A DNA stretch of 64,000 bases from Actinomycetales bacterium (GTDB lineage: Bacteria > Actinomycetota > Actinomycetes > Actinomycetales > Actinomycetaceae): assembly GCA_015655375.1 (NCBI GenBank), contig JAATFD010000024.1:37910-101909 (forward strand). Reading direction: 5' to 3'. The translations under genes were made by a program, and so were the position numbers. The notes below the pieces were generated by a model. It saw only the letters and a list, made by a program, of their open reading frames with translations. It did no database searches and had not been told where the DNA came from. This document shows positions 1 through 64,000 of this stretch, piece by piece; the stretch's first letter is position 1; every line of letters starts with the position of its first letter.

Positions 1-256
1 TCCGACCTTGAATGTGACGGATCTGCGGGTGTCATCCTCGGTCAACGGGGAGCAACGACAGTCCGACACGACGGCGCACATGCTGACCCCGGTGCGCGAG
101 CTCGTGTCCTACATCTCGAAGGTGTTCACTCTGCTGCCCGGTGATCTGATCATCACGGGGACACCGGCGGGTGTCGGCCCGATCGTCGCGGGGGATCATG
201 TCGAGGTCACAGTCGAGGGCATCGGGACCCTGTCGAATCCGGTCCTGCGCCGCTGA
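1..256 (+). CDS. Fumarylacetoacetate hydrolase family protein, C-terminal part (gene begins left of window)
   Basis: Translation contains the FAH-family C-terminal signature GDLIITGTPAGVGPIVAGDHVEVTVEGIGTLSNPV; open at the left edge. Confidence 0.85.
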   Translation, partial: PTLNVTDLRVSSSVNGEQRQSDTTAHMLTPVRELVSYISKVFTLLPGDLIITGTPAGVGPIVAGDHVEVTVEGIGTLSNPVLRR

Positions 257-423
257 GACCCGCCAGCTGCGGCGAGGCGTGTCGGTGGCCCGGTCGCGGG
301 TGCTCACGGCTTCTGACTGGTGGAATCGCGTGCTGTGCCGCGCGAGAGTGGACCACGGTAGGTGTCATGACAGTAAGCTGAGTTCTCGGTAGCCTCGTCT
401 TGACCCGGCGCACAGGAGGACCC

Positions 424-1980
424 ATGAGCAGCTCTCCGCAGTCACCGTCCGCTCCGAATTCTCTGGCCGAACCCGAGCCGTCGCCGCAATCCTCGGCGCT
501 GACCATTGAGATGGTCGGCCTCGACGTCATCCCGGAGTCGGATCGCAAGGGGAAACCCTCCGACTTGTTCATGCCGTGGTTCGCAGCGAACATCTCCGTT
601 CTCGGGATCTCCTGGGGAGCGTGGGTCCTGGGCTTCGGAATCTCGTTTTGGCAGGCGGTCATTGCCTCCGTCATTGGAGTCGTCTTCTCCTTCCTCGTCT
701 GCGGCGTTATCGCGATCGCTGGCAAACGAGGATCCGCCCCGACACTGGTCCTCTCGCGTGCGGCGTTCGGCCATGACGGGAACCGGATCTCCGCTCTGAT
801 CTCATGGATTCTCACGGTCGGGTGGGAGACCTTCCTCTGCATCATGGCGGTCCAGGCCGCGGCCACGGTCATGGGTGCGCTCGGGGTGGGCAACCACGTC
901 GCCGCCCAGATCGTTGCCTTGATCCTCGTTGTCGCGATTGCGGCCGGATCCGGTGTGCTCGGCTTCGACACGATCATGCGCGTTCAGACGTGGATTACCT
1001 GGGCGACCGCGATCCTCACCGTCATCTACCTCGCCCTCGTGCTGCCGAGCGTCGACTGGTCCGTCGTCTCGGCGATCCCAGCGGGACCGACCACCGCCGT
1101 CATTGGTGCGCTGTGCATGTTGCTTGCGGGCTTCGGTTTCGGCTGGATCAACGCGGCGGCAGACTACTCCCGCTATCTTCCTCGGACGTCCTCAACCAGC
1201 GGCGTCGTGTTCTGGACGACCGTCGGATCCGCGTTGCCCACACTCGTCGTCGTCATCTCCGGGCTTCTGCTCGTGGGTTCGGATGCTGATCTGGGAGAGG
1301 CGATCAACCTCGATCCCATCGGTGCATTGACGACGATCCTGCCGACCTGGTTCCTCACCCCCTTCGCCCTCGTCGCGATCCTCGGGCTCATCGGCGGCAT
1401 CGTCATGGACATCTATTCCTCCGGCTTGTCGCTCCTGGCCACGGGTGTGCCAATTGTCCGCCCGGTTGCCACCGGGATCGACGGAACGATCATGTTGGTC
1501 GGCACGATTGCCGTCGTCTTCTTTGCTCCCGACTTCATCACGCCGTTCAACGGGTTCCTCACCACATTGGGTGTCGTCATCGCCGGGTGGGGCGGTGTAA
1601 TGATCGCCGACATCCTTCTGCGCCACGGCGACTACAACGAGCCGGACCTCTTCCGACGTCACGGCGTCTACGGGTCAGTGAACCGGGGCGCGGTCGCCTC
1701 GTTGCTCATCGCGACGATCGTGGGCTGGGGGCTGGTCGTCAATACGAACGCCTCGTGGCTGTCCTGGCAAGGTTACCTTCTCGGCCCGCTCGGCGGTCGC
1801 GAAGGAGCATGGGCGTATTCGAACATCGGCATCCTTCTGGCGATGGTGGTCGGATTCCTCGGATATCTGCTGACATCACGAGGCCGGGTTCGCGCCCAGG
1901 AGCGTCAGGGCGCACGGGCTTTCGAACAAGGACCGGCGTCCTCCCCGACGAGGACGGCTCCGTCCTCGCAAGAGAGGTGA
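424..1980 (+). CDS. NCS1 / purine-cytosine permease family transporter
   Basis: About 12 hydrophobic segments, CodB-like motifs (FMPWFAANISVLGISWGAWVLGFG; INAAADYSRYLP); AGGAGGA upstream of ATG 424. Confidence 0.88.
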   Translation: MSSSPQSPSAPNSLAEPEPSPQSSALTIEMVGLDVIPESDRKGKPSDLFMPWFAANISVLGISWGAWVLGFGISFWQAVIASVIGVVFSFLVCGVIAIAGKRGSAPTLVLSRAAFGHDGNRISALISWILTVGWETFLCIMAVQAAATVMGALGVGNHVAAQIVALILVVAIAAGSGVLGFDTIMRVQTWITWATAILTVIYLALVLPSVDWSVVSAIPAGPTTAVIGALCMLLAGFGFGWINAAADYSRYLPRTSSTSGVVFWTTVGSALPTLVVVISGLLLVGSDADLGEAINLDPIGALTTILPTWFLTPFALVAILGLIGGIVMDIYSSGLSLLATGVPIVRPVATGIDGTIMLVGTIAVVFFAPDFITPFNGFLTTLGVVIAGWGGVMIADILLRHGDYNEPDLFRRHGVYGSVNRGAVASLLIATIVGWGLVVNTNASWLSWQGYLLGPLGGREGAWAYSNIGILLAMVVGFLGYLLTSRGRVRAQERQGARAFEQGPASSPTRTAPSSQER

Positions 1981-1981
1981 G

Positions 1982-2803
1982 ATGGCGATGACGCCGGACG
2001 AGTTCCCCATGGCCCTCATCAGTGAGGAACAGCGCCGCGCGGCCCACTTCATCGCCGAGGCGACCGAAGCGGATCGCCATGACGCGGTTGTCGTGCTCGG
2101 ATCAGGGTTGGCGGAGTCACTGGACGGTTCCGGCAGCGACGCCGGGTGGGGCGAACCGGTCGCCCGGTTCGCTCTCTCGGACGTGCCCGGGGTGGGGGAA
2201 CCCGTTGCCGATGGCCACGTTGACGAGGTCCGCTCCTACGACTGGAACGGCCGGCGCGTCCTCGTCGCGCTCGGACGCACGCATCTCTACGAGGGTGTGT
2301 CGGCCGCGCGCGTCACGGCCTTCGTGCGGGCGTGTGCGGTGAGCGGGGTCGCTCGGGCGATCCTCTGCAATGCGAACGGATGCCTGCGCGACTGGGAGCT
2401 CGGGGACGTGATGGTCATCGAGGACCACCTGAACTTCTCGGGGACTTCTCCCTTCGACGGCACGGTCTTCCTCGACACCACCCACGTGTGGGACCCGGTG
2501 CTGACCGGCGCTCTGGGCACGGTCTGCCAACGTCGGGGAACCTATGCGATCCTCCCGGGGCCCGAGTACCAGACCCGCGCAGAGACCCGGTGGCTGGCTT
2601 CCACGGGAGCGGACTGCGTCGGGATGTCGACCGTCATGGAAGCGCTGAGTCTGCATGCACTCGGTGTTCGGGTGTGCGGGATGAGCGTCGTCTCCGACCT
2701 GTCCTTCGCGACAGCGCCGATCGATCCCAGCGTGGTCGTCGAGGCCGCCGCGCGCGCCGGATCGGACGTGCGCCGGGGGATCGAGGCCGTGCTCGCGGTG
2801 TGA
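1982..2803 (+). CDS. Purine nucleoside phosphorylase family protein
   Basis: VVVLGSGLAESL, GRTHLYEG, GPEYQTRAETRWLASTGADCVGMSTVMEA motifs typical of PNP-I trimeric family. Confidence 0.9.
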   Translation: MAMTPDEFPMALISEEQRRAAHFIAEATEADRHDAVVVLGSGLAESLDGSGSDAGWGEPVARFALSDVPGVGEPVADGHVDEVRSYDWNGRRVLVALGRTHLYEGVSAARVTAFVRACAVSGVARAILCNANGCLRDWELGDVMVIEDHLNFSGTSPFDGTVFLDTTHVWDPVLTGALGTVCQRRGTYAILPGPEYQTRAETRWLASTGADCVGMSTVMEALSLHALGVRVCGMSVVSDLSFATAPIDPSVVVEAAARAGSDVRRGIEAVLAV

Positions 2804-2807
2804 ACCC

Positions 2808-3983
2808 TCACCGAGGGAGCACGCCGAGGACGCTCTCGATGATCCGCGAGGTCACATCGTTGCTGCACGCGAGATTGAAGCGCGCCCATTGCTCGTACCC
2901 GGTGCCCAGTGTGACGCCGGCATTTGTGGCGACGTGGGCGCGTTCGCGCAGCACCGCTGCGGGTGAGGGCTCCAGGGGGACCGCCCCGAATCCCCACCAG
3001 GTCAGGTAGGTCGCTTGCGGGCGCGTGAAGTCGACGGGGGTTCCCGCCAGCGCGTCCTCGACAAGGTCGACGTTGGCGCGGACATCAGAGAGCACCTCGC
3101 GTTGCCAGGAATCATCGTGGGTGAAGGCTGTGATCGCGCCGAGAGCACCGATCGTCGATGCGCCGTGGGCCACCTCGGAGCCGAACTCGTCCCAACGCTG
3201 CCGCAGAGCCTCGTCGGGCAGGATGACCTGGGCGCAGGGAAGACCGGCGATGTTCCAGCCTTTGGATGCGGCGGTCGCGGTGACAGTGCGGGCCGCGAAC
3301 TCCGGTCCGAGTCGCGCGTAGGAGATGAAGGCGCTGGAGTCGTCGAAGACCAGGGGAGCGTGGATCTCATCGGAGAAGAGCAGCGCGTCGTAGTCGGAAA
3401 CGACTGCGTGGACGGCGCGTAGTTCCTCCGCGGAGAGGACGCGGCCGGTGGGGTTCCACGGATTGCAGAGGATGAGGAGACCCGCACCCTCCTCGAATGC
3501 AGCGCGAATCCCGTCGAGGTCAAGCTCCCAGCCGCGGCCGTGCGCGGCCTCTCCGTGGAGGGACGGGACCTCGATGACCGGGTGGCCGAGTTCGCCCGGC
3601 ATCGTCAGGAATGGCATGTAGTTGGGCGTGGGAACGATGATGGGGGCGCCCGGGCGCACGAGGTGGGAGATCGTCGCGCGCAGTGCGAGCAGGACTGACT
3701 CCGCCAAGCGGATGTGGGCCGGGTCGAGCTCCCAGCCGAATCGACATCGCTCGAACTGAGCGAGCGCCTCGCTGACGTGCTCGGCGAGCCACGTGGGCTG
3801 GTAGCCGAGCAGGCCGTCGTCGATGGCGGATTTCATCGTGTCAGCGACCTGTGGGTCCGTTCCGAAATCCATCTCCGCGACCCACGCGCCGATCGTGGGT
3901 GATCCGTCCTTCGCCCTGATGCCGGTCCACTTGAGGCCACCGATTCGGCGGAGTTGGTCGTCGGTGAAGGTTCGGGTCGTCAT
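2808..3983 (-). CDS. MalY/PatB-type pyridoxal-phosphate aminotransferase / cystathionine beta-lyase
   Basis: WVAEMDFGTDPQV, LCNPWNPTGRVLSAEEL, SDEIHAPLVFDD, TATAASKGWNIAGLPCAQ (PLP lysine region). Confidence 0.88.
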   Translation of the reverse strand: MTTRTFTDDQLRRIGGLKWTGIRAKDGSPTIGAWVAEMDFGTDPQVADTMKSAIDDGLLGYQPTWLAEHVSEALAQFERCRFGWELDPAHIRLAESVLLALRATISHLVRPGAPIIVPTPNYMPFLTMPGELGHPVIEVPSLHGEAAHGRGWELDLDGIRAAFEEGAGLLILCNPWNPTGRVLSAEELRAVHAVVSDYDALLFSDEIHAPLVFDDSSAFISYARLGPEFAARTVTATAASKGWNIAGLPCAQVILPDEALRQRWDEFGSEVAHGASTIGALGAITAFTHDDSWQREVLSDVRANVDLVEDALAGTPVDFTRPQATYLTWWGFGAVPLEPSPAAVLRERAHVATNAGVTLGTGYEQWARFNLACSNDVTSRIIESVLGVLPR

Positions 3984-4145
3984 GGCTGCTCCTGTCCGGT
4001 GTGGGTCTGGAGCACACGCTACCGCCAAGGGTGGGCGAGTAGACGGACGACGTCACTGTGTGAGTCTGTGCGTCGGGCGTGGAGTGGAAGCGGCGTGATA
4101 GGACCTGTGATGCGTGTCATATCTCGAGAGATCTGCAATTCATAG

Positions 4146-4157
4146 ATCGTATAGGAT
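4146..4157. promoter_or_regulatory. Putative operator ATCGTATAGGAT (near-palindrome) upstream of the 4199 operon
   Basis: Shares the 12-mer ATATATCCTATA (opposite strand) with the site at 14633; 12-bp near-palindrome. Confidence 0.5.
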
Positions 4158-4198
4158 ATATGTTTGGAGCACGCAAGGACGCGAACGAGGAGGAATTC

Positions 4199-5116
4199 AT
4201 GTACACGGTTGAGGATTGGCCGATCGCCTGCAAGGTGAACTTTGGTTCTCTTGCCGAGGACGGCACGCCCATCGCCGACGCGCCTCGAGCAGTGTGGCGA
4301 GACCAGCTGCAACAGATCGCAGAACTCGGATTTACGCACATCGACCCAATGGACGACTGGATCCCCATCGCGGACCTGAGCGAGAAGCGACTTTCGGAAT
4401 ACCGTGATCTTCTGGACGAAGTGGGCCTGAAGACAGCCGCCATCTCGATTGGGCGCAACAGTGTGGTCGACGTCGAGAACGGCGAAAAGAATGTCGCAAC
4501 GATTCACCGGACCATCGATCGGGCGGCGGAGCTCGGGGCAACGATCGTCAACATCGGCTTTCTGCAGGCTCTGACGCCCGCTCAGAAGAAGGCCCTGTGG
4601 TTCTGGCTGGCGGACGGACATCATGACGATCCTGCCTTGCGCGGATTGGCGATAGAACGGGTGCGAGACCTGGCCGACCATGCGCAAAGAGTAGGACTGG
4701 GGATCAGCCTCGAGATCTACGAGGACACTTACATCGGTACTGCGGACGATGCGGTCGCCTTTCTGAAGGATGTCGATCATCCGGCAGTGGGGATCAATCC
4801 GGATATCGGCAACCTCATCCGACTGCACCGGCCGATACCGACCTATCAGGAGATGTACGCGAAGGTGCTGCCGTATGCGAACTACTGGCACATCAAGAAC
4901 TACATCCGTGACGAAGACCCGGCAACGGGGAGCTACATGTCGGCACCGGTTCCCTTGAAGTACGGGGTCGTCAATTACCGCGAGGTCATCCGGCGTGCGT
5001 TGGCTCTGGGCTACTCCGGACCGTTCATGACTGAGCATTACGGGTCCGACTGGCTCGGCGTCGGAGCGGAAAACGCTCAGTACATTCGAGACGTGCTTCG
5101 GTCTTCACTTGCGTGA
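4199..5116 (+). CDS. Sugar phosphate isomerase/epimerase (xylose isomerase-like TIM barrel), candidate beta-keto acid decarboxylase
   Basis: AP-endonuclease-2/xylose isomerase-like features (GLGISLEIYEDTYIGT, GINPDIGNLIRL, YWHIKNYIRD); RBS AGGAGGAATTC before ATG 4199. Confidence 0.8.
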   Translation: MYTVEDWPIACKVNFGSLAEDGTPIADAPRAVWRDQLQQIAELGFTHIDPMDDWIPIADLSEKRLSEYRDLLDEVGLKTAAISIGRNSVVDVENGEKNVATIHRTIDRAAELGATIVNIGFLQALTPAQKKALWFWLADGHHDDPALRGLAIERVRDLADHAQRVGLGISLEIYEDTYIGTADDAVAFLKDVDHPAVGINPDIGNLIRLHRPIPTYQEMYAKVLPYANYWHIKNYIRDEDPATGSYMSAPVPLKYGVVNYREVIRRALALGYSGPFMTEHYGSDWLGVGAENAQYIRDVLRSSLA

Positions 5117-5173
5117 TCGCGTTCGAGACCATCAACAACGAGGCTGTTTCAGCCTTCTCAACGAGGAGAGAAC

Positions 5174-6163
5174 ATGACCAAAGAAATCTCGAGAGTCGCC
5201 GTTGTCGGGGCGGGGTACATGGGCGGAGGTATCGCGCAGTCTCTCGCGCTGGGGGGATATTCCGTCATGATCGCGGACGCTGACGAGGCGAAGACGAAGG
5301 AATCCCTCAAACGGCTTCTGAAAGAGGCGCAAGAATTTGAGGACCAAGGTCTCTATCCCAAAGGGGCGACTCGGCAGATCTCGAAAGGTCTGACCGACGG
5401 AGGCACGATTGAGAACGCAGTCGCAGATGCAGACTTTGTTGAAGAAGCAGTCTTCGAGCTTCCAGACGTGAAGAAAGATGTTCTGTCCAGAATCTCCTCA
5501 GCGGCCCCCGACTATGCGATTATCGGGACCAATACCTCAACGATCCCGGTTCACATCCTCGAGCCTGCCGTCAAGAATCCGGAGCGATTTCTCACCGTAC
5601 ACTTCTCGAATCCCGCGCCCTTCATTCCGGGTGTCGAGCTTGTGGCCAGCAAGGAGACGAGCGCGGAGGCCGTCTCCACCGTGAAGGGAATTCTTGAACG
5701 TTGTGGTCGTTTGGGCGCGCAGGTGGCGGACACCCCCGGCATGGTGCTGAATCGGCTCCAGTATGCTCTTCTCAAAGAGGCCTGCAACGTTGTCGAAGAG
5801 GGCGTGGCCACGATGGAGGACGTTGACATCATCGTGCGCACGACCTTTGGGTTCAGGTTGGGATTCTTTGGCCCGTTTGCAATTGCTGACCAAGCTGGTC
5901 TGGATGTCTATGTCAATTGCTTCAAGACGTTTGAGAGCGCTTATGGCGAGCGCTTGAAAACGCCTCAGCTTCTCGTTGATGCAGTTGAATCCGGGCGACT
6001 CGGGATCAAGAACGGGAAAGGCCTCACCGGAGACTTTGACGAGAGCGAGAAGCAAGAACTGATCGCTTACCGGAACGAGGCCTACGCAAAGATGCGGGAT
6101 CTTGTTCATGAAATGGGTCCTGCTCCAGCGGGATCTCGGTTTTCCAGCACGACGAGCGAGTGA
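5174..6163 (+). CDS. 3-hydroxyacyl-CoA dehydrogenase family NAD-dependent oxidoreductase (L-gulonate-3-dehydrogenase-like class)
   Basis: Rossmann VAVVGAGYMGGGIAQSLALGGYSV; TNTSTIPVHILE; HFSNPAPFIPGVELV; TPGMVLNRLQYALLKEACNVVEEGVAT. Confidence 0.85.
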   Translation: MTKEISRVAVVGAGYMGGGIAQSLALGGYSVMIADADEAKTKESLKRLLKEAQEFEDQGLYPKGATRQISKGLTDGGTIENAVADADFVEEAVFELPDVKKDVLSRISSAAPDYAIIGTNTSTIPVHILEPAVKNPERFLTVHFSNPAPFIPGVELVASKETSAEAVSTVKGILERCGRLGAQVADTPGMVLNRLQYALLKEACNVVEEGVATMEDVDIIVRTTFGFRLGFFGPFAIADQAGLDVYVNCFKTFESAYGERLKTPQLLVDAVESGRLGIKNGKGLTGDFDESEKQELIAYRNEAYAKMRDLVHEMGPAPAGSRFSSTTSE

Positions 6164-6238
6164 TTGGTCGGTGGCGGGAACCAATGTCGGTTCCTGCCAC
6201 CTGTTTTTGACTTGAAAAAGTATATTCAGGGGGTCAAT

Positions 6239-7576
6239 GTGGACTCAAAGCATGTGGTCGTCAATGAGAACGATCTGGTGAAGAAGATTACCCACCATAT
6301 CGTTCCACTCGTCATGGTCCTGTACACGGTTGCGTATGTCGACAGGTCTGTCATTGGATTCGCAAAACTTGAAATGGGCGCGGATGTTGGTCTTTCTGAC
6401 ACCGCCTATGGATTAGGGGCGGGGCTTTTCTTCCTCGGATACTTCCTGTTCGAGGTTCCGTCAAGCTGGGTCATGCCGAAATTTGGCCCTCGTAAATGGT
6501 TCACAAGGATCTTGGTCACGTGGGGCCTTGTGACCATGGCAATGGCATTGACACGAAATTCTGGAATGTTCTATGTTCTTCGATTTGCATTGGGAGTGGC
6601 GGAAGCCGGATTCTATCCAGGAATCCTCTACTACCTCACGCTTTGGTACCCGCAGCGTCATCGGACGAAGGCAACGGGCACGTTCGTCCTTGCCCAAGTT
6701 CTGGCGTTCCTCATCATGAGCCCGATTGCCGGCTGGATGCTCGGTGTCAATTGGTTCGGCCTCAGAGGATGGCACTGGATGTTCATCCTGTGCGGTGCTG
6801 TTGCGGTGCTGTCAGGAATACCAACACTGCTCTTGCTGAGGGATTCTCCGCGCGATGCGAAATGGATCAGTGATTCCGAGGCTGAATGGATTGAGAACGA
6901 GCTTGAGAAGGACAAAAAAGAACTCGGTCAGGTTGAACATGCGAATTCTCTGGCAGCCCTGGGCTCGAAGTACGTCTGGGGATTTGCCCTGTTGTTCTTC
7001 CCGTCCACGGTCGGTGTCTATGGGCTGAGCTTCTGGTTGCCGTCGGTGGTCAGCCGGTTCTCGCCGAGCGACGTGGTGACCGGTTGGCTCTCTGCGATCC
7101 CCTACGTGTTCGGCTTCATCGGAATCCTGGTGACTTCTCGATGGGCGAGCACGTTCAAGGAGAATTGGATCCCGCTTTCGGTGATATTCGTTGGAGCTGC
7201 GGTGGGTGTGGGCTTGGCGGGCGTCGTCTCGGCGCCGATCGCACAACTCTCTGCAATGTCGTTGGCGGCATTTTGCGTCTACTCGATCTCCGGAATATTC
7301 TGGTCTCTTCCAGAGCGGTATCTTGTTGGTGGGAGCGCGGCTGTGGGAATTGCGTTCATCAACTCATTCGGAAACATTGGGGGCTTTGTCGGGCCCTATG
7401 CGGTGGGAGCGATATCTGATGCAACTGGTTCGCCGCAGAATGGAATGTACATGCTCGCGCTTGTCCTTGTGATTGGCGCTGCGGGAACCTTTGTCCTCAA
7501 ACGTGTGTGGGGTGGAAAGAACCCCGTGTCGATCGAGTTCAAGGACGGAGACCTGACTCTGGAAAAGACCTCCTGA
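6239..7576 (+). CDS. MFS transporter, anion:cation symporter (ACS)-like
   Basis: About 12 TM segments; DRSVIGFAKLEMGADVGLSDTAYGLGAGLFFLGYFLFEVPSS is typical of ACS/phthalate-permease-like MFS. GTG 6239 start is tentative. Confidence 0.85.
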   Translation: MDSKHVVVNENDLVKKITHHIVPLVMVLYTVAYVDRSVIGFAKLEMGADVGLSDTAYGLGAGLFFLGYFLFEVPSSWVMPKFGPRKWFTRILVTWGLVTMAMALTRNSGMFYVLRFALGVAEAGFYPGILYYLTLWYPQRHRTKATGTFVLAQVLAFLIMSPIAGWMLGVNWFGLRGWHWMFILCGAVAVLSGIPTLLLLRDSPRDAKWISDSEAEWIENELEKDKKELGQVEHANSLAALGSKYVWGFALLFFPSTVGVYGLSFWLPSVVSRFSPSDVVTGWLSAIPYVFGFIGILVTSRWASTFKENWIPLSVIFVGAAVGVGLAGVVSAPIAQLSAMSLAAFCVYSISGIFWSLPERYLVGGSAAVGIAFINSFGNIGGFVGPYAVGAISDATGSPQNGMYMLALVLVIGAAGTFVLKRVWGGKNPVSIEFKDGDLTLEKTS

Positions 7577-7600
7577 AGGGTATGGATGACTTCGGGAGCT

Positions 7601-7634
7601 GGTGGGGTCGGATCCGAGGGGGTCCGACCCCACC
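7601..7634. terminator. Perfect 12-bp stem / 10-nt loop hairpin between convergent genes
   Basis: GGTGGGGTCGGA-tccgaggggg-TCCGACCCCACC between convergent MFS and GntR genes. Confidence 0.65.
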
Positions 7635-7689
7635 AATTGTCTTCGGGCCCTTGTTCAGGCGGCTCCCGGGAGACCGGGGCGGATGTTCG

Positions 7690-8454
7690 TCAGGTGGTCT
7701 GTTCTCGGGTGCCCGAGTGGATCGGAATTCCTCGAGTGTCGCTCGGCCCCGATCTGAATGCTGAACGGGAGCCCACGTTGGCCAGGTGGTAGTACATCTG
7801 GGAGACCGCCATGTCTGAGTCGTTGTTACGGACGGCGAGCAGGATGCGCTCGTGTTCGTCGACGGCTATCGGAGCATCGGTGGTACCCAGTCCGGTTGTC
7901 TGGCGCATGCGGTGGACGCTGAATGACAGTGAATTGACAGAGCGCTCGATGTATCGATTTCCGCAATGGTCCAGAATCGCTTGGTGGAATGACCAGTCTT
8001 CTTCGAAATAGCGACGCAGGTTCTCGTGTGTGAGTCCGCTCTGCGGTTCGGACACAGCGCGTGCGGCTTCTTGGTGTCGCGCGAAGGCCTCTTCGAGGTC
8101 GGGAAGAAGCTGGTCGACGTTCTTCATTGCACGTTCGATGGCGCCGGTCTCGAGCACCAGACGGGCATCGGCAAGTTCTGCCATCTGCTCGGGCGTCATC
8201 AGGGGGGAGACACGGTATCCGCGGCGAGCGGATCGTCGGACCAAGCCTGTGTGTTCAAGGCGCGCGAGCGCCTCTCGGATCGGAGTCGGTGACACTCCCA
8301 GTGATCGGGCGAGCCCGTCGATGGCGAGGGGCGAGCCAGGCTTCAATTCCCCCCACGTGAGCATGTCGAGCAACACGTCATAGACGTCGTCGGGCAGTGC
8401 TCGGGACCGGATGGGTCCGAGGGCCACGGCTTGGTCGATGGCTTGCTTGGTCAC
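7690..8454 (-). CDS. GntR family transcriptional regulator with FCD-type C-terminal domain
   Basis: wHTH GELKPGSPLAIDGLARSLGVSPTPIREALARLEHTGLVRRSARRGYRVSPL plus FCD-like helical domain. Confidence 0.9.
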   Translation of the reverse strand: MTKQAIDQAVALGPIRSRALPDDVYDVLLDMLTWGELKPGSPLAIDGLARSLGVSPTPIREALARLEHTGLVRRSARRGYRVSPLMTPEQMAELADARLVLETGAIERAMKNVDQLLPDLEEAFARHQEAARAVSEPQSGLTHENLRRYFEEDWSFHQAILDHCGNRYIERSVNSLSFSVHRMRQTTGLGTTDAPIAVDEHERILLAVRNNDSDMAVSQMYYHLANVGSRSAFRSGPSDTRGIPIHSGTREQTT

Positions 8455-8659
8455 TCCCTGATGCTAGCCGCAATCCCTTGCCCTTCGGGGCTGGTGGGTA
8501 CCGGGGCAGGAGACTTCTTGGTGCAGTGCGGTGCTCTCGGCGTCGCGGAGGTGGATAACCGGGCGAGGAGGTCAACCGTCCGGTGTCCCTTGGGCGGCTG
8601 TCGGGCGAACGTCAGAGTGGCCCCGTGAGTTCGGGTGAATGTTCGCATACGCTTGAACC

Positions 8660-9460
8660 ATGCGGATTGGAGGCGCGGGACAATCACCGTGGTCAGTTCC
8701 CGAGGAGGAACAGTTTTCGGAGGCGTCTCTGATCGATGGCTCATCTCCGTCTGCGCGAACCGCGCAGCTGATCCTCGCAGCAATCTCCGGCGGACAATTG
8801 GCGGTGGGGGAGCGCTTGCCGTCCGAGCGGTCGCTTGCGGAGAAGCTGAACGTGGGGCGTTCTGCCGTTCGGGAGGCTCTTTCTGCATTGGAGATCCTGG
8901 GCATCGTTGAAGTCATGCCCGGATCCGGAACGTATGTGCGTGCGTCGACGTCCGCGGTCCTGCCTCGCACACTGTCATGGGGATTGCTGTTGGACAGAGG
9001 GTCACTTTCCGAACTCTCCGAGGTTCGCGGGGCTTTGGAGGTTTGCGCCGCTGTTTCGGTGGCGAGGCGCGCTGTTGATCTTGACTTCTCAACTCTGCGG
9101 ACCACGGTTGACGATCAGCGTCATGCGATCGAGAGCGGCGACACAGCCGGATACGTCAAGGCCGACCAGGCCTTCCATGTCGAGCTCGCCCGTCTCTCGG
9201 AGAATTCTCTGCTGCGATACCTGGCGGCAACGGCCCGAGCCCTCCTGCGAGTCTGGATCGAGCGTCAAGTCCGGGACGAAGAACAAATGCTGACGGCCCT
9301 GCATGAGCATGAGGAGCTTCTCGACGCCCTGGTCAGTGGAGATGAATCCGCTGCAGATGAAGCCATGAGGCGACACATGTCCACGGCCGCCAAGCGGATG
9401 GCAGCGACCAACGTGAGCGAGGGCTACGTTTCGAGTCCTTCCGCGGATGAGCGTTCATGA
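8660..9460 (+). CDS. GntR/FadR family transcriptional regulator
   Basis: ISGGQLAVGERLPSERSLAEKLNVGRSAVREALSALEILGIVEVMPGSGTYV wHTH; FCD C-terminus. Confidence 0.9.
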   Translation: MRIGGAGQSPWSVPEEEQFSEASLIDGSSPSARTAQLILAAISGGQLAVGERLPSERSLAEKLNVGRSAVREALSALEILGIVEVMPGSGTYVRASTSAVLPRTLSWGLLLDRGSLSELSEVRGALEVCAAVSVARRAVDLDFSTLRTTVDDQRHAIESGDTAGYVKADQAFHVELARLSENSLLRYLAATARALLRVWIERQVRDEEQMLTALHEHEELLDALVSGDESAADEAMRRHMSTAAKRMAATNVSEGYVSSPSADERS

Positions 9461-9533
9461 TGTAGCGCGCTGCCTGTCAAGGACAAGAAGCGGCCATCTC
9501 AAATTCGTTAGCTGGGTCACACTTTCGTCGGAT

Positions 9534-9557
9534 AATCGGTCAACCGGTTGACCGATT
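9534..9557. promoter_or_regulatory. 24-bp perfect palindrome AATCGGTCAACCGGTTGACCGATT, putative GntR/FadR operator
   Basis: Exact inverted symmetry read from sequence; lies between the GntR gene and the MFS/apn-like operon. Confidence 0.75.
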
Positions 9558-9629
9558 CTTGAGTCGGCGCTAGCGTTTTGTCATCGGAGCAATGGAGCTT
9601 CGAATGAAGAGGCACCCTAAGGAGTCAAC

Positions 9630-10976
9630 GTGGATTCGTCGGGACTGGAATCTGTGGACGCGGAGACGCAAGTCGAGCGGAGTGAGGAAGCGCCAAGCGG
9701 TCGGTATACGACCTACCTGATAATCGTCGCACTATTTGGCTGGGCACTGGCTGCCTATGACACGAATCTTTTCAACCTTACTATTGCTGATATTACGAAA
9801 GACCTTGGAATTACCTCATCCATGCTTGGTGTGATGGGATTCTTTGTCTATCTCTCAGAATTTGTCATCGCACTATTAATGGGCTATGTGATGGACAAGC
9901 GAGGGCGTAGATATGCGTGGATGACGTGTTTGATAGTGGCTGGCGTATTCACGGGGCTCACCTACTTTGTCCAAGGATTCTGGAGTCTCGTTCTAGTCCG
10001 TGCGATCGCATCGGGATTTGCGAATGCTGAGCTTGCAGTTTCGGTCACTCTTGTCAATGAGCAGGTACCAGCAAAGCGGCGCGGAATGCTGTACTCGATT
10101 GTTCAATCTGGATATACGGTCGGCGTATTTATGGCCTCGGGAATGTATCTTCTTGTCTCTGGTCTCGGGTGGAGATCTGTCTTTCTGTTCGGTGTTTTGC
10201 CGTTGGTCTTGGTGGCGATCGCTCGGAGCGGGGTCAAAGAATCGCCGCGATTTCTGCACATCAAGGCAATTCGTGAGGCCAACGCAAACGGTGATGGCCC
10301 TGAAGTCGCAAGGCTCCAAAAGTTGCATGCCGTCAACATTGACGAGCTGGACAAGGGTGAATTTCGCCAGCTCTTCTCGTCTTCCGGAGATATACGTCGG
10401 ACGACCGTGACGATGTCGATCACTTGGCTTTTGTATGGCAGCTCTTACGTCGCCACGAATATCTATCTTGCCTATTGGATGACTGAAGTAAAAGGATGGA
10501 GCTCGGACAACGTCGCTTCGCTTCTCCTTGTTGGGGGGGCGGCGGGGGTCATTTTCTACCTTGTGGGTGGAGCTCTCGGTGAAAGGTTCGGCAGGAAGAG
10601 CGTATTGGTCGGATCTGCTGTGGCGATCGCGCCGTTGTCAGTGCTGATCCTAGCGAGCAACAGCAACACGATCTTGTTGGTCGCGATCTTCTTGGTGTAT
10701 CAAGCGACAAACGGAACTTGGTCTGGTGTTGGATACACGTACCAAGCAGAAGTGTTTCCCACGAGAGTTCGGGCTTTGGGAGTGGGATGGATGAGCGCGA
10801 TGCTCGTCGGCGGATTCATGCTCGGTTCCATTTTTTGGGCAGGTCTCACGTCTGTCACGAGCCTTCAGGCCACGTGGCTTGTGATTGCGGTGGTCCTTGG
10901 AGCCGCTCAAGCAATTTCTACCTTCTTTCTTCCCAATGTCGCGCCCGGACAAGAGCTGGAGGAGATCGCTCAGTGA
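9630..10976 (+). CDS. MFS transporter (metabolite:H+ symporter / sugar porter-like)
   Basis: 12 TM pattern; MGYVMDKRGRRYAWM, YQAEVFPTRVRALGVGWMSA motifs. Confidence 0.88.
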   Translation: MDSSGLESVDAETQVERSEEAPSGRYTTYLIIVALFGWALAAYDTNLFNLTIADITKDLGITSSMLGVMGFFVYLSEFVIALLMGYVMDKRGRRYAWMTCLIVAGVFTGLTYFVQGFWSLVLVRAIASGFANAELAVSVTLVNEQVPAKRRGMLYSIVQSGYTVGVFMASGMYLLVSGLGWRSVFLFGVLPLVLVAIARSGVKESPRFLHIKAIREANANGDGPEVARLQKLHAVNIDELDKGEFRQLFSSSGDIRRTTVTMSITWLLYGSSYVATNIYLAYWMTEVKGWSSDNVASLLLVGGAAGVIFYLVGGALGERFGRKSVLVGSAVAIAPLSVLILASNSNTILLVAIFLVYQATNGTWSGVGYTYQAEVFPTRVRALGVGWMSAMLVGGFMLGSIFWAGLTSVTSLQATWLVIAVVLGAAQAISTFFLPNVAPGQELEEIAQ

Positions 10977-11023
10977 TGGCGAGGCTACCTGCGTCTTTTC
11001 GGGGATGGGAAAGGAATTCTTTG

Positions 11024-12823
11024 ATGAGTGCACGGTCTGAGAGGGAAGCCGTCTATTTGGCAGAGAACGGATGGTCCTGGATTCTCGAGGGCGATTCGAT
11101 TTCGCAGGTCTCGTGGCATGGTGTTGTGATTTTCGAGTCAGTCCGACCGATGGTGCGCGATCGGGACTGGAACACAATCGCACCTATTTTGTATTCTGAA
11201 CGGCCTCATTCCGATGCCAACGAGCAAGGAGATTGGATTGTCGGGGAAGAGTATCGGTTCTCGGGGGGAACTGCGACCGGGAGATTGAGTCTGTCAGTCA
11301 CGCAGGAATCTCTGAATGTGAAGTATGTTTTTCGCGCGGGAAATGATGTCTTGGTTAATAGAGTCGGAATCACTGCAACAATTCCGTCCGAGCTTGCGGG
11401 AAGCGATCTTGAGTATGCGACAACACGTGGCAGAGTAGGAAGGTCACGTCTTCCGATTACGATATCTCCCTATCAGCCAATTCTTGACATCAGTCAGCTT
11501 GATCTGGCCAGGTCCGGTGTCAAATTCGGTATCTCATTCTTTGGTGACGAATTTGAGATGGAGGATCAGCGGAACTGGTGTGATTCTTCGTTCAAGATAT
11601 ATTCACGACCACTGTCGCTTCCGTTTCCTTATGTGATTAGGGGGGGAGATGAAGTTGTGCAGGAATTGCGATTGTCGGCTCGAGATGATGAGAATCCGGT
11701 GGAGAATCCCGTTGGTGGTGTCGGCGCGGACTGGAAGCTGTCGGAAGAGGGTCGACCGTTCGCGATCCCGAGAATCTCGGTCGGTGCTACGACGTCATTT
11801 TCCAATGCTGTGAACGCATTAGATCTCGAAAAGGTCTCACCGGCGTCATTGTTGGTCGAAGCCTCTGAAGGATTTGACCTCGGGAAAATCCTTCGATCTG
11901 CCATGAGCGAGATTTCTGGGACCTCAATTCCGCTTGATGTGAGATTGTCAATTGATTCACTTGAAGGCCTTCGAGACATGGTTGACAGGGTGTTGTCTTG
12001 CGGTGCCGATATTAGGTCCATATCTGTATTTAGGAAGTCGGTTCACTATACCGATGTTGAGGTTTGGAATTGCCTCGTCGATTCAATAGGTGGTCGTAAT
12101 GTTCAATTGGGATCGGGAACCCGGGGTCATTTTGCGGAGTTCAATAGGAATTACCAAGAATTTCCCGAGTCTTCGAATGAATACTGTTTTTCAATCACTC
12201 CTGAGATGCATGTCAATGATAAGCGTCATATCAATGAGTGTCTGAATTCGATTCGAGACGTCGTTGATTCGGTGCGTCTTCTCGTGGGAAGATCGAAGCT
12301 GTTTATAGGTCCGGTCACCTTGAAGCCGAGGGTTAACACTGTCGCCACGGACATCGTCGTTGTTGACCGTATGACTGAAAGTGGATATGGCGCAGATTGT
12401 GTTCCGGGAAGCGTGGATGAACGCCAATTCAGTGACTGGCTGGGTGCGTGGACTGCGTGGATGCTCATCGAACTCGCACTCAGTGGTGTTGACCAAGTCT
12501 CAATGTTTGAGGCTGGCGGGGCTCGGGGAATTATTTCTGAGTCTGGCGCTCTGTCTCCGGCGGGAATTATATTGCGTGCGTTTTCTGCAAGTCGGGGAAT
12601 GTGGATCGAGCTAATTGATGTCGATGTTCCCCAATGGGTCAGAGTTGCATTGATATCAGACGGGACTCGTCGGCGGTGTCTCGTCATAAATCTTGGTGTC
12701 GAGGACTTCTCGATTTGCTTGCCTCAGTTCGGGGTGAATGAGGAAGTTTTTTGTCGTGCTGAGAGTTTCCAATTGATTGATATGTCGGATTCGGTAGACG
12801 GAATGGTTGTGAGCTCCTCATGA
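11024..12823 (+). CDS. Probable D-apionate lactonase-like protein (three-domain: N-terminal beta domain, TIM barrel, C-terminal beta domain)
   Basis: EFEMEDQRNWCDSSFKIYSRPLSLPFPYVI segment plus operon context (OiaC-like, ApnO-like, tetrulose kinase/isomerases). RBS AAAGGAA before ATG 11024; alternative start 10976. Confidence 0.6.
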   Translation: MSARSEREAVYLAENGWSWILEGDSISQVSWHGVVIFESVRPMVRDRDWNTIAPILYSERPHSDANEQGDWIVGEEYRFSGGTATGRLSLSVTQESLNVKYVFRAGNDVLVNRVGITATIPSELAGSDLEYATTRGRVGRSRLPITISPYQPILDISQLDLARSGVKFGISFFGDEFEMEDQRNWCDSSFKIYSRPLSLPFPYVIRGGDEVVQELRLSARDDENPVENPVGGVGADWKLSEEGRPFAIPRISVGATTSFSNAVNALDLEKVSPASLLVEASEGFDLGKILRSAMSEISGTSIPLDVRLSIDSLEGLRDMVDRVLSCGADIRSISVFRKSVHYTDVEVWNCLVDSIGGRNVQLGSGTRGHFAEFNRNYQEFPESSNEYCFSITPEMHVNDKRHINECLNSIRDVVDSVRLLVGRSKLFIGPVTLKPRVNTVATDIVVVDRMTESGYGADCVPGSVDERQFSDWLGAWTAWMLIELALSGVDQVSMFEAGGARGIISESGALSPAGIILRAFSASRGMWIELIDVDVPQWVRVALISDGTRRRCLVINLGVEDFSICLPQFGVNEEVFCRAESFQLIDMSDSVDGMVVSSS

Positions 12824-13653
12824 AGGATTCTGTAGCTGAATTGGGCGAGCCTGCGCGGTTCGGCCTGAGTACTTACGCCCTCTTCTGGGAGATCTCGTCG
12901 AGGAACCCAGAGCCACTGTCGCTCGAGGCGATGGTCCAACGGGCTGCTGAGGTCGGCTGCGACGTTCTGCAGATTTGCGATCATGCCCCACTCGAGCAGC
13001 GGACGACGAGGGAACTTGCCACCTTGGCGCGGGATGCCAGTGAGATGGGCGTTGAGCTTGAGGTTGGAACCCGTGGAGTGGAGACGGACCACCTCACTCG
13101 CTACCTCGAGATCTGCGATTCCCTGGGGGCCGGGCTCCTGCGTTCGATGGTTCCGGCAGGCACGGATGATCGGTCGCTGGACGCCGCTCGGACCTGCCTC
13201 GAGAAGATCCTGCCTGCGCTGGAGCGGGCCGGTGTGAGTCTGGCGCTGGAGACCTATGAGCAGCTGGCAACGCCGGAGCTGGTCGCGCTGGTGACGGGAC
13301 TTGACAGCGCATGTGCCGGCATCGCCCTCGATCCGGCGAATTGTGTGGCGAATTTCGAGTTGCCGGACGAAGTGATTGATCGGTGTGCGGCGCGCACGGT
13401 CAATCTCCACGTCAAGGACTTTGCCTTCCGACGCCAGGAGGGCTGGGTCGGTTTCACGTACGCAGGTGCCCCTATGGGGGAGGGTCGACTCGATTATTCC
13501 CACGAGCTACGGGCTGTGCGGCCTGTGGAACGGAGGATCACCCAGGTGATTGAGCACTGGCTCCCGTGGCAAGGCGATATTACGACCACCATCAACGAAG
13601 AACGTCGATGGACTGACCAGGCAGTTTCCTATATGAAGGAGAATCAGAAATGA
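12820..13653 (+). CDS. Sugar phosphate isomerase/epimerase family TIM barrel, probable 3-oxo-isoapionate decarboxylase-like
   Basis: FGLSTYALFWEISSRNPEPLSLEAMVQRAAEVGCDVLQICDH; SLALETYEQ; VNLHVKDF; ATGA overlaps with both neighbours. Confidence 0.6.
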   Translation: MKDSVAELGEPARFGLSTYALFWEISSRNPEPLSLEAMVQRAAEVGCDVLQICDHAPLEQRTTRELATLARDASEMGVELEVGTRGVETDHLTRYLEICDSLGAGLLRSMVPAGTDDRSLDAARTCLEKILPALERAGVSLALETYEQLATPELVALVTGLDSACAGIALDPANCVANFELPDEVIDRCAARTVNLHVKDFAFRRQEGWVGFTYAGAPMGEGRLDYSHELRAVRPVERRITQVIEHWLPWQGDITTTINEERRWTDQAVSYMKENQK

Positions 13654-14504
13654 GTGACGATCTGAAGATCGCAGTCATCGGGGCCGGTGGAAAGATGGGC
13701 ATGCGCGTTTCGGCCAACTTGCAGCGCACGAACTGGAATGTCGTTTACACGGAGAAGAGTCCGGCCGGTATTGAGCGAAACAAGGAGCAAGGCCGGGCAA
13801 TCATCTCCAACGAGGAGGCTGTGCCGGATGCCGATGTTGTGATCTTTGCCGTCCCGGACGTCGCTCTTCATGCGGTGACAGGCGAGGTTGTTCCTTTGAT
13901 GCGGGAGGGATCAATGGTTCTGACGCTCGATCCCGCAGCGGCGTACGCGAACCAATTGTTCATGCGCAAGGGGCTGACCTATGTTGTGGCGCACCCCACC
14001 CACCCCTCTGTCTTCCTCGAGCGCACGACCCCGGAGGAATGGGCGGACACCTTTGGTGGAATCGCAGCTCCGCAGAACGCCATCGCCGCAATGTTCACGG
14101 AGTCTGACACATGGCAGCCCATTGCCGAGAAGATCATTGCCACCATGTATGGCCCGGTCATCAAGGTCTATTGGACATCGGTTCATGACCTTGCGGTGTT
14201 GGAGCCCACGCTGAACGAGACGATCGGTTGCATGATCGGGCAGTTCCTCAAGGACGTCATGGATTACGCGGTCGAAGTCACAGACATGGATGAGGACACT
14301 GTGAAGGCAATGTTCTACGGCCATATCTATATCGCTTTGACCAATGCGCTGAGAGGTTCGAATCCGTTCTCTGACGCGTGCCTGCTGGCCATGGATTATG
14401 GCCGTCAGGCGATCATCAAGGAGGACTGGAAGCGGATCTTTGACGACAAGGATCTGGACATCGTGGTCGCCAAGATGCTCAAGCTCGACCATATCGAACG
14501 CTGA
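13650..14504 (+). CDS. Phosphogluconate dehydrogenase C-terminal-domain type oxidoreductase, probable D-apionate oxidoisomerase-like
   Basis: Rossmann KIAVIGAGGKMGMRVSANL; VVAHPTHPSVF; VHDLAVLEPTLNETIGCMIGQFLKDVMDYAV; operon context. Confidence 0.65.
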   Translation: MSDDLKIAVIGAGGKMGMRVSANLQRTNWNVVYTEKSPAGIERNKEQGRAIISNEEAVPDADVVIFAVPDVALHAVTGEVVPLMREGSMVLTLDPAAAYANQLFMRKGLTYVVAHPTHPSVFLERTTPEEWADTFGGIAAPQNAIAAMFTESDTWQPIAEKIIATMYGPVIKVYWTSVHDLAVLEPTLNETIGCMIGQFLKDVMDYAVEVTDMDEDTVKAMFYGHIYIALTNALRGSNPFSDACLLAMDYGRQAIIKEDWKRIFDDKDLDIVVAKMLKLDHIER

Positions 14505-14529
14505 TCCTGCTTCGTGGAGGTGCGCCAAG

Positions 14530-14586
14530 AGAGCGCCCAGCGGCGTGAACCCACGCGGGTCTGTGGGTCGGTCCGCAGGGCGCTCT
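14530..14586 (+). terminator. Hairpin with 9-bp stem after apnO-like gene
   Basis: AGAGCGCCC (14530-14538) pairs with GGGCGCTCT (14578-14586). Confidence 0.5.
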
Positions 14587-14632
14587 CCTGCCATGAATAC
14601 TTGATGCCGGTCGCGAGAGCATCTAGTAATAT

Positions 14633-14644
14633 ATCCTATAGGAA
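14633..14644. promoter_or_regulatory. Putative operator ATCCTATAGGAA (core TCCTATAGGA is a perfect palindrome)
   Basis: Shares the 12-mer ATATATCCTATA with the 4146-4157 region; about 60 bp upstream of the kinase start. Confidence 0.55.
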
Positions 14645-14704
14645 GAAGATCCTTCGGCGGGGTGACGCTGCCCCGGCAGGTAACGAAGCAGATGGAGCAG
14701 AACA

Positions 14705-16429
14705 ATGACGTATCTGGTCAACGATCCGAAGCAGTTCGCCGCTGACAGCCTTCGCGGCATGGCGGCAGCGTTTCCGGCCTACATGCAGCCGGTCCACGGT
14801 GGCGTCGCACGTGCGACGACGAGCCCGGAGGGCCAAGTGAGCATCGTCGTCGGCGGTGGTTCCGGCCACTACCCGGCATTTGCTGGATGGGTGGGTCCTG
14901 GCATGGCTCATGGCGCGGTGTGCGGCAACATCTTTGCCTCTCCCTCGGCTTCACAGGTGACCTCGGTCGTTCGTGCCAGCGACAACGGCGGTGGCACTGT
15001 GCTGCTTTTCGGGAATTATGCGGGCGATTGCCTGCATTTCGGCGCGGCGGCGGACGAATTGCGTTCCGATGGCATCGACACGCGAATTGTGACGATCTCC
15101 GACGACATCGCATCGAATACTCCCGATCACCACGATGACCGCCGAGGAATCGCAGGAGACCTCTTCGTGGTCAAGGTCGCCTGCGCGGCAGCCGCCGAGG
15201 GTCAGAACATCAACGACGTCGAGCGGGTCGCCCATCGCGCGAACGACAGGTCACGCTCATTGGGCGTGGCCTTCACCGGGTGCACGCTTCCCGGTGCAGA
15301 GGCTCCGTTGTTCACAGTCCCGGACGGGACTTATGCCGTGGGTCTGGGTATTCACGGCGAACCTGGAATTTCCTCGCACCCGATGGGCACTGCGGCGGAG
15401 ATTGCTCAGCTGCTGACACAGAGAGTCCTCGCGGAAGAACCGCGTCGCGGTGTGAACGGGTATTCGGGCCGGGTGGTCGTCCTCGTCAATGGCCTGGGCG
15501 CGACCAAGTACGAGGAGCTCTTCGTTCTGTACTCCACGGTCTCTGAACTTCTCGCGCAACAGGACCTGAGCGTCGTTGACGCGGTGGTTGGGGAGCAGGT
15601 GACGTCTCTGGACATGGCAGGGGCGTCTCTGTCGATCCTGTTCCTCGATGAGGAGCTCGAGCGTCTGTGGAAGGCTCCAGCCGATTCTCCGGCCTTCAAG
15701 GCGGGAGCGGTGCCTCCGGCTGAGCGTCGCCAGGTGAAGTTCGACGAGGTCGCCGACGTCATTCGCGTGGGGAGCCCCGAATCTGCTGCCCAGGCTCGCC
15801 GAGCATTGCGGTTCATTGAAGTCCTGGCCGATGTGTCCACCGCCAAGGAGGACGAACTCGGAAGGCTGGATTCGGTGGCCGGTGATGGTGACCACGGCCA
15901 AGGCATGGTTCTGGGAGCAACGGCCGCTCTGGAGGCTGCAACACGCGCCGTGGCTGCGGGCTCTGGGATGCGTGAGCTGTTCTCTCGTGCGGGAGCGGCC
16001 TGGGCCGAGGGGGCCGGCGGAACCTCCGGCGCCGCTTGGGGAACTGCTATTGGGGCCTTCGGAAAGTGCCTGTCGGACGACGAGGCTGCGAGTGCGTCCG
16101 ACCTCGGACGTGCCGGTGTTATTGCGGCACGCGCATTCGAATCGGTCGGAAGTGCGCGCCCGGGAGACAAGACCATGGTCGACGCGACACACCCGTTTGC
16201 GGATGTGCTCGAACGTCGCCTCGAGGACGGTGTGGGACTCCCTCGGGCATGGAAGGAGGCCGCCGACACCGCCGTCAACGCAGCGGCAAGTACGGCCGAC
16301 CTCGTTGCACGCAAAGGGCGTGCTCGCACCCATGGGAACGCGTCCGTGGGACATCCGGATCCGGGAGCTGTGTCGTTCTCGGTGCTCATGGAGGGCATCG
16401 CTGATGAGCTTTCAGCTGGCGGGCGTTGA
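14705..16429 (+). CDS. Dihydroxyacetone kinase family protein (fused DhaK-DhaL), probable L-erythrulose 1-kinase
   Basis: VVGGGSGHYPAFAGWVGPGM, GNYAGDC, GIHGEPG (DhaK); DSVAGDGDHGQGM, GAGGTSGAAWGT, GDKTMVDAT (DhaL); followed by RpiB and TIM homologs. Confidence 0.88.
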   Translation: MTYLVNDPKQFAADSLRGMAAAFPAYMQPVHGGVARATTSPEGQVSIVVGGGSGHYPAFAGWVGPGMAHGAVCGNIFASPSASQVTSVVRASDNGGGTVLLFGNYAGDCLHFGAAADELRSDGIDTRIVTISDDIASNTPDHHDDRRGIAGDLFVVKVACAAAAEGQNINDVERVAHRANDRSRSLGVAFTGCTLPGAEAPLFTVPDGTYAVGLGIHGEPGISSHPMGTAAEIAQLLTQRVLAEEPRRGVNGYSGRVVVLVNGLGATKYEELFVLYSTVSELLAQQDLSVVDAVVGEQVTSLDMAGASLSILFLDEELERLWKAPADSPAFKAGAVPPAERRQVKFDEVADVIRVGSPESAAQARRALRFIEVLADVSTAKEDELGRLDSVAGDGDHGQGMVLGATAALEAATRAVAAGSGMRELFSRAGAAWAEGAGGTSGAAWGTAIGAFGKCLSDDEAASASDLGRAGVIAARAFESVGSARPGDKTMVDATHPFADVLERRLEDGVGLPRAWKEAADTAVNAAASTADLVARKGRARTHGNASVGHPDPGAVSFSVLMEGIADELSAGGR

Positions 16430-16492
16430 GCTCGACGCGCCACGTGGTGGGGACAAGAAATCAAGGAAGTCGATCCAAGAGAGGGAAAGAGC

Positions 16493-16948
16493 ATGGGATT
16501 CCGCGTCGTCGTTGCTGGAGACAGTGCTGGTTATGAGTACAAGGAAGCAATCAAGAAGGACTTGGAGGCAGATCCTCGTGTCGATGAGGTGATCGATGCT
16601 GGGGTCGGTGAGGGAGAAGACACTGACTATCCCCATGTGGCCGTCAAGGGAGCCCGGATCATTGCCGATGGCCAGGCCGACCGCGGCGTGTTCATCTGTG
16701 GCACGGGATTGGGGGTCGCCATAGCCGCCAACAAGGTGAAAGGGATCCGGGCAGGGACAGCGCATGATTCCTACTCGGTCGAGCGTTTGGTCTTGTCCAA
16801 CGACGCACAGGTCCTGTGCATGGGACAGCGCGTGATCGGCCTCGAACTGGCGCGACGGCTGGCGCGTGAGTTCTTCGACTACACCTTCGACCCCGCGTCC
16901 CACTCCGCACCCAAGGTCGCTGCGATCTGCGAGTACGAGGAGGACTGA
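16493..16948 (+). CDS. RpiB/LacAB family isomerase, probable D-erythrulose-4-phosphate isomerase
   Basis: [67 protein letters not shown]. Confidence 0.9.
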
Positions 16949-16949
16949 G

Positions 16950-17693
16950 ATGCTGTGGGTGGGCACCAGTTGGAAGATGAACGGGACGATCGACTTTGCG
17001 CGCGAGTATGCGTGGAGGCTCATGGCGGCGGACGCTTCGCAGTGGGAAGGGATTCAGGCGTTCATCATTCCTCCGGCGACCGCACTCGATGCCGTTCGCG
17101 GTGTCCTTGGAGACAACGGGCCGATTCTCCTCGGCGCGCAGAACGCGCATTGGGAGGACAGCGGTGCGTGGACGGGTGAGGTGTCTGTTCCGCAGGTTGC
17201 CGATGCCGGCGCGCAGATGGTGGAAGTGGGCCACTCTGAGCGGCGTCAGCATTTCGGGGACTCCGATGAGGTCGTCAATCTGAAGGTTCGCGCGATCATC
17301 GGTCACGGTCTTCGTCCGGTGCTATGCATCGGGGAACCGGCGGAGGTCTTCGAGGCCGGTCGCTCGATCGAGTACATCACGGCGCAGGCTGACTCTGCTC
17401 TCCAGGGGGTCGATCCCTCGTCGGTGATCCTCGCCTACGAGCCGATCTGGGCGATCGGGGAGCACGGTCGGGAGCCGCGAAGGTCGGACCTCGTCAGGGC
17501 ATTCGCGGCCCTTGGCGAGCGCTACTCAAGCGACGTCACTGCCGTCGTCTACGGAGGTTCAGTGAATGCGGGGAATGCCGCAGATCTGTTGACGATCCCT
17601 GGCGTGGAGGGATTGTTCGTGGGACGCGCAGCCTGGCGCGTCCCGGGGTACCTCGAAATTCTTCGGATTGCGAGTCGTTCTCTTCGCGCCTGA
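16950..17693 (+). CDS. Triosephosphate isomerase family protein, probable L-erythrulose-1-phosphate isomerase
   Basis: LWVGTSWKMNGT, VEVGHSERRQHFGD, ILAYEPIWAIGEHGREP, VYGGSVNAGNAADLL. Confidence 0.88.
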   Translation: MLWVGTSWKMNGTIDFAREYAWRLMAADASQWEGIQAFIIPPATALDAVRGVLGDNGPILLGAQNAHWEDSGAWTGEVSVPQVADAGAQMVEVGHSERRQHFGDSDEVVNLKVRAIIGHGLRPVLCIGEPAEVFEAGRSIEYITAQADSALQGVDPSSVILAYEPIWAIGEHGREPRRSDLVRAFAALGERYSSDVTAVVYGGSVNAGNAADLLTIPGVEGLFVGRAAWRVPGYLEILRIASRSLRA

Positions 17694-17904
17694 GGAGGCC
17701 ATGGGCTCGGCGCGGGTTGGGCGGGACACCATATCGGGTTCCGGTTCTGTCCAATCCGCGCCGTCTTGACCTCCGTGGTCTCGCCGATCCACATGGATGA
17801 TTCCGGGCCGAGTCCTCCCTGCTCGTGGAGGTGATCCGAGAATTGTCCGCTTCCTCATTCGTCATCCGGAGGGCCCCGATTCCGGGCGGTAGAATCGCCT
17901 CATC

Positions 17905-19434
17905 ATGACTGTCACCACCGCAACTGGCTCGGACATCCGTGTCCGCTTCTGCCCCTCGCCCACCGGTACCCCTCACGTCGGGATGGTGCGCACCTGCCTG
18001 TTCAACTGGGCGTATGCGCGCCACACGGGCGGCACCTTCGTCTTCCGCATCGAGGATACCGACACCGCGCGTGACTCCCAGGAGTCCTTTGACCAGATCC
18101 TCGACTCCCTCGACTGGCTCGGCCTCGACTGGGACGAGGGCATCGGCAAGGGCGGCCCGCATGGCCCTTACCGCCAATCGGAGCGCATGGACACTTACCA
18201 CGCGGTCGCCGACAAGCTCTTGGCCGGTGGCTACGCCTACGAGGCCTTCTCGACGTCCGAGGAGGTCGAGGCTCGGCACAAGGCCAAGGGTGAGGATCCC
18301 AAGCTCGGCTACGACGGCTTTGACCGCGACCTCACGCCCGAGCAGGTCGCGGCCTATCGCGCCGAAGGCCGTCGCCCCGTGCTGCGCATGCGCATGCCCG
18401 AGGACGACATCACCTTCACGGACCTGATCCGTGGCGACATCACCTTCCACGCGGGATCGGTCCCGGACTACGTCATCGTGCGCGCCAACGGGGATCCGCT
18501 CTACACGCTGGTCAACCCCGTGGACGACGCCCTCATGGAGATCACCCACGTCCTGCGCGGGGAGGACCTATTGTCGTCGACGCCGCGCCAGATCGTGCTC
18601 TACCACGCGTTGGAGGACCTCGGCATCGCGCAGTTCATGCCGCGCTTCGGCCACCTGCCCTACGTGATGGGAGAGGGCAATAAGAAGCTTTCCAAGCGTG
18701 ATCCGGAGTCGAACTTGTTGCTCCACCGCGACCATGGAATGATCCCGGAGGGCCTGCTCAACTACCTGGCACTACTGGGTTGGTCGATCGGTCCCGATCG
18801 CGATGTCTTCTCTCGTGAGGAGTTCGTCAAGGCGTTCGATATCGCCGATGTCAATCCGAACCCGGCGCGTTTCGACCTCAAGAAGTGCACGGCGATCAAC
18901 GCGGAGCACATTCGCGAGCTGGATCCGGAGGACTTCCGTGGGCGCATCGTCCCCTTCCTCCACGAGGAAGGAATGGTCAGCGGAGATTCCTTCGATGCGC
19001 TGAATGCCCGCGAGCAGGAGATCCTCACCGCAGCCTCACCTCTCATCCAGACGCGCATCCAGGTCCTGGGGGAGGCTCCGGGCATGCTCGGTTTCCTCTT
19101 CGTCGGCGACGTCGATCTCGAGGTCGATGAGAAGGCCGTCGCCAAGCTCAAGGACACGGCTCCGGCCGTCCTCGACGCTGCGCTGCCCATCCTGGAGACC
19201 ACGGGCATCGGCGACGGCGTCGAGCAGTCCTTCCGTGCGGAGGACCTCGAGGCTGGTCTGCGCGAGGCGATCGTCGAGGGCATGGGAATCAAGCCGCGTC
19301 TGGCCTTCGGACCGCTGCGAGTGGCGGTGACGGGTCGTCAGGTGTCTCCACCGCTCTTCGAGTCCATGGCGATCCTCGGACGGTCCTCGACGGTGGACCG
19401 TGTGCGGGCCCTGCGCAAGCAGCTGGACGCGTGA
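17905..19434 (+). CDS. gltX: Glutamyl-tRNA synthetase
   Basis: [58 protein letters not shown]. Confidence 0.97.
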
Positions 19435-19454
19435 ATCGCTGACCGCGTGAGCAT

Positions 19455-19482
19455 CCCCACGCCTCCCGGATTTGGCGTGGGG
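19455..19482 (+). terminator. Hairpin CCCCACGCC-tcccggattt-GGCGTGGGG downstream of gltX
   Basis: 9-bp perfect stem, pyrimidine/T-rich stretch downstream. Confidence 0.6.
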
Positions 19483-19547
19483 CCTGCTCTCGGGTACTGT
19501 TTTCTTTCGTCGCCGACAGTGAGTAATCGATTGTCGCGATACCACCA

Positions 19548-19619
19548 TGGGGTATGGTGTAATCGGCAGCACGAGTGATTCTGGTTCACTTAGTCTAGGT
19601 TCGAGTCCTGGTACCCCAG
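19548..19619 (+). tRNA. tRNA-Gln (CTG)
   Basis: Cloverleaf: TGGGGTA/TACCCCA acceptor, anticodon loop TTCTGGT, GGTTCGAGTCC T-arm. Confidence 0.93.
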
Positions 19620-19655
19620 CGATTGCCGGTCAGTGGTCTGATTGGAATCATCGAG

Positions 19656-19728
19656 GCCCCCATCGTCTAGCGGCCTAGGACGTCGCCCTCTCACGGCGCA
19701 AACATCGGTTCAAATCCGATTGGGGGTA
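19656..19728 (+). tRNA. tRNA-Glu (CTC), copy 1
   Basis: GCCCCCA/TGGGGGT acceptor, anticodon CTC, GGTTCAAATCC T-arm, followed by CCA. Confidence 0.93.
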
Positions 19729-19779
19729 CCACCTCGTCGATCTTGGTCGACGGGACAAACGCCCGTTCGCGGGCCATAT

Positions 19780-19852
19780 GCCCCCATCGTCTAGCGGCCT
19801 AGGACGTCGCCCTCTCACGGCGCAAACATCGGTTCAAATCCGATTGGGGGTA
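19780..19852 (+). tRNA. tRNA-Glu (CTC), copy 2 (identical to copy 1)
   Basis: Identical in sequence to 19656-19728. Confidence 0.93.
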
Positions 19853-20036
19853 CCAGCCTGCTCGCGTGTCCGACTTCCGGATGTGCGAGCAGTTTTTTCT
19901 GCCCACAGTGGCGTCGTGACTGTCGGCGAGACGGTCTGCACTGCGTGTCGTGGCACGGTATGGTCGCTGACCAAGTCCGAATCATGACGAGAATTTGAAT
20001 CAGCCTTGACAACAAGAAGACATGTCCTAGACTCGG

Positions 20037-20054
20037 ATGTAGTCCTGACTACAT
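20037..20054. promoter_or_regulatory. Putative operator ATGTAGT-CCTG-ACTACAT
   Basis: Perfect 7-4-7 dyad. Confidence 0.6.
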
Positions 20055-20068
20055 AGATTATCTAATAA

Positions 20069-20082
20069 GTAGTTAGCACTAC
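20069..20082. promoter_or_regulatory. Putative operator GTAGT-TAGC-ACTAC
   Basis: 5-4-5 dyad, centre 30 bp from the 20037 dyad centre. Confidence 0.55.
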
Positions 20083-20126
20083 ATGGGCATTTGCTCATGT
20101 CACTGGTCGAGCGAAGGAGAAGAGCT

Positions 20127-21122
20127 ATGGGACGCAAGGTGCGCCTCTCGTGGGCCGAAGCGGATGTCTCGGTCGTCGCTGAGCTTGCGGATGAGCAGAA
20201 CCCGGAGCTGTGCGAGGAATTCTGGCAGTCGCTCCCCTTCACGGTCTCGCAGGAGCATCCGGTCGTGTCGGGCGAATCGATCTACGCGTGGACTCCACTT
20301 GTCTCGACGGCACCGGTGCGCTACAAGATCAAGATCGTTGATTGCCCGATCGGCGCCCTGCGTTATTCGCAGTCAACGGGCAACAAGCTCTCCGTCCAGT
20401 ACGGCAAAGGACTGGAGACGACCGTCCAGCCGTACCTGGGCCAGGTTGTGGCTGAGGATTGCGACAAGCTGCCCGAACTCGGACGGATCGTCTGGGAGAA
20501 CCTGTTCTGGAAGAAGGGGATCATCCACCTGCACATCGAGCCCGTTGACTCGGAGGTCGTCAAGGCTCCTGCGGACCACGTGCCGACGGAACTGGAACAG
20601 GAGCTGATCATCCGCGCGATGAGCATGCTTGAGAACGAGCCCGAGGAGCTCAAGGAGATCCGCCGCGGTGAGGTCCAGGACACGGGGACCTATGGGCAGT
20701 ACTTCACCGCATGGGACTTTGCGAATGGCATGATCCGCGACTATGTCATGTACACGATCTACCCGATGCTCAGGCTCGTCGGCACGGTCGATCCCGGCAC
20801 GATCAGCACGATCTATGACGAATACGACCCGCCGTATTCGTCCTACCTGGGCTACTCGGGTCTTCACGAGTTTGAGTCATTCGCCACCCGTGTGGGTGAC
20901 GCGCTGCGCAGCGCGACCTCCGACGAGGAGGTCCGACATCTCCTTGAGGCCTACCTCAAGTACGGAAACCGGCTGTGCGCATGGTCGTACCACTACTTCC
21001 CCCACTACCTCGGGATCTTCTACCGTCGCGAGGACCTGAAGGCGGAGTTTCCGGGCCGGTGGGCTCCGGCTGCACCGCGAGAACTGGATGGTGGGACTCC
21101 GTCGCTCATCCCGCAGGGCTGA
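20127..21122 (+). CDS. Cucumopine synthase-like / DUF3830-like (cyclophilin-like fold plus C-terminal helical bundle) protein
   Basis: N-terminal VRLSWAEADVSVVAELADEQNPELCEEFWQSLPF resembles cyclophilin-like DUF3830/cucumopine synthase; helical C-terminus with YLKYGNRLCAWSYHYFPHYLGIFYRREDL. RBS GAAGGAGA before ATG 20127. Confidence 0.55.
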   Translation: MGRKVRLSWAEADVSVVAELADEQNPELCEEFWQSLPFTVSQEHPVVSGESIYAWTPLVSTAPVRYKIKIVDCPIGALRYSQSTGNKLSVQYGKGLETTVQPYLGQVVAEDCDKLPELGRIVWENLFWKKGIIHLHIEPVDSEVVKAPADHVPTELEQELIIRAMSMLENEPEELKEIRRGEVQDTGTYGQYFTAWDFANGMIRDYVMYTIYPMLRLVGTVDPGTISTIYDEYDPPYSSYLGYSGLHEFESFATRVGDALRSATSDEEVRHLLEAYLKYGNRLCAWSYHYFPHYLGIFYRREDLKAEFPGRWAPAAPRELDGGTPSLIPQG

Positions 21123-21222
21123 TCCCTGGGTTTCGGGGACATCGGGGCGACCAATCGGATCGGGAATCGATCCACATTCTTTTCGCAGTGTGAATCCCAC
21201 ACCACCACGAGATGGGGCCGTC

Positions 21223-22155
21223 ATGAACATCAAATTCTCGAGAGCAGTGAAACGGCGCGCGATGGCATTGTGTCTGTTGCTGGCCGGTGTGACCTCTATA
21301 GGTGCTTGCTCAAGTGGAAGCGCGGGGTCGAGCTCAGCCTCACCCACACCGTCCGCGTCGAGCACGCTCTTTTCCAGTCTTCCGCAATCGATCCAGGATT
21401 CCGGCGTCATCACGATCGGCACGACCGCCGAGTATCCACCCTGCGAGTTCTTCGAGGACGACTCGACGGACATGGTCGGATTCGAACCAGACCTGTGGAA
21501 TGCCATTGCCGCGAAACTCGGAGTCACAGTGAAAGCAGAGTCGATTGACTTCTCCTCCTTGGTTCCGGGCGTTCAGAACGGCAAGTACGACGTCGCCATG
21601 GAATGCGTCCGCGACACCGAGGAACGTGAGTCCCAAGTGACGATGGTCGACTACATCTACGGAGAGGTCGGCTTTCTGTTCAAGGAGGAGAACTCCAATG
21701 GAATCAGTGATGACCCTCTGAGTGTTTGCGGATTGACCGCCGCGATCGTCACAGGATCGACGAACGAGGATCGCCTGCAGAAGATCAATGACAACTGCAC
21801 GGCGAATGGGAAGGATGAGGCGACGATCCTCCAGGTCCCCGCCCAATCGCAGGCTTTGACCGCCATCCAGTCCGGTCAGGCCGACTTCACGATCCAGGAC
21901 GTCGCAGCCGCCACCTACATCACCCAGACGAGCAGCGTCCCGATGTCCGCGGTCGCAACGGATTTCATTCCGAAGGGCTATCTGGGCGCGGTCATCGCCT
22001 CAGACAACACAGAGCTGCAGAACGCATGGTTGGCCGGTCTCAAGGAGATCATCGCCGACGGGACGTACGACCAGATCCTTCAAAAATGGGGTCTGAGCGA
22101 CCTCCACATCGGTGAACCGGGAATCAACCTGGCCACAGCATCGCCGATCGAGTGA
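21223..22155 (+). CDS. Amino-acid-type ABC transporter substrate-binding lipoprotein
   Basis: Lipobox SIGACSSG; VITIGTTAEYPPCEF...MVGFEPDLWNAIAAKLGV SBP_bac_3 pattern. Confidence 0.9.
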   Translation: MNIKFSRAVKRRAMALCLLLAGVTSIGACSSGSAGSSSASPTPSASSTLFSSLPQSIQDSGVITIGTTAEYPPCEFFEDDSTDMVGFEPDLWNAIAAKLGVTVKAESIDFSSLVPGVQNGKYDVAMECVRDTEERESQVTMVDYIYGEVGFLFKEENSNGISDDPLSVCGLTAAIVTGSTNEDRLQKINDNCTANGKDEATILQVPAQSQALTAIQSGQADFTIQDVAAATYITQTSSVPMSAVATDFIPKGYLGAVIASDNTELQNAWLAGLKEIIADGTYDQILQKWGLSDLHIGEPGINLATASPIE

Positions 22156-22161
22156 CGCGCT

Positions 22162-22201
22162 CACGGGTGTGGGGAGCGTGCGTCTTCTCCCCACACCCGT
22201 G
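22162..22201 (+). terminator. 15-bp perfect-stem intra-operon hairpin after the SBP gene
   Basis: CACGGGTGTGGGGAG-cgtgcgtctt-CTCCCCACACCCGTG, no U tract. Confidence 0.6.
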
Positions 22202-22233
22202 CAACATGATCGACCTCGAGAATGAGGTGGGGA

Positions 22234-23154
22234 ATGAGAGAAATCAACAGGCATCTGGGACTCTCCAGGCCCGTTTCTGCCCACGGGGAAATCCATCCAC
22301 GCAGGAGACCCGGCAGAACGGTCGCTGCAGTGTTAGTTGTGCTGATTGCGGCCTTCGTCCTCTACCAGCTGAGCCAGAACAAGGGCCTCGGTTGGCCCCA
22401 GTTCAGGACGTACCTCTTCTACCCGGCGATCATCAGGGGAATTGGCGTCACTCTGGTGCTGACATTGGTCGGAATGGTTGGCGGAATCCTCGGGGGATTC
22501 GTGCTGGTCATGGCGATGAGGTCCGGGAACCGCCTGCTCTCCAGCGTCGCCGGCATCTACATCTGGCTGGTCCGGGGGGTTCCCCTGTTGGTCCAGATCA
22601 TCTTCTGCTTCAACTTCGCAATCATCGTGCCGCGTTTGGTTCTCCATGTGCCGGGGACGTCGCTGTGGCGTGAATGGGACATGAACGATCTGATGTCAGG
22701 CTTCACGGCGGCGGTGATTGCGCTGGTCCTCAACGAGGCCGCCTATATGGCCGAGATCATCCGCGGGAGTCTGGCTTCGGTACCTGTCGGACAGACGCAG
22801 GCTGCGCTGTCTCTCGGGTTCACCTCGGGACGCGCCCTGCGCCGTGTTGTGTTCCCCCAGACGATCCGGGCGCTCATCCCGCCGACGGGCAACCAACTGA
22901 TCGGCATGATCAAGAACACTTCGCTGGTCTCAGCCGTCGGTGGCGGTGATCTGTTCACTCACGTCCAATACGTCTACGGTTCCAACTTCGCAGTGGTCCC
23001 ACTCCTGTTGGTTGGATGCTTCTGGTACCTGGTCATCACCTCGATCCTCTCGATTGTCCAGATGTGGATCGAGCACCGGTTGCTCGGTGGCGGACGGAGA
23101 CGGACGTCCGCGGTCGAGGTCCGCAGCGACGGTGAAGGGGCGGTTGAGGCATGA
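22234..23154 (+). CDS. Amino acid ABC transporter permease (HisM/GlnP family)
   Basis: RGIGVTLVLTLVGM, LVRGVPLLVQIIF, LNEAAYMAEIIRGSLASVPVGQTQAALSLG (EAA loop). Confidence 0.92.
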   Translation: MREINRHLGLSRPVSAHGEIHPRRRPGRTVAAVLVVLIAAFVLYQLSQNKGLGWPQFRTYLFYPAIIRGIGVTLVLTLVGMVGGILGGFVLVMAMRSGNRLLSSVAGIYIWLVRGVPLLVQIIFCFNFAIIVPRLVLHVPGTSLWREWDMNDLMSGFTAAVIALVLNEAAYMAEIIRGSLASVPVGQTQAALSLGFTSGRALRRVVFPQTIRALIPPTGNQLIGMIKNTSLVSAVGGGDLFTHVQYVYGSNFAVVPLLLVGCFWYLVITSILSIVQMWIEHRLLGGGRRRTSAVEVRSDGEGAVEA

Positions 23155-23918
23155 CAAACGACGAGGTCCTTGCGGTCTCCGGACTGCACAAGTGGTACGG
23201 CGACGACCACGTGCTGCGTGGCGTGGATTTCACCGTCAACCAGGGCGAGGTCGTCTCGATCATCGGCCCGTCCGGAGCTGGCAAGTCGACGATGCTCCGA
23301 TGCATCAACTATCTCGACACATTCGACCGGGGCAGCGTCCGCATCCGGGGTGAGGAGGTCGCTTACATCGAGCACCGTGGTCGCCACGTGGAGCGCCCCG
23401 AGAAGGATCTTGCGGCAATGCGGTCGAGGATGGGGATGGTCTTCCAGAACTTCAACCTGTTCGGACACCTCACCGCCCTCGAAAACGTCATGTTCGCCCC
23501 TCGGCTGATCAGGGGCCAGTCGCGAAGTTTCACGGAAGAACGAGGTCATACCCTGCTGGGAGTCGTCGGCATGGAGTCACGGGCGCATGCACTCCCGTCT
23601 GAGTTGTCAGGTGGCGAGCAACAGCGTGTGGCGATCGCGCGTGCGCTCGCGATGAAGCCCGAGCTTCTCTTGCTCGATGAGCCGACCTCAGCCCTCGACC
23701 CCCAGCGGGTCGGCGAGGTCCTCGGGGTGGTTCGTGAATTGGCGAGGGCGGGGACGACGATGCTCGTGGTGACACATGAGGTGTCTTTTGCCCGCGAGGT
23801 TTCCGACCGCATCATCTTCATGCTTGACGGCCGGGTCCACGAGGAAGGGCTCGCCGCGCAGATGATGGATTCGCCGCGGACTCCCGAACTCAGCGCTTTC
23901 CTCGGGCTGCCTGCCTGA
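23151..23918 (+). CDS. Amino acid ABC transporter ATP-binding protein
   Basis: Walker A GPSGAGKST, signature [15 protein letters not shown], Walker [14 protein letters not shown]. Confidence 0.95.
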   Translation: MTNDEVLAVSGLHKWYGDDHVLRGVDFTVNQGEVVSIIGPSGAGKSTMLRCINYLDTFDRGSVRIRGEEVAYIEHRGRHVERPEKDLAAMRSRMGMVFQNFNLFGHLTALENVMFAPRLIRGQSRSFTEERGHTLLGVVGMESRAHALPSELSGGEQQRVAIARALAMKPELLLLDEPTSALDPQRVGEVLGVVRELARAGTTMLVVTHEVSFAREVSDRIIFMLDGRVHEEGLAAQMMDSPRTPELSAFLGLPA

Positions 23919-23947
23919 CCTGAAGACCTGTCCGCTGGGGGCCCGGC

Positions 23948-24853
23948 TCAGTCCAGGTCGCGCCCGAAGGCGGGGAGTTCCAGGTCGGATTGCTCGGTCT
24001 CCTTGCCGAGTTCTACGCGCAAGGTGTTGAGCTCGTCCATCGCCTGATGGGCACGTGTGTCCTGGCGGCCCGCCAGCGCCAGGGCCAGCGCCTGACAGAC
24101 CGCAGCCGGCATGAGGAGCTCGCCGGTCGCGTCCAGTGAGGCGCTCGGCAGGGGAAGCAGGATATCGGCGGCGTCGGCGGGGGGTGCACTCACGGCCTCC
24201 GTCAGGAGGATGCTGGTTGCCCCGACCTCGTGAGCCCGTTCGAGGACGACGGAATGCTCCCGGAAGATCCGCACGGGCGCAAAGATGATGACCGCGGTGG
24301 ATCCACTGACCTGGAGAAGTTCATCGGCCAGACCGATGCCGGTGGCGGTGCTCGACCGTGCACGACGTCCCATCCGTGTCAGCAGTGTCGCGAGGTGAAG
24401 TCCGAGAAATCCGGCTGGCGGTACCCCGAAGCACCAGATGTCAGCGGCGCAATCCGCCGCGTCGAGGGCGGACTGCCACGCGTCGGTGTCCTCGAGTTCG
24501 GCGAGGACCTGGAGGTTCGCGCTCGCATCAGCGGCGACGGTGGACAGCACGCTGCCCTCCGGGCCGACGCTGTCGAGGCGATTGGCGAGTTGTCGGCCGG
24601 GATCGGAGCGGTCCTTGAGCATCTTCAGAGCGAAGACGCGCATGTCCTTAAGGGAGGAAAACCCGAGCGCCTGCGCCATCCGGATCACGGTGGCGTCCGA
24701 CGTCCCCGTTTCGTGGGCGATCTCGATTGCGGACATCGTGGCGGCCCGGTCGGGATGACGCATGACGAACTGGGTGACCTTGCGCATCGTGGGGGAGAGG
24801 TTCCCATAGTGCTGGTAAAAGCGCGCGGGCAGTGTGTCCTCGTCGTCGGCCAT
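23948..24853 (-). CDS. MurR/RpiR family transcriptional regulator (HTH + SIS-like)
   Basis: LSPTMRKVTQFVMRHPDRAATMSAIEIAHETGTSDATVIRMAQALGFSSLKDMRVFAL. Confidence 0.9.
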   Translation of the reverse strand: MADDEDTLPARFYQHYGNLSPTMRKVTQFVMRHPDRAATMSAIEIAHETGTSDATVIRMAQALGFSSLKDMRVFALKMLKDRSDPGRQLANRLDSVGPEGSVLSTVAADASANLQVLAELEDTDAWQSALDAADCAADIWCFGVPPAGFLGLHLATLLTRMGRRARSSTATGIGLADELLQVSGSTAVIIFAPVRIFREHSVVLERAHEVGATSILLTEAVSAPPADAADILLPLPSASLDATGELLMPAAVCQALALALAGRQDTRAHQAMDELNTLRVELGKETEQSDLELPAFGRDLD

Positions 24854-25039
24854 CGAGTTCCGCCTTTCGTCCAGCACTGTCGTCGCCCTCGATCCTCCGG
24901 CGGCATTATCTCAGTGTGGACTGCCTCCGATGCTTCTGGCCGGCATTTGTGCACGTCGGGCGGGTCCGGTGGCGATTTCGAGGTCGTGAGCCGAGGACAC
25001 CAACTCGCCGGAGGAGTGCGGACATTGCCTTTGTCCACC

Positions 25040-25177
25040 AGCGCCGTGGGCAAGCGCGAAGAGCGCCTCCTCGGTCAGTTCAACGCGAGCACCTTCATGG
25101 GCGAGCGCGGCAACCTCCACACTGGACATGGGGATGGTGCCACCGCGCACGAACAAGCTCGATGTGAGGCAAATCAT
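25040..25177 (-). pseudogene. Remnant of a hutH 5' end (duplicate of the 29689-31284 gene)
   Basis: GTIPMSSVEVAALAHEGARVELTEEALFALAHGA aligns with GTGPLSIDEVVAVARYGSPVELTAEALASLAHGA of HutH, then similarity stops. Confidence 0.65.
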
Positions 25178-25246
25178 TAGCGCCGAGTCAAGGGAGGGGC
25201 GTCAATCTACCATGTGACCATACTTTCTTGGCTCGAGAGGTTGGAA

Positions 25247-25260
25247 GTAGCAAGAACTAC
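25247..25260. promoter_or_regulatory. Imperfect GTAGC-AAGA-ACTAC site
   Basis: One mismatch to GTAGT-N4-ACTAC. Confidence 0.4.
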
Positions 25261-25343
25261 ATCAAGCTCGTTGAATTGAAAACTGTTGCGAAATAGATCG
25301 ACCTTTTTATCCAAAAATAAGCTATAGAGAGAGTTTCTCAAAT

Positions 25344-25357
25344 GTAGTTTATACTAC
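25344..25357. promoter_or_regulatory. Putative operator GTAGT-TTAT-ACTAC
   Basis: Same 5-4-5 dyad as upstream of 20127. Confidence 0.55.
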
Positions 25358-25431
25358 CTGCCCTTAGCTGAACCTTGACTGTGGTGGTCTGAGCGCGCTC
25401 AGTGTCGCGACTGACTCAATCCCTGCCGTAT

Positions 25432-25607
25432 CGATGTTAGGTCATATGTTGGACATTTCTTTGCTGTTTATTGGTAATAAGCTTCCATTGTGTGGAAGTC
25501 CGATGAACCAATGCGGCTGTCCAGGAGGTGCCCATGAGCGAGTTCCACCATGTGGGCAAGAAGTATTTCAGCGGCGCAATGGCGATTGAAGATCTGTCGT
25601 TCGACCC
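25432..25607 (+). pseudogene. Truncated duplicate of promoter plus first codons of the opuCA-like ATPase (source copy 31391-31565)
   Basis: Near-identical segments CGATGTTAG..ATGTTGGACATTTCTTTGCT.., CTTCCATTGTGTGGAAG, GAGTTCC.CCATGTGGGCAAGAAGTAT; translation MSEFHHVGKKYFSGAMAIEDLSFD versus MIEFRHVGKKYPDGTVAIEDLSFD. Confidence 0.85.
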
Positions 25608-25748
25608 TCAGAGCGCATCAACTGAGCAGGGGGAGGGCGTGTGGCGACAATCGGCAGTCTCCTTGTGTTGGGGCCACGTTCTCGGTGGTCCTCCGGTGCG
25701 TGCTGGTGGTTCCGGTCCTGCGTCATATGCAAGAAGAGGGAGAAGCGC

Positions 25749-26693
25749 ATGAGTTTCACGCGGCTGCGGCAGGGGTTCCTGCCCGTCGGCGTTGTGGCAA
25801 TGACGGTCGTCGCAACATTACTCAGTGGCTGTTCGTCGACCGCGAGCTCGGACTCGACCAGCGGGAGCTCGAGTCCTGCACAGAGCCCGAGCGCGTCGGT
25901 GGAGGCAGTGGCGAAGGATGACGCTTTGGCGCAGCGCCTTCCGGCATCGATCTCAGGCCGTGGCACGTTGATTGTCGGCTCGGACACGACCTTTGCTCCT
26001 GCTGAGTTCATCGACACCGACGGAACGACCCCGATCGGCTATGACGTGGATTTGAGCCGGGCCATCGCCCAGAAGCTTGGTCTCGAGCTGGACTTTCGGA
26101 GCGCCAATTTCGATTCCATCCTGCCTGCCCTGGGCAGCAACTATGACATGGGAGCGTCCGCGTTCTACATCACGAAGGAGCGTCTGAATGCCGTCAACAT
26201 GGTTTCCTATCTCCAGGGTGGGTCGACGCTGCTCGTCTCCGGTGGGAATCCAGAGGGTCTGAATCTGGACAATCTGTGTGGAAAGACCATCGCGGTGCAG
26301 ATCGGCTCGACGCAGCAGAATGACCTCGACACGTTCTCGCAGAAGTGTGTGTCCGACGGGCAATCGGCCATAGAGGCGATTCCGTTGCAGACGAACACCG
26401 AGGCGATCACTCGACTGAGCACCGGGGGCGCTGACGGGGTGTTGTCGGGCGAATCCCTGCTGGGGTATGCCGCGTCGCAGAGTGATGGTGCACTTGAGAC
26501 GATATCCGATACCTACAATGCTGGCATCACCGGCATCGCCGTTGCAAAGGACGATCCTGAATTCGCTCAGTTGATTTCGGACACGATCGATTCGTTGATT
26601 GCTGATGGCACATATCAGGAGATTCTCGAGTCCTGGGGTCAGAGCTCGTCTGAGATCTCCGATTCGCAGGTCAACCCAGAAACGAACATGTGA
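25749..26693 (+). CDS. Amino-acid-type ABC transporter substrate-binding lipoprotein
   Basis: Lipobox LLSGCSS; RGTLIVGSDTTFAPAEFIDTDGTTPIGYDVDLSRAIAQKLGL. Confidence 0.9.
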   Translation: MSFTRLRQGFLPVGVVAMTVVATLLSGCSSTASSDSTSGSSSPAQSPSASVEAVAKDDALAQRLPASISGRGTLIVGSDTTFAPAEFIDTDGTTPIGYDVDLSRAIAQKLGLELDFRSANFDSILPALGSNYDMGASAFYITKERLNAVNMVSYLQGGSTLLVSGGNPEGLNLDNLCGKTIAVQIGSTQQNDLDTFSQKCVSDGQSAIEAIPLQTNTEAITRLSTGGADGVLSGESLLGYAASQSDGALETISDTYNAGITGIAVAKDDPEFAQLISDTIDSLIADGTYQEILESWGQSSSEISDSQVNPETNM

Positions 26694-27934
26694 GCGGGAT
26701 GAGTGAAATTCTTGTGAACGATGATGCAACAGGCCTCATGGATGAGTATCCGGAGATCGCGGGTGAGTTCGCCGCTATTGAAACAGTTGAGCCTCATTTC
26801 ATCGATCAGCAGATTCGCCTGACGGAAATCTCGTCGCCCACTTTTGCCGAACATGAGCGGAGCGCGGCGTTCCTCGCGATGCTCACGGACGTCGGCGTCA
26901 CGAACGCGGTCGCCGACGAGCAGGGAAACGTGCTCGGAGAGATCCGGGGAGACGAGGCTGGGCCGAAACTGCTCATCACCGCTCACCTGGACACGGTGTT
27001 CGACGCCGACACGGACGTGACGGTCCGGCCAGACGGAGCCGTTCTGCGTGGACCGGGCATCTGTGATGACGACCGTGGATTGGCGGCCGTCCTGGCGGCG
27101 GCGCGCGCCTTGGTCAGCGTTCGCGACCGGCTCGGCGGCACGGTCTTGATCGGCGCGAACGTCGGTGAGGAAGGGAAAGGAGATCTGGCCGGTATTGCGG
27201 CGATCATGGACACTCACGAGTTCGACGCGTTCATCACGGTGGACGGGGGAACCCCCGACCGTTTGGTCACTCGGGGCACGGGCTGCATCAGCTACGTCGT
27301 GGAGTTCGTGGGCCCAGGCGGACATGCCTTCGGAGACTTCGGTCGGCCCAGCGCGATCCACGCAGCTGCCCGGGCGACGTCGGGGATCATCGATCTGGAC
27401 GTTCCCGAGGACCCGAAGACAGTTTTCAATGTCGGTGTCCTACGCGGCGGTGTGACCGAAACCGCCATCGGGTTCAGTTGTCACATGGAGATCGACCTGC
27501 GTTCGACGGATCGGGCGGAGTTGGACGACCTGGATGCACAGGTCCGCCAGATCACCGCAGCCGCCGTCGACACGGAGAACGAACGATCGGATCTCTCGGC
27601 CGGCGCCGTGACTTTCGAGATGACCCAAACGGTCGCGATTCCCACCGGCTCGCAGGATCAGGGCGCTCCCATCGTGCGGGCAGCTCTGGCTGGCATGGCC
27701 GGAGCCGGAATGAACCCGACGGTCGGCAATCCATCGACGACGGACGCGAACATCCCGATGAGTCGCGGTGTTCAAGCAGTGTGCATGCCCGGCGGTGGCA
27801 TCGGTCAGAACATGCATTCGTTGGAGGAATGGTTCGACACCACGGACAGTTTCCGCGGTCCCCAGGCAATCTTCCTGACCGCCCTGCTCGCAGTGGGCTA
27901 TGGCGACCGTCAGCCGTTGCTCCAACACAACTGA
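26690..27934 (+). CDS. M20 family metallopeptidase/aminoacylase
   Basis: LLITAHLDTVFD, GPGICDDDRGLAAVLAAARAL, GANVGEEGKGDLAG, CMPGGGIGQNMHSLEEW; GTG start overlaps SBP stop. Confidence 0.88.
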   Translation: MSGMSEILVNDDATGLMDEYPEIAGEFAAIETVEPHFIDQQIRLTEISSPTFAEHERSAAFLAMLTDVGVTNAVADEQGNVLGEIRGDEAGPKLLITAHLDTVFDADTDVTVRPDGAVLRGPGICDDDRGLAAVLAAARALVSVRDRLGGTVLIGANVGEEGKGDLAGIAAIMDTHEFDAFITVDGGTPDRLVTRGTGCISYVVEFVGPGGHAFGDFGRPSAIHAAARATSGIIDLDVPEDPKTVFNVGVLRGGVTETAIGFSCHMEIDLRSTDRAELDDLDAQVRQITAAAVDTENERSDLSAGAVTFEMTQTVAIPTGSQDQGAPIVRAALAGMAGAGMNPTVGNPSTTDANIPMSRGVQAVCMPGGGIGQNMHSLEEWFDTTDSFRGPQAIFLTALLAVGYGDRQPLLQHN

Positions 27935-27949
27935 AGGCAGGGGGAGATC

Positions 27950-28813
27950 ATGAGCTCACGGAGCCGGTCAGAAACCGTCGACGGGGTCCAATTTGATCGG
28001 GTCAGGCCCTTGCGGCGTCCCGGACGATGGGTCTCGGGCGTGATCATCGCCTTGGTGGTCATCGCGGTGATCGATGGCTTCGTCACCAACAAGAACTTCC
28101 ACTGGCCGATCGTCGGAACGTACCTGTTCGACCCGACGATCCTGCGCGGAGTCGAATGGACGCTCGTGTTGACGGTCGCGGCGATGGTACTTGCCATCGT
28201 GCTGGCGATCACACTGGCGCTCATGCGAGAGTCCGACAACCCGTTGATGGCGTGGTTCTCCCGCGTGTGGGTGTGGTTCTTCCGCGGTACTCCGGTCTAC
28301 ACCCAGCTCATCTTCTGGGGGCTCGTCGCGGTCCTCTACCCGCGGATTTCGCTCGCGGTGCCTTTCGGCGGGCCGGAGCTGTTCGGAGTCGAGACCCGCA
28401 GTCTGTACAACGCGGCACTGGCGGCCATCCTGGGTCTCGGGCTCAACGAATCTGCCTACCTCGCAGAGATCTTTCGATCGGGCTTCTCCTCGGTGGATCC
28501 CGGGCAGGCGGATGCCTGCAAGGCCCTCGGGATGTCCAAGTCGCAGACATGGCGGAAGGTCATCCTGCCGCAGGCGATGCGCATCATCACTCCGCCGACG
28601 GGAAACGAGGCAATCGGCCTTCTCAAGACCACGTCGCTGGTGCTGGCCGTCCCCTTCACCCTGGAACTGACCTACGCGACGAATGCGATCGCGAATCGGC
28701 TCTATCAGCCGATTCCCCTGCTCATCGTCGCTGCGGCGTGGTACCTGTCGATCACCAGCCTGCTGATGGTTGGACAGCACTATTTGGAGAAGCACTTCGG
28801 AAAGGGACACTGA
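27950..28813 (+). CDS. Amino acid ABC transporter permease
   Basis: [58 protein letters not shown]. Confidence 0.92.
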
Positions 28814-28815
28814 CC

Positions 28816-29586
28816 GTGAGCGCAGGCGAACCCATGATTCGGCTGGTCGGGGTGCACAAGTTCTTCGGCGACGCACACATTCTGCGTGGCGTTGACCTGG
28901 AAGTGCAGGTCGGCCAGGTGATGGTCATCATCGGACCGAGTGGATCCGGCAAGTCGACGACGTTGCGGACGATCGACATGCTCGAGGAGGTGCAGAAGGG
29001 GGAGATCTGGGTCGGCGGTGAACGGATGGGCGTACGCGAGCGGGACGGTGAGCTGCTCGCGCTCAAGTCGTCGGAGATCGAACGACAGCGGTCACGGATC
29101 GGTATGGTCTTCCAGCACTTCAATCTGTTCCCCCACATGACGGTGCTCGAGAACCTTGAGCTCGCGCCGACCCTCACCCAGCACCGCGACCGCAAAGACC
29201 TCCGTTCGGAGGCCCTTCGCCTGCTCGATTCCGTGGGACTCGGCGACAAGGCGGGATCCTATCCCAAGGACATCTCGGGAGGTCAGAAGCAGCGCGTGGC
29301 CATCGCTCGTGCGCTGACGCTCAACCCGGAAGTGATGCTCTTTGACGAGCCGACCAGCGCACTCGACCCCGAGCTCGTCGGCGATGTGCTTGCGGTGATG
29401 AAGGAGCTGGCGCAGAGCGGCATGACGATGGTCGTCGTCACTCATGAGATGGGGTTTGCCCGGGAAGTCGCGGACACGATGGTGTTTATGGACGGTGGCA
29501 GGATCATTGAGCAGGGCACGCCGCGGGGCCTTCTCGATCACGCGCAGAACGATCGAACGAAGACGTTCCTCAAGAGCGTGCTGTAG
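28816..29586 (+). CDS. Amino acid ABC transporter ATP-binding protein (GlnQ/HisP family)
   Basis: [62 protein letters not shown] start. Confidence 0.95.
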
Positions 29587-29688
29587 CGCGTGCCATGGCG
29601 ACGCGGGGCGAAGAAGCGGACCCGGAGTGGGGAGCGCCATTGGTTCTGGTGCGGACACTCGCACGGATCCGCTTCCTCGCGTGAGGCT

Positions 29689-31284
29689 CTACCGGAGCGC
29701 TCCCGTGACGGATTGCGCGGCGCCTAGGACGTCCCCGTTGGAGACGGCTGCAGCGCTGGCTTCGATCTGAGGGGAGAGCCATTCGTCGGGTCCGGGCTCG
29801 GGTGCGAAGGTGCGCACGAGGTCGTGGACGGCGTGGGTGGCTGGGGCGGCCTCGAGGGGCGCCCGGAGGTCTTGGGCACGTGACGCAGCAAGGATCTCGA
29901 TGCCGAGGACGTGCATGAGTCCGTCGACGGAACGGCGAAGCTTGCGGGCTCCTGCCCACCCCATCGAGACGTGATCCTCCTGCATCGCGGAGGACGGAAT
30001 CGAATCGACGGAAGCGGGGACCGCCAACCGCTTGAGTTCGGAAACGATGCCTGCTGCCGTGTACTGGGCGATCATCAGGCCGGAGTCGACACCGGGGTCG
30101 TAGGCGAGGAAAGGCGGGAGTCCATCATTGCGGGAGGGATCCAAGAACCGGTCGAGCCGGCGTTCGGAGATGGAAGCGACGTCTGCGGTGACGATGGCGA
30201 GAAAGTCGAGGACGTAGGCGATAGGGGCGCCATGGAAGTTGCCGTTGGACTCGACTCGCCCGTCGTCGGTGATCACGGGGTTGTCGATGGCGGAGGCGAG
30301 CTCCCGTTCGGCAACCTCTCGGGCGTGGGCGAGGGTGTCGCGCGCACCCCCGTGGACCTGGGGAGAGCACCGCAGGGAGTAGGCATCCTGGACGCGCGTG
30401 CAGGCGTGCGGATCGCGATGGCTCGCCATGATGCCCGAGTCGGTCAGCAGGGCGACCAGGTTCGCAGCGGAGTCGGCCTGCCCGGGGTGGGGGCGCAGGG
30501 CCTGGAGATCGGCGGCGAAGACGGCGTCGGTCCCCAGCAGTGACTCGACGCTCATGGCGGCGGCGATGTCGGCGCTGCGCAGAGCCGTCTCCAGGTCGTG
30601 GATGGCCAGGCAGAGCTGGCCGAGCATCCCGTCGGTCCCGTTGAGCAGGGCGAGGCCCTCCTTCTCGACGAGGGCGGTCGGCGGGATGCCCGCCGCCTCG
30701 AGGGCCTGCGCGGAGGGCATCAGCTCTCCCGACGCGTCGCGGACCTCTCCTTCTCCCATCAGTGCCAGAGCGCAGTGTGCCAGGGGAGCGAGGTCGCCGG
30801 AGCATCCCAGCGACCCGTATTCGCGCACCACGGGAGCGATACCTGCGTTGAGCATCGCGGTGTAGCGCCGGGCGGTCTCCGGACGCACACCAGTGTGCCC
30901 GGTGGCAAGCGTCGACAGGCGCAGGAGCATCAGGGCGCGGACCACCTCGCGCTCAACCTCGGCACCCGTTCCGGCGGCGTGGGAACGGACGAGGGAACGC
31001 TGGAGCTGGGCGCGCCTGTCGACCGGGATGTGCCGGGTGGCCAGAGCGCCGAAACCGGTGGAGACCCCATAGTGGGGCACCGTGTCGTCGGCCAGAGCGT
31101 TGATCACCTCCGCGCCGTGTGCGAGCGACGCCAGCGCCTCGGCGGTCAGCTCGACGGGCGATCCATAGCGGGCGACCGCAACGACCTCGTCAATGGATAG
31201 CGGGCCCGTGCCGAGGTGGACGGGTGAGCCCGACGCAGGGTCGGGGGTCGCGGAGGGCGTCTGGGGAGAGCCGAGGTTCGTCAT
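29689..31284 (-). CDS. hutH: Histidine ammonia-lyase
   Basis: HYGVSTGFGALATRHIP, GSLGCSGDLAPLAHCALALMGEG (MIO triad region), QDAYSLRCSPQVHG, MQEDHVSMGW. Confidence 0.95.
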   Translation of the reverse strand: MTNLGSPQTPSATPDPASGSPVHLGTGPLSIDEVVAVARYGSPVELTAEALASLAHGAEVINALADDTVPHYGVSTGFGALATRHIPVDRRAQLQRSLVRSHAAGTGAEVEREVVRALMLLRLSTLATGHTGVRPETARRYTAMLNAGIAPVVREYGSLGCSGDLAPLAHCALALMGEGEVRDASGELMPSAQALEAAGIPPTALVEKEGLALLNGTDGMLGQLCLAIHDLETALRSADIAAAMSVESLLGTDAVFAADLQALRPHPGQADSAANLVALLTDSGIMASHRDPHACTRVQDAYSLRCSPQVHGGARDTLAHAREVAERELASAIDNPVITDDGRVESNGNFHGAPIAYVLDFLAIVTADVASISERRLDRFLDPSRNDGLPPFLAYDPGVDSGLMIAQYTAAGIVSELKRLAVPASVDSIPSSAMQEDHVSMGWAGARKLRRSVDGLMHVLGIEILAASRAQDLRAPLEAAPATHAVHDLVRTFAPEPGPDEWLSPQIEASAAAVSNGDVLGAAQSVTGALR

Positions 31285-31440
31285 GCCGTCATACCTGTCT
31301 GTCGGGGGTTGTGCGAGGCGTCTGTCGCGGAACGGTCTCGTGAGTCGGATCGAGCCTTCACAGTTGTGCGTTCGATGGTGATGCCCATGGCGATGTTAGA
31401 CCACATGTTGGACATTTCTTTGCTATTTTATGGTACCAGT

Positions 31441-31457
31441 CTTCCATTGTGTGGAAG
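31441..31457. promoter_or_regulatory. Inverted repeat CTTCCA-ttgtg-TGGAAG upstream of opuCA-like gene
   Basis: 6-5-6 perfect dyad conserved in the duplicate at 25482-25498. Confidence 0.5.
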
Positions 31458-31492
31458 CCCGATGATTCTACGAGCCCATTCAGGAGGCACCA

Positions 31493-32569
31493 ATGATCGA
31501 GTTCCGCCATGTGGGCAAGAAGTATCCCGACGGGACGGTGGCAATCGAGGACCTGTCATTCGACGTGGCCCAGGGCAAGATCACCGTTCTCGTCGGCCCC
31601 TCCGGGTGTGGGAAGACCACTTCTCTGCGGATGATCAACAGGCTGGTCGAACCGACCTCCGGCGGGGTCTACATCGATGGGCGTGACGTCCAACGGGAGG
31701 ATCCCCAGGAGTTGCGCCGCTCCATCGGGTATGTCATCCAGGACGGGGGCCTCTTCCCCCATCGGACGGTTGCAGACAACGTGAGCGCCGTTCCCGTGCT
31801 CTGCGGGGTCAAGAAGAAGACCGCTCGCCGAGCCGCCCTCGACCTGCTCGACACTGTGGGCCTGGACCGATCCTTTGCGTCGAGGTACCCCTGGCAGCTC
31901 TCCGGCGGTCAGCAGCAACGCGTCGGGATCGCCCGCGCCCTTGCCGCCGACCCGCCCTACCTCTTGATGGACGAACCGTTCTCTGCGCTTGACCCGGTTG
32001 TGCGTGGGCAGCTGCAGGACCAGCTTCTCGCGATCCAGGCGGAGTTCGCCAAGACGATCGTCCTGGTCACGCACAACGTCGGGGAGGCCCTCAAACTGGG
32101 TGACCAGATCGTCATTCTCGACACCGGCGGCACGCTCATGGAGTGCGGAAGCCCGGAGCACATCATCGCCGAGCCGTCGAGTGCCTTTGTCGCGGGATTC
32201 CTGGGGGCGTCTCGTGGATACGAATCGCTGGGATTCGTCGGCGGGGACACGATCGATCCCCGACCTGTGGATCCGGTCCATCTCGGCGAGACGCTCGCGA
32301 CGGGGGCTTCCGGGTGGGTGCTCGTCGTGGACGACAAGGGCGCCTTCCTCGGATGGTTCGATGCCGCGAAGGGTCCCGCGGTCACCCGCGATGCGATCAA
32401 CTGGTCGTGTGCGCCGGCGCTGCGAACCTCCACGCTCAAGGACCACATGGATTCCGTGCTGTCGAGTCCGGCACGACTCGGCGTCGTCACCGACGAGCAG
32501 AGTCGGGTCATTGGGGTCATCGGCCTGCAGGATGTTCTGTCCGCTCTCGACCCGACTGTCAGGGGGTGA
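31493..32569 (+). CDS. Quaternary-amine-type (OpuCA/ProV family) ABC transporter ATP-binding protein with CBS-like C-terminus
   Basis: MIEFRHVGKKYPDGTVAIEDLSFDVAQGKITVLVGPSGCGKTTSLRMINRLVEPTSG; LSGGQQQRVGIARALAADPPYLLMDEPFSALDP. Confidence 0.93.
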   Translation: MIEFRHVGKKYPDGTVAIEDLSFDVAQGKITVLVGPSGCGKTTSLRMINRLVEPTSGGVYIDGRDVQREDPQELRRSIGYVIQDGGLFPHRTVADNVSAVPVLCGVKKKTARRAALDLLDTVGLDRSFASRYPWQLSGGQQQRVGIARALAADPPYLLMDEPFSALDPVVRGQLQDQLLAIQAEFAKTIVLVTHNVGEALKLGDQIVILDTGGTLMECGSPEHIIAEPSSAFVAGFLGASRGYESLGFVGGDTIDPRPVDPVHLGETLATGASGWVLVVDDKGAFLGWFDAAKGPAVTRDAINWSCAPALRTSTLKDHMDSVLSSPARLGVVTDEQSRVIGVIGLQDVLSALDPTVRG

Positions 32570-32574
32570 CCGCG

Positions 32575-33222
32575 ATGGACCTCGAGTGGATTCCGCGCAA
32601 CGCGACGATGATCCTTCATCTTCTGGCCACCCACATCTGGCTGACGATCATCCCGACGGCGATCGGCTTGGCCGTCTCGGTCCCACTGGGACGCATTGCG
32701 GCCAAGCATTCCAGGCTCTACGTGCCCATCGTCCAGACGACGAGTCTGTTCTACACGATTCCATCGCTCGCGCTCTTCGTCCTTCTTCCCAAGATCCTGG
32801 GCACCCGGATCCTGGACCCAGTCAACGTCGTGGTCGCGCTGACGATCTACACGGTCGCCCTCCTGGTGCGCAATGTCGCCGATGCGCTGATCTCGGTCCC
32901 GTCGAACACTCGGCAGGCAGCTCAGGCCATGGGGTATTCCTCCGGTCAACTGTTCTGGCACGTGGAGCTTCCCATGTGCATCCCGGCCCTGATCTCGGGC
33001 TTGCGGGTCGTGGTGGTGTCCAACGTCTCGATCGTCACCATGGCGGCGCTCATCGGCGTCGATCAGCTCGGCTCCCTGTTCACACTCGGATTCACGCGGC
33101 GGCTGTACCTGCCGATCATCGTGGGTCTGATCGTGTGTCTGTTCCTCGCCGTCGTCCTCGATCGCCTGCTCGACGTCCTCGGGCGGGTTCTCAGTCCCTG
33201 GCAGCGGAAGGGAGCGATGTGA
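32575..33222 (+). CDS. OpuCB/ProW-type ABC transporter permease
   Basis: HIWLTIIPTAIGLAVSVPLGRIAAKHSRLYVPIVQTTSLFYTIPSLALFVLLPKILG. Confidence 0.9.
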   Translation: MDLEWIPRNATMILHLLATHIWLTIIPTAIGLAVSVPLGRIAAKHSRLYVPIVQTTSLFYTIPSLALFVLLPKILGTRILDPVNVVVALTIYTVALLVRNVADALISVPSNTRQAAQAMGYSSGQLFWHVELPMCIPALISGLRVVVVSNVSIVTMAALIGVDQLGSLFTLGFTRRLYLPIIVGLIVCLFLAVVLDRLLDVLGRVLSPWQRKGAM

Positions 33223-33932
33223 TGTCAGTCCTGGATTGGCTCGTCGATCCGTCGAACTGGAGCGGACAGGGCTCGATCCCCGTCCAATTCGGATATCACC
33301 TGCTCTATTCCGTCGTCGCGTTGGCTCTCGCGCTCGCCATCGCCTTCCCCGTCGGCATCCTCGTCGGGCACACGGGCCGGGGCGCTGGGTGGGCGCTGGG
33401 GCTCGCCAACGCGATGCGTGCGCTGCCCACACTCGGCTTCCTGATCCTCATGGTCCTGGTGATGGCGCCGCGGATCCACTCCGGCCTCGCGTTCGTGGTC
33501 CCCTCCGTCATCGTCTTGGTCCTGCTCGCCGTCCCGCCGATCCTGTCGGCAACCGTCAGCGGGATCCGGAGCATCGACCACGGAGTCATCGATGCGGCGC
33601 GCGGAATCGGGTATTCCGAGGCGCAGATCGTCCGCCGCGTCGAGATTCCCTGTTCGTTTCCCTCGCTCCTGGCCGGAGTCCGTTCGGCAACATTGCAGGT
33701 GGTCGCCACCGCGACGATCACCGCGTACGTGTCGCTCCAAGGCCTAGGCCGGTTCATCATCGACGGACGTGCCGCCGGTGACTACACGCAGATGGCGGGG
33801 GGCGCCGTTCTCGTGGCGCTGCTGGCCATCCTCCTGGAGGAGGTCTTCCGCCATTCCTCACGCTTCCTCGTGTCTCCCGGGCTCAACCGAACCCCTGCCC
33901 GACGCATGAGCTCCCGTCGTCCTCAGATGTGA
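33222..33932 (+). CDS. OpuCD/ProW-type ABC transporter permease
   Basis: GYHLLYSVVALALALAIAFPVGILVGHTGRG...MRALPTLGFLILMVL; 1-nt overlap with previous gene. Confidence 0.9.
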   Translation: MSVLDWLVDPSNWSGQGSIPVQFGYHLLYSVVALALALAIAFPVGILVGHTGRGAGWALGLANAMRALPTLGFLILMVLVMAPRIHSGLAFVVPSVIVLVLLAVPPILSATVSGIRSIDHGVIDAARGIGYSEAQIVRRVEIPCSFPSLLAGVRSATLQVVATATITAYVSLQGLGRFIIDGRAAGDYTQMAGGAVLVALLAILLEEVFRHSSRFLVSPGLNRTPARRMSSRRPQM

Positions 33933-33944
33933 AAGGTTTCTGAT

Positions 33945-34862
33945 ATGCGCGCCATCAGGACCGCTGCCACGCTCGCCCTCGTCGCGAGCACGTCCCTCGC
34001 AGTCACCGCCTGCTCGTCCTCCGATCCCCTGTCCACGGCTTCGTCAGACACCGACTCCGAGGCCCCGTCCTCGATCACCATCGGTTCGGCTGACTTCGCC
34101 GAAAGCCAGCTCATCGCACAGATCTATTCCCTGGGACTGCAGAAGGCCGGCGTCGAGGTCGACGAGAAGTTCAACATTGGCAGTCGCGAGGTCTACATGC
34201 AGGCTCTCCAGGATGGGTCAATCGACCTCGTGCCCGAATACTCGGGATCGTTGTTGACCTTCCTCGACAAATCGGCATCCGCTTCGGACACGCAGAGCGT
34301 CCTGGACCAACTCGGCTCCGTCCTTCCCGACGGCTTTTCCTTGCTCGACGCGGCGCCTGCGGAAGATCGCGACGCGATCGCGGTAACCAAGAAGTTCGCC
34401 GATGACAATTCGGTGACCTCGATCTCTGACCTCCTTCCGTTGGCGTCCTCGATCAGTCTGGGCGGCCCCTCGGAGTGGAAAGAACGCCACGACGGCCTGC
34501 TCGGGTTGCAGGAGGTCTACGGCCTGCAGTTCAAGCAGTTTGAGACCCTCGATGCGGGTGGGCCCCTGACCCTGTCGGCGCTGTCCGGAGGTCAGATCCA
34601 GGCCGGTGACATGTTCACGTCGGATCCCTCGATCGAGGACAATGGGCTGGTCGCGCTGAGCGATGACAAGAACCTGTTCCCAGCGGCGAATGTCGTCCCG
34701 GTGATTCGCGAGTCTGCGGCCACTGACACGGTCTCTCAGGCCCTCAACGCCATCTCGGCCAAGTTGACGACTGAAGAACTCGTCGTGATGAACCGGAAGG
34801 TCAACGCCGGCGACGACATCACGTTCGTGGCGCAGGACTGGCTCGACGACCAGGGGCTGTGA
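33945..34862 (+). CDS. OpuAC/OpuCC-type ABC transporter substrate-binding lipoprotein
   Basis: VTACSSSD lipobox; ITIGSADFAESQLIAQIYSLGLQKAGVEVDEKFNIGSREVYMQALQDGSIDLVPEYSGSLL. Confidence 0.93.
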   Translation: MRAIRTAATLALVASTSLAVTACSSSDPLSTASSDTDSEAPSSITIGSADFAESQLIAQIYSLGLQKAGVEVDEKFNIGSREVYMQALQDGSIDLVPEYSGSLLTFLDKSASASDTQSVLDQLGSVLPDGFSLLDAAPAEDRDAIAVTKKFADDNSVTSISDLLPLASSISLGGPSEWKERHDGLLGLQEVYGLQFKQFETLDAGGPLTLSALSGGQIQAGDMFTSDPSIEDNGLVALSDDKNLFPAANVVPVIRESAATDTVSQALNAISAKLTTEELVVMNRKVNAGDDITFVAQDWLDDQGL

Positions 34863-34918
34863 GGGCCACTGGTGGGGCATCGACGTGCGAAGGCGAGCAG
34901 GGGAAGGAAGCACGACTC

Positions 34919-35632
34919 ATGACAGAATCCAGTTCGACGAGCCAGACGCGGTCCGTGGACCGCGCGCTCGATCTGCTGACAATCGTGTGCGAGAGCGGCG
35001 GGGTCTCCCTCAGCGAGTGCGCCAGGGGCGCGGGCCTGCCCCTGAGCTCGACGCAGCGCCTTCTTCAGTCCTTGGTCTCGGGCCAGTTCATCACCCGGGA
35101 CCGCGAGGGTCTGTTCCGGCCGGGCTTCCTCATGATGAAGCTGGGGGCGGCGAGCCTGAGTCAGGACAACCTGATCTGGGTCGCGTCGCGTCACATGCGC
35201 GAACTGGTCCGACGCACCGGAGAATCGGTGTACCTGGCCGTGGAGGGAACCGCGCAATACGGGCTCTACATCCACGTCATCGAGGGAACGCATTCGATCC
35301 GGCACGCCAACTGGGTCGGACGCACTGTTCCGCTGGCGGGATCGGCCGTTGGCCATGCCTTGCTCGGAAAGGTTCCACCCGGCGACTTCACGTCGATCGA
35401 TGCGGTGGTCGAACCGGATGTCACGGCGATTGCAGCCGGGATTTACCGAGGCGAACACGTATGGGCCGCACTGAACCTGCTGGTGCCGAGCTATCGCATG
35501 AATCCCGAGAAAGTGACGAAGTTCGGCTCGGCCCTCGCCGAGGCCGCCCAGGCGATCTCAGCGAACTTCTCCGGGGCCACCACGACCCCACACGGCCCCG
35601 ACGCCGTGTCGACAGACAGCGAGGAACTGTGA
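34919..35632 (+). CDS. IclR family transcriptional regulator
   Basis: VDRALDLLTIVCESGGVSLSECARGAGLPLSSTQRLLQSLVSGQFITRD. Confidence 0.9.
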   Translation: MTESSSTSQTRSVDRALDLLTIVCESGGVSLSECARGAGLPLSSTQRLLQSLVSGQFITRDREGLFRPGFLMMKLGAASLSQDNLIWVASRHMRELVRRTGESVYLAVEGTAQYGLYIHVIEGTHSIRHANWVGRTVPLAGSAVGHALLGKVPPGDFTSIDAVVEPDVTAIAAGIYRGEHVWAALNLLVPSYRMNPEKVTKFGSALAEAAQAISANFSGATTTPHGPDAVSTDSEEL

Positions 35633-36903
35633 ACACCACTGAACAAGTGACGCTTCCACCCTTTTGGCAGGGCGCGTCGATTCCGACGGGCGAGGACGCG
35701 GAGATCGCGGAAGAGCTGTGTCGGATGTTCATCCAGATCGAGGCGATCGGCGGACCCGGCAAAGACCGGACCCAGGGGTACCACCGTTCGGCGTGGACTC
35801 CGGAGGACCTGCGCCTGCGCGCCTGGTTCGCCGCGGAGGCCGGCGCACGCGGCCTGAAGGTCGTCGTCGATCGTGCGGGAAACCAATGGGCCTGGTGGGG
35901 GGAGCCCCGGATCGACGCCCCGGGCATCTCGACGGGATCCCATCTGGACTCGGTTCCCGCAGGCGGCGCCTTCGACGGTCCGCTCGGAGTGCTGTCTGCC
36001 TTCGCCGCGCTCGGATGGATGCACCGTCACGCCATCAGTGTCCGCCGGCCCCTCGCCATCGTGAACTTCTCCGACGAGGAGGGCGCGCGCTTCGGGATCG
36101 CCTGCATCGGTTCGCGCGCCATCACGGATGCCATCTCGGCCTCCACGATCCTGGAGCTCGAAGACTCCGATGGCACGTCGCAGCGAGAGGCCTTGAGCGC
36201 AGCGGGGATCCCAACCGCCGACTACGGACGGGATCCGCAGGCGCTGGCCCTCACGTCGGCACATCTCGAGCTCCATGTCGAACAAGGACGATTTTTGGCG
36301 GACCGGGATCTGCCGGTGGGCGTTGCGACGCTCATCTGGCCACACGGGCGATGGCGCATCGACGTCGAGGGCGTGGCCAACCACGCCGGCACCACACCGA
36401 TGGAGGGGCGTCGGGACGCCCTCGTCGCGGCAACACGGGTCATCGACACCGTCAATCGATCGGCGACCATCCACCATGCGCGTGGCACCGTGGGCCGGAT
36501 TCGCGTGGAACCCGGCGGCACGAACGTCATTCCATCCGCCGTCACGCTCTGGGTCGACGTTCGCGCCGAGGACGATGCGACTCTGGAGGCGATTCTCGCC
36601 GATCTGGACGAATGGTCCCCGGTCTGCGAGTCTCGGACACCGGCCACCCACTTCGACGCGACCGTGCGAACGGACGTCTCGTCCGCGCTGGAGGCCGAGG
36701 GGATTCCGACCACCCCCATGGCAACGGCAGCCGGCCACGACGCGGGCATCCTGCAGGATGCTGGGGTTCCGGCGGGCATGGTCTTCGTCCGCAACTCCAA
36801 CGGCTTCTCCCACACTCCCCAGGAGCACGCCACGCTGGACGACTGCGTGGCAGGAGTCCATGCTCTGGTCGCCGCGTTGAACGCATTGGGGGATCGGCCA
36901 TGA
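35629..36903 (+). CDS. Allantoate amidohydrolase / N-carbamoyl-L-amino acid hydrolase family protein (M20), candidate N-formylglutamate deformylase
   Basis: GSHLDSVPAGGAFDGPLGVL, NFSDEEGARFGIACIGSRAI, HLELHVEQGRFLAD, ATAAGHDAGIL; GTG start overlapping iclR stop. Confidence 0.88.
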   Translation: MNTTEQVTLPPFWQGASIPTGEDAEIAEELCRMFIQIEAIGGPGKDRTQGYHRSAWTPEDLRLRAWFAAEAGARGLKVVVDRAGNQWAWWGEPRIDAPGISTGSHLDSVPAGGAFDGPLGVLSAFAALGWMHRHAISVRRPLAIVNFSDEEGARFGIACIGSRAITDAISASTILELEDSDGTSQREALSAAGIPTADYGRDPQALALTSAHLELHVEQGRFLADRDLPVGVATLIWPHGRWRIDVEGVANHAGTTPMEGRRDALVAATRVIDTVNRSATIHHARGTVGRIRVEPGGTNVIPSAVTLWVDVRAEDDATLEAILADLDEWSPVCESRTPATHFDATVRTDVSSALEAEGIPTTPMATAAGHDAGILQDAGVPAGMVFVRNSNGFSHTPQEHATLDDCVAGVHALVAALNALGDRP

Positions 36904-38228
36904 CGACGATGTGGTGCGAGCACGGGTGGCTCGAGGACGGGCCCGTCTGGGGGGTGCGTCTGGAGACGGACGGATCCACGATCACCGCCTGCGAGACGGG
37001 CGTTGCGCCGAGCGAGGGAGACCGGATCCTCGACGGACTGGTCATCCCGGGAATGGCCGACTGCCACTCCCATACCTTCCACCGCGCACTGCGGGGCGCC
37101 CGCGAGACCGGCAGCACCTTCTGGTCGTGGCGCTCGACGATGTACAAGATCGCCGGGTCGCTGACCCCGGAGTCGTATTACGACTACGCCCGCGGCGTGT
37201 ATGCGGAGATGCTCGCGGCCGGTTATACGTGTTTGGGCGAGTTCCATTACGTGCACCATCAGAGCGACGGGACCCCCTACGTTGACCCCCACGCCATGGA
37301 CGAGGCGCTGATCGCTGCCGCCGAAGACACGGGGATCCGGCTCACGCTTCTCGACACCCTCTATCTGTCGTCGGGCTTCGGCTCGCCCCTCCAGGCCGAG
37401 CAGCTCCGCTTCGGAGATGCCTCGGTGGAGGAGTGGATCCGCCGCGTCGACGCCCTGGGCGATGCGATCTCCCTGCACCCGCATGCTCGCCTGGGCGCCG
37501 CGATCCATTCAGTTCGGGCGGTTGGTCCCGACGATGCGGCTCGCGTGGCGCGCTGGGCTGTCGAGGCGGGCGCACCCCTGCACGTCCATGTCTCCGAGCA
37601 GGTCAAGGAGAACACCGACTGCGAGCGGGTCTTCGGGATGACGCCGACGCGCCTCCTAGGCGAGGCTGGCGTCTGGGAGGCCAATGCCACGGCCGTCCAC
37701 GCAACTCATCTGAGCGATGCCGACATCGCCGAACTCGGCCGACATGCCGTCACGGTTTGTCTGTGCCCGACGACCGAGGCCGACCTTGGCGACGGAATCG
37801 GCCCTGCGCGGGCGCTGCGGGATGCGGGTGCAGCGCTCAGCCTCGGCAGCGACGAGAACGTCGTCATCGATCCCTTCGAGGAGATCCAGTCCCTGGAGCG
37901 CGGCGAGCGTCTGACATCCCAGAGCCGCGAGGTGTTCGGCGCAAACGATCTGATGAGGGCGCTGTGCTCCGACGGATACCGGAGCCTTGGATGGTCAGGG
38001 GGCGCCCTCGAAGTAGGGGCTCCCGTGGACCTCGTCCAACTCGACCTCGGATCCACGCGACTGGCAGGTGTCGACCTCGCTCGGGTTCCGCTGCACGCTC
38101 GGTCCGAGGACGTCCGGCGCGTCTGGGTCGATGGACGCGAAGTGGTCTGCGAGGGCCGACACCGCACGGTGGATTCACGAGAGCCCCTGGAGCGGTTGGG
38201 GCGCCAACTGAGAGCGAGCACACGATGA
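36900..38228 (+). CDS. hutF: Formimidoylglutamate deiminase
   Basis: IPGMADCHSHTFHRALRGARETGSTFWSWR, EFHYVHHQ, HVSEQVKENTDCERVFG, LGSDENVVIDPFEEIQSLE. Confidence 0.92.
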   Translation: MTTMWCEHGWLEDGPVWGVRLETDGSTITACETGVAPSEGDRILDGLVIPGMADCHSHTFHRALRGARETGSTFWSWRSTMYKIAGSLTPESYYDYARGVYAEMLAAGYTCLGEFHYVHHQSDGTPYVDPHAMDEALIAAAEDTGIRLTLLDTLYLSSGFGSPLQAEQLRFGDASVEEWIRRVDALGDAISLHPHARLGAAIHSVRAVGPDDAARVARWAVEAGAPLHVHVSEQVKENTDCERVFGMTPTRLLGEAGVWEANATAVHATHLSDADIAELGRHAVTVCLCPTTEADLGDGIGPARALRDAGAALSLGSDENVVIDPFEEIQSLERGERLTSQSREVFGANDLMRALCSDGYRSLGWSGGALEVGAPVDLVQLDLGSTRLAGVDLARVPLHARSEDVRRVWVDGREVVCEGRHRTVDSREPLERLGRQLRASTR

Positions 38229-39412
38229 CCTCGACCGCCATCACGGGAATCACCGAACTGGTGACGAATGATCCCACTACTGGGGAAGGAGCACTGGGGA
38301 TCCTCCACGATGCCGCCCTCGTCCTCGAGGACGAGAGGGTGGCCTGGGTCGGGCCACGCGCCGACTGCCCTCCGGCGGACCGGGGTCGCGACCTCGGCGA
38401 GAGGAGCGTCGTCCCGGGATTCGTCGACGCCCATACGCACCTGATCTTCGCCGGGGATCGATGCCACGAGTTCGTCGCCCGCCTGACGGGCCAGCCCTAC
38501 GACGGCCGGGGGATCTCCGAGACGGTCGACGCCACGCACGACGCCAGCGACGACGACTTGCGTGCTCTCCTCCGCGCGCGTGTGGCCGAACTGCGCGGGC
38601 AGGGAACGACGACCTGGGAGATCAAAAGCGGATACGGGCTGAACACGCGGGACGAGACCCGGCTGCTTCGTCTGGCCGGTGAGTTCACGACCGAGACGAC
38701 CTACTTGGGTGGACACGCCGTTCCCGCAGCTCTGCGTGACCATCGAGAGGCCTACGTTGACCTTGTCGTCGGCCCCATGCTCGAGGCTTGCGCTCCTCTG
38801 GCCCGATGGGTCGATGTCTTCTGCGAACCGGCCTCGCCCGTGGCCTTCGACGGGGAGGAATCCCGCATCATCCTTGAGGCCGGGATTCGCGCTGGTCTGG
38901 CACCCCGGGTGCATGGCAACCAGTTGGGGGAGGGTCCGGGTGCGCGCCTGTCCGTCGAGGTCGGAGCGGCCAGCCTCGACCATGCGACGTATCTCAGCGA
39001 TGAAGACGTGGACCTGCTGGCCGATGCCGCCCCCGAGGGGGGACCTGTTGTCACGTTCCTTCCACTGGTTGAATACGCCACCGGACACGCGTTCCCCGAT
39101 GCTCGCCGGGTGCTCGATCGGGGCGTCACCGTCGCGCTGGCTTCCGACTGCAATCCGGGGACGAACGCGTCCAGCTCACTGCCCCTGGCGATGTCCCTGG
39201 CCGTGCGCCACATGGGGATGACTCCACATGAGGCGCTGTGGTCGGCGACAGCCGGAGGCGCGGCGGCCCTCCGGCGCACGGACGTCGGCAGGCTCGTCCC
39301 CGGAGCTCGCGCCGACCTCGCCGTCATCGACGCGCCCACTTTCCTTCACCTGTTCTACCGGCCCGGGGTCCCGCTCGTCCGGGCTCTCGACGACGACCAT
39401 TTCGCTTGCTGA
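38225..39412 (+). CDS. hutI: Imidazolonepropionase
   Basis: VVPGFVDAHTHLIFAGDRCHEFVARLTGQPY, TTWEIKSGYGLNTRDE, SLDHATYLSDEDVDLLAD, SDCNPGTNASSSLPLAM. Confidence 0.95.
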   Translation: MTSTAITGITELVTNDPTTGEGALGILHDAALVLEDERVAWVGPRADCPPADRGRDLGERSVVPGFVDAHTHLIFAGDRCHEFVARLTGQPYDGRGISETVDATHDASDDDLRALLRARVAELRGQGTTTWEIKSGYGLNTRDETRLLRLAGEFTTETTYLGGHAVPAALRDHREAYVDLVVGPMLEACAPLARWVDVFCEPASPVAFDGEESRIILEAGIRAGLAPRVHGNQLGEGPGARLSVEVGAASLDHATYLSDEDVDLLADAAPEGGPVVTFLPLVEYATGHAFPDARRVLDRGVTVALASDCNPGTNASSSLPLAMSLAVRHMGMTPHEALWSATAGGAAALRRTDVGRLVPGARADLAVIDAPTFLHLFYRPGVPLVRALDDDHFAC

Positions 39413-39422
39413 GGAGCATTTC

Positions 39423-41438
39423 ATGACTGACACGCATCGCCCCTTCACCGTCGGGCCGCTCGACGAGTTGCCGGAGCCGCTCGCTTTCGACCCAGACATC
39501 CGCCGGGCGCCCTCGCGTGGATTCCGCCTGAGCCGCGACCAGACGTCGCTCGCCGTCCAGAACGCGCTGCGCTACATCGACCCGAGCCTCCACGAGGCGG
39601 TGATCCCCGAGTTCCTCGACGAGCTGACGACCTACGGGCGCATCTACGGCTACCGCTTCCGCCCGGCCCGGCCCCTGCACGGGCGTCCGATCGACGAGTA
39701 CGAAGGACGGTGCCTGGCCGGGCGGGCCTTCCAGGTCATGATCGACAACAACCTCGATCCGGCGGTCGCTCTCTACCCCTATGAGCTGGTCACCTACGGG
39801 GAGACGGGCTCGGTGTGCCACGACTGGATGCAGTACCAGATCATCACTCGCTACCTCCAGCTGATGACGGAGGAGCAGACCCTGGTTCTCGAGTCCGGTC
39901 ACCCCCTGGGGCTGTTCCCCTCGAGCCCGGATTCGCCGCGTGTGATCATCACCAACGGGCTGATGGTCGGGATGTTCGACGACCACGACAACTGGGAGAT
40001 CGCGGAGGAGATGGGAGTCGCGAACTACGGTCAGATGACGGCTGGCGGCTGGATGTACATCGGTCCGCAGGGAATCGTTCACGGCACCTACAACACGCTC
40101 CTCAACGCCGGACGGAAGTACCTGGGCGTCGGCGATGACGACGACCTGGCCGGACATCTGTTCGTCTCCTCCGGTCTCGGTGGGATGAGCGGTGCCCAGC
40201 CCAAGGCGATGACGTTGGCGGGTGGCGTCTCGATCGTCGCCGAGGTCGACCTCTCTCGGATCATGACGCGCGTCACGCAGGGCTGGGTCGATGAGGTCGT
40301 GGACGATCCCGCCGAGGCCTTCACTCACGCCGGGGAAGCACTCGACCGACTCGAAGCTCATTCGATCGCCTACCACGGCAACGTCGTCGACCTGCTGCGC
40401 TTTGCCCTCGATCACGACGTGACGATCGATCTGCTCTCCGACCAGACCTCCTGCCACGAGGCCCATTCGGGTGGGTATTGCCCGGTCGGGGTCTCCTTTG
40501 AGGAACGAACCCAGTTGCTCGCTGAGGACCCCAGTCTCTTCGCCAAGCTCGTCGACGAGGGGCTGGTCACCCACATTCGCTTGGTGGAGCAGCTCCACGA
40601 ACGAGGAACCTACTTCTTCGACTACGGCAATTCCTTCCTCAAGTCCTGCTTCGATGCGGGTGCCACCGAGCTGTCGGGCAACGGCGTGGACGACAAGGAT
40701 GGCTTCGTCCTGCCCTCCTACGTCGAGGACATCATGGGGCCCCATCTCTTCGACTACGGATACGGCCCCTTCCGGTGGGTCTGCCTGTCGGGCAAAGACG
40801 AGGACCTGCATGCGACGGACATGGCCGCGATGGACTGCATTGATCCCGATCGGCGTCCCCAGGACCGCGACAACTGGAACTGGATCCGCACTGCCGAGGA
40901 CGCTCACTTGGTCGTCGGCACCAAGGCGCGGATCCTCTACCAGGACATGGAAGGGCGGGTCCGCATCGCGCTGCGCTTCAACCAGATGGTGCGCGAGGAC
41001 GAGATCGGCCCGGTCATGATCGGACGCGATCACCATGACGTCTCCGGCACGGACTCCCCGTTCCGTGAGACCGCGAACATCCGTGACGGCTCGAACGTCA
41101 TGGCCGACATGGCGGTGCAGACCTTCGCTGGCAACGCGGCACGCGGCATGAGCCTGGTCGCCCTGCACAATGGCGGCGGCGTCGGGATCGGGCGCTCGAT
41201 CAACGGAGGATTCGGCTTGGTGCTCGACGGATCCGAGCATGTCGATTCCGTCATCCGTTCCTCCCTGTTGTGGGACGTCATGAGCGGCGTCGCACGACGG
41301 GCGTGGGCACGCAATCCGCATTCGATCGAGGTCGTCGAGGATTTCAACGAGCGGTATGCGAAGACCTCGCACATCACCGAGGCGAGCGTGGCAGACACCG
41401 AACTCGTCAACTCGTTTGTCGATCAGATCTTCGGATGA
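39423..41438 (+). CDS. hutU: Urocanate hydratase
   Basis: YPYELVTYGETGSVCHDWMQYQIITRYLQ, TAGGWMYIGPQGIVHGTYNTLLNAGRKY, LFVSSGLGGMSGAQPKA, SDQTSCHEAHSGGYCPVG. Confidence 0.96.
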   Translation: MTDTHRPFTVGPLDELPEPLAFDPDIRRAPSRGFRLSRDQTSLAVQNALRYIDPSLHEAVIPEFLDELTTYGRIYGYRFRPARPLHGRPIDEYEGRCLAGRAFQVMIDNNLDPAVALYPYELVTYGETGSVCHDWMQYQIITRYLQLMTEEQTLVLESGHPLGLFPSSPDSPRVIITNGLMVGMFDDHDNWEIAEEMGVANYGQMTAGGWMYIGPQGIVHGTYNTLLNAGRKYLGVGDDDDLAGHLFVSSGLGGMSGAQPKAMTLAGGVSIVAEVDLSRIMTRVTQGWVDEVVDDPAEAFTHAGEALDRLEAHSIAYHGNVVDLLRFALDHDVTIDLLSDQTSCHEAHSGGYCPVGVSFEERTQLLAEDPSLFAKLVDEGLVTHIRLVEQLHERGTYFFDYGNSFLKSCFDAGATELSGNGVDDKDGFVLPSYVEDIMGPHLFDYGYGPFRWVCLSGKDEDLHATDMAAMDCIDPDRRPQDRDNWNWIRTAEDAHLVVGTKARILYQDMEGRVRIALRFNQMVREDEIGPVMIGRDHHDVSGTDSPFRETANIRDGSNVMADMAVQTFAGNAARGMSLVALHNGGGVGIGRSINGGFGLVLDGSEHVDSVIRSSLLWDVMSGVARRAWARNPHSIEVVEDFNERYAKTSHITEASVADTELVNSFVDQIFG

Positions 41439-42943
41439 CCGGCGCCGCGGGAGCCGACAGAACCCAAGGTGCAAAAGCCGGGTCGGCCAACTCTGTCACG
41501 GTCGACGGTCACCTGTCCCTGGACGGGATCTGGCGCATCGCCGAGGAGGGCGCATCGATCGTCCTCGACTCCGATTCCCTCGGCGCTGTCGAGAGCGCCC
41601 ATCGCGAGGCCGCGGAGATCCGCCGTGGTCACCCGGTCTACGGCCAATCGACGGGAGTCGGGGCGAACAAGACGGCGTCAGCGGCGGCCACCGACGGCAG
41701 CTGGGGGATGCGCTTGCTGCGCAGCCATGCCGCAGGTGCGGGTCGTGAGGCCTCGACCCGCGAAGTCCGCGCCATGCTGGTCGTCAGGCTCAACCAACTG
41801 TGTCTGCCGGGAAGTGGGATCGATCCGGAGGTCGTCCGGGCGCTGGCCGCCATGCTCGACGCGGGCGCGCTGCCCCGTGTCAGAATCGGAGACTCCGTTG
41901 GCACCGGAGACCTGTCCGCGCTCGCGGCCACGGCGCTGACGCTGGCTGGGGAGCGGGCGGCGAGCGCACCGGTCGAGCACCACGTGAAATTCGGTTCCGA
42001 CAGCGCGTTGCCCTTCATCAGTTCGAGTGCCCTGACGATCGGTCGGGCGGCCCTCCTGGTCCACGAGCTGGGTGAGCTGGAGGACGCGGCGCTCGGTGCC
42101 TACGCGTTGAGCTGCGCGGTTGTGCGCGCGAATATCCAACCGTTCGAACCTGTCGCCGTCCGCGCTCTCGCGATGCCTGAGGCGCAGGAGGTGGCGGCAC
42201 GCATGGGACCGTTGCTCGCGGGAGCATCCTGGTCGCCTCGCGCCATCCAAGACCGCTACGGCCTGCGGGCGTTCCTTCCCCGGCACGCCGTCGTCTCCCG
42301 GGCGATCGACCGATTGAGCACGCAGACCGTTGCCCTTGCGAATGTCTCTCAGGAGAACCCTCTTTTCGCATGCGGCGAGGTGCTCCACCACGGGGGATTC
42401 GTCCAGGCCGCGCTCGCGCACGAGCTTCGCTCGACGCTTGCGGCGCTCGCCCAGTCGACGACTCTGAGTCTCTCGCGCATCGCCATGCTCAACGATCCCC
42501 GATTCTCCGGTCTTCCGGCCTTCCTTAGCGCCGGTCCCGAGGGATCGTCGGGGACGATCATTCTTGAGTACATCGCGGGCGGGGCGGCGGGGGAGATCCT
42601 GGCCGCCCAGAGCGACGTGGACGCCCACCCCGTGGTCCTGTCCCTCGGGATGGAAGAAGATGCGAGCTTCGCGGGGACCCTGGTGGGAAACCTCGAACGC
42701 GGCGTGGAGGCCTGGCGCAGGCTCGTGGCCGTCGAGTTGCTCGAGGGCGCTCGAGCGATCAGTCTGTCGGGGACATCGGAGGGGCTGACGCCTGCGACCC
42801 GACGGATTCACCAGGCGATGGCGGACGTCGGGTGCCAGGCGGACGACCACGATCTCCAGGGCGAGGTCGACCGGGCGATCGCCCTCGTGTCCTCGGTTGC
42901 GCAGGTCGCCGTACGGGAGGCGCAAAGCGCCCATGAGCACTGA
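41435..42943 (+). CDS. Aromatic amino acid lyase (HutH-like) paralog lacking the Ala-Ser-Gly MIO triad
   Basis: YGQSTGVGANKT, then IGDSVGTGDLSALAATAL in place of GSVGASGDLAPLAH; QDRYGLRAFLPRHAV; LGMEEDASFAGTL. Confidence 0.85.
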   Translation: MTGAAGADRTQGAKAGSANSVTVDGHLSLDGIWRIAEEGASIVLDSDSLGAVESAHREAAEIRRGHPVYGQSTGVGANKTASAAATDGSWGMRLLRSHAAGAGREASTREVRAMLVVRLNQLCLPGSGIDPEVVRALAAMLDAGALPRVRIGDSVGTGDLSALAATALTLAGERAASAPVEHHVKFGSDSALPFISSSALTIGRAALLVHELGELEDAALGAYALSCAVVRANIQPFEPVAVRALAMPEAQEVAARMGPLLAGASWSPRAIQDRYGLRAFLPRHAVVSRAIDRLSTQTVALANVSQENPLFACGEVLHHGGFVQAALAHELRSTLAALAQSTTLSLSRIAMLNDPRFSGLPAFLSAGPEGSSGTIILEYIAGGAAGEILAAQSDVDAHPVVLSLGMEEDASFAGTLVGNLERGVEAWRRLVAVELLEGARAISLSGTSEGLTPATRRIHQAMADVGCQADDHDLQGEVDRAIALVSSVAQVAVREAQSAHEH

Positions 42944-43595
42944 GGGGATTCAGCCGCGGAGGAACGGTGCGATGAGTATCGGGGCCCGTGTCATTCGCTT
43001 CGATGAGCTTCACGCCCAGCGCTGGGCCAGCGGCCGAGGGTGGACGACGACGATCAGCCAGGACCCGCCGGACGTCGGGCCGAGGGACGTCGCATGGCGT
43101 GTGAGCGTGGCGCGTGTGAGCGGGCCGTCGGTGTTTTCGGACTTCACCGGGTTCGATCGATGGTTCGCCTCGCTCGACACGGAGGGAATCGATCTCGAAA
43201 TCGACGGCCTCTCATCACACCTGCGACCGTTCGAGGTCATGCGGTTCTCGGGCTCCGCATCCGTGAGCGCGAAGCCTGGTTCTGCCTCGGCGCGCGATCT
43301 CAACCTGATGGTCCGCGCGTCGGTGGGAGTGGGTGCCATGGAGGCGAGGAGGTTTGCGTCCGACGAGACGTGCGTCCTCGACCCTCCTGTGGGAGTCCGC
43401 CAGATTATTCTCGTCCTCCAAGGGCGACTGGTCCTCGACGACTCGGCGGGAGCATTCTCGCGCGATGATTTGGGGCCACTCGACGGTCTCGAACTGATCG
43501 GAGGAGATGGCGTGCTCCGCCTGAGCGCACCATTGGGGGCAAGCGTGATGCTGATGACGGTGAACCTAGGCGCAACCGACCTCAGCGGTCGTTGA
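42933..43595 (+). CDS. hutD: HutD family protein
   Basis: VIRFDELHAQRWASGRGWTTTISQDP...DVAWRVSVARVSGPSVFSDFTGFDRWFASLDTEGIDL. Confidence 0.85.
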   Translation: MSTEGIQPRRNGAMSIGARVIRFDELHAQRWASGRGWTTTISQDPPDVGPRDVAWRVSVARVSGPSVFSDFTGFDRWFASLDTEGIDLEIDGLSSHLRPFEVMRFSGSASVSAKPGSASARDLNLMVRASVGVGAMEARRFASDETCVLDPPVGVRQIILVLQGRLVLDDSAGAFSRDDLGPLDGLELIGGDGVLRLSAPLGASVMLMTVNLGATDLSGR

Positions 43596-44721
43596 TCGCC
43601 GAGACCAGATGGTCCACCAGATGCGGCCACGTCCACTCCTCGATCATCCAGTGGCGGCCGGAAGCTCCCATGTGGGCGCGGCCAATGGGATCGCTCAGGA
43701 GTGCCACGATCCCGTTGACGAGCCCCTCGTGGTCTCGTCCATCGACGACGAGGCCGGTGTCTCCGGGGCGCACCGTCTCTGGAGCGCCGCCTGAGGCTCC
43801 GGCGATCACGGGAACGCCGCAGGCCGAGGCTTCGAGGAAGACGATTCCGAGTCCTTCGACGTCGAGCCCCCCACCACGCGTTCGACAGGGCATGGCGAAG
43901 ACATCGCCCAGGTTGAAGAAAGCGGGCAGCTCCTCGGAGGGAACCTGTCCCGTGAGGACGATTCGATCACGAGCCGAGGAAACCTGCCTCAGCTTGGCGA
44001 GATGCCGTGCATAGGGCCCCGAACCGACGATCACCAATCGGGCGTCCCGGACACGTGCCACGACGTGGGGCCATGCCTCGATCAGGGCGTCCTGACCTTT
44101 GCGTCGGACCAGGCGGGAGATGCAGACGACGGTCGGAGCGTCGTCGATTCCATACCGCGCCCGCAGGCGAGACCGGGCCTCTGGATCGGAGTGGAATCGA
44201 TCCGTGTCGATCCCCGACGGCAGGTGGACCAACTGGGCCGATGACGGGATCGAGGGCGCGAGTCGCTTGCGGGTGTAATCGGAGATGTAGGTGACGACGT
44301 CGGCCGAGGCGAAGACCTTGCGCAAGGCCAGACTCGCCCCGGGAGTCATCGACCACCCGACCTCGTGGCCATGGGTGGTGGCGATGACACGGCTGGCTCC
44401 GGCCCGTTTCGCGGCAGGGCCGAGCAATCCCAGCGGCACCGAAGCGCCGAACCATACGGTCTCGATCCGCTCCTCGCGGATGATCTGCGTCATCCGGCGC
44501 CGGAGAGCCGGGGTCGGCAACAAGACATGCGTGGGCACCCGATGGATCGGGAACCGCCGGGTCGTGTCGAAGGGCACCGCCGCCGAGGATCCGTCAGATG
44601 GCGTCGAGGCGAGAACCTCCAGATCGTCGGCCGGAAGCCGTGTCGTGAAGTCGTCCAGGTACGACTGGATCCCACCGACCACCGGCGGGAAGTCATTCGT
44701 GACCAGCAACGTTCGACGCAC
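43582..44721 (-). CDS. GT4 glycosyltransferase, PimB'-like (GDP-mannose-dependent mannosyltransferase)
   Basis: TNDFPPVVGGIQSYL, ATTHGHEVGW, CISRLVRRKGQDALIEAWP, CRTRGGGLDVEGLGIVFLEASACGVPVIAGASGGAPE. Confidence 0.88.
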   Translation of the reverse strand: MRRTLLVTNDFPPVVGGIQSYLDDFTTRLPADDLEVLASTPSDGSSAAVPFDTTRRFPIHRVPTHVLLPTPALRRRMTQIIREERIETVWFGASVPLGLLGPAAKRAGASRVIATTHGHEVGWSMTPGASLALRKVFASADVVTYISDYTRKRLAPSIPSSAQLVHLPSGIDTDRFHSDPEARSRLRARYGIDDAPTVVCISRLVRRKGQDALIEAWPHVVARVRDARLVIVGSGPYARHLAKLRQVSSARDRIVLTGQVPSEELPAFFNLGDVFAMPCRTRGGGLDVEGLGIVFLEASACGVPVIAGASGGAPETVRPGDTGLVVDGRDHEGLVNGIVALLSDPIGRAHMGASGRHWMIEEWTWPHLVDHLVSAINDR

Positions 44722-44817
44722 ACAGACAGTGTAGGAAGCAGTCCGTCGATCGGCACGACGAGCTCGATCGGCTGACTCCGATCAGTCACTCGAGTCATCC
44801 GAGGGAGCTGTCCGGAC

Positions 44818-45555
44818 TCAGGAATCCATGTCCTCCACGGACCGGAGGAAATCGGAGAGGCGATTCGCAGCGGCGACGACAGACGGACCGTGCTGGCGAC
44901 CCGGTTGACGTCCGATGCGCTCGATCGGACCGGAGATCGACAGCGCCGCGAGCACGCGGCCGGAGGGGCCACGCACCGGGGCCGACACGGAGGCCACACC
45001 CGGTTCGCGTTCGCCGACGGATTGTGCCCACCCGCGTCGACGAACCTGGGCGAGCATCGTCGCATTGAATGACGCGCCGTAGAGCCCACGGTGCATCCGA
45101 TCGGGTTCTTCCCAGGCCAGCAGGACCTGGGCGGCGGATCCGCCCTTCATCGACAGCGTCGCGCCGACGGGGATCGAGTCGCGCAGGCCCATCTGTCGTT
45201 CCGCGGCCGCTACGCAGACGCGGTGATCGCCTTGGCGCCGATAGAGCTGGGAGGATTCCTTCGTATGGTCGCGCAGGGCGACGAGGACCGGCATGGCTGC
45301 GGTGAGCAATCGGTCCTCGCCCGCCGATGAGGCGAGCTCCTGCAGTCGTGGACCGACGACGAATCGGCCCTGCATGTCTCGGGCAACCATGCGGTGGTAT
45401 TCCAGTGCCACCGCCAGGCGATGCGCGGTCGGACGGGCCAGACCCGTCGCCGCGACCAACTGGGCAAGTGTGGCGGGCCCTGCCTCCAGGGCACCGAGGA
45501 CCAACGCCGCCTTGTCCAGGACTCCCACTCCGCTGGATGATGTTGCGTCCTCCAT
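44818..45555 (-). CDS. IclR family regulator divergent from leuC (NdgR/LtbR-like)
   Basis: VLDKAALVLGALEAGPATLAQLVAATGLARPTAHRLAVALEYHRMVARDMQGRFVVG; divergently adjacent to leuCD. Confidence 0.9.
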   Translation of the reverse strand: MEDATSSSGVGVLDKAALVLGALEAGPATLAQLVAATGLARPTAHRLAVALEYHRMVARDMQGRFVVGPRLQELASSAGEDRLLTAAMPVLVALRDHTKESSQLYRRQGDHRVCVAAAERQMGLRDSIPVGATLSMKGGSAAQVLLAWEEPDRMHRGLYGASFNATMLAQVRRRGWAQSVGEREPGVASVSAPVRGPSGRVLAALSISGPIERIGRQPGRQHGPSVVAAANRLSDFLRSVEDMDS

Positions 45556-45682
45556 GGACCGATCCTTGCATCTCAACCCCTGAGATACAAAATCTCGACG
45601 CTGGGGATCAGGCGAACGATTGGCGTCACGCCGGGGCATGTGTCCTCGCGGTGCCAGTCACAGCAGGAGGAGAACGGGAGAC

Positions 45683-47083
45683 ATGAGCGGGACGTTGGCC
45701 GAGAAGGTTTGGAGGGACCACGTCGTGACGAGGGGCGAGGACGGAGCGCCCGACCTTCTCTACATCGATCTGCACCTTGTCCACGAGGTCACGAGCCCCC
45801 AGGCATTCGAGGGGCTGCGCCTGGCGGGTCGCCGGGTTCGTCGCCCGGACCTGACGATCGCCACCGAGGACCACAACACCCCGACCCTCGACATCGATCT
45901 GCCAATTGCCGATGAGACGTCCCGCATCCAGATCAACACGCTGCGCTCGAATGCGGAGGAATTTGGCATCCGCCTGCATTCGCTGGGTGACACGGATCAG
46001 GGCATCGTCCACGTCGTCGGTCCCCAGCTCGGGCTGACCCAACCGGGCATGACAATCGTGTGCGGCGACTCCCACACGTCGACCCATGGAGCCTTCGGGG
46101 CACTCGCATTCGGGATCGGCACCTCCGAGGTCGAGCACGTCCTGGCGACACAGACGCTTCCCCTGGCGCCCTTCAAGACGATGGCGATCACCGTCAATGG
46201 CTCGCTGCCCCAGGGTTCGACCGCGAAGGACATCATCCTGGCGGTGATCGCGACAATCGGGACCGGTGGGGGACAGGGCTATGTCCTCGAATATCGGGGC
46301 CAGGCGATCCGCGAGCTCTCCATGGAGGGCCGCATGACGATGTGCAACATGTCGATCGAGGCCGGTGCGCGAGCCGGGATGGTCGCCCCAGATCAGACGA
46401 CCTTCGACTACATCAAGGGCCGTCCCCACGCGCCTGAGGGCGAGGAGTGGGACAGTGCGCTCGCCTATTGGGAGACGCTGCGTTCCGACGAGGACGCCGT
46501 CTTCGACGCCGAGGTTGTTCTCGACGGATCCGAGATCGAGCCCTTCGTCACATGGGGGACGAACCCGGGACAGGGCGTGCCCCTGTCCTCGACAGTTCCC
46601 GACCCCTCCGACATCGGGGACGAAAACAAGCGATCGACCGCCGAACGGGCCCTGGAGTACATGGGGCTTCGAGCGGGTACGCCGATGCGCGACATCAAGG
46701 TCGACACCGTCTTCCTGGGATCCTGCACGAACGGGCGCATCGAGGACCTGCGTGCTGCGGCCGCGATCGTCCGGGGTCACCGCAAGGCCGACGGGGTGCG
46801 CATGCTTGTCGTCCCAGGTTCCGCACGGGTGCGGCTGCAGGCCGAGGATGAGGGACTGGACCGAGTCTTCACGGATTTCGGTGCTGAGTGGCGCAACGCC
46901 GGGTGCTCGATGTGCCTGGGCATGAATCCCGATCAGCTGTCACCCGGGGAACGAGCGGCCTCGACCTCGAACCGCAATTTTGAAGGGCGTCAGGGCAAGG
47001 GCGGGCGCACGCACCTCGTCTCCCCGGTGGTAGCAGCGGCCACGGCCGTGCGCGGCACACTGTCGAGTCCCGCCGACCTCTGA
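45683..47083 (+). CDS. leuC: 3-isopropylmalate dehydratase large subunit
   Basis: [82 protein letters not shown]. Confidence 0.97.
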
Positions 47084-47108
47084 GCAGACCGTCGAAGGAA
47101 GAACACTC

Positions 47109-47768
47109 ATGGAGAAGTTCACCACCCACACCGGGATCGGCGTGCCCATGCGACGCTCGAACGTCGACACCGACCAGATCATCCCGGCGGTCTATCTCAA
47201 GCGGGTCACCCGCACCGGCTTCGAGGACGCCCTTTTTGCCCGATGGCGCACCGATCCGGATTTCGTCCTCAACCAGTCCGTCTACTTCGGCGGCTCCGTG
47301 CTGGTCGCCGGGCCGGACTTCGGGACCGGGTCTTCCCGCGAGCACGCCGTGTGGGCGCTTAAGGACTATGGCTTCCGGGTCGTCCTCGCCCCGAGATTCG
47401 CGGATATCTTCCGCGGCAATGCGGGCAAGCAGGGCCTCGTGGCCGGGGTCATCACCCAGGAGGACTGCGAGTCCCTGTGGAAGATCCTCGAGACGGAACC
47501 CGGCACCGAGGTGACCGTCTCGCTGGAGAACCACACCGTCACGGCCGGCCCGATGACCTGCCGCTTCCAGATTGACGATTACACGCGGTGGCGCCTGATG
47601 GAGGGCTATGACGACATCGGGCTGACGTTGCGCAACGAGCAGGCGATCACCGACTACGAGGCGCGTCGTCCCTCCTTCAAACCGACGACGCTTCCGGCCA
47701 AGACCCTGCCGAAACAGCCGGTGGTCTCTGCACGTCCGGTCTCGCTGGGGCTGCCGACGGTGCGGTGA
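47109..47768 (+). CDS. leuD: 3-isopropylmalate dehydratase small subunit
   Basis: [54 protein letters not shown]. Confidence 0.97.
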
Positions 47769-47942
47769 CCCGATCGGGGAGGTGCGGGGAGCGAGGACGT
47801 ACAGTGCACCACACCGCTCGGGCATCGGGGCGGATCCTTGCGGGCCGGGCGCAGAACTCGTCAAGCGTCACCGAGTGAGTGGCATGGTGCTGCTCTACAG
47901 TGGTGGGCAGCCTCGATCCACACTCTCAGGAGCTGCACCCAG

Positions 47943-49277
47943 ATGACCTCGGTCCTGCAAGTTGAAGGTGGGCATCCGCTCACGGGCACGATCGCCGTGC
48001 GTGGCGCCAAGAATTTTGTTCCCAAGGCCATGGTCGCCTCGTTGCTGGCCGATGAGCCTTCTGAGCTGCGCAATGTCCCTCTGATCCGTGACGTCGAGGT
48101 CGTCTCCGACCTGCTTGGACTGCATGGTGTGGAGATCGATTTCGACCAGGACCGCGGTGTCATGCGCCTGGACCCGACGAACGTGAAGAGTGCGCGGAGA
48201 GCGGACATCGATGCCTTGGGAGGTGCCTCCCGCATCCCGATCCTGTTCTGTGGACCGCTGCTCCACCAGATCGGAGAGGCGTTCATTCCCGAGTTGGGCG
48301 GGTGCAACATCGGGGGACGTCCCATCGATTTCCACCTGGATATCCTCCGTCGCTTCGGTGCGACCGTCGACAAGCGCCCCGACGGCATTCACATCACGAG
48401 TCCCGCGAGTGGACTCAAGGGGACCTTCGTCGAGCTTCCGTTCCCGTCGGTGGGTGCCACGGAGCAGACTCTGCTGACTGCGGTGCGTGCCGATGGAATC
48501 ACGATCCTGCAGGGTGCGGCCGTCGAGCCCGAGATCATGGACCTCATCAACGTCCTTCAGAAGATGGGTGCGATCATCTCCGTGGACACGGATCGCACCA
48601 TCCGCATCGAGGGCGTCCCTCACTTGATCGGCTATCGGCACACCTCCCTGCCGGACCGTATCGAGGCGGCCTCGTGGGCGGCGGCGGCACTGGCCACACA
48701 TGGCGACATCTATGTGCATGGGGCCCACCAGCCCGATATGACGACCTTTCTCAACACGTTCCGCAAGGTCGGTGGCGCCTTCGACATCGACTCCGAGGGG
48801 ATCCGCTTCTACCACCCGGGCGGTGAGCTCCACTCGATCGCCCTGGAGACGGCGGTCCACCCTGGTTTCATGACGGACTGGCAGCAGCCGCTCGTCGTGG
48901 CGCTCACCCAGGCCAAGGGCTTGTCGATTGTGCATGAGACGGTCTACGAGAACCGTTTCGGTTTCACCCGGGCGCTTCGCCAGATGGGCGCGAACATCCA
49001 AGTGTACAAGGAGTGTCTGGGATCGACCCCGTGCCGGTTCGGGCAGCGCAACTTCTATCACTCTGCCGTGATTTCCGGTCCGGCCCCGCTCCATGCCGCT
49101 GACATCACGGTGCCGGACCTGCGCGGCGGGTTCTCCCACCTCATCGCGGCCCTCGCCGCGAGCGGGACCTCGAGAGTGTCGGGCATTGACGTCATTTCGC
49201 GTGGATATGAGCATTTCTTGACGAAGCTGCAGGGCCTGGACGCGCGCGTCGAATACCTCGATCACCAGCCCGTATGA
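47943..49277 (+). CDS. murA: UDP-N-acetylglucosamine 1-carboxyvinyltransferase
   Basis: GHPLTGTIAVRGAKNFVPKAMVASLLADEPSELRNVPLIRDVEVVSDLL, FPSVGATEQTLLTAV, ALTQAKGLSIVHETVYENRFGF. Confidence 0.93.
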   Translation: MTSVLQVEGGHPLTGTIAVRGAKNFVPKAMVASLLADEPSELRNVPLIRDVEVVSDLLGLHGVEIDFDQDRGVMRLDPTNVKSARRADIDALGGASRIPILFCGPLLHQIGEAFIPELGGCNIGGRPIDFHLDILRRFGATVDKRPDGIHITSPASGLKGTFVELPFPSVGATEQTLLTAVRADGITILQGAAVEPEIMDLINVLQKMGAIISVDTDRTIRIEGVPHLIGYRHTSLPDRIEAASWAAAALATHGDIYVHGAHQPDMTTFLNTFRKVGGAFDIDSEGIRFYHPGGELHSIALETAVHPGFMTDWQQPLVVALTQAKGLSIVHETVYENRFGFTRALRQMGANIQVYKECLGSTPCRFGQRNFYHSAVISGPAPLHAADITVPDLRGGFSHLIAALAASGTSRVSGIDVISRGYEHFLTKLQGLDARVEYLDHQPV

Positions 49278-50197
49278 GCCAACCTGTCCCTAGGGAGGCT
49301 GTGGCTGGGCGGACGATGCACCTCCTCGTCTCCTCGGTCTCGGCCCGGGGGCGAGCGGCGCGAGCTGCCGTTCGGGCGGCCCGAATCCTGAGGGCGGGAG
49401 GATGGTGGGTCACCGTCACTGTGACGACGCTCGAGGACGATCCCGTCGCGATGGCTGCCGCGCTGGATGCCCCCGTCGTCGGAGCTCTTGGTGGGGATGG
49501 GTTCATCGCCGCTGTCGCCCAGGGCGCGCACCAACGAGGAGCGGTCCTCGTACCGATGCCCGGTGGTCGTGGCAATGACCTGTGTCGAGCGATCGGCGTG
49601 GGCCACGATCCCGTCACCCGGGCACGAGGTCTGGTCTGGAGCCCCGATCTGACGGCGCGGATCCATCGCCTCGATGGAATCTGGGTCGAGGGCGTGGATG
49701 GCGTGCGCCGTCTGGCTCTGGGAATTGTTTCGTTGGGCTTGGATGCGGTCGCGAATCGCTTGGCCAACGAGTCGGTGCTGACCTTGGGTCCGCTGGCCTA
49801 TGCCTGGGGTGCCGTGACGGCGCCTGCACATTTCAAGGGTGCTGACTTCCGGGCCAAGGTCGATGGTGTGTCTCGGCACCTCGGCGGGTGGGTGCTGTCG
49901 GTGTCCAACTCCGGTTTCATCGGCGGAGGGATCAACGTCGTCCCGTCGTCGGACCCGTTCGATGGGAGGCTGGAATTGCTTCACGTCGGTCGTGTTCCCC
50001 TGGTTCGTCTGCTGCCCGCGCTGGCCGGAGCGGTCGTGCGACGCGCGGCGGAGCACCCACTCATCCACGTCAACACTGCGCTCGCACTGGACGTGAGCGA
50101 ACCCGTCGGACTGGTGGCGATGGCCGACGGCGATGAGATCGGTCGGATTCCTCTACGCATGAGCCTGGCGCGTGGAGTCGTGCGCGTTCTCGTCTGA
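49274..50197 (+). CDS. Diacylglycerol kinase / lipid kinase family protein
   Basis: GALGGDGFIAAVAQG, VPMPGGRGNDLCRAIGVGHDP, SNSGFIGGGINVVPSSDPFDGRLELLHV. Confidence 0.88.
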   Translation: MSQPVPREAVAGRTMHLLVSSVSARGRAARAAVRAARILRAGGWWVTVTVTTLEDDPVAMAAALDAPVVGALGGDGFIAAVAQGAHQRGAVLVPMPGGRGNDLCRAIGVGHDPVTRARGLVWSPDLTARIHRLDGIWVEGVDGVRRLALGIVSLGLDAVANRLANESVLTLGPLAYAWGAVTAPAHFKGADFRAKVDGVSRHLGGWVLSVSNSGFIGGGINVVPSSDPFDGRLELLHVGRVPLVRLLPALAGAVVRRAAEHPLIHVNTALALDVSEPVGLVAMADGDEIGRIPLRMSLARGVVRVLV

Positions 50198-50245
50198 GAG
50201 GCGTCGTGAGAGGCGGCCTCGCTGCGGCGGTTAGACTGGGTGTCC

Positions 50246-51055
50246 GTGACCAAACCTGTCGACCGCCTGTACCGGGCGATTCTGGCGACATTCGAACCCG
50301 TCATGAAGGTGTGGGCGCACACGAGCGTTTCTGGTGCGGAGAACCTCCCGCGCGAAGGCGGGTACATCGTCGCACCGAACCACATCTCCAATGTGGATCC
50401 GATCTGTGTCGCCTATGCGCTGCTTCTCCAGGACGTCCCGTTGCGCTTCATGGCCAAGACGGAGCTGTTCCGTGTGCCTGTGCTCGGCTCAGTGATGCGT
50501 CATCTGCACATGATCTCGGTGGACCGCAGGTCGACCGATCCGGGAGGAGCCCTCGAGCTTGCTCGGCAGGCGCTCGTGGACGGGGAGTGCGTCGTCGTCT
50601 ACCCGGAGGGAACATTGACCCGCGATCCGCAATACTGGCCGATGAAGATGAAGACGGGCGCCGCGCGCCTCGCCCTCGACACCGGTGTGCCGGTCATTCC
50701 GGTCGCCCAATGGGGGGCGCAGGAAATGATGCCGCGCCACTCGAAGATCATCGACCCCAAACCCGGCCACGACGTCCACGTCACCTTCCTCCCTCCAGTT
50801 GACGCCTCCGATCTCGTTTCCGAGAAGGGCTCCGAGGACCACGAGGCCGTCAACGAGCTCACACGGCGCCTGGAACAGGCTCTCGTTTCTGGGGTCGTCG
50901 AGCTGCGAGGGGAGACCCCGCCCGTCGAGCTGTGGGATCCGGGACTCACGCGCGGACCTGAGAAGAAGAAACGGGGGCATTTCTCCAAGTGGGGACGCTC
51001 GTTGGGGCGGCGCATTCGCGCGCGCGCGCCGGAGGTGCGCCCTCCCAGGGAGTAA
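50246..51055 (+). CDS. 1-acyl-sn-glycerol-3-phosphate acyltransferase
   Basis: YIVAPNHISNVDPI (NHXXXD-type), RFMAKTELFRVPVLGSVM, VVYPEGTLTRD. Confidence 0.9.
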   Translation: MTKPVDRLYRAILATFEPVMKVWAHTSVSGAENLPREGGYIVAPNHISNVDPICVAYALLLQDVPLRFMAKTELFRVPVLGSVMRHLHMISVDRRSTDPGGALELARQALVDGECVVVYPEGTLTRDPQYWPMKMKTGAARLALDTGVPVIPVAQWGAQEMMPRHSKIIDPKPGHDVHVTFLPPVDASDLVSEKGSEDHEAVNELTRRLEQALVSGVVELRGETPPVELWDPGLTRGPEKKKRGHFSKWGRSLGRRIRARAPEVRPPRE

Positions 51056-51517
51056 TACGTTTTCCTCGCGAGGCACGTCCTCAACTCGCCCTCGAGACGA
51101 GTCCAACACGACCACGCGTCTAGCCGTTGCTTGGGCTGTGGTGGGTGGCGCGTGGAGAAAAGCTTGATCTCGAACTGGATTTTCGGAGAGATCGAAAGCT
51201 TGAGACGCCCGCTTGTCCAGGAACTTCGATCTCAGGCGCCAGTTGAGTCGAATTCGAAGATGCGGAGCGCGTTGGGTGTTCTGCGTGATGACGAGTTCGC
51301 TGGGTGAGGATGGAATCACTGCGGCACAACGGACTTCTTTGACCAGGCCCCCGGCTCTCCCGTGATCGAATGCGTTTCGAGGCTGGAAGAGAACGTGCCT
51401 TGGCGTTGAATAGAGTGGTCGTGATCTGGAATACTCAGCTGCACGTGTGGAGACACTCGTCCGAAAGGCCGAGGTATCTGTCCGATCCTGACGCCACCCT
51501 GCCGTAGGGTCGAGTGC

Positions 51518-52537
51518 ATGGAAATCAGACGTGCGGCTGTTCTCGGGACCGGCGCGTGGGGCACCACCTTTGCACAGGTCCTGGCCGATGCTGGGATCTC
51601 GGTGGCGATGTGGGGACGCAACTCCGAGGTCGTCGCCCGCATCAACGCTCACGAGAATCCGGGTTTTGTCCCCGGAATTCGCCTGCCAGCCGACGTCCGC
51701 GCGATGGTCGACATGGAGGAGGCCGTCGGAGGCGCTGACCTCGTCGCCGTGGTCGTGCCGGTCGTGGCAGTGCGCGAAACGGTCGAGCGAGCGGCTCCAC
51801 TGTTGTCGGAGAGCTCCGCCCTGCTCTGCCTGTCGAAGGGACTCGAGCTCGGGTCGTGGAAGACCATGCACCAGGTGATCCTTGAGGCCTCGGGCTTGGA
51901 GTCCTCGCGAGCCGCGATCCTGTCGGGGCCGAACCTCTCCCGTGAGATCGCACGGCGTCTTCCCACGGCCACGGTTGTCGCCAGCGAAGATACGGAGATG
52001 GCGGCCGACATCGCACTGGCCTGCCACAACTCTTACTTCCGGCCCTACGTCTCCCGGGATGTGCTCGGGTGCGAGATCGCGGGGGCCACGAAGAACGTCA
52101 TGGCTGTCGCGATCGGCGCTGCCGAGGGACTGGGCATGGGCACGAACTCCCGTTCGACGCTGATCACCCGGGGGCTTGCCGAGATGACACGGCTGGGGAC
52201 CGCGCTGGGGGCGGACCCGGGCACTTTCGCGGGGTTGGCCGGGATGGGCGATCTCGTCGCGACGTGTTCCTCGCAGCTGTCACGCAACTACTCACTCGGC
52301 GTCCGGCTCGGGCGTGGAGCGACGATGGAGGAGGCACTCGCACAGTCCGCAGGAGTTGCCGAGGGCGTGCGCTCGGCCCGACCAATCCTCGATCTCGCGC
52401 ACTCCCGAGGTGTCGACATGCCGATCACCGAGGGCGTTGTCCGGGTCGTCCACGAGGGAGCGACGGCGGCCGAGATGGGCGAGATGCTGATGTCTCGGCC
52501 ACAGAAGATGGACGGCTGGCGCATCGAGTTCTTGTGA
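51518..52537 (+). CDS. gpsA: NAD(P)H-dependent glycerol-3-phosphate dehydrogenase
   Basis: AAVLGTGAWGTTFAQVLADAGISVAMWGRN, LSGPNLSREIARRLPTATVVAS, AGATKNVMAVAIGAAEGLGMGTNSRSTLITRGLAEMTRLG. Confidence 0.95.
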   Translation: MEIRRAAVLGTGAWGTTFAQVLADAGISVAMWGRNSEVVARINAHENPGFVPGIRLPADVRAMVDMEEAVGGADLVAVVVPVVAVRETVERAAPLLSESSALLCLSKGLELGSWKTMHQVILEASGLESSRAAILSGPNLSREIARRLPTATVVASEDTEMAADIALACHNSYFRPYVSRDVLGCEIAGATKNVMAVAIGAAEGLGMGTNSRSTLITRGLAEMTRLGTALGADPGTFAGLAGMGDLVATCSSQLSRNYSLGVRLGRGATMEEALAQSAGVAEGVRSARPILDLAHSRGVDMPITEGVVRVVHEGATAAEMGEMLMSRPQKMDGWRIEFL

Positions 52538-52600
52538 GCTCGGGAGACCCCGAGCGCTGCCTGCGAGGTCGGCCAGGTGTCCGGGGCTAGGCTGGTCGCC

Positions 52601-53749
52601 ATGATCGAGCCAGTCCCTCACGTTGCCGGATCCCCTCGTCCCCGAGTCCTTCTGATCTTCGGAGGGCGCTCGAGCGAACACGAGATCTCCTGTGCGACCG
52701 CGGCGGGGGTCCTGCGCGCGATCGATCGCGACGCGTGGGACATCCTCCCCGTCGGGATCACGAAGGACGGCGAATGGACGCGGGTTCCCGACGATCCGAG
52801 CCTGTTCGACCTGCGTGACGGCCACGGTCAGTCGGTCCACGCCAGTGACACGCGGGTCGCGCTCACCCCGGGTGGGGCGCGGCTCGTCGAGTTCCCCGTT
52901 GACGACGAGGACGGCGCAGTCGTGGGGACGACCGACCTCGGGCGCATCGACGTCGTCCTGCCGCTGCTGCACGGTCCTTACGGTGAGGACGGGACGATCC
53001 AGGGGCTGTTCGAGATGACGGACGTCCGCTACGTCGGATGCGGGGTCACCTCGTCGGCGATCTCCATGGACAAGCACTTGACGAAGACCGTCTTGCACGC
53101 CGCGGGCATCGATGTCGGACGCTGGGAGCTGATCACCCCGCGCGAGTGGGACGAGGATCGCCAGTCCTGCATCGACCGGGTCGCGGCGCTCGGCTATCCG
53201 GTGTTCGTCAAGCCGTGCCGGGCAGGGTCCTCGATCGGGATCTCCCGCGTGGAGTCCCCGGAACAGTTGGGCACCGCCGTCAAGGAAGCGCGCAACCACG
53301 ATCCTCGGGTGATTGTCGAGTCGCTGTTGACCGGTCGCGAGATCGAGTGCGGTGTCCTGGGGGGAAGGGCCGGGACCGGTCCGCGGACTGCGCCATTGGG
53401 AGAGATCGTCGTTCCCGAGGGCGGTTTCTACGACTATGACTCGAAGTACATCGACACCGAGGCTGTGGGGCTGGTGTGTCCGGCGGACGTCGACGGGGCC
53501 GATACCCGGCTGATTCAGGAGACTGCGGTCCGCGCGTTCGAAGCGCTGGAGGGCGAGGGGCTCGCTCGCGTCGATTTCTTCTACGACCCCGACGGACACC
53601 GCGTGACAGTCAACGAAGTGAACACGATGCCGGGCTTCACTCAGTTCTCGATGTTCCCGCAGATGTGGGCTCAGGCTGGCGTCGCCTACACGGACCTGGT
53701 CGATGAACTGTTGGGGACAGCTGCGAGTCGGGATCTCGGTCTGCGCTGA
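52601..53749 (+). CDS. ddl: D-alanine--D-alanine ligase
   Basis: VLLIFGGRSSEHEISCATA, LPLLHGPYGEDGTIQGLFEM, KPCRAGSSIGISRV, VNEVNTMPGFTQFSMFPQMW. Confidence 0.95.
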   Translation: MIEPVPHVAGSPRPRVLLIFGGRSSEHEISCATAAGVLRAIDRDAWDILPVGITKDGEWTRVPDDPSLFDLRDGHGQSVHASDTRVALTPGGARLVEFPVDDEDGAVVGTTDLGRIDVVLPLLHGPYGEDGTIQGLFEMTDVRYVGCGVTSSAISMDKHLTKTVLHAAGIDVGRWELITPREWDEDRQSCIDRVAALGYPVFVKPCRAGSSIGISRVESPEQLGTAVKEARNHDPRVIVESLLTGREIECGVLGGRAGTGPRTAPLGEIVVPEGGFYDYDSKYIDTEAVGLVCPADVDGADTRLIQETAVRAFEALEGEGLARVDFFYDPDGHRVTVNEVNTMPGFTQFSMFPQMWAQAGVAYTDLVDELLGTAASRDLGLR

Positions 53750-53805
53750 GTGAGGCCGGGCTGCGGCCTTTACGGCCGGGAGCGCTCGGAGGGTAACGTG
53801 TCCCC

Positions 53806-54720
53806 ATGACGAAACCGAGGATCACGCTGGTCACGTCGGCGGAGATGCCGAGCCTGTATTCAGATGAAGAGAACCTGTTGGACGCTCTGTCCGATCGTGG
53901 GTCCGACCCGCGCATCGCGGTGTGGAACGACCCGGGAGTCGACTGGTCAGAGGCGGGTGTGTGCGTCGTCCGGTCGGTGTCCGACTATGCCAGCGACCGT
54001 GCCAAATTCCTGTCCTGGGCCGACTCGGTGCCCCGCTTGCTCAACCATGCCGACATCCTGACGTGGAACTCTGACAAGCACTACATGGTCGATCTCGCCG
54101 CGCGTGGACTTCCTGTGATTCCCACGACATGGCTGGAGCCGGATCGGCACTTGTCCAAGCAGCAGGTTCACTCTCGCTTCCCCGCGATGGGTGACTTCGT
54201 CGTCAAGCCCGCAGTCTCCTCAGGCGTGCGCGATATCGGTCGTTACACAGCCAACGACACAGCGCAGCGACAGGCCGCGATCCTCCAAGCGGCCAATCTG
54301 CTGGAGGAGGGGCGCTCTGTCATGGTCCAGCGTTACATCGAGGAGATCGATCTCCACGGCGAGGTCTCGCTCGTTTTCTTCAACGGGCTGGTGTCCCACT
54401 CGGTGGAGAAAAGGGCCGTGTTGCACCCGGCTTCGGTCACTGATCCCTCGATGCACGAGGCTGTCGTCACCGCGGAACACGCGAACGAGGAGCAGTGGCG
54501 GTGGGGCGAGCAGATTCGTGCCATCATCCATGATCACGTGCGTTCGCGGTTGGGCCGCGACGAGCAGTTCCTGTACAACCGGGTCGACTTGGTTCCCGAC
54601 GGGAAGGGCTCCTTCCTGGTCATGGAGATCTCGATGGTTGACGCCGATCTCTACCTGGAGGCGACTCCGGAGGCGCTCGGCAATTTCGCCGACGCGATCA
54701 CGGTGCGCGCTTTCTGGTGA
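53806..54720 (+). CDS. ATP-grasp domain protein of unknown specificity
   Basis: VVKPAVSSGVRDIGRY, VMVQRYIEEIDLHGEVSLVFFNG, YNRVDLVPDGKGSFLVMEISMVDADLYLEATPEALGNFADAI. Confidence 0.8.
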   Translation: MTKPRITLVTSAEMPSLYSDEENLLDALSDRGSDPRIAVWNDPGVDWSEAGVCVVRSVSDYASDRAKFLSWADSVPRLLNHADILTWNSDKHYMVDLAARGLPVIPTTWLEPDRHLSKQQVHSRFPAMGDFVVKPAVSSGVRDIGRYTANDTAQRQAAILQAANLLEEGRSVMVQRYIEEIDLHGEVSLVFFNGLVSHSVEKRAVLHPASVTDPSMHEAVVTAEHANEEQWRWGEQIRAIIHDHVRSRLGRDEQFLYNRVDLVPDGKGSFLVMEISMVDADLYLEATPEALGNFADAITVRAFW

Positions 54721-54785
54721 CGGAAGCTCGCCGAGGATGACCGGCGTGGAGCGGTGGCGTCCGCGCCCGCTGGAGGAGTGATGCG

Positions 54786-55136
54786 ATGCCGGTGGAGATG
54801 AGCCGCGAGGCTTTCGAGGCCCTTGTCGATCGTGCCCTGGAGTCAATTCCCGACGAGTTCTGGGACCAGGTCGACAACCTCGTCGTTCTCGTCGAGGACG
54901 ATCCAGCCCCGGACCACCCTGATCTCCTCGGCCTTTACGACGGAGTGCCGATCACCGAACGGGGGGACTATGTGGGAGTCCTTCCCGACCGCGTCTTCAT
55001 CTATCGCAACCCGACCCTGGCGATCTGTTCGACGCCCGAGGAGGTCGCCGAGGAAGTCCGCATCACGGCTGTCCATGAGATCGGCCATTTTTTCGGGATC
55101 GAGGACGATCAACTCCACGAGTGGGGATGGGGGTAA
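54786..55136 (+). CDS. Zincin-like metallopeptidase family protein (HExxH, minigluzincin-like)
   Basis: ALESIPDEFWDQVDNLVVLVEDDP; AVHEIGHFFGIEDDQLHEWGWG. Confidence 0.88.
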   Translation: MPVEMSREAFEALVDRALESIPDEFWDQVDNLVVLVEDDPAPDHPDLLGLYDGVPITERGDYVGVLPDRVFIYRNPTLAICSTPEEVAEEVRITAVHEIGHFFGIEDDQLHEWGWG

Positions 55137-55504
55137 GCCCCGAGGACGAGACGCGGCGTGCGGCCGTCGCGCTCGATTAGCTCGGCCCGGACCGACCCGG
55201 CGAACAACAACGTCGGGTGGGCGTTTATGTCGGGGATGATCCGGATCGGCGCCGAGACGGGGGAACCCGATTCCGTCACCGGCGCGACCGGGTCCGGCTG
55301 GTAGAGCACGGAGCCCTCGTCGACGTGGCAGGTTCCAGGGAATGCCTCGAGGACGAGGGGGTGGAGGCTGAGTCACTCCAGCGCAGTCAGCGAGAGCAAT
55401 CCGTACTGGGAGGAGAGCGCATTCTCACGTCGGTCGCGCCCCTCCTGCCAGTCGGCGAGGAAAGCGGTGCGGTGGGAGTCGGTTCGGCCCGGGTGGGTTC
55501 TCAC
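55109..55504 (-). pseudogene. DUF1684-like protein remnant with in-frame TGA and missing C-terminus
   Basis: Same frame reads WQEGRDRRENALSSQYGLLSLTALE*LSLHPLVLEAFPGTCHVDEGSVLYQPDPV..., TGA at complement 55373-55375. Confidence 0.6.
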
Positions 55505-55550
55505 GGGTGCTCCGTTCAGAAGTGGTGGACAGTGACGGGTCGTGCGGGGC

Positions 55551-57128
55551 TCATGCCAGGGGCGGCAGGCTCGGGCGCTCGTCGAGGGAGAGCACATCAT
55601 CTGGTGTACGAGCCTCATAGAACGCAGTGAGGTCGGCGGTGAACTTTCCCAGGGACTCCGCGGAGCTGTAGAGCATGTGACCGGCCGGATAGTAGGTGAA
55701 GACGATGTTGTCGTGCAGAGCAGCGGGGATGCCTAAATGGTCGATGTCATACTCGGTCTGGAAGAACGGCGTGCACAGATCGAAGTAACCGTTGCCGATG
55801 AGGACCTTGAGTGTCGGGTGCTCCAGCAGTGACGTCGCAAGGTCGGGGACAACATTCGGATAGGGAAGTGCCGGTTCCCAGGTGTTCTTGGTTCCGGCAG
55901 GCAGCGTGTGCTGCCAGATCCACCCCTTGCCCGGTTCGCTGGACTCCCAGTCGAAGCCGGAGTGCTCGCGGCGCAGGACCTCGGGCGACCACTCGAGCTC
56001 ATCGCGCAGGTACGCATTGACTGCTGTGGCATAGGCGGGGGAGAGGAACTCGTGATCGACGACGAAGGTCTCCTCGTCGGAGACGGCGTCGCGGTCGTAG
56101 CCATGCACCCTCCCGTCATAGCGCCCGACGATCTGGCGGTCGGCGCGCAGCAGCTCTTTGCGGAAACGCGTGTCCAGCACGCGCAGGTCGGAGTGCTCGA
56201 CGTAATCAGTGGACAGTCCGGTCAGCTCCGCGAAACGGTGGGCGATGCGGGTGGTGGTCTCGGCTCCGAGTGCGTCGCCACGCGCGAGCGCCGGGCGCAG
56301 CTCGGTATCGGCGAAGATCCGTGCCTGCTGGGCTTGCTCGGCGATGTCGAGGCCGGCGCCCGCCTTCTCGTGATAGCGGGCGACGGTGGCGAAGGTCGGG
56401 AAGTAGCCGAGGTAGAACTGGTCGTCCGTGGCGACCGAGTGGGCGTAGTCGAGGATGTTGGAGATCAGCACGAGGCCGGTGAGATTGATCCCGTCCTGGT
56501 GGAGGCGATGCGTGAGGGCGGCCCCACGGGTCGTCCCGTAGGACTCGCCGAGGACGTACTTGGGTGAGTTCCAGCGGTGATGTGCGGAGATGAAGCGGCG
56601 GATGAACTCGGAAAAGGCGGCGACGTCGCCGTCCACGGACCACAGCTTCGGTTTGGCATCCTCGGCGATGGTGGAGAAGCCGGCGCCGGGTGCGTCGATG
56701 AAGACGAGATCAGAAGTGGCCAGCAGGGTCAGTGGGTTGTCCGCTAGGCCGTAGGGTGCGCCTGGGGCAGAGGCGGTGTCGGAGGTGACGATGCGCTTCG
56801 GGCCGATCGAGCCGAGGAGCAGGAAGGTGCTGGAGGAGCCGGGGCCGCCGTTGAAGATGAAGGTGATCGGTCGCGAGGAATCAGTGGAGGAGCCGTCGGG
56901 CAGGGCGGTGAAGCTCGCGGAGAAGACACTGGCTGCGGGTTTGCCGGTGCCGCCCTCGATCTGTTGGGAAGAAACGGTGGCGTCATAGGTCCACTCGGTT
57001 CCGCCGAGGTCGATCGTGTGGCGGGTCGTGTGTGAGGAGTCGGCGGGCAGGGGAGAGCGCGGCGAGGTGGGCGAGGTTGGAGCGGCGGGCGCGGTGCCGG
57101 TGCCGTCGGTCAGATCGGTGTCAGCCAT
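55551..57128 (-). CDS. S10 family serine carboxypeptidase
   Basis: FIFNGGPGSSSTFLLLGSIGPKRI, YVLGESYGTTRGAALTHRL, GNGYFDLCTPFFQTEYDIDHL, YYPAGHMLYSS. Confidence 0.9.
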   Translation of the reverse strand: MADTDLTDGTGTAPAAPTSPTSPRSPLPADSSHTTRHTIDLGGTEWTYDATVSSQQIEGGTGKPAASVFSASFTALPDGSSTDSSRPITFIFNGGPGSSSTFLLLGSIGPKRIVTSDTASAPGAPYGLADNPLTLLATSDLVFIDAPGAGFSTIAEDAKPKLWSVDGDVAAFSEFIRRFISAHHRWNSPKYVLGESYGTTRGAALTHRLHQDGINLTGLVLISNILDYAHSVATDDQFYLGYFPTFATVARYHEKAGAGLDIAEQAQQARIFADTELRPALARGDALGAETTTRIAHRFAELTGLSTDYVEHSDLRVLDTRFRKELLRADRQIVGRYDGRVHGYDRDAVSDEETFVVDHEFLSPAYATAVNAYLRDELEWSPEVLRREHSGFDWESSEPGKGWIWQHTLPAGTKNTWEPALPYPNVVPDLATSLLEHPTLKVLIGNGYFDLCTPFFQTEYDIDHLGIPAALHDNIVFTYYPAGHMLYSSAESLGKFTADLTAFYEARTPDDVLSLDERPSLPPLA

Positions 57129-57399
57129 GATGTGTGCCTTTCCGTGAGACGCCAGCGTCGGGATCGATGCCGGATACGGGCATATATTGCCGTCAACGAT
57201 GCTCCATGATCGTGGGGAAGCGGTCCCTATGCACATCAGGCGGACATCTGTCACGTGGCAGCGGGATGAGACGCGATGGGCTGGGCGTGGCGCTGGGCGT
57301 GGCGGACACCACCCGGAGAGGAGTCGGACGATTTCTGACTGGACGTGACGACCTGCTAGAGTGATGAGCCGTCGCGCTGCTCGTGCAGTCGTGGCAATG

Positions 57400-57475
57400 G
57401 TGGCTGTAGTTCAGCTGGTAGAGCACCTGGTTGTGGTCCAGGATGTCGCGGGTTCGAGTCCCGTCAGCCACCCCA
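57400..57475 (+). tRNA. tRNA-His (GTG), CCA encoded
   Basis: GTGGCTG/CAGCCAC acceptor, CCTGG-TTGTGGT-CCAGG anticodon arm, GGGTTCGAGTCCC T-arm. Confidence 0.94.
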
Positions 57476-57985
57476 CTTGGGCGGTGTTCGAACCTTCGAC
57501 TTAGAGGAACCATTCTTGGTCCGGTGTGAACATCGCCCCTCTTCTTCGCTTCGGCGGCCCAGAACAGGCCCCTGTTCCGCTCGCCCTCCATCAGCGTGCC
57601 CACCCACGAGGCGATCCGCTCCACCCCGCCTCCGCGAAACAACGTCGGCCGGAGGGCGCGGGTACGTTCGGGCGGCCTCGGATCGAGGAAACTACGCAGC
57701 CGTGCCGCATCCACCGGTGTCGTGGCGTCCGCGTGCAGTTCGACCACCTCATAGGCCCGCAGCACCCCGTCAACCCGGACGCGAGAGGACGGGGCGATGA
57801 TGTAGCCACCGTCGCCCCTAAAGTCGATCCCGGCCTTCGCGGCCTGCCACGACTGCTGCTCTGAGTACCCGCGCACTGGGTAGTAGAGGTGCATGCCGCC
57901 TGACGGCGTGCGCACCACCACCAACGGCCTCGGCAACAGCCCGGCGGCGCGAGCGGCGTGGAAGGCGTCGACCGGGTCTGCTGCA
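57476..57985 (-). pseudogene. Bifunctional DNA primase/polymerase (Prim-Pol) N-terminal domain remnant
   Basis: AADPVDAFHAARAAGLLPRPLVVVRTPSGGMHLYYPVRG...AKAGIDFRGDGGYIIAPSSRVRVDG, abutting tRNA-His 3' end and an IS3 fragment. Confidence 0.75.
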
Positions 57986-58249
57986 TGGTTAGGTGACAGT
58001 TTCTAGTCACGCAGCCAGTGCGGCTGGCGTGTTCATGATGGCCTCGAACTCGGTCGGGGTCAAACGGCCCAGGACGGCCTGTCGACGATGCCGGTGGTAG
58101 GTGCGTTCGATCCAGGTCACGATCGCGATCCGGAGCTCGTCTCGGGTGACCCAGGAGCGGCGGTTGAGGACGTTCTTCTGCAGCAGGGCGAAGAACGATT
58201 CCATCGCGGCGTTGTCGCCGCAGGACGCGACTCGTCCCATCGATCCAAC
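57986..58249 (-). mobile_element. IS3-family transposase (OrfB) C-terminal remnant
   Basis: VGSMGRVASCGDNAAMESFFALLQKNVLNRRSWVTRDELRIAIVTWIERTYHRHRRQAVLGRLTPTEFEAIMN. Confidence 0.88.
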
Positions 58250-59031
58250 CAGGCGGCGGGCGAGGAGGGCGCTGATGACGATGGATGCCTCGCGGAGGGG
58301 TGCGACGAGCGCGACGGGTGAGGTCTGCATGGCGGTGAGGACCAGGATGTATGCGAGCTGGGGCAGGACTGCAACCACAATGATGGGTGTGCGATTGACG
58401 TGCGTGGCGTGCGCGAATGCCTCGCGGCGGCGGGTGATGCCCGGAGCCAGGAGCGCCACCTGGATCAGGAGCGTCCCGGCGTAGTAGCTCGTGGGAGCAA
58501 GGCCGAGAGAACCGATTGCGAACGCGTCCCAGAGCGTGTAGGCAGCGATCGTGGCGCCGGTGGCGGTGCCCCATGTGATGCGTCGTAACGGATGGTTACC
58601 GGCATTGCGGAGGGGGTTGCCGGTGACGACCAGGATGCCGATGAGGATGACGAGAGCGCCGATGCTTGCGAGCAGGGTGGGACGTTCCCCGAGCGCGATC
58701 ACGGCGAGGACGATGGTCAGAAGCGGACCGATGCCGCGCGCGATCGGATACACGACGCCGAGATCGGCGCGGCCGTAGCCGGCCTGGAGGGTGAGCGAGT
58801 ACAGCAGGTGGAGGATGGCTAACACGGCAGCCGTTCCGAGCAGGCTCCCGGTGATCGGTTGAGATCCGGTGACGGCAGCACCAATCGCGAGGGGGAGGCA
58901 GAGGATGGCGGAGCGGTCGTGTAGGCGGCGACGAACAGCACGGTGTCGCTTTGCTTGTATTTGGAGGCGAGGTTCCAGGCGGCATGGGCTACCGCGGCGG
59001 CGAGGACGATCGTGATGGTGGAAAGTGGCAT
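58250..59031 (-). pseudogene. EamA/DMT transporter gene with frameshift, 3' end replaced by IS3 fragment
   Basis: MPLSTITIVLAAAVAHAAWNLASKYKQSDTVLFVAAYTT, then frame change near 58918 to RSAILCLPLAIGAAVTGSQPITGSLLGTAAVLAILHLLYSLTLQAGYGRADLGVVYPIARG. Confidence 0.75.
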
Positions 59032-59885
59032 CAGGTGATGTCAGGCAAGTCGATCCCGGCTCGCTCCGCGCGCGTCGCGCGGTCGGGGTTGCGTAGGGCC
59101 AGCGCTGTGGCGAGGGTGTCGATAGCGACGAGGTGGGCCAGCCGACTGCCTGCGGCGGCCATCTGGGTCGATAGCGGCGCGCCTCCGACGACGAGCGCGA
59201 TGTCGGAGGCGTCGGTGGGCGGGGTGCGGTACTGGTTGGTGACGGCGATGACGGTCGCGCCCGCGGTGGCGGCGGCGTCCGCGACCGCGACGGTCATTTC
59301 GGTGCGACCGGTGGAGCTGACGGCGACGACGACGTCGTGGGGGTCGAGCAGGCGGGCCGCGATCACCGCGGACTCGTGGTCGGTGATTCCCGCGGTGCGC
59401 ACGCCCAGCACACGCAGCCGGAACACCACATCGGCCACCACGGTCGCGGAAGGGCCTGCACCGTAGGCGAGGAGTTGCCCCGCGCCGAGGATCGCGGAGA
59501 CCGCCTGGTCTAAGGCGCCCGGATCGATCGCCCCGCCGAGGGCGGTGAGCGCGTCGATTCCAGTACGTACGCTCGCATCGATGATCGTGCGGGTCGTGTC
59601 GGTGCTCGTAAGCGTGCGTGGCGGGGCGAAGAACTCGGTGGTGCCGCGAGCGCGGGCGATCTCCAGCTTCAGTTCGGCGAACCCTGCGAACCCGATCGCA
59701 CGTGCCGCGCGCACCACGCTCGGCGCGGACACGCCAGCACGCGCGGCGACCTGCGCTGTCGTGCTTCGCCCGACGAACAAGGGGTCATCCAGCAGCAGCT
59801 CGACCACCTTCGCCTCGCTCGAGGCCAACCCTGCGGTTTGTGCCTGCACCGTGCCGAGCCAACGGCGCAGTGGATCATCCCGCAT
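59031..59885 (-). CDS. MurR/RpiR family transcriptional regulator
   Basis: LASSEAKVVELLLDDPLFVGRSTTAQVAARAGVSAPSVVRAARAIGFAGFAELKLEIARA; SIS-like domain. Confidence 0.9.
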   Translation of the reverse strand: MRDDPLRRWLGTVQAQTAGLASSEAKVVELLLDDPLFVGRSTTAQVAARAGVSAPSVVRAARAIGFAGFAELKLEIARARGTTEFFAPPRTLTSTDTTRTIIDASVRTGIDALTALGGAIDPGALDQAVSAILGAGQLLAYGAGPSATVVADVVFRLRVLGVRTAGITDHESAVIAARLLDPHDVVVAVSSTGRTEMTVAVADAAATAGATVIAVTNQYRTPPTDASDIALVVGGAPLSTQMAAAGSRLAHLVAIDTLATALALRNPDRATRAERAGIDLPDIT

Positions 59886-59939
59886 GGGAACGTAGTTACC
59901 GATGCTATCAACGATGTGTAACACGGTAACATTGGCTTT

Positions 59940-60863
59940 ATGGTGACAGTTCAGCACCGGGAGTCGGCGGGGCCGAACGTCGAGCGGGTGGCGATCGTCG
60001 GGCCGGGGGCGATCGGGACCACGGTGGCCGCGCTCCTGTACGAGGCGGGCGGCATGCCGATTCTCTGCGGGCGCACACCGCGGGTAAAGCTCACGCTGAT
60101 CGATGGAGACCGTCGGATCGTCGTCCCCGGCCCCGTGCGCACCAGCCCTGCTGCGCAGTCCGCGAAAGCCGACGTGCTCTTCCTTGCGGTCAAGGCCACC
60201 CAGACGGTTGCGGCGGCCCCGTGGCTGAGGGCTCTGTGCGCGCCAGGGACTGTGGTGTGCGTGTTGCAGAACGGTGTCGAGCAGATCGCCGCCGTGCAGC
60301 CGCATGTCCCGGACGGTGTCGAGGTCGTTCCTGCAGTCGTCTGGTTTCCCGCGCAGGCGCAGGAAGGCGGCATGGTCCTCTTGAGGGGAGAGCCCCGGCT
60401 GACGCTCCCTGCGTCACCGAGTGCGGCGCGTGTCGCGGACGTGCTGCGCCCCACGCGCTGTTATGTCGACCTCGCAGTCGACTTCACCACCCTTGCGTGG
60501 CACAAACTCCTCCAAAACGCCGCCGCCGGGATCATGGCCCTCACGGGTCGACGCGCCGGGCTGTTCACTCGTCCTGACGTCGCGGAGCTCACCCGTGCGT
60601 ACTTGCGCGAATGCCTGGCCGTCTCACGCATGGAAGGCGCAGTCCTCGACGACGACATCCCCGACGCCATCCTGGCCCGCTTCCAATCGTTCCCCGCTGA
60701 TATGAGCACCTCGATCCTCACCGACCGAGAAGCCGGCCGCCCACTGGAATGGGACATCCGCAACGGTGTCATCTCCCGCCTCGGACGCAGACACGGCATC
60801 CCCACACCGATCAGCGACACCATCACCACACTCCTCGCCGCGACCAGCGACGAACCCGGGTGA
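59940..60863 (+). CDS. Ketopantoate reductase (ApbA/PanE) family oxidoreductase
   Basis: VAIVGPGAIGTTVAALLYEAG, VLFLAVKATQT, LQNGVEQ, AWHKLLQNAAAGIMALTGR, DREAGRPLEWDIRNGVISRLGRRHGIPTP. Confidence 0.88.
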   Translation: MVTVQHRESAGPNVERVAIVGPGAIGTTVAALLYEAGGMPILCGRTPRVKLTLIDGDRRIVVPGPVRTSPAAQSAKADVLFLAVKATQTVAAAPWLRALCAPGTVVCVLQNGVEQIAAVQPHVPDGVEVVPAVVWFPAQAQEGGMVLLRGEPRLTLPASPSAARVADVLRPTRCYVDLAVDFTTLAWHKLLQNAAAGIMALTGRRAGLFTRPDVAELTRAYLRECLAVSRMEGAVLDDDIPDAILARFQSFPADMSTSILTDREAGRPLEWDIRNGVISRLGRRHGIPTPISDTITTLLAATSDEPG

Positions 60864-61231
60864 TCCCGGAAGCCGCTCCCTTCACCGTTGACCCAAGCTA
60901 GAGCTCGACACAGACGCCCTCTGAGTCACCGACCACGAGCTGACGCGATCGCTGAGAGTGTGTCCTGCGCGACAGTCAGGAACTCTCGGAGTGCCCGTAT
61001 CTCCTTAGGAACGGCCCATTGGCGCTCGGCATCCTGGTGGACCGACCGGCCTCCATCTTTGGACCAGGACCGGCTGGCGCAACGCCCCATGGGCGCCGCC
61101 GGCGCCGTCATACGCCATCTCGCTGAGGGCGTCATTCGCCCCCACTAAGACCGCAGGATGCGGCGAAAGGGGTCTGTCGGGAAGTCTGTGGGTCTGTCCG
61201 ATAAAGGGTGTGTGAGGTCTGGCGGTTTTCA

Positions 61232-61476
61232 TTAGTGAGTGGTTGTCTCGAACCGTCCGGCGAAGGTGATCGCGAACGCGTTCAGTGCGGGCTTCCACCT
61301 GATCACCCAGCGTGCCCGGCCCCCGCCGGGCGGGTCAAGCGACCTCATCACCAGATACAGGCACTTCAGCGCCTGCTCGGTCGGGAAGTGCCCCCGCGCT
61401 CTCACCGCGCGCCGGTATCTCGCGTTGATCGATTCGATCGCGTTGGTCGTGCAGATCACGGTGCGGATCTCGATGT
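61232..61476 (-). mobile_element. IS256-family transposase C-terminal fragment
   Basis: IRTVICTTNAIESINARYRRAVRARGHFPTEQALKCLYLVMRSLDPPGGGRARWVIRWKPALNAFAITF. Confidence 0.92.
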
Positions 61477-61480
61477 CGTA

Positions 61481-61500
61481 GAGCCTGTCGCAGAATGCCG
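61481..61500. repeat. Terminal inverted repeat, left
   Basis: GAGCCTGTCGCAGAATGCCG. Confidence 0.9.
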
Positions 61501-63213
61501 ACGATCTCACGCGGACGGGCTGGATTGAGTCGTGCGCGCATCGAATGTGGTCGACGCTTGGGTTGGTTCCTGGGCGCCTGTGTCTCAGGCTGCTGCGGTG
61601 TGGGTCTTGCGGAGGTTGTAAGCGGCCGCTGCGAGGTGCAGTTCGCTTCGGGCCGCCTCAATTCCTCGCCGGGAGAATCTGCTCAGGATGGTTTTAAGAG
61701 TTCCGATGCTGGGTTCAACGGTCGCGCCGCGTCGCTTGTCGGCCGCGACACCTTCCGGGGCTCGGAGTCGGTGGACCATCACCTCTCGCGTCGTCGCGCC
61801 AGCCGGGGGCGGCCCGGCGGTAGGCGACTGCGCTGCGGCGGCAGCCTGTTCCCGGCTTTTGCCTAGTGCGATGAGACGGTCCGGACCGGGCGCGTCTAGG
61901 TTGCTGTTGCTGCAGTAGCCGGCGTCGGCCAGTATGACCCCGATCCGATGCTCGGACGAACCGGTTGCCGTGTGTATGGCAGCGGCTGCGTCGACTGCGG
62001 CGGTCATCATCGGCACGAACGAACCCATGTCATTGGGATTCCGGTTCACGTCGACCGCGGCGATGACATGATCACTGGTGACCGCGATCTGTGCGTTGTA
62101 TCCCTGAAGAAACCCGCGCCGGGTGGGCATCACCCGTGAGTCCGGGTCGGTGATGTTCGCAGCAGTCTTGGGCAGGTTCTTCGCGGGAACCTGCTGATCG
62201 CCACGCGCGTCTGCTGCCTTCACCGCCGCGGCTTCAGCTGCGGCAACGACACGGCGGGCCCTGATGATTCGAGAGTGTTCCTCGGTCGCCACCGGCGGAG
62301 CACCCATGGGCTTCTTCCCCGCAGCGATCAGCGCGGCCCGGCGATCGAGCTTGGCCTGATGGTCGCGCAGCTCCCGTTCCAGGTGCGCCCGAGCTTCAGC
62401 AAGCCGCAGTGGGCCGTCCGGGATCCGGCCGCGCACCGGCGCACCAGCACGTGATGCCTCCAGCCGAGCCCGGGCTGCCGTCTTCCGCGCGTCGTCGTCA
62501 GCATCCAGATGCCGCTGCTGTCGGGCCAGTTCCGCCGCCGCGCGTCGGATCCGCTCCGGCCTGCCAGACCGGTCGGCCAATGCCCCAGGAACACGATCAC
62601 TATCGGGCTCGCCCTGCGCGTTCTCGGCCGCGTCCACGACCGCTGCTTCCTCCACGATGTCAGCGGTGATCTGCACGGCATGCTGGCCGAACCAGTCCTG
62701 TCCCCGGTTCGCGTCGATCGACGCGTTCGCGGGAATCTTGGTGCCATCGATCGCGATCGTGCCGAACCGGGCAAGTCCTGCTCGTGCCGCGATCATCAAC
62801 ACCTGCGCGAAAGCCCAGCGAACGCGTCCTCAGAGCCCGCCCGGGATCTCGCGATCGTCGCATGATCCGGGATGTCTGAAGCGCAGAGCACCTTGAATGC
62901 GACATCCGTGTGGCAAAGCCGCTCGATCTGCCGAGACGAACGCACCCCACGGCAGTATGCATAAACGAGCATGCCCAAAAGCATTCGCGGGTCATACCCT
63001 GCCGCCCCGACCCCACCCCGAGCGGAGAGACACCTCGAACGCCGACACGTCGAGGGTCTCGACGACATCGAGGACGAACCACACCAAGTGATCTTCTGGC
63101 AGCCAATCCCGCATATCCGGGGGCAGAAGAAACACCTGATCACGCAGCACAGGACGGTAATCGCGAGCCATGCCCAATTCTCCCAAGACCACGGTTCGCG
63201 ACCCCACGGGACA

Positions 63214-63233
63214 CGGCATTCTGCGACAGGCTC
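63214..63233. repeat. Terminal inverted repeat, right
   Basis: CGGCATTCTGCGACAGGCTC, exact reverse complement of left TIR. Confidence 0.9.
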
Positions 63234-63237
63234 CGTA

Positions 63238-64000
63238 CTCGAGGAACGGCACGAACTCCGCCCAGGAGCTGCGCCAGAGCTGGATGATTGACGGGTAGCG
63301 TTGGCCCCCCACTCGGCGGCGAACTCCTCGAACCGGTCTTTCGCCGCCGCCTCGGACGGCGCCGTATAGACCGGCTTCAGCGCCTTCACGATTGCATCCC
63401 GATGCTGCCGGCCGGCGTAACGGAAGCTGTTGCGGATCAGGTGGACGATGCACTGCTGCACGACCGCCTGCTGCCAGGTGGTGTTGATCGCCTCTGGGAG
63501 TCCCTTGAGCCCGTCGCAGACAGCGATGAGCACATCCTCGACGCCCCGGTTCTTCAGCTCGGTGAACACCTGCAACCAGAACCTCGCACCCTCACCGCCG
63601 TCACCAGCCCAGATCCCGAGAATCTCTCGCTCCCCAGCCGTGGTGACGCCCATCACGACATAGAACGGGGTGTCCCGCACCTGCCCATCATGGACTTTCA
63701 CGACGATCGCGTCGACGAAGATCACCGGATAGAGCGCATCCAGCGGACGAAAAGCCCATTCGGCGAGCTCACCGGTGACTTTCTCGGTGATGCGACTGAT
63801 GGTGTCTTTGGAGACCTTCGCCCCGTAGACCGCGTCGAAGTGCGCCGCGATCTCCCCAGTCGTCAACCCCCGTGCGGTCAGTGACAGCACAATCTGGTCG
63901 ACGCCGTCCAAGCGGCGCTTCCGCTTGGGCACGATCACCGGTTCGAACGACCCATCCCGATCCCTGGGGACCTCGATCTCTACCGGACCGATCTCGGTCA
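63238..64000 (-). mobile_element. IS256-family transposase N-terminal/central fragment (continues beyond window; frameshift near 63303)
   Basis: RRLDGVDQIVLSLTARGLTTGEIAAHFDAVYGAKVSKDTISRITEKV...PLDALYPVIFVDAIVVKVHDGQV...NRGVEDVLIAVCDGLKGLPEAI, then RYPSIIQLWRSSWAEFVPFLEY in a shifted frame. Confidence 0.92.

Follow-up and report, generated by a model that had tools for sequence, protein, structure and literature searches.

A conserved gene module of an Actinomycetales genome: a probable, apparently co-regulated sugar-acid route to L-erythrulose that bypasses apionate

D-apionate is reportedly converted to L-erythrulose by ApnO and OiaC, followed by LerK, LerI and DerI, and catabolism of L-ascorbate is said to proceed via 2-carboxy-L-lyxonate and a PdxA-family enzyme to L-lyxonate and further to alpha-ketoglutarate, without LerK and without the xylose-isomerase-like protein (XI) considered below. 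In animals, CRYL1 L-gulonate 3-dehydrogenase and 3-dehydro-L-gulonate decarboxylase convert a C6 acid to L-xylulose (PMC12435205), and in the L-threonate/D-erythronate pathway (LtnD, OtnI, OtnK, OtnC) C4 acids yield DHAP, with a DUF1537-family kinase acting on the acid itself (PMC12540250). The genes described here are a real, conserved set with likely common regulation that very probably takes a sugar acid to L-erythrulose without the apionate enzymes, and are a variation on the known logic of aldonate 3-oxidation and decarboxylation, as in the conversion of L-gulonate to L-xylulose (PMC12435205) and of apionate to L-erythrulose.

The window, that is, the whole analyzed stretch of 64,000 nt from contig JAATFD010000024.1 of an Actinomycetales bacterium, contains the following features of this module.

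4146..4157, no strand: operator-like palindrome ATCGTATAGGAT upstream of XI; consensus ATCCTATAGGAT
4199..5116, + strand: XI, xylose-isomerase-like TIM barrel (start ATG; 305 aa; PF01261, 106 bits), candidate 3-oxo-pentonate decarboxylase or, as a rival, epimerase/isomerase
5174..6163, + strand: HCDH, dehydrogenase of the HCDH fold (329 aa; PF02737, 150 bits, and PF00725, 77 bits), candidate NAD-dependent sugar-acid 3-dehydrogenase
6239..7576, + strand: ACS-family MFS transporter (start GTG; TIGR00893, 284.6 bits), candidate aldonate importer
7690..8454, - strand: GntR/FCD regulator (PF00392 and PF07729), candidate repressor acting on ATCCTATAGGAT
14633..14644, no strand: operator-like palindrome ATCCTATAGGAA upstream of LerK; consensus ATCCTATAGGAT
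14705..16429, + strand: LerK, DAK-type kinase (PF02733 and PF02734; PRK14479, 702 bits, above the cut-off), candidate L-erythrulose 1-kinase
16493..16948, + strand: DerI, RpiB-type isomerase (TIGR02133, above the cut-off), candidate D-erythrulose-4-P isomerase
16932..17693, + strand: LerI, TIM homologue (PF00121, 213 bits), candidate L-erythrulose-1-P isomerase

The XI, HCDH and MFS genes are co-directional, with intergenic gaps of 57 and 75 bases, and both this arrangement and the gene families bear out the three-gene set proposed in the first-pass annotation of this DNA. The TIGR00893 model describes the D-galactonate-transporter subfamily, and the MFS scores below its cut-off of 395. In HCDH, the N and C domains of the 3HCDH type are both present, and the catalytic Ser, His-Glu and Asn are kept; among 12 homologues, Ser122, His143 and Glu155 are invariant and Asn193 nearly so, and these four we take to be the catalytic residues by equivalence to the human enzyme. 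The annotation had also assigned this protein to the class of CRYL1. It does belong to the CRYL1 superfamily, but its nearest relatives in PDB lie elsewhere, as 3mog and 4om8 score 149.8 and 146.1 bits, respectively, and CRYL1 (3f3s) 104.6 bits, below many others.

LerK, LerI and DerI are candidate assignments based on family and context, and DerI scores 146 bits against the dedicated DerI model NF051858, below its cut-off of 240. We rejected LerK as the plain dihydroxyacetone kinase of the cell, since a second, two-subunit DhaK/DhaL is encoded elsewhere in the window genome. A C4-specific pair of TIM-like and RpiB-like isomerases reportedly acts after the kinase, and as such a pair stands after the kinase here, the predicted product of the upper genes is a tetrulose. 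A C5 acid losing one carbon would therefore give erythrulose, and the L form needs an L-pentonate.

The locus resembles the D-apionate pathway in ending with LerK-LerI-DerI, here the very same genes, and in having a TIM-barrel enzyme just before the kinase. The differences are an HCDH-fold dehydrogenase instead of the ApnO oxidoisomerase, a different operator, and an XI only remotely related to the OiaC-like protein encoded at 12820 (a weak match in a one-to-one comparison, 22% over 179 aa, E 5e-5); moreover, the OiaC/ApnO genes of the window form a separate unit, 12820-14504. With the CRYL1 route the proposed one would share C3 oxidation of an aldonate by an enzyme of the HCDH superfamily and subsequent decarboxylation to a ketose one carbon shorter; unlike it, here a C5 acid would probably give a tetrulose, the candidate decarboxylase is a TIM barrel, and the kinase is of the DAK type. 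The L-threonate/D-erythronate pathway likewise combines a dehydrogenase, an isomerase and a kinase with a step in which a 3-oxo sugar acid is decarboxylated, but no DUF1537 kinase was found in the window genome. The L-ascorbate pathway is similar in that some XI operons contain PdxA and lactonase genes of the amidohydrolase type, and in that the substrates overlap chemically; in contrast to that pathway, XI and LerK are present here, and no PdxA was found in the window or in its genome as a whole.

In the proposed pathway, the MFS would import an aldonate, the likeliest candidates being L-pentonates such as L-xylonate, L-lyxonate or L-arabinonate. Using NAD+, HCDH would oxidise the imported acid at its C3 hydroxyl, and XI, as a divalent-metal TIM barrel, would convert the resulting 3-oxo acid, a beta-keto acid, to L-erythrulose and CO2. 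LerK would then phosphorylate L-erythrulose at C1, LerI would produce D-erythrulose-4-P, and DerI, D-erythrose-4-P, which would enter the pentose phosphate pathway. The regulator encoded at 7690 (GntR 7690) would repress both transcription units via ATCCTATAGGAT, with the substrate or an intermediate relieving the repression. The module is very probably an aldonate-to-tetrulose route. Our confidence is evenly balanced for the full proposal, in which the trio and LerK-DerI-LerI would be the first and second stages, respectively, of one regulon for sugar-acid catabolism, and for which we infer both the chain length and the stereochemistry of the substrate. Two of the suggested substrates, L-lyxonate and L-xylonate, are natural products of ascorbate breakdown via 2,3-diketogulonate (PMC11066805; PMC6225978).

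The palindromes at 4146 and 14633 each differ by one mismatch from the near-palindrome ATCCTATAGGAT, and confirm the earlier observation of a palindrome common to the trio and the tetrulose kinase/isomerase operon. Allowing for at most one mismatch, two ATCCTATAGGAT sites are observed in the window compared to 0.02 expected, and three in the whole 2.77-Mb genome; the third falls within an ABC ATPase ORF and was rejected as an extra regulon member. The site at 14633 is located directly upstream of LerK (14705) and not of the OiaC/ApnO genes, hence LerK-DerI-LerI is a unit of its own, with its own predicted promoter, inside the apionate cluster and behind OiaC/ApnO. The palindrome of the apionate genes is another one, the perfect GGTCAACCGGTTGACC at 9538. 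We surveyed XI loci for operator copies lying no more than 200 bases upstream of a gene, tolerating a single mismatch. Where the GntR 7690 family is present, the palindrome stands before XI in 17 of 28 loci and before LerK in 10 of 18; where this family is absent, the counts are 0 of 51 and 0 of 41. All 89 control palindromes matched in composition score 0. The site counts in the window and genome, together with the conservation of the operator compared to these controls, rule out a chance palindrome. As none of the loci lacking this regulator family has the operator, GntR 7690, by predicted binding, is likely to regulate both the trio and LerK-DerI-LerI, which likely form a single regulon conserved in several Actinomycetota families. 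In locus L083 (genome G075), a perfect operator lies between the divergent LerI-DerI-LerK-GntR and XI-HCDH-GntP genes.

The set of XI homologues comprised 73 loci from genome contigs and further ones from plasmids and whole genomes, 78 loci in total. Within 8 kb of XI in these 78 loci, LerK is found in 57, LerI in 17 and DerI in 13; dehydrogenases are represented by PdxA (42 loci), HCDH (16) and SDR (16), and transporters, by TctA (39), ACS-MFS (15) and GntP (5). Thus, homologous operons do not consistently lack tetrulose kinase/isomerase partners, an outcome that the first-pass annotation had set as a check. The transporters, ACS-MFS, GntP (gluconate family) or TctABC, are all of sugar-acid/carboxylate types. 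Neither ApnO nor OiaC is found within 8 kb of XI in any of the 78 loci, which argues for a separate entry to L-erythrulose, and dependence of the trio on apionate genes was rejected on the same count. Lactonase families (SMP-30, Amidohydro_2) are present in some XI operons, and on the S. meliloti plasmid pSymB the gene order is PdxA-TctCBA-XI-LerK. More distant XI homologues in four Streptomyces loci (L018, L020, L028, L030) are found without LerK, among other sugar-metabolism genes, so the function of the XI family may vary in distant branches.

The same association is observed at the level of genomes. Close homologues of HCDH occur in four of 297 actinobacterial genomes, exactly the four having XI, and close homologues of LerK, in 15 of the 297, including all four XI/HCDH genomes, where LerK is beside XI. 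With the window genome excluded and kinship ignored, the probability that the other three XI genomes all belong to the remaining 14 LerK genomes comes to approximately 9e-5.

Over its full length, XI matches 5tnv (456 bits; fold-alignment identity 65%), an M. smegmatis protein that was solved with Mg2+ bound and has been given no function. The AlphaFold model of XI (pLDDT 94) also matches the fold of 5tnv, followed by UlaE and D-tagatose/D-psicose 3-epimerases, and no decarboxylase relative of known function is detectable. As the nearest folds after 5tnv are ketose 3-epimerases, homology gives no proof of decarboxylation. Of the first-pass annotation, the apionate-independent sugar-acid branch to LerK gains strong comparative backing from the linkage, phylogenetic co-occurrence, conserved operator and aldonate-type transporters; the pentonate substrate is a prediction. 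Glu172, Asp202, His231 and Glu279, invariant in 34 aligned homologues, agree with the metal-site pattern of the superfamily and, by analogy, would be the metal ligands; Arg86, Arg208, Arg211, Lys233 and Arg237 are also invariant and might hold a carboxylate. In the literature accessible to our search, no paper on 5tnv was retrieved, nor, among the listed titles and abstracts, one on a pentonate 3-dehydrogenase.

The dehydrogenase beside XI is HCDH, a FabG-like SDR or PdxA, with at least eight changes on the XI tree, and as it changes, XI and the kinase are the most constant parts of the loci. These are three unrelated families, each with known activity on beta-hydroxy acids as oxidants of the hydroxyl; the configuration accepted classically differs between HCDH and FabG-type SDRs, and PdxA-family enzymes usually decarboxylate by themselves. 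HCDH and PdxA are nearly exclusive, sharing one locus (Fisher p 2e-5 without kinship correction), but with kinship removed the exclusion is not significant, and we therefore limit the claim to linkage. In loci with HCDH, XI is the sole candidate decarboxylase, and it is retained even in loci with PdxA. The latter can be read either way, as two carboxyl groups to be removed (from a 2-carboxy-pentonate) or as XI not being a decarboxylase. Overall, XI may decarboxylate 3-oxo-L-pentonate, a prediction for and against which we see about equal weight.

A broader and rather doubtful possibility is that bacteria widely use such a route for L-pentonates, among them ascorbate-derived L-xylonate, L-lyxonate and 2-carboxy-L-pentonates. 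HCDH and FabG-like SDR, each handling one of the two C3 configurations, and PdxA, handling the carboxylated acids, would converge on one 3-oxo-L-pentonate, from which a new metal-dependent TIM-barrel decarboxylase of the 5tnv family would form L-erythrulose. The proposed pathway of XI, if true, would provide a function for the structurally solved 5tnv family, present in Actinomycetota and Alphaproteobacteria. It would also give C5 sugar acids a further way into the pentose phosphate pathway, via L-erythrulose, and mean that microbes can consume the L-pentonates left by decaying ascorbate. Testing it should be inexpensive and clear-cut, since the enzymes involved are specified by the operator and operon, and the expected product, by the kinase.

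The fold relatives of XI suggest another role for it, that of a 3-epimerase or isomerase. A D-pentonate would then be oxidised at C3, decarboxylation, spontaneous or by PdxA, would yield D-erythrulose, and XI would convert it to L-erythrulose for LerK; alternatively, XI might interconvert keto acids like OtnI. This agrees with the Glu-Asp-His-Glu metal site shared with ketose 3-epimerases, the nearest XI relatives both by fold and by sequence profiles, with the retention of XI beside PdxA, able to decarboxylate alone, and with D-pentonates being commoner than L-pentonates. Still, loci with HCDH or SDR offer no other candidate decarboxylase, conversion of D- to L-erythrulose before the kinase would be a detour, D-erythrulose-4-P being a later intermediate, and XI scores 23–41 bits against NCBIfam epimerase models with cut-offs of 200–317, reaching none. 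We consider such a role unlikely, and find it similarly improbable that the substrate is branched, being either isoapionate or the ascorbate product 2-carboxy-L-lyxonate/-xylonate, oxidised next to the branch and losing one or two carboxyls to give L-erythrulose. In favour of a branched substrate, OiaC of the neighbouring pathway reportedly decarboxylates 3-oxo-isoapionate to L-erythrulose; against it, we know of no free natural source of isoapionate. Loci L009–L011 unite XI, PdxA and an Amidohydro_2 lactonase-type gene in one run with LerK-DerI-LerI, resembling the ascorbate pathway, where both PdxA and an amidohydrolase are said to operate; on the other hand, the Amidohydro_2 gene is missing from most XI loci, and PdxA, from the window genome. 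Among reported ascorbate products are 2-carboxy-L-threo-pentonate and its lactones (PMC6225978).

The proposed L-pentonate route, as well as both readings above, assigns HCDH and XI to the pathway of LerK. Their belonging to another one, that is, acyl-CoA or C4/C6 acid metabolism, with only the regulator in common, seems very improbable to us. The best-scoring models for HCDH are indeed those of 3-hydroxyacyl-CoA dehydrogenases, but the best score, 192 bits, is below the cut-off of 508, all acyl-CoA equivalog cut-offs are missed by a wide margin, and no other acyl-CoA genes were found in the XI operons examined. Similarly, threonate genes (DUF1537 kinase, LtnD) are present at some XI loci, but DUF1537 kinases are absent from the window genome. 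Moreover, in locus L084 (genome G008) the trio genes are joined with the lower genes in a one-unit operon, XI, LerK, DerI, HCDH, SDR, MFS and LerI forming a single co-directional run behind a copy of the operator.

The palindrome CGGTCAACCGGTTGACCG is probably the operator of the apionate unit (OiaC/ApnO genes), and a second GntR/FCD regulator (window 8660–9460) adjoins it. The region also encodes a 596-aa protein with no Pfam matches, which may act as an apionate lactonase or in the processing of glycosides.

Window 9537–13653: perfect palindrome of 18 bases, 5' of the MFS gene at 9630
Window 11033–12823: 596-aa protein, between the MFS gene and the OiaC-like gene

ORFs resembling transposases are observed close to the right end of the window (61585–63938).

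Among loci with homologs of the xylose-isomerase-like protein (XI), the Actinotignum clusters contain TctAC, XI, PdxA, two MFS genes, a lactonase-type gene of the Amidohydro_2 family, LerK, DerI and LerI, and may be operons for 2-carboxy-L-pentonate derived from ascorbate breakdown.

About 7200–19600: Actinotignum clusters L009–L011, all genes in the same direction

In the Nesterenkonia operon (L008), the 3-hydroxyacyl-CoA-dehydrogenase-fold gene is immediately followed by a D-2-hydroxyacid dehydrogenase gene (11998–12915). Closely spaced pairs of XI-cluster paralogs are present at L016, L017, L024 and L026, separated by an ACS-type MFS gene in the first three, from Acetobacteraceae. Finally, a DUF1537 kinase gene is found near XI at L064, L070 and L077, accompanied at the latter two by an L-threonate-dehydrogenase-like gene, suggesting a link between C4 and C5 acid catabolism.
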